A DNA stretch of 13,019 bases from Candidatus Thorarchaeota archaeon (GTDB lineage Archaea; Asgardarchaeota; Thorarchaeia; Thorarchaeales; Thorarchaeaceae). The position numbers and the translations under genes are program-made. The notes under the pieces are model-generated. The model saw only the letters and a list, made by a program, of their open reading frames with translations, had not been told where the DNA came from and made no database searches. Location: the NCBI GenBank assembly GCA_016840245.1, contig JAEOST010000338.1, positions 1 through 13,019 on the forward strand. The letters are read 5' to 3'. Positions 1 to 13,019 of this stretch are shown here, one piece after another (the first letter of the stretch is position 1; each line of letters starts with the position of its first letter).

Positions 1-1424
1 GAGAAGGATCCGTATACAATGACTCCGCTTAGAGCTAAGAAAACATAGTTGTATGTTAGAACAGCAAGGGTGTCTGTAAACCATGTGGGAAATCCGGCCC
101 AGAGATAGAATGTCCCAGCATGAACGGTCATCCAAAGATCTGGAATGAAACGTGTCAGATTGTAGTAGTTCCCTTGATTGGAGAAGAAGACTAGACTCAT
201 GAATTCGTTTGGACTTACCAAGAGAAATGGAATACATACTCCAATGACAATGATACCGTAAATCAGAGTGTTGCGAATGAATGAGGTTAACACCTTGCGA
301 GTAGTGTTATCAGATTTCTGCTTGATGAGCATAATCACAAGTATTGGGAAGAAGATGACTGCAAATTGTTTGAATAGTGTCGCAATACCGAGTGCTATCA
401 CTGACTCATTTCTCTTGTTCTTTGCCGCCATGTAGAATGACAGCATCACAAAGAAGACAAAAGGTGTCGGGTTCAACCACATGAAACTTCCATAGAGCAA
501 TGTTAGTGGATTGAGCAAGTACAACATCATTGCAAAGATAGATCGTTTTTCATCTCCTGAAACTTCCTTCATGATTCCGTAAACCAGAGGTCCTGTGAAG
601 ACATTGAAGGAAAATAGCACAAGACCTGGAAACCAAGAGGGAATCCAACCAAGAAGCCCAACTGTGAATATCCATAGTGGAGGATAGAGGTAATTGAATA
701 TCTCAAAAGAATAGGCCCACGCACCGTCCCAGAGATTTGGAATCCATGCAAGATAGAAGTACTGGTAGTCGTTGTAGAACTCCACATGGAGGATGTCATT
801 GAAGACATCAGGTAATCCAAGACTATAGTTAGTCAAAGTAAAGACTCGTAGGAAGAACAGGATCGAGTTGATTGTTAGACCTACTACAAAATATCTCTTC
901 CAACCGGTGAGTAACCATGTCAGACCACCCAGAGTGATCACGCCACCAATATATGCTATACAGAGAGTTGGATAGTATGAACTAGGAAACACTGCAAAGT
1001 AGTAACTCCACATTACTACGGAATCACCTGAGTTAATGAATACGATATAGACGTTCAATGCATTCGTTACAGTGAAAGAGGTATTGCCTCGAGTGGCATC
1101 AACAACACTCAGGAGCGCGCTCACCTCATTGATTGGTGTACCTCCATTATACCGAGAGTATTCTGATGCATTCAGTACATATGCTGTAGTGTTCCCCATC
1201 AGTGATTGTTCATTTCCAAGAAGGTCTATTTTGAACTCGTACTCACTAGAAGTCAGATCATAGTATAGTTGATCAACTGATTCTGTATTTGGATCTACAA
1301 AGACTGCAAGACCACTACGTGATAATCCCGGTGATGTCACATGCATCAAAAAACCAGTGGCACAGACCAAGATTCCAACTACAATGATAATTCTCTTGAC
1401 AGTCAGTCTATCAGTAGATTCCAT
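1..1424 (-). CDS. GT-C fold membrane glycosyltransferase, 3'-truncated by window edge
   Basis: 474 residues are visible from ATG at 1424; the C-terminus lies beyond base 1. I see a first membrane helix (about 11-27), a roughly 115-residue extracytoplasmic beta-rich domain (about 28-145) with N-x-S/T sequons at N78, N86 and N114, then many hydrophobic segments from about 150 onward. The loop after the third segment carries the acidic motif FNDILHVEFYNDYQYFYLAW (208-227), followed by a YPP motif (247-249). Acidic residues here, then YPP and repeated helices, are typical of GT-C enzymes that transfer sugars from polyprenyl-phosphate donors (GT39/GT87/PMT-like). NPLTLLYGSFMWLNPTPF (305-322) also fits that group. 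The likely role is building lipid-linked or surface glycans at the outer face of the membrane; donor and acceptor cannot be told. The TATA-like box near 1455-1462 puts transcription start within about 10 bases of the ATG. The GT-C call is firm, the subfamily is not. Confidence 0.75.
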   Translation of the reverse strand, partial: MESTDRLTVKRIIIVVGILVCATGFLMHVTSPGLSRSGLAVFVDPNTESVDQLYYDLTSSEYEFKIDLLGNEQSLMGNTTAYVLNASEYSRYNGGTPINEVSALLSVVDATRGNTSFTVTNALNVYIVFINSGDSVVMWSYYFAVFPSSYYPTLCIAYIGGVITLGGLTWLLTGWKRYFVVGLTINSILFFLRVFTLTNYSLGLPDVFNDILHVEFYNDYQYFYLAWIPNLWDGAWAYSFEIFNYLYPPLWIFTVGLLGWIPSWFPGLVLFSFNVFTGPLVYGIMKEVSGDEKRSIFAMMLYLLNPLTLLYGSFMWLNPTPFVFFVMLSFYMAAKNKRNESVIALGIATLFKQFAVIFFPILVIMLIKQKSDNTTRKVLTSFIRNTLIYGIIVIGVCIPFLLVSPNEFMSLVFFSNQGNYYNLTRFIPDLWMTVHAGTFYLWAGFPTWFTDTLAVLTYNYVFLALSGVIVYGSF

Positions 1425-1674
1425 TATTATTCACAAAAAACTGCAGTCACGCAGAATATTATGCTTGGGGTGCATTTCTTGAACCATTGCGTAGTTCTTC
1501 AGAATTTATAAGATTCAGAGCTCGTAAAGTGGATGTCTTTTATTCTTGCCGACAACAAGCTCGCGAATTCCCAAAACCGAAAATTTTCCCATATTAGGCA
1601 CGATACGCCGTAAGAACTGGGAATGTTTTCTGGATTTTTCGGGAAAAGGATATAGTATATTCTTGCTCACATAA
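1425..1674. promoter_or_regulatory. Divergent intergenic spacer with two TATA-like boxes
   Basis: This 250-base spacer separates the minus-strand glycosyltransferase from the plus-strand glutamine synthetase. On the minus strand, AATATTAT (1455-1462) lies about 30 bases ahead of the ATG at 1424. On the plus strand, GGATATAGTATAT (1648-1660) is a good archaeal TATA box ahead of the glutamine synthetase. The middle (about 1500-1640) has no convincing gene, tRNA or RNA fold that I can see; a small minus-strand open frame there mostly overlaps the glutamine synthetase and is judged spurious. Confidence 0.45.
1648..1660 (+). promoter_or_regulatory. TATA box of glutamine synthetase gene
   Basis: GGATATAGTATAT is preceded by the purine-rich GGGAAAA at 1641-1647, resembling a BRE-TATA pair. 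With the usual archaeal spacing of about 25 bases, transcription would start near 1680-1684. That is downstream of the TTG at 1675 and just before GTG codons at 1687 and 1696, so a leaderless or nearly leaderless message starting at one of the GTGs is likely. This is inferred from spacing only. Confidence 0.5.
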
Positions 1675-2997
1675 TTGAAACCTGAAGTGATACATGTGAG
1701 TAAGAAACGGCAACATCCAGAGTTCCTACGACTAATCTTTGCAGATGTGTTAGGTAGGACGAGAAGTCTTGAGATGGGATTTGATAGACTTAGTGAGGTT
1801 GTCAATGAGGGAGTCTATATTGATGGATCCTCAGTACCTGGATATGCAGCAGTGAATTCCAGTGATCTTCTACTTAGCCCTATCTCCTCAATGCCGTTAG
1901 TTCTTCCATGGGACCCTGAAGCTGGCGTGCTACTATGTAGTTTGTACGAGGTATCAGGTGTTCCACACCCAAGTGATACACGACATATCTTACGTAGAGT
2001 TGTGGAACGTGTGTATGAAGTAGATATGATGCTTCAAGTAGGAAGTGAGTTGGAGTTCTTTTTGGTTGCGGATACAAAAGACAAGCATCCTACACCAGGA
2101 GATTTTGGCGGGTATATGTCAGGTCCCCCCGACGATGCGGGGCGTGCATTCAGAAGATCAGCAATCCGAGCATTAAATCAGATTGGGATAAGTACTACTA
2201 CTCATCACCATGAAGTTGCTGATGGACAACATGAAATAGGAATCAATCACGGTCCTGTGTCTGAGATAGCTGATGCCGTAATGTTGGCTAAACTTGCTAT
2301 ATCAGAGATTGCACACACAAGAGGTATGTTTGCTACATTCATGGCAAAACCATTTGCGAGGATAAATGGAAGTGGGATGCATATGCATCAAAGTCTATGG
2401 ACTATAGATGAGAGAACCAACCTCTTTGCTAGTGATGGACCTGGAGAAATATCACAACTAGCAAAACACTATACTGCCGGTATTCTTGAACACGCACCAG
2501 CATTATCAGCAATAGTTGCTCCAACAGTCAACTCATTCAAACGATTGGTTCCAGGATATGAAGCACCTACCCGAATAGCGTGGGGTCCAAGAAACAGAAC
2601 AACCATGGTACGTATCCCACATTTCAACGGCTCTTCGGATAGTGCTAGGATAGAAATTAGATGCCCTGATCCTCTCTGTAGTCCACACCTAGCAATGGCT
2701 GCAACATTGGCAGCTGGGATGGATGGTGTTGAGAAACATCTGGAACCCACTGATCCTACAACACATGACTTGTATGAGGAAGAACATGACATACCATCGC
2801 TTCCTGAAAGTCTTATTGAGGCAATTAAGGAATTGGCAAAAGACACAGTTCTTCGAGATGCTCTTGGAAAGAAGATTGTTGAGTCTATCATTGAACTGAG
2901 AACATCAGAATGGGAAGCCTATCTGAAATCCGCAGGAGAACATGATGAGAATAAAATTACTAGCTGGGAAAGACAACGATACATGTTAGCCAACTGA
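1675..2997 (+). CDS. glnA: Glutamine synthetase family protein (GSI-type)
   Basis: Expected reaction: ATP-dependent ligation of ammonia to glutamate in the cytoplasm, as a dodecamer. Family motifs appear in order (numbered from TTG 1675): YIDGSSVPGY (49-57), with the aspartate D50 used for ammonium binding in bacterial enzymes; GSELEFF (123-129), metal ligands E125 and E127; HHEVADGQHEIG (178-189), E180 and E187; NGSGMHMHQS (231-240); KRLVPGYEAP (289-298), whose E297 matches the catalytic flap glutamate; RNRTTMVRIP (306-315); RIEIRCPDP (325-333). No adenylylation tyrosine motif of the beta class is evident. The protein is slightly short (at most 440 residues): an in-frame TAA at 1672-1674 blocks extension, so the usual N-terminal helix is trimmed. 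Coordinates give the longest frame; the TATA position makes GTG 1687 or 1696 the likelier true start. The N-terminal half is more divergent than the C-terminal half, so a gamma-glutamyl ligase acting on another amine is possible. The SCP2-like gene follows 64 bases downstream. Confidence 0.88.
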   Translation: MKPEVIHVSKKRQHPEFLRLIFADVLGRTRSLEMGFDRLSEVVNEGVYIDGSSVPGYAAVNSSDLLLSPISSMPLVLPWDPEAGVLLCSLYEVSGVPHPSDTRHILRRVVERVYEVDMMLQVGSELEFFLVADTKDKHPTPGDFGGYMSGPPDDAGRAFRRSAIRALNQIGISTTTHHHEVADGQHEIGINHGPVSEIADAVMLAKLAISEIAHTRGMFATFMAKPFARINGSGMHMHQSLWTIDERTNLFASDGPGEISQLAKHYTAGILEHAPALSAIVAPTVNSFKRLVPGYEAPTRIAWGPRNRTTMVRIPHFNGSSDSARIEIRCPDPLCSPHLAMAATLAAGMDGVEKHLEPTDPTTHDLYEEEHDIPSLPESLIEAIKELAKDTVLRDALGKKIVESIIELRTSEWEAYLKSAGEHDENKITSWERQRYMLAN

Positions 2998-3045
2998 TTC
3001 GTGATTCCAAAACACCCATATCTACCAAAGTATACTCCAACCTTT

Positions 3046-3053
3046 AGAAGGTG
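3046..3053 (+). promoter_or_regulatory. Shine-Dalgarno site of SCP2-like gene
   Basis: AGAAGGTG lies 8 bases before the ATG at 3062. It complements the CACCU part of the archaeal 16S rRNA 3' end and supports that start. A TATA-like TATACT lies just upstream at 3031-3036, but it is so close that a transcript from it would be almost leaderless, so read-through from the glutamine synthetase gene is equally plausible. Confidence 0.5.
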
Positions 3054-3061
3054 CACAAAAA

Positions 3062-3484
3062 ATGCCATTCTTTGAAAGTGCTGAACAGATGCAAGATGTG
3101 TTTGAGGAATTCTGGAAAAGAGCAACACAACAAACCGAGGTCATGGAGAAACTGGCTAAATCGAAGGTAGTAGTCAGGTTCGACATTGAACAACCTGAGT
3201 TGCATATCACAATCAACTTTCGAGACCCTGACTCTGAAGGTAACTATGGAACTCTATCCTTTGATATGGATACTGACCCAGAGATATCCGTGTGGAGTAC
3301 ATCAGAAACCACCAACAAGTTTTGGGCAGGTAAGTTGAAGACAACAGTGGCTATGGCTCGAGGTCAAGTCAAACTGCAAGGATCAGTAGCAAAGGCTCTT
3401 GGACTATTATCCAAGATCAAACCCCTTTACGATATTTGGCCAGAGGTTTTGAAAGATAAAGGTCTAGACCATATGCTTGTATGA
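3062..3484 (+). CDS. SCP2 sterol-binding-domain-like protein
   Basis: This is a 140-residue soluble protein without signal peptide or membrane segment. Residues about 34-120 fit the SCP2 alpha/beta fold: alternating strands (VVVRFDIEQPELHITINF, 36-53), an amphipathic NKFWAGKLKTTVAMARGQ (85-102), then VKLQGSVAKALGLLSKI (103-119). The run 'x-W-x-G-K-L-...-A-M-x-x-G-x-V-K-x-x-G' is the characteristic SCP2 core, where lipids or acyl-CoA bind in a hydrophobic tunnel. In archaea and bacteria such stand-alone domains are presumed lipid or acyl carriers, but substrates are rarely known. It lies 64 bases after glutamine synthetase and 19 bases before the metallohydrolase, so cotranscription with the latter is likely. 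Family assignment is from motif recall and fairly secure; biological role is open. Confidence 0.7.
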   Translation: MPFFESAEQMQDVFEEFWKRATQQTEVMEKLAKSKVVVRFDIEQPELHITINFRDPDSEGNYGTLSFDMDTDPEISVWSTSETTNKFWAGKLKTTVAMARGQVKLQGSVAKALGLLSKIKPLYDIWPEVLKDKGLDHMLV

Positions 3485-3503
3485 ATAGAGGATTGCAATC
3501 TAG

Positions 3504-4478
3504 ATGAACAGACTAAAAGAGATTGACAGGCTAGAAGTCACTATAATCATGGATAATGTGATTGACTTCTCATCAGCAGTAGATAGATCTAATGTACTCA
3601 ATCCTACTCAATGGGTTATTCCTAGACACCCCGATTTAAACAAGCTAGCAGCAAATCATGGATTCTCAGTATTAGTGAAGACTGAATCAGATGACGAAAC
3701 ACATTGCATCCTGTATGATGTTGGATCATCGGGAAGCTCCTTGACTTACAATCTAAATATTCTAGGAATCGACACTACAGAAATAGAAGCAATTGTAATA
3801 TCTCATGGGCATTGGGACCACTTTGGGGGACTTCTCTCAATATTGCGACTGATGAACAAAGACACTCCGATATATCTGCATCCTGAAATGTTCTCAAAGA
3901 GGGGATTTGCGTATACAGAAAACGACCAAGAAAAGATACGGGAGATGGAACAACTCCCAGGTGTTGATCGCATCAGAGAACATGGTGGTTCGCCTGTTAT
4001 TGTCACAGGTCCTACATTGATTGCCAATAACCACCTAATGCTTAGTGGAGAAGTTCCACGACAGACCGACTACGAAAAGGGACTCAGAGGACATCGGGCG
4101 TTAGTCAATGGAGAATGGGTTGATGATGAAACGGTCAAGGATGACAGATCACTTATCGCGAATGTTAGAGATCTGGGACTTGTAGTCATGAGTGGTTGTA
4201 GTCATGCCGGAATTGTGAACATAGTTGAAGATGCTAAAAGATTAGCAAGCGAAGACCAAATCCACGCAATTATCGGAGGTTTGCATCTAATAGGCAAAGA
4301 CGGTCCAACACGAACAGCATCAACAATCGCAGATATAAAGAGAATAAATCCAGCGCTCATCGTCCCATGCCACTGCACAGGCTGGAAGGCTCAACATGCA
4401 TTTGGAAGAGAGCTACCAGAGGCCTATGCGTGTAGTAGTGTAGGAAATAGGTTCGTATTCACAAGTGGTCCGACCTAA
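3504..4478 (+). CDS. Metallo-beta-lactamase fold hydrolase (COG1237-like)
   Basis: A 324-residue cytoplasmic MBL-fold protein. It opens with the strand VTIIMDNVID (12-21), which argues for the ATG at 3504 rather than the internal ATG at residue 16. Metal-site motifs are all visible: YDVGSSG (71-77), SHGHWDH (100-106; H101, H103, D105, H106), SGCSHAG (230-236; H234), GGLHL (258-262; H261) and VPCHCTG (287-293; H290). The SGCSHAG...GGLHL pattern marks the group that databases often label '7,8-dihydropterin-6-yl-methyl-4-(beta-D-ribofuranosyl)aminobenzene 5'-phosphate synthase'. That name implies tetrahydromethanopterin synthesis, but the biochemical basis is thin and I would not assume it. It begins 19 bases after the SCP2-like gene; GAGG at about 3488-3491 is a weak and distant ribosome site. 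Fold and metal site are secure, substrate unknown. Confidence 0.82.
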   Translation: MNRLKEIDRLEVTIIMDNVIDFSSAVDRSNVLNPTQWVIPRHPDLNKLAANHGFSVLVKTESDDETHCILYDVGSSGSSLTYNLNILGIDTTEIEAIVISHGHWDHFGGLLSILRLMNKDTPIYLHPEMFSKRGFAYTENDQEKIREMEQLPGVDRIREHGGSPVIVTGPTLIANNHLMLSGEVPRQTDYEKGLRGHRALVNGEWVDDETVKDDRSLIANVRDLGLVVMSGCSHAGIVNIVEDAKRLASEDQIHAIIGGLHLIGKDGPTRTASTIADIKRINPALIVPCHCTGWKAQHAFGRELPEAYACSSVGNRFVFTSGPT

Positions 4479-4480
4479 AA

Positions 4481-4489
4481 TATTAAATA
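4481..4489 (+). promoter_or_regulatory. TATA box ahead of the DUF1858 gene
   Basis: TATTAAATA sits right after the metallohydrolase stop codon in an A/T-rich 58-base gap. Usual spacing predicts a start near 4511, leaving a leader of about 25 bases that contains the ribosome site GGTGA (4526-4530), 6 bases before the ATG at 4537. This suggests the small gene can be transcribed on its own. Confidence 0.5.
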
Positions 4490-4536
4490 TGAAAATATCA
4501 AAATCGTTAACAATCGTGAACAATTGGTGATTCGCA

Positions 4537-4746
4537 ATGAGTGAAGCAATTACGAAAGAAATGACAATTTTAGAAGTTGTAACAAAGTTTCCAGAGACCA
4601 GAGACACATTCATGGAATGGGGTCTACACTGTTTTGGGTGTGCAGTAGCTCGATTCGAGAACATAGAGCAGGGTGCAACCGCTCATGGTATTCCTGTCGA
4701 AAAATTAGTCGAAGCACTCAATGAATCAGTAGACAAGAAGGAGTAA
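4537..4746 (+). CDS. Small DUF1858 / hybrid-cluster-associated CxxC protein
   Basis: A 69-residue protein that is essentially one DUF1858 domain. Features seen: a helix with ILEVVTKFPETRDTFMEWGL (11-30), then HCFGC (31-35) with the redox CxxC pair C32/C35, then ENIEQGATAHGIP (41-53). This pattern matches the short family found beside hybrid-cluster (prismane) proteins and the N-terminal ScdA-type domain, thought to take part in redox or iron-sulfur repair chemistry under nitrosative or oxidative stress. No hybrid-cluster gene lies in the window, so the partner is elsewhere or different. The start is fixed by GGTGA 6 bases upstream. The gene ends 11 bases before the convergent panB stop. Family call is confident; function is inferred. 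Confidence 0.82.
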   Translation: MSEAITKEMTILEVVTKFPETRDTFMEWGLHCFGCAVARFENIEQGATAHGIPVEKLVEALNESVDKKE

Positions 4747-4774
4747 AAGGTCCTCTATCACGAGGTGCCTTTTT
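4745..4774. terminator. Bidirectional hairpin between convergent genes
   Basis: The left arm AAAAGG-T-CCTC (4745-4755) pairs with the right arm GAGG-TG-CCTTTT (4762-4773) around a 6-base loop, with one small internal mismatch. A run of T follows on the plus strand (4770-4774) and TTTTA on the minus strand. It overlaps the last codons of panB and directly follows the DUF1858 stop, the right place to end both transcripts. In archaea the T-runs may matter more than the stem. Confidence 0.45.
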
Positions 4775-5609
4775 CTCGGCCATATAATCTACCAGCTTCT
4801 TCTTCATCCATCTCAAAGCTATGTTCGTCTGTGGGAAATTGACCTTGACGAACATCATCACTATATTCAGACACAGCTGCCTTGATGACCGCCCTGACGT
4901 TAGCATACTTTTTCAGGAATTTTGGATTGAAATTATCAAAGAGTCCTAACATATCCCACAATACAAGGACTTGTCCATCGCAATGTTGACCAGCCCCTAT
5001 TCCGATTGTTGGGATATCGATAGACTCGGTAATCATCTTTGCAGTTTCAGTCGGTACAAGCTCAATGACTAAAGAAAATGCACCAGCCTCTTCCAAAGCC
5101 TTTGCCTGATCAACTAGTTCCTCAGCAGTACTATTTGTACGTCCTTGGACACGATATCCTCCAAGCTCATAGATCGATTGAGGTGTGAGTCCTATATGTC
5201 CCATTACTGGAATCCCTGTATCTACAACAGCATTCACGATATCCACTGTTCTACCAGCACCTTCGAGTTTTACGGCTTCAGCTCCACCCTCCTGTAACAT
5301 GCGGCCACAATTCTTGAGAGCTTGTTCAATGCTCACTTTGTAAGACATGAATGGCATATCACCTACAATGAGACTCTTGGGTTTTGCACGAGAAACTGCT
5401 GCACAATGGTGGATGATATCATCTAGTGTCACTGGTACTGTACTCTCATATCCAAGGAGGGAGTTTCCCACAGAATCGCCAACAAGAATCATGTCGACTC
5501 CACATTCACTGAGAATGCCAGCAGTAGGTGTGTCATAGGCAGTCAGCATTACAATACGCTTGCCCTTCTTCTTCATTTGCCGGATGCGATAGGTAGTCTT
5601 CCTTGCCAA
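4758..5609 (-). CDS. panB: 3-methyl-2-oxobutanoate hydroxymethyltransferase (PanB)
   Basis: Transfers a hydroxymethyl group from 5,10-methylene-tetrahydropterin to 2-oxoisovalerate, giving ketopantoate, the first committed step to pantothenate and coenzyme A. The 283 residues match the family's usual length and form a TIM barrel. Key elements: LTAYDTPTA (22-30), GDS (44-46; metal ligand D45), GDMPFMSY (83-90; D84), KLEG (114-117; E116), GHIGLTPQS (137-145), GGYRVQGR (150-157), the probable catalytic E183 in VIELVP, and GIGAG (203-207). The start is a TTG at 5609, chosen because GGAG (5618-5621) lies 8 bases before it and the extra 11 residues fit the first helix; the internal ATG at residue 12 has no such site. 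The acidic tail (about 261-271) is variable in the family. No other pantothenate gene is in the window. Confidence 0.96.
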   Translation of the reverse strand: MARKTTYRIRQMKKKGKRIVMLTAYDTPTAGILSECGVDMILVGDSVGNSLLGYESTVPVTLDDIIHHCAAVSRAKPKSLIVGDMPFMSYKVSIEQALKNCGRMLQEGGAEAVKLEGAGRTVDIVNAVVDTGIPVMGHIGLTPQSIYELGGYRVQGRTNSTAEELVDQAKALEEAGAFSLVIELVPTETAKMITESIDIPTIGIGAGQHCDGQVLVLWDMLGLFDNFNPKFLKKYANVRAVIKAAVSEYSDDVRQGQFPTDEHSFEMDEEEAGRLYGREKGTS

Positions 5610-5617
5610 GTGGATAT

Positions 5618-5653
5618 CTCCTGACTCTCTTTGATTAAATACTATATATATAG
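5618..5653 (-). promoter_or_regulatory. panB promoter and ribosome site
   Basis: On the minus strand a strong TATATATATA box (about 5644-5653) lies about 35 bases before the TTG start, and GGAG (5618-5621) serves as ribosome site. Predicted transcription start near 5622 would leave a leader of only about a dozen bases. Further upstream is a 10-base perfect palindrome TGTATATACA (5676-5685) that could be an operator, though such palindromes occur by chance in A/T-rich DNA. Confidence 0.5.
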
Positions 5654-5697
5654 AGTTTCATGGTTGATTATGTATTGTATATACATATTGAAGGAAA

Positions 5698-7656
5698 TCA
5701 CGTTTTTGTCTGGACAATATAACTGTCAGAACGTGGAATGTACGCACCCTTGAGAAATCGTCGGAAGAGGGTCATTACAGCACTTCTTCGCAGACCACGC
5801 TCACGTGCAAATGAAGTCACTCGGATATAGCCCTGAGTAGATGCAAGCTTTCTCAGTTCTTTAACCCATTCAGCACTTACAACCATCCCTGCACTTCCAA
5901 CTAACACTTCTGTGTCTAATAATTCGTGTTCAAGTATTTCTACTAAGTCATCCATATTCAAGTGCAGATTCTTTGCGGTCCTCTGTAAATCATAAATGCC
6001 ATCATTTTGTAATCGCCATCTGAGGGGTTTGATTACAGATTGCTTCTCGATGTACTTTTCATCTGAAGTTCTTACACCATCGAGCTTGATTTCTTCCACT
6101 ACACTCTCCAAATCAGTGAGGTCTAATCCCATCTCAGTAGCTATCTCTTGGAGATCAACTAGACCCTCGTCCTTGAATTTGGTCTTGATAGAATCTCTGA
6201 GTGCAGATGCTGGAACTAACGAACCAGTCTTGGTCAGAAGTGCATCGGTTTCGATCTGAGCTAAGATGGCCTCAGCCTCACCATGCCGAATGTCCATTCT
6301 CTTAGCCAACACATCAGGTTGTACTGGTCGTCCTTTCTTCAAGTTGGCTTGAATCCATCGTCGAGTCCAACTCAATGACAGGAAATCACCATTCTGCGTG
6401 ATAAGTACACGAATACCAAAACGCTTGATGAGAGCAGCTGTTTCATAACTTGTCAGACCCCAGAGAGTCTCGCATTTGCTGACCTCAATGATTCCACCAT
6501 CACGGATCTCATCAAGCAGCCAGAGTCTGTATTTCCAAATCGAAACAAATCGCCCATCCTTGGTCTGCCTGATTCCTGAGATGCCTCGTAGAATTCCTTC
6601 AATCACTTTCACATCTATACCATATGACTTGGCTTCTTCTCGAGGTGTAACTACTCCAGTCAGTTCCAAATCTTCATTGAGTCGCTCACGAAGATAATCA
6701 AGAAGAATGAGTGAGTCGTCCTTTGAACTCACAAAACTGAGCCCCAGACCTTTCAGGACACGTTCAATATCAGTTGACCTGACGAGTAATCGTTGTTGCT
6801 CATCACTGAGATCGAGGATTCCCTCTGACTCAATACGTTCCCTGAGATAGCGTTGCAGCAGATGTGCTGGAATCAAGCGACCATCTGTTGTACTCACCAT
6901 TTTCCATTTTAGAAGTTTGATTGCTCGAAGAATGTCAGATTCTGATAACATGAATCGTTCAGCCACTTCTTTCTGGCTTAGAAATCCATTGCGCTCGACT
7001 ATACGTTCTAGAGTACGCTCCAACCAATCAATGGAGAGAAGAGGTCCTTCTGAAGAACTGAAGAGTTTCCAGTTCCATGTTTCAATCAGACGTACAAGTT
7101 CTTCACGTGGAACACTCATCCTCTGTGCTTCTGAGTGAATCTCAATTCGTCCATGAAGATCAAGGGCATCCTTCATTCGACCCTTCAAATCTGGCACTAA
7201 CAGATAGTCACCATCTTTCGTCAGGACAACATCAAGACCCTCCTTAGAGGAGAGTTCGTCCACAATCTCACCAATAACACTCTCAGAGATGTCCCATCTT
7301 GAGGAAATTCTCTGAACGTGAAGAATTGCCTCCTCAGTCAACATCTCGCGAACTCGTAGATACATCAACGGATAAGAGAGAACACGCGTCCCTCCGAAGC
7401 TAAGAACTCCATTCTCAGACCTCTTGATCAAACCACGTATGGTTGATCTGTCAAGTTGTCTTTTGTCAAGAGTCTCAGCAATCTCCGCTACTGACAATGA
7501 GAAACTTGAATGTAGCATTGAATCAAGCATGCTAACCTGTCTCTCTCGGACTCGCACAGCCCAGCTATAGATACCCGCAACTATAGCAGCGCATAGTAGT
7601 ATCGCCACTATGAGCACAACAAGTGGGTCTTCTAGTAGAGTGAACTGCAGGAGCAT
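5698..7656 (-). CDS. Membrane-anchored tandem winged-helix repeat protein, UFL1/UFBP1-like
   Basis: A 652-residue protein. One hydrophobic helix (about 11-32) is followed by R35, R37, R39, so by the positive-inside rule the rest is cytoplasmic. From about 42 to 648 I count about eleven repeats of 53-57 residues, each a helix-turn-helix then a two-stranded wing ending in a motif like KDGDYLLVPD (147-156), TTDGRLIPA (256-264), TKDGRFVSI (365-373) or KTGSLVPA (476-483), which runs into the first helix of the next unit. This head-to-tail packing of winged helices closely resembles eukaryotic UFL1, the UFM1 ligase scaffold; the anchor recalls its partner UFBP1/DDRGK1, a single membrane helix plus winged helix. 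There is no catalytic motif, as in UFL1. Alternatives: an ESCRT-II-like or membrane-tethered DNA-binding scaffold. It starts 30 bases after the P-type ATPase with no clear promoter or ribosome site between, so cotranscription is likely. The repeat architecture is seen; the UFL1 link is inference from remembered sequence. Confidence 0.6.
   Translation of the reverse strand: MLLQFTLLEDPLVVLIVAILLCAAIVAGIYSWAVRVRERQVSMLDSMLHSSFSLSVAEIAETLDKRQLDRSTIRGLIKRSENGVLSFGGTRVLSYPLMYLRVREMLTEEAILHVQRISSRWDISESVIGEIVDELSSKEGLDVVLTKDGDYLLVPDLKGRMKDALDLHGRIEIHSEAQRMSVPREELVRLIETWNWKLFSSSEGPLLSIDWLERTLERIVERNGFLSQKEVAERFMLSESDILRAIKLLKWKMVSTTDGRLIPAHLLQRYLRERIESEGILDLSDEQQRLLVRSTDIERVLKGLGLSFVSSKDDSLILLDYLRERLNEDLELTGVVTPREEAKSYGIDVKVIEGILRGISGIRQTKDGRFVSIWKYRLWLLDEIRDGGIIEVSKCETLWGLTSYETAALIKRFGIRVLITQNGDFLSLSWTRRWIQANLKKGRPVQPDVLAKRMDIRHGEAEAILAQIETDALLTKTGSLVPASALRDSIKTKFKDEGLVDLQEIATEMGLDLTDLESVVEEIKLDGVRTSDEKYIEKQSVIKPLRWRLQNDGIYDLQRTAKNLHLNMDDLVEILEHELLDTEVLVGSAGMVVSAEWVKELRKLASTQGYIRVTSFARERGLRRSAVMTLFRRFLKGAYIPRSDSYIVQTKT
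5713..7533 (-). repeat. About eleven tandem winged-helix protein repeats
   Basis: Repeat boundaries in residues of the encoded protein are roughly 42-97, 98-155, 156-209, 210-263, 264-320, 321-374, 375-430, 431-483, 484-539, 540-594 and 595-648. Each unit reads as basic/hydrophobic helix, short turn with a small residue, recognition-like helix ending in hydrophobic-x-x-hydrophobic, then a wing containing D-G or T-G. The DNA of the units is not obviously repetitive, so the duplications are old. Confidence 0.6.
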
Positions 7657-7686
7657 GATTAGGTTCTCGATTCTTATTTGTTACTT

Positions 7687-10617
7687 CTAAAGTGTCATAC
7701 TGTTTTCTCTTAAGCTCCTCTTGTATATCTCAACTCCAAGTATGGCAGGTAGTGCACATAATATGCATATCAACCAGTCAAATGCAGTCAATGGCATAAA
7801 GAAGAAGTCCAATCCATATGAAGACAATATCTCCTGAACCATTGGAACGTACATGAGTAATAGATGTGCCAGGTAAATCAGACCAAGGAATATCACAAAA
7901 CGCTCAATTCCAGGCTCTCTGATGGACTTAGAGAGAGGCATGTTAATTCGTCGGATAAGAAGAACCATTATGCTCTCAACAAGAAGAATCACCGTCAACA
8001 TCATGATGGTGGCTTTCGCAAAAGCTTGTTCCTGATAGGAGAAACCGAAGTCGCCGTAGAAGCCCTGCAGATTCTCAGGGGTTACATAGATGACACCGTT
8101 TCCAGGTATAATAGTTAGAGCGTAGATAACCACAGCTCCAATAACCATTAGGATGACATTGATAGCCATGAACTTACCCAGAGGTCGAGTAATGATCTCC
8201 TCACTATCCCTAGGCTTCTCTTCCATCGCGCGAGGTGATATTTTGTCGAAGATTAGAGCTAATCCAGGGAATGTGTGTGTTGTTACAACCAAGTACGGGC
8301 TTTGCCAAGTAGATAGGATGTTGATAGTAGGTAAGATGAATAGGGCGCCGAAGAAGATTATACTCTCGAACAGATTTATTGCCACATAGAAGTAGATCAT
8401 CATTCTGATCTTTGTAAAGAGACCTCGACCCTGATGAACACCAGTAACTATTGATGCAAAGCTGTCATCAGTAATGACTAGATCCGCAGCCTCTTTCGCA
8501 ACATCAGTTCCAGTGATGCCCATAGCAATTCCTGCATCACTCATAGCAAGAGCCAGAGCGTCGTTTACACCATCCCCAGTCATTGCTACTACTTTACCCT
8601 GCTCTTGAAATCGCTCTACGATTACCTGCTTATGAGCAGGATTGACACGAGCGTATACACTGACTTTATCGAACTCATGAGTGGTCAATGATTCAATCTG
8701 ACCACCCTCGACTGCAAGAGAGCCTGGTTTGTATATATTCAGTTCCTCAGCAATAGTCTGAGCTGTTGCCGCAGAGTCACCTGTAATCATGACGACATCA
8801 ATTCCTGCACTATGACAGTCATTGACAGCTTCTTTCACACCCTCTCTAGGTGGATCAACAAGTACTGCAAAACCAAGGTAGACTAAGTCGTTCTCAGCTA
8901 TATCACGAGCCGTGGGGCCTGTAGGAGCTTTGTCTAATTCACGATAGGCTAACGATATGACTCTGTATCCCCTCTTAGCAAACCCACTTGACATCTCTTT
9001 AATTTCTGATAGGTCCTTTTCTGTCATAGGACCTGGTTTTCCAGGCTCATTCTGCATAGTGCAACGTGGTAGTAGTACTTCAGTTGCTCCTTTAACAAAC
9101 GAGATGAACTTTTTCCCATCTTCACAAATCTTGGACATTCGTTTTAGTTCCGACTCAAATGGGAACTCTTCAATTATCTTGTAACGCTTTTTCAACTCAA
9201 CCTCATCGAGACCACTCTTCCTGAAGAGAGATAGAAGTGCAGCATCAGTTGGATCGCCTAGTGGAACCCACTCTTTGCAACCGTCTAAACCTTCTCGGAG
9301 CTCAAGCTCAGAATCATTATCAATACCTCCACAAACAATCAATCTGTAGAGGCCTTTCCAACCCTCAATATCACTCACAAGTACTTGGTCGGATGCGTTA
9401 ATGTTATCCATTGCAGATTGCTCTTTCATACGGAAGACTTGACCAGTGGGCTCATATCCTGCACCCGTGATGCTGTAGAGGTTCTCAGTGTCCCAGCAGA
9501 ACTTTACCGTCATTTGATTCCTAGTCATGGTGCCGGTCTTGTCAGAGCAAATCACACTGACTCGTCCTAGGCTCTCGACAGCGGATAAATCGCGAATAAT
9601 CACACCTAGTTTAGCCATAGCTAAAACGCCAGTTAGAAGAACAATTGTTGTCAGTAGTGGAATGTTGATTGGCATTATTGTCATTGCCCGGGTAATACCC
9701 TCAGTCAATTGAGAAGCAATATTGACGGGAGTCAAATCCCACGGTGTCGCACTCAAGAGTGGGTAGAGGAAAACCTGCCAGAGAAATGAGATTACCATTA
9801 GGGCGATTGCAGCAATTCCCAAGTATTTTGCTAAGAGGTTGACTTTCTTACGAAGGGGTATATCCCCAGTGTTCAATGACTCTAATTCACCCTGAATCTT
9901 ACCAATTTCAGTTGAACCACCAGTAGTTGTAGTAATCACCTTCGCTGTACCTGTAGTAACATAGGTTCCAAAATAGACCATATTTGCTCGATCGGATAGA
10001 GCTGAATCATGAATCACATTTGCTTTGTGATCCTTGGTAGAAGGTACGCTCTCTCCAGTAAGTGAGGCCTCATTTGTCGCAAGATTTGAGCTAGTAATTA
10101 GACGTGCATCCACAGGAATCTTGTCACCCTGTTCTAGTTTGATGATATCACCAGGGACCACATCAAATGGGGTGATTAGTATCTCAGAGCCGCCACGAAT
10201 GACTCGTACATCCCCAGCAGACAGCTTTTCAAGTGCTTCTAGTTTCTTCTGTGCCCTGAATTGCTGAAAGATTGCCACAAGTGCATTAACTGCAACTATT
10301 CCAAGCCAGACTGTCGCTTGACCAATCTCATTATCAGTGTCAGGGAAGAGAAGTGCTAGAATGAGTAAAGCAAAGGAGCTTAGCAGATAGATAGTGATGA
10401 GCCAATTGAGTATGGGAGCAAAATACACCTTCCAGATAGATCCCTTGATTTTTGCAATCTTATTCTCACCATATCGTTCAAGACGCTCACGAGCTTCTTG
10501 AACTGAGAGACCCTGATCTGGATCAACAGAGAGAGATGATAGTACTTCATCAAGTGGCATAGAATGATACGGAGCTGGTTCATGCTCTGTGGCTTGAGTG
10601 GCGACGCTCTCTGTCAT
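7687..10617 (-). CDS. P-type cation-transporting ATPase, P2-like with atypical ion site
   Basis: ATP-driven ion pump of the inner membrane, 976 residues, ten predicted helices. Domain order: N-terminal cation-ATPase domain (17-60), M1-M2 (66-118), actuator with TGES (187-190), M3-M4 (263-335), phosphorylation loop CSDKTGT with D359, nucleotide domain with KGAT (509-512), DPPR (588-591), TGD (612-614), hinge TGDGVND (680-686), M5-M10 (738-965). Overall it follows the SERCA/PMR1 plan, but the M4 ion motif PEGLP is replaced by PINIP (316-320), and M6 has H781 where SERCA has Asp800 and V778 where it has Asn796. M5 keeps N748 and E751 (SERCA N768, E771). The transported ion is therefore uncertain. 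The start is supported by GAGGT (10624-10628), 6 bases before the ATG at 10617. The winged-helix gene follows after 30 bases, so the two may be one operon. P-type assignment is certain; specificity is not. Confidence 0.93.
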   Translation of the reverse strand: MTESVATQATEHEPAPYHSMPLDEVLSSLSVDPDQGLSVQEARERLERYGENKIAKIKGSIWKVYFAPILNWLITIYLLSSFALLILALLFPDTDNEIGQATVWLGIVAVNALVAIFQQFRAQKKLEALEKLSAGDVRVIRGGSEILITPFDVVPGDIIKLEQGDKIPVDARLITSSNLATNEASLTGESVPSTKDHKANVIHDSALSDRANMVYFGTYVTTGTAKVITTTTGGSTEIGKIQGELESLNTGDIPLRKKVNLLAKYLGIAAIALMVISFLWQVFLYPLLSATPWDLTPVNIASQLTEGITRAMTIMPINIPLLTTIVLLTGVLAMAKLGVIIRDLSAVESLGRVSVICSDKTGTMTRNQMTVKFCWDTENLYSITGAGYEPTGQVFRMKEQSAMDNINASDQVLVSDIEGWKGLYRLIVCGGIDNDSELELREGLDGCKEWVPLGDPTDAALLSLFRKSGLDEVELKKRYKIIEEFPFESELKRMSKICEDGKKFISFVKGATEVLLPRCTMQNEPGKPGPMTEKDLSEIKEMSSGFAKRGYRVISLAYRELDKAPTGPTARDIAENDLVYLGFAVLVDPPREGVKEAVNDCHSAGIDVVMITGDSAATAQTIAEELNIYKPGSLAVEGGQIESLTTHEFDKVSVYARVNPAHKQVIVERFQEQGKVVAMTGDGVNDALALAMSDAGIAMGITGTDVAKEAADLVITDDSFASIVTGVHQGRGLFTKIRMMIYFYVAINLFESIIFFGALFILPTINILSTWQSPYLVVTTHTFPGLALIFDKISPRAMEEKPRDSEEIITRPLGKFMAINVILMVIGAVVIYALTIIPGNGVIYVTPENLQGFYGDFGFSYQEQAFAKATIMMLTVILLVESIMVLLIRRINMPLSKSIREPGIERFVIFLGLIYLAHLLLMYVPMVQEILSSYGLDFFFMPLTAFDWLICILCALPAILGVEIYKRSLRENSMTL

Positions 10618-10623
10618 CTGTCT

Positions 10624-10668
10624 ACCTCTTATGTTCCCGGTTCAATTGGAAATGTAACAGATAAATGA
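10624..10668 (-). promoter_or_regulatory. P-type ATPase promoter region and ribosome site
   Basis: On the minus strand ATTTAT (about 10661-10666) is a modest TATA candidate, predicting a start near 10638, and AAGAGGTAG (10622-10630) is a clear ribosome site before the ATG at 10617. This 168-base spacer (10618-10785) also serves the divergent protease. It contains a 7-base inverted repeat TTCCCGG (10634-10640) / CCGGGAA (10692-10698) that could be a regulator site. Confidence 0.4.
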
Positions 10669-10767
10669 ACTTGTAATAGACAACTCCATCTCCGGGAAAC
10701 GTATGGTCAGGTAGACATCCAACCTTTAGAATGTTTTCTCCTCCGAAAGAGTTGCTTTTACTCACCA

Positions 10768-10785
10768 TAGTCGATAGGTTCATCT
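10768..10785 (+). repeat. Start-proximal element, copy 1 (upstream of protease)
   Basis: TAGTCGATAGGTTCATCT directly precedes the protease ATG and recurs without a mismatch at 12934-12951, directly before the next gene. It includes AGGT, 6 bases before the ATG, which could act as a short ribosome site. The identity continues into the coding region (46 of 51 bases over 17 codons). Confidence 0.8.
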
Positions 10786-12882
10786 ATGTACAGATGGTTG
10801 AGTTATAGTGGTGAACAGAAACCGATGATGCACGCCGCTGGCTCTAGTTGGAGTTCTGTTGGGTCTGACCAAGGCCCGTCTTCAGGAAACAGAAAGATTG
10901 TAGCAATAACTGTGATTCTAATAATGATCATTGGAGCTTCAAGTGTGATATTGCTTGATCTCACCTCAAATGGTCACACTTCAACTAATACTACTTCGAC
11001 TACTATCACTTCAACTATTCCAACTTCAACTATTCCAACTTCAACTAATCTTACAACTACTGTACCACCGGTAATCGATAATCCGATCAGAGTTGCTGTA
11101 ATTGATTCAGGTATTAATTCTGACTCGACACTGTCTGGAAAGGTAGTTCTTGGGATGAGCTTCGTGCAAACAATTTACGGCTATGATAGTGACGACCTCA
11201 CTGTAACTGATGCGTCGCCAGATGTTGAACATGGGACACTTGTTGCTAAGACGGTTGTCTCACAAAGTCCAAGCGCAGTGATAGTTAATGCGAAAGCAAT
11301 TGACATTGATGGAGTAGCAACCACAGCAGGTTTAATCGCGGCTATAGAATGGGCTGTTGAGGTCAATTGCTCAGTCATAAATCTCAGTCTTGGCTCTGTG
11401 CCATCATTTGGTGATACACTAGAGCAGGTTGTTGAATGGGCCCATTCCAGGGGTGTAGTAGTTGTAGCTGCTGCAGGGAATGATAATGAAGATGGGCTCA
11501 TGGGCAATAGCATCAACTCTCCTAGTGTATTTCCACATGTGATATCAGTCGCAGCATTGACACAAATCAATACCCCTGCAGACTACTCAAGCCGTGGTCC
11601 AACAGTGACAAGGACCATGAAACCGGACATCTCGGCGTTAGGTGTTGTATCAACAGAGTCGGCCACGTACTATGGAACTAGTTTTGCCTCCCCCAGAGTT
11701 GCAGGGATTGCTGCAGAACTCCTTGCATTGTGCCTGACCAATGACTTTGCCTATACTCCAGGTCTCATCAAGACTGCTCTAATGAAGGGAGCAACACCAT
11801 TGGCCTATCCCGAATATGAAGTAGGCGCCGGGATGATTAACCTTCAAGAGTCATGGGATTTGATTTTAACAAATTCTGTGAATGAATCTTTTTGTTCTCT
11901 AACCTATGTACATCCTGGAGAGCTGCCAGTTGATTATGAACGTCTCTTCTGGGGTGATGTCTATGAGTTCAATATCGAAATCATTAATGGATGGGAAACT
12001 GAATATGACATCACAATAGAAAGTGATACTCCCACTATCTTTGACTTACCAAGTCAGGTTATAGTCAATCAGACGGATTATGTTTCTCTGACTCTGCATG
12101 TCCCATTAGTTGGATTGATGAACTATTCTGCACGTATCAACTTCTCCTCAACAGAGCTTGGTTCCCATGTTTTAGAGATTGCATTCTCACCTGCAACTTC
12201 GATAGCCAAGGTAGCAATTGATGTAAGTCATACGACCTGGTCGATTGATAGTACATATGGGCAGTTCAGAGATCTCTATCTCACCTTGGTTGAAAATAAC
12301 ATTTCAGTGACCGAGATCAATGACAGAAACGATATCACCTTGAGTAATCTGATGGCGTATGATGCCGTACTGATACTTGATCCCTGTGTTTGGGATCGTA
12401 ATGAAACCGACCCTCTAAATCCAGAGTTATTCTCCACTCCATTTACAATAGCAGAAGAACAGGCATACCAGGATTATTTCAATGCTGGAGGTGGTATCTT
12501 CGTTGCCGCCCTCTCCAATGACTCCCTTGACATTGGCTCTCTCAATGACTTCCTTAATTGGACCGGGTTCTCATTGGAATTCAACCAGATACCAATCTTT
12601 GGTGACACAGTTGAAATAACTAACATATTCACACATCCAATAACAAACGGAATTGACTCCTTCGATTATTCTGGTGCAGCGATTAATGTACCAGTATCTG
12701 GCGAGATTTTGGCTCAACGTAGTGGGAATTCGGTTCTAGGAGCTCTCGATGGAGTTGGCCGCTTTGTACTCAGTGGAAGTAACTTCCATATTGATAACTG
12801 GGGCATGTCAGGTGAGTACTATTCGGACTATAACGATGAGTTAGCACTTCAGATTGTACTTTGGTTGTGCGGACTGTTGTAG
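10786..12882 (+). CDS. Membrane-anchored subtilisin-like (S8) serine protease with C-terminal GATase-like domain
   Basis: A 698-residue protein: a 37-residue N-terminal tail, one membrane helix (about 38-58), a Thr/Ser-rich linker (60-94), then an S8 peptidase domain (100-360), a beta-sandwich (about 385-468) and a C-terminal alpha/beta domain (about 474-698). The catalytic triad is visible: D107 in VAVIDSGI, H149 in EHGTLVA, S299 in GTSFASP, plus oxyanion N232 in AAAGNDN. The membrane helix with an outside catalytic region predicts a cell-surface protease. The C-terminal domain, with STYGQFRDLYLTLVENNISV (489-508), AGGGIFVAALSND (567-579) and GRFVLSGSNFHID (658-670), resembles the glutamine-amidotransferase-like region that follows the S8 domain in eukaryotic site-1 protease; this link is recalled, not computed. 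There is no obvious propeptide between linker and catalytic domain, so autoprocessing is uncertain. The conserved DNA before ATG 10786, shared with the next gene, supports this start over Met14/Met15. Confidence 0.88.
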   Translation: MYRWLSYSGEQKPMMHAAGSSWSSVGSDQGPSSGNRKIVAITVILIMIIGASSVILLDLTSNGHTSTNTTSTTITSTIPTSTIPTSTNLTTTVPPVIDNPIRVAVIDSGINSDSTLSGKVVLGMSFVQTIYGYDSDDLTVTDASPDVEHGTLVAKTVVSQSPSAVIVNAKAIDIDGVATTAGLIAAIEWAVEVNCSVINLSLGSVPSFGDTLEQVVEWAHSRGVVVVAAAGNDNEDGLMGNSINSPSVFPHVISVAALTQINTPADYSSRGPTVTRTMKPDISALGVVSTESATYYGTSFASPRVAGIAAELLALCLTNDFAYTPGLIKTALMKGATPLAYPEYEVGAGMINLQESWDLILTNSVNESFCSLTYVHPGELPVDYERLFWGDVYEFNIEIINGWETEYDITIESDTPTIFDLPSQVIVNQTDYVSLTLHVPLVGLMNYSARINFSSTELGSHVLEIAFSPATSIAKVAIDVSHTTWSIDSTYGQFRDLYLTLVENNISVTEINDRNDITLSNLMAYDAVLILDPCVWDRNETDPLNPELFSTPFTIAEEQAYQDYFNAGGGIFVAALSNDSLDIGSLNDFLNWTGFSLEFNQIPIFGDTVEITNIFTHPITNGIDSFDYSGAAINVPVSGEILAQRSGNSVLGALDGVGRFVLSGSNFHIDNWGMSGEYYSDYNDELALQIVLWLCGLL
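11008..11047 (+). repeat. 15-base tandem repeat in the Thr-rich linker
   Basis: The unit ACTTCAACTATTCCA occurs twice perfectly (11008-11022, 11023-11037) and a third time for 10 bases (11038-11047), coding TSTIP repeats in the protease linker. Perfect copies imply recent slippage, so linker length may vary between strains. The linker is rich in Thr and would suit O-glycosylation. Confidence 0.85.
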
Positions 12883-12933
12883 ACCCAATAAATGAAAGTG
12901 CATTGTATCAGATTGATTGATTCTCACTAGCCG

Positions 12934-12951
12934 TAGTCGATAGGTTCATCT
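12934..12951 (+). repeat. Start-proximal element, copy 2
   Basis: Identical over 18 bases to 10768-10785 and likewise placed directly before an ATG. The spacer upstream of it (12883-12933) shares only a short CTCAC with the first copy and holds no clear TATA box. Confidence 0.8.
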
Positions 12952-13019
12952 ATGTTCAGAAGGTTGAGTTTTAGTGGTGAACAGAGACCAATGATGCACG
13001 CCACAGACTATTACTGGGA
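12952..13019 (+). CDS. Start of a further gene sharing the protease's N-terminal tag (3'-truncated)
   Basis: Only 22 codons are in the window. The product begins MFRRLSFSGEQRPMMHA and then TDYYW; the protease begins MYRWLSYSGEQKPMMHA. Seventeen leading residues match except for four conservative or basic changes, after which the two differ at once. The upstream 18 bases are identical. It could be a tandem paralogue of the protease, or a different membrane protein carrying the same N-terminal tag; the window ends before any domain appears. The start position is well supported by the shared upstream element. Confidence 0.65.
   Translation, partial: MFRRLSFSGEQRPMMHATDYYW

Follow-up and report, generated by a model that had tools for sequence, protein, structure and literature searches.

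A membrane-anchored chain of eleven winged helices in Thorarchaeota related to the UFL1-UFBP1 scaffold

The complex of UFL1 and UFBP1 (DDRGK1) is described, in PMC9627666 and PMC10937380, as a PCI-like chain of seven winged-helix units in which the first helices form the backbone, and the ESCRT-II subunits Vps22, Vps25 and Vps36 each hold a winged-helix pair (PMC10936438). PMC10183829 traces UFL1 and DDRGK1 back to Asgard archaea, possibly in a role that did not depend on UFM1. In PMC10936438, Asgard proteins that fuse HTH/PCI, adaptin appendage and Vps28-C segments are described as ESCRT-related; its main text mentions neither UFL1 nor UFM1. In the accessible main texts on Asgard UFL1, UFM1 and ESCRT winged-helix proteins we found no description of a membrane-anchored single-chain form with 11 units.

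Such a form is encoded in the window analysed here, a 13,019-nucleotide stretch of contig JAEOST010000338.1 from a Candidatus Thorarchaeota archaeon. The gene (5698..7656, minus strand, as are the membrane helix and winged-helix units below; ATG start, 652 aa) was recognised from the ORF list, a family match and a structural model, and is referred to as the scaffold. A single N-terminal membrane helix had been proposed in an earlier note on this DNA and was borne out by hydropathy and by the AlphaFold2 model, being located at residues 12-30 (7567..7623; Kyte-Doolittle 3.05, compared with 1.03 for the best 19-residue stretch beyond residue 40). The model, built from 13 sequences (mean pLDDT 88.5, pTM 0.54), displayed a helix at residues 11-50 followed by 11 winged-helix units, as read from the element list, in agreement with the "about eleven" head-to-tail units predicted earlier. 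WH1 (residues 39-94; 7375..7542) is continuous with the membrane helix and is followed by WH2 (95-156; 7189..7374), WH3 (157-208; 7033..7188), WH4 (209-263; 6868..7032), WH5 (264-318; 6703..6867), WH6 (319-372; 6541..6702), WH7 (373-427; 6376..6540), WH8 (428-482; 6211..6375), WH9 (483-537; 6046..6210), WH10 (538-594; 5875..6045) and WH11 (595-652; 5701..5874). The last strand of each unit runs into the first helix of the next, as the note had expected of the wings, and the 11 units could be aligned with one another by sequence. The D-G motif ascribed to the wings held literally for three of the 11 (WH2, WH4 and WH6), with E-G in WH3, N-G in WH7 and other residues in the remaining six.

Eighteen full-length proteins of this family were assembled (the window protein, eight database proteins and nine from loci, two of the set being nearly identical), with lengths of 644-678 aa and pairwise identities of 28-100% (median 36%). 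All 18 carried the N-terminal hydrophobic helix and the gene held the same position in 13 genomes, so that the architecture is not a product of chance. Where public records give these relatives a name, it is hypothetical protein; those with a named source (7/13) were all Candidatus Thorarchaeota, the closest being 98% identical.

Sequence and fold both placed the scaffold nearest to UFL1. The UFL1 family PF09743 matched the window protein with 50.6 bits (cut-off 23.2, E 2.8e-13) and matched 13/13 scaffold members at E<=0.01; a six-frame genome search with the same model gave a match in only 3 of the 13 scaffold-bearing genomes. PF09756 (DDRGK1) was absent from the 14 families found for the window scaffold at E<=1. 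When the scaffold model was searched with Foldseek, ranks 1-5 were UFL1 or a DDRGK1-UFL1 chimera, the top UFL1 row being nearly eight orders of magnitude better than the first non-UFL1 row, and behind these lay chains of SelB, RNA polymerase III and ESCRT-II. TM-scores against the UFL1 structures were low and the overall curvature was unmatched. Kinship to UFL1/UFBP1, as the earlier note had proposed, was thus supported by both comparisons, UFL1 and the chimera being ahead of SelB, ESCRT-II and polymerase III chains, and one chain does combine an N-terminal anchor like that of UFBP1 with an array like that of UFL1. A search of viral folds returned HTH-like, uncharacterised or unnamed chains.

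The register of this kinship was examined by scanning nine overlapping three-unit fragments against families. PF09743 scored best on WH2-WH4 (32 bits, profile positions 11-145), followed by WH1-WH3 (26.2), WH9-WH11 (19.2) and WH8-WH10 (18.4), and was not listed for the other five. This suggested that the anchor with WH1 corresponds to UFBP1, and the units from WH2 on, where the family match begins, to UFL1. Profile comparison with a 790-aa Asgard family, described below, shifts the scaffold-UFL1 register by one unit, and the two registers disagree.

ESCRT-II chains also appeared among the Foldseek rows (best 7.5e-3), and the 790-aa family is related, with a Vps28-like end and an adaptin-appendage-like part, both of which would fit a membrane adaptor for ESCRT in Thorarchaeota, resembling ESCRT-II or that Vps28-fused protein. 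We regard this as unlikely, for the scaffold itself had no Vps28, zinc-finger or appendage match, the EAP30/Vps36 and Vps25 families were absent at E<=1 with the fold only weakly similar, and no ESCRT family was present in the eight window ORFs scanned.

The distribution of charge bears on how the chain lies and on what it might bind. The window protein has no K/R ahead of the membrane helix and three within 15 residues behind it, and positive residues were more frequent after the anchor than before it in 18/18 proteins, which predicts that the chain lies on the cytoplasmic side. WH2 was net acidic in 18/18 proteins (mean -5.5) and WH11, the sole unit that was basic in every protein, carried a net +3 to +10 (mean +6.2). 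Because WH11 is basic, and because weak single-unit matches to MarR, HTH_11 and HTH_24 were obtained, a membrane-bound DNA-binding regulator built of tandem helix-turn-helix units was considered. It appears improbable: whole-protein net charge was negative in 15/18 proteins, the window protein among them, its recognition helices (summed by hand) hold 18 K/R against 24 D/E, which speaks against a DNA-binding array, and the lead of UFL1 in Foldseek points the same way. WH10-WH11 of the model could be superposed on winged helices of SelB from structures determined with RNA, and contact with nucleic acid or the ribosome at the tip of the chain is therefore possible. SelB is an elongation factor that combines a GTPase part with four winged helices.

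If the scaffold were a ligase, the genomes bearing it might be expected to hold the rest of a conjugation pathway; this part of the earlier note's reading was not supported. UFM1 gave no match in 227 Asgard genomes (with a small model of 75 positions and no eukaryotic positive control), and in 14 controls the model gave a single match, below cut-off. UFC1-like matches occurred in 16/227 Asgard genomes and in 0/13 of the scaffold-bearing ones. A general E2 model (UQ_con) likewise matched in 0/13, genomes that may be incomplete, and detected an E2 in 16/16 Asgard control genomes, which had been picked for their UFC1-like matches, a choice that favours E2-rich genomes. A single missing E2 says little, as genome completeness is not given; here its absence was consistent, in 13 of 13. 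ThiF-type E1-like proteins were found above cut-off in 12/13 scaffold-bearing genomes (a weak partial match only in G216), and the two checked, both from G001, were far nearer to ThiF/MoeB than to UBA5. PMC9192718 holds that Thorarchaeota are seemingly without true ubiquitin homologues, and sequences called "Asgard archaeal UFM1" served there as an outgroup.

A ligase with a cascade of its own was rejected on these searches for UFM1, UFC1, E1 and E2 families, and since neither UFM1 nor UFC1 nor another conjugating enzyme was found, the scaffold probably works without conjugation. The note had named, as what would tell against its reading, best matches to unrelated DNA-binding arrays together with a lack of UFM1-type partners; the second half applies, no such modifier or E2 having been found, and the first does not. 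An active ligase serving a ubiquitin-like modifier that has escaped recognition would accommodate the kinship to UFL1/UFBP1 and the E1-like proteins in 12/13 genomes, but is highly improbable given the 13/13 genomes without an E2 match to a model positive in 16/16 controls, the ThiF/MoeB character of the two G001 proteins and the seeming lack of true ubiquitin in Thorarchaeota (PMC9192718).

Separate candidates for UFBP1 were sought in the same genomes. DDRGK matches were found in 9/13 (10 in all, one of them, in G190, above cut-off), and 8/10 were retrieved and examined: five were small proteins with a winged helix and hydrophobic segments at the C-terminus, two looked by eye to be of eS25 type and one had no called ORF. 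They were rejected as separate UFBP1 proteins, the strongest hydrophobic stretch being N-terminal in 0/8; the L192 frame as called starts with a short hydrophobic stretch, not its strongest. The five small Thorarchaeal proteins, each with one winged helix and C-terminal hydrophobic segments (L191:768-1229, L192:905-1441, L194:735-1238, L196:731-1192 and L197:1029-1460), were DDRGK/PCI-like in the three scanned, all below cut-offs, and are possible membrane-bound winged-helix partners.

PF09743 matches were more widely distributed, occurring in 95/227 Asgard genomes (90 above cut-off), and by our own count the match lay within an open frame of 770-851 aa in 56 of those 95. No 19-residue stretch exceeded a hydropathy of 1.62 in 29/30 loci of this 790-aa type (L005-L034), the remaining one ending in a masked stretch. 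The proteins have a cysteine-rich, zinc-finger-like start followed by DDRGK, UFL1 and VPS28 parts, all of which were matched in the three proteins scanned (VPS28 below cut-off in one); the families involved are PF01399, PF09756, PF09743 and partly PF03997, for example in P0013. The family profile was colinear with the DDRGK1-UFL1 chimera (E 1e-11), DDRGK1 by itself falling on the first unit and UFL1 on the one after, and its structural model, of moderate quality (pLDDT 73.1, pTM 0.39), aligned with the chimera over 255 columns (TMt 0.70), the matches elsewhere being adaptin appendage domains. L006:436-2808 (minus strand) and the relatives P0013-P0132 form a natural colinear DDRGK1-UFL1-like fusion that is common in Asgards. 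At one such locus (G124), no ESCRT family was found among ten of the 15 ORFs with 130 aa or more that lie within 8-9 kb. Thorarchaeota, by NCBI label, supplied two of the best 120 of 288 relatives, and absence of the type from this group is thus not absolute.

The earlier interpretation was upheld in part: one chain does join anchor and array, but as an ancestral fusion the soluble 790-aa type, which matches 8b9x, the human chimera, over its full length, fits better and is the better candidate.

The genomic setting of the scaffold gene recurred among genomes. A P-type cation ATPase, recognised as an ORF with a family match, lies upstream on the same strand (7687..10617, minus) with a gap of 30 bp; it resembles several cation classes, its best NCBIfam model being PMR1-type Ca2+ (458 bits, below that model's cut-off), and, of the 25 families listed out of 30, it reached the equivalog cut-off of none. 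A contig search for the scaffold gene returned two loci, and in all, leaving out three weak profile matches (G192, G206 and G171), the gene followed such an ATPase directly on the same strand in 13/13 genomes. The gaps, measured from each frame's first start codon, were -53 to +19 bp in 12/13 and 170 bp in one. A divergent subtilase preceded the ATPase, and panB followed the scaffold gene, in 10/10 loci with room for each (panB being 976 bp away in L001). In the window the block spans 1675-12882 and comprises glutamine synthetase, SCP2, metallo-beta-lactamase, panB, the scaffold, the P-type ATPase and the divergent subtilase, and its synteny was for the most part maintained in the Thorarchaeal loci that were read.

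A role as an accessory or regulatory pump subunit could explain the constant neighbourhood, and such short gaps make co-transcription likely. The probability we give to this explanation is nevertheless low, because the whole block is syntenic, so that the linkage has little weight, and because the ATPase (64-70% identity) occurs without the scaffold gene in 25 further genomes. The downstream side was visible in 24 of these, the 25th contig stopping inside the ATPase, and panB was kept in 24/24 (at most 146 bp away in 22, and at 670 and 1149 bp in the other two). The scaffold can thus be dispensed with and does not qualify as an obligatory subunit of the pump, a candidate role that had looked strong at 13/13 loci. 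A profile search of these genomes found no scaffold relative elsewhere save a weak one in G206. Two genomes without the scaffold gene, G215 and G209, carry a different small ORF between ATPase and panB (L180:4548-5000 and L181:2209-2838, respectively). A weakly related chain of 623 aa with N-terminal hydrophobic segments (L064:7680-9551, G192; profile E 2e-21) stands in an unrelated neighbourhood beside another ORF with a hydrophobic start, and matched no Pfam family at E 0.01.

On an ATPase tree of 46 rows, from which G182 was dropped (ATPase piece <500 aa), scaffold presence needed six changes (bootstrap 5-6), of which the starred branches force only two; the "no" label of G193 is unproved, as its contig stops inside the ATPase. 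Occupation of the same site in scattered clades suggests an ancestral Thorarchaeal gene that was lost several times.

Kinship of the scaffold to UFL1-UFBP1 is supported and ligase function is not. The reading that we hold to be somewhat better than even is that the gene product is a solenoid of 11 winged helices, tethered to the membrane and facing the cytosol, and a homologue of the UFL1/UFBP1 scaffold that works without ubiquitin-like conjugation; it builds on the computed anchor, 11 units and closest kinship to UFL1/DDRGK1, and on searches that gave no UFM1, UFC1 or E2 match. Such a protein may serve as a docking arm that holds a partner at the membrane, with helix 1 of each unit contributing to a backbone as in UFL1/UFBP1; more speculatively, the basic end unit WH11 could bind an acidic or nucleic-acid surface, for example the ribosome or another RNA-protein particle. 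What is new here is a membrane-anchored single-chain variant of the UFL1-UFBP1 scaffold, from genomes in which the searches found no E2.

As the colinear DDRGK1-UFL1 arrangement is common in Asgards, the two-subunit ligase may stem from the splitting of a single chain. It is possible, if rather doubtful, that UFL1 and UFBP1 began as one gene for a membrane-tied single-chain winged-helix scaffold (held there by an anchor in Thorarchaea, and in other Asgards by zinc-finger, adaptin-appendage-like and Vps28-like parts) with a function in protein sorting or in docking of ribosomes or RNA, without conjugation, that eukaryotes divided it inside a single winged helix before they recruited UFM1 and UFC1, and that Thorarchaea keep the anchored conjugation-free form. 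The scaffold offers a specific archaeal counterpart of the UFM1 ligase scaffold that is open to experiment and isolated from the conjugation system. It allows one to ask what UFL1-UFBP1 did before UFM1, a question raised in PMC10183829, and may explain why some eukaryotes retain UFL1 and DDRGK1 after UFM1 loss.

Compared with the known systems, the scaffold shares with UFL1-UFBP1, its best match in sequence and fold, a winged-helix chain and the N-terminal anchor of the UFBP1 side, but is one polypeptide with 11 units rather than seven, lacks the split composite winged-helix unit (in the model) and resides in genomes without a UFM1, UFC1 or E2 match. Like UFBP1 it has a membrane segment (12-30) and then a winged helix (WH1, from residue 39), but its anchor helix (11-50) joins WH1 directly, with no long helical region bearing a UFM1-interacting motif between them. 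UFL1 has a free N-terminal UFC1-binding helix and a C-terminal helical region, whereas the first helix of the scaffold is a membrane helix leading into WH1 and its chain stops after WH11; a counterpart of the UFC1-binding helix inside the chain is conceivable. ESCRT-II resembles it in tandem winged helices and action at membranes, but has two winged helices per subunit in place of 11, a best Foldseek value of 7.5e-3, and is not known to have a membrane helix; SelB differs in a Foldseek match nearly eight orders weaker than that of UFL1. The 790-aa type shares DDRGK-like then UFL1-like units in one chain and matches the scaffold-family profile over residues 104-361, but has a cysteine-rich start in place of the anchor, together with the adaptin-appendage-like part and Vps28-like end, and 10 of the genomes with its 770-851 aa frame belong to the 16 with E2 enzymes.
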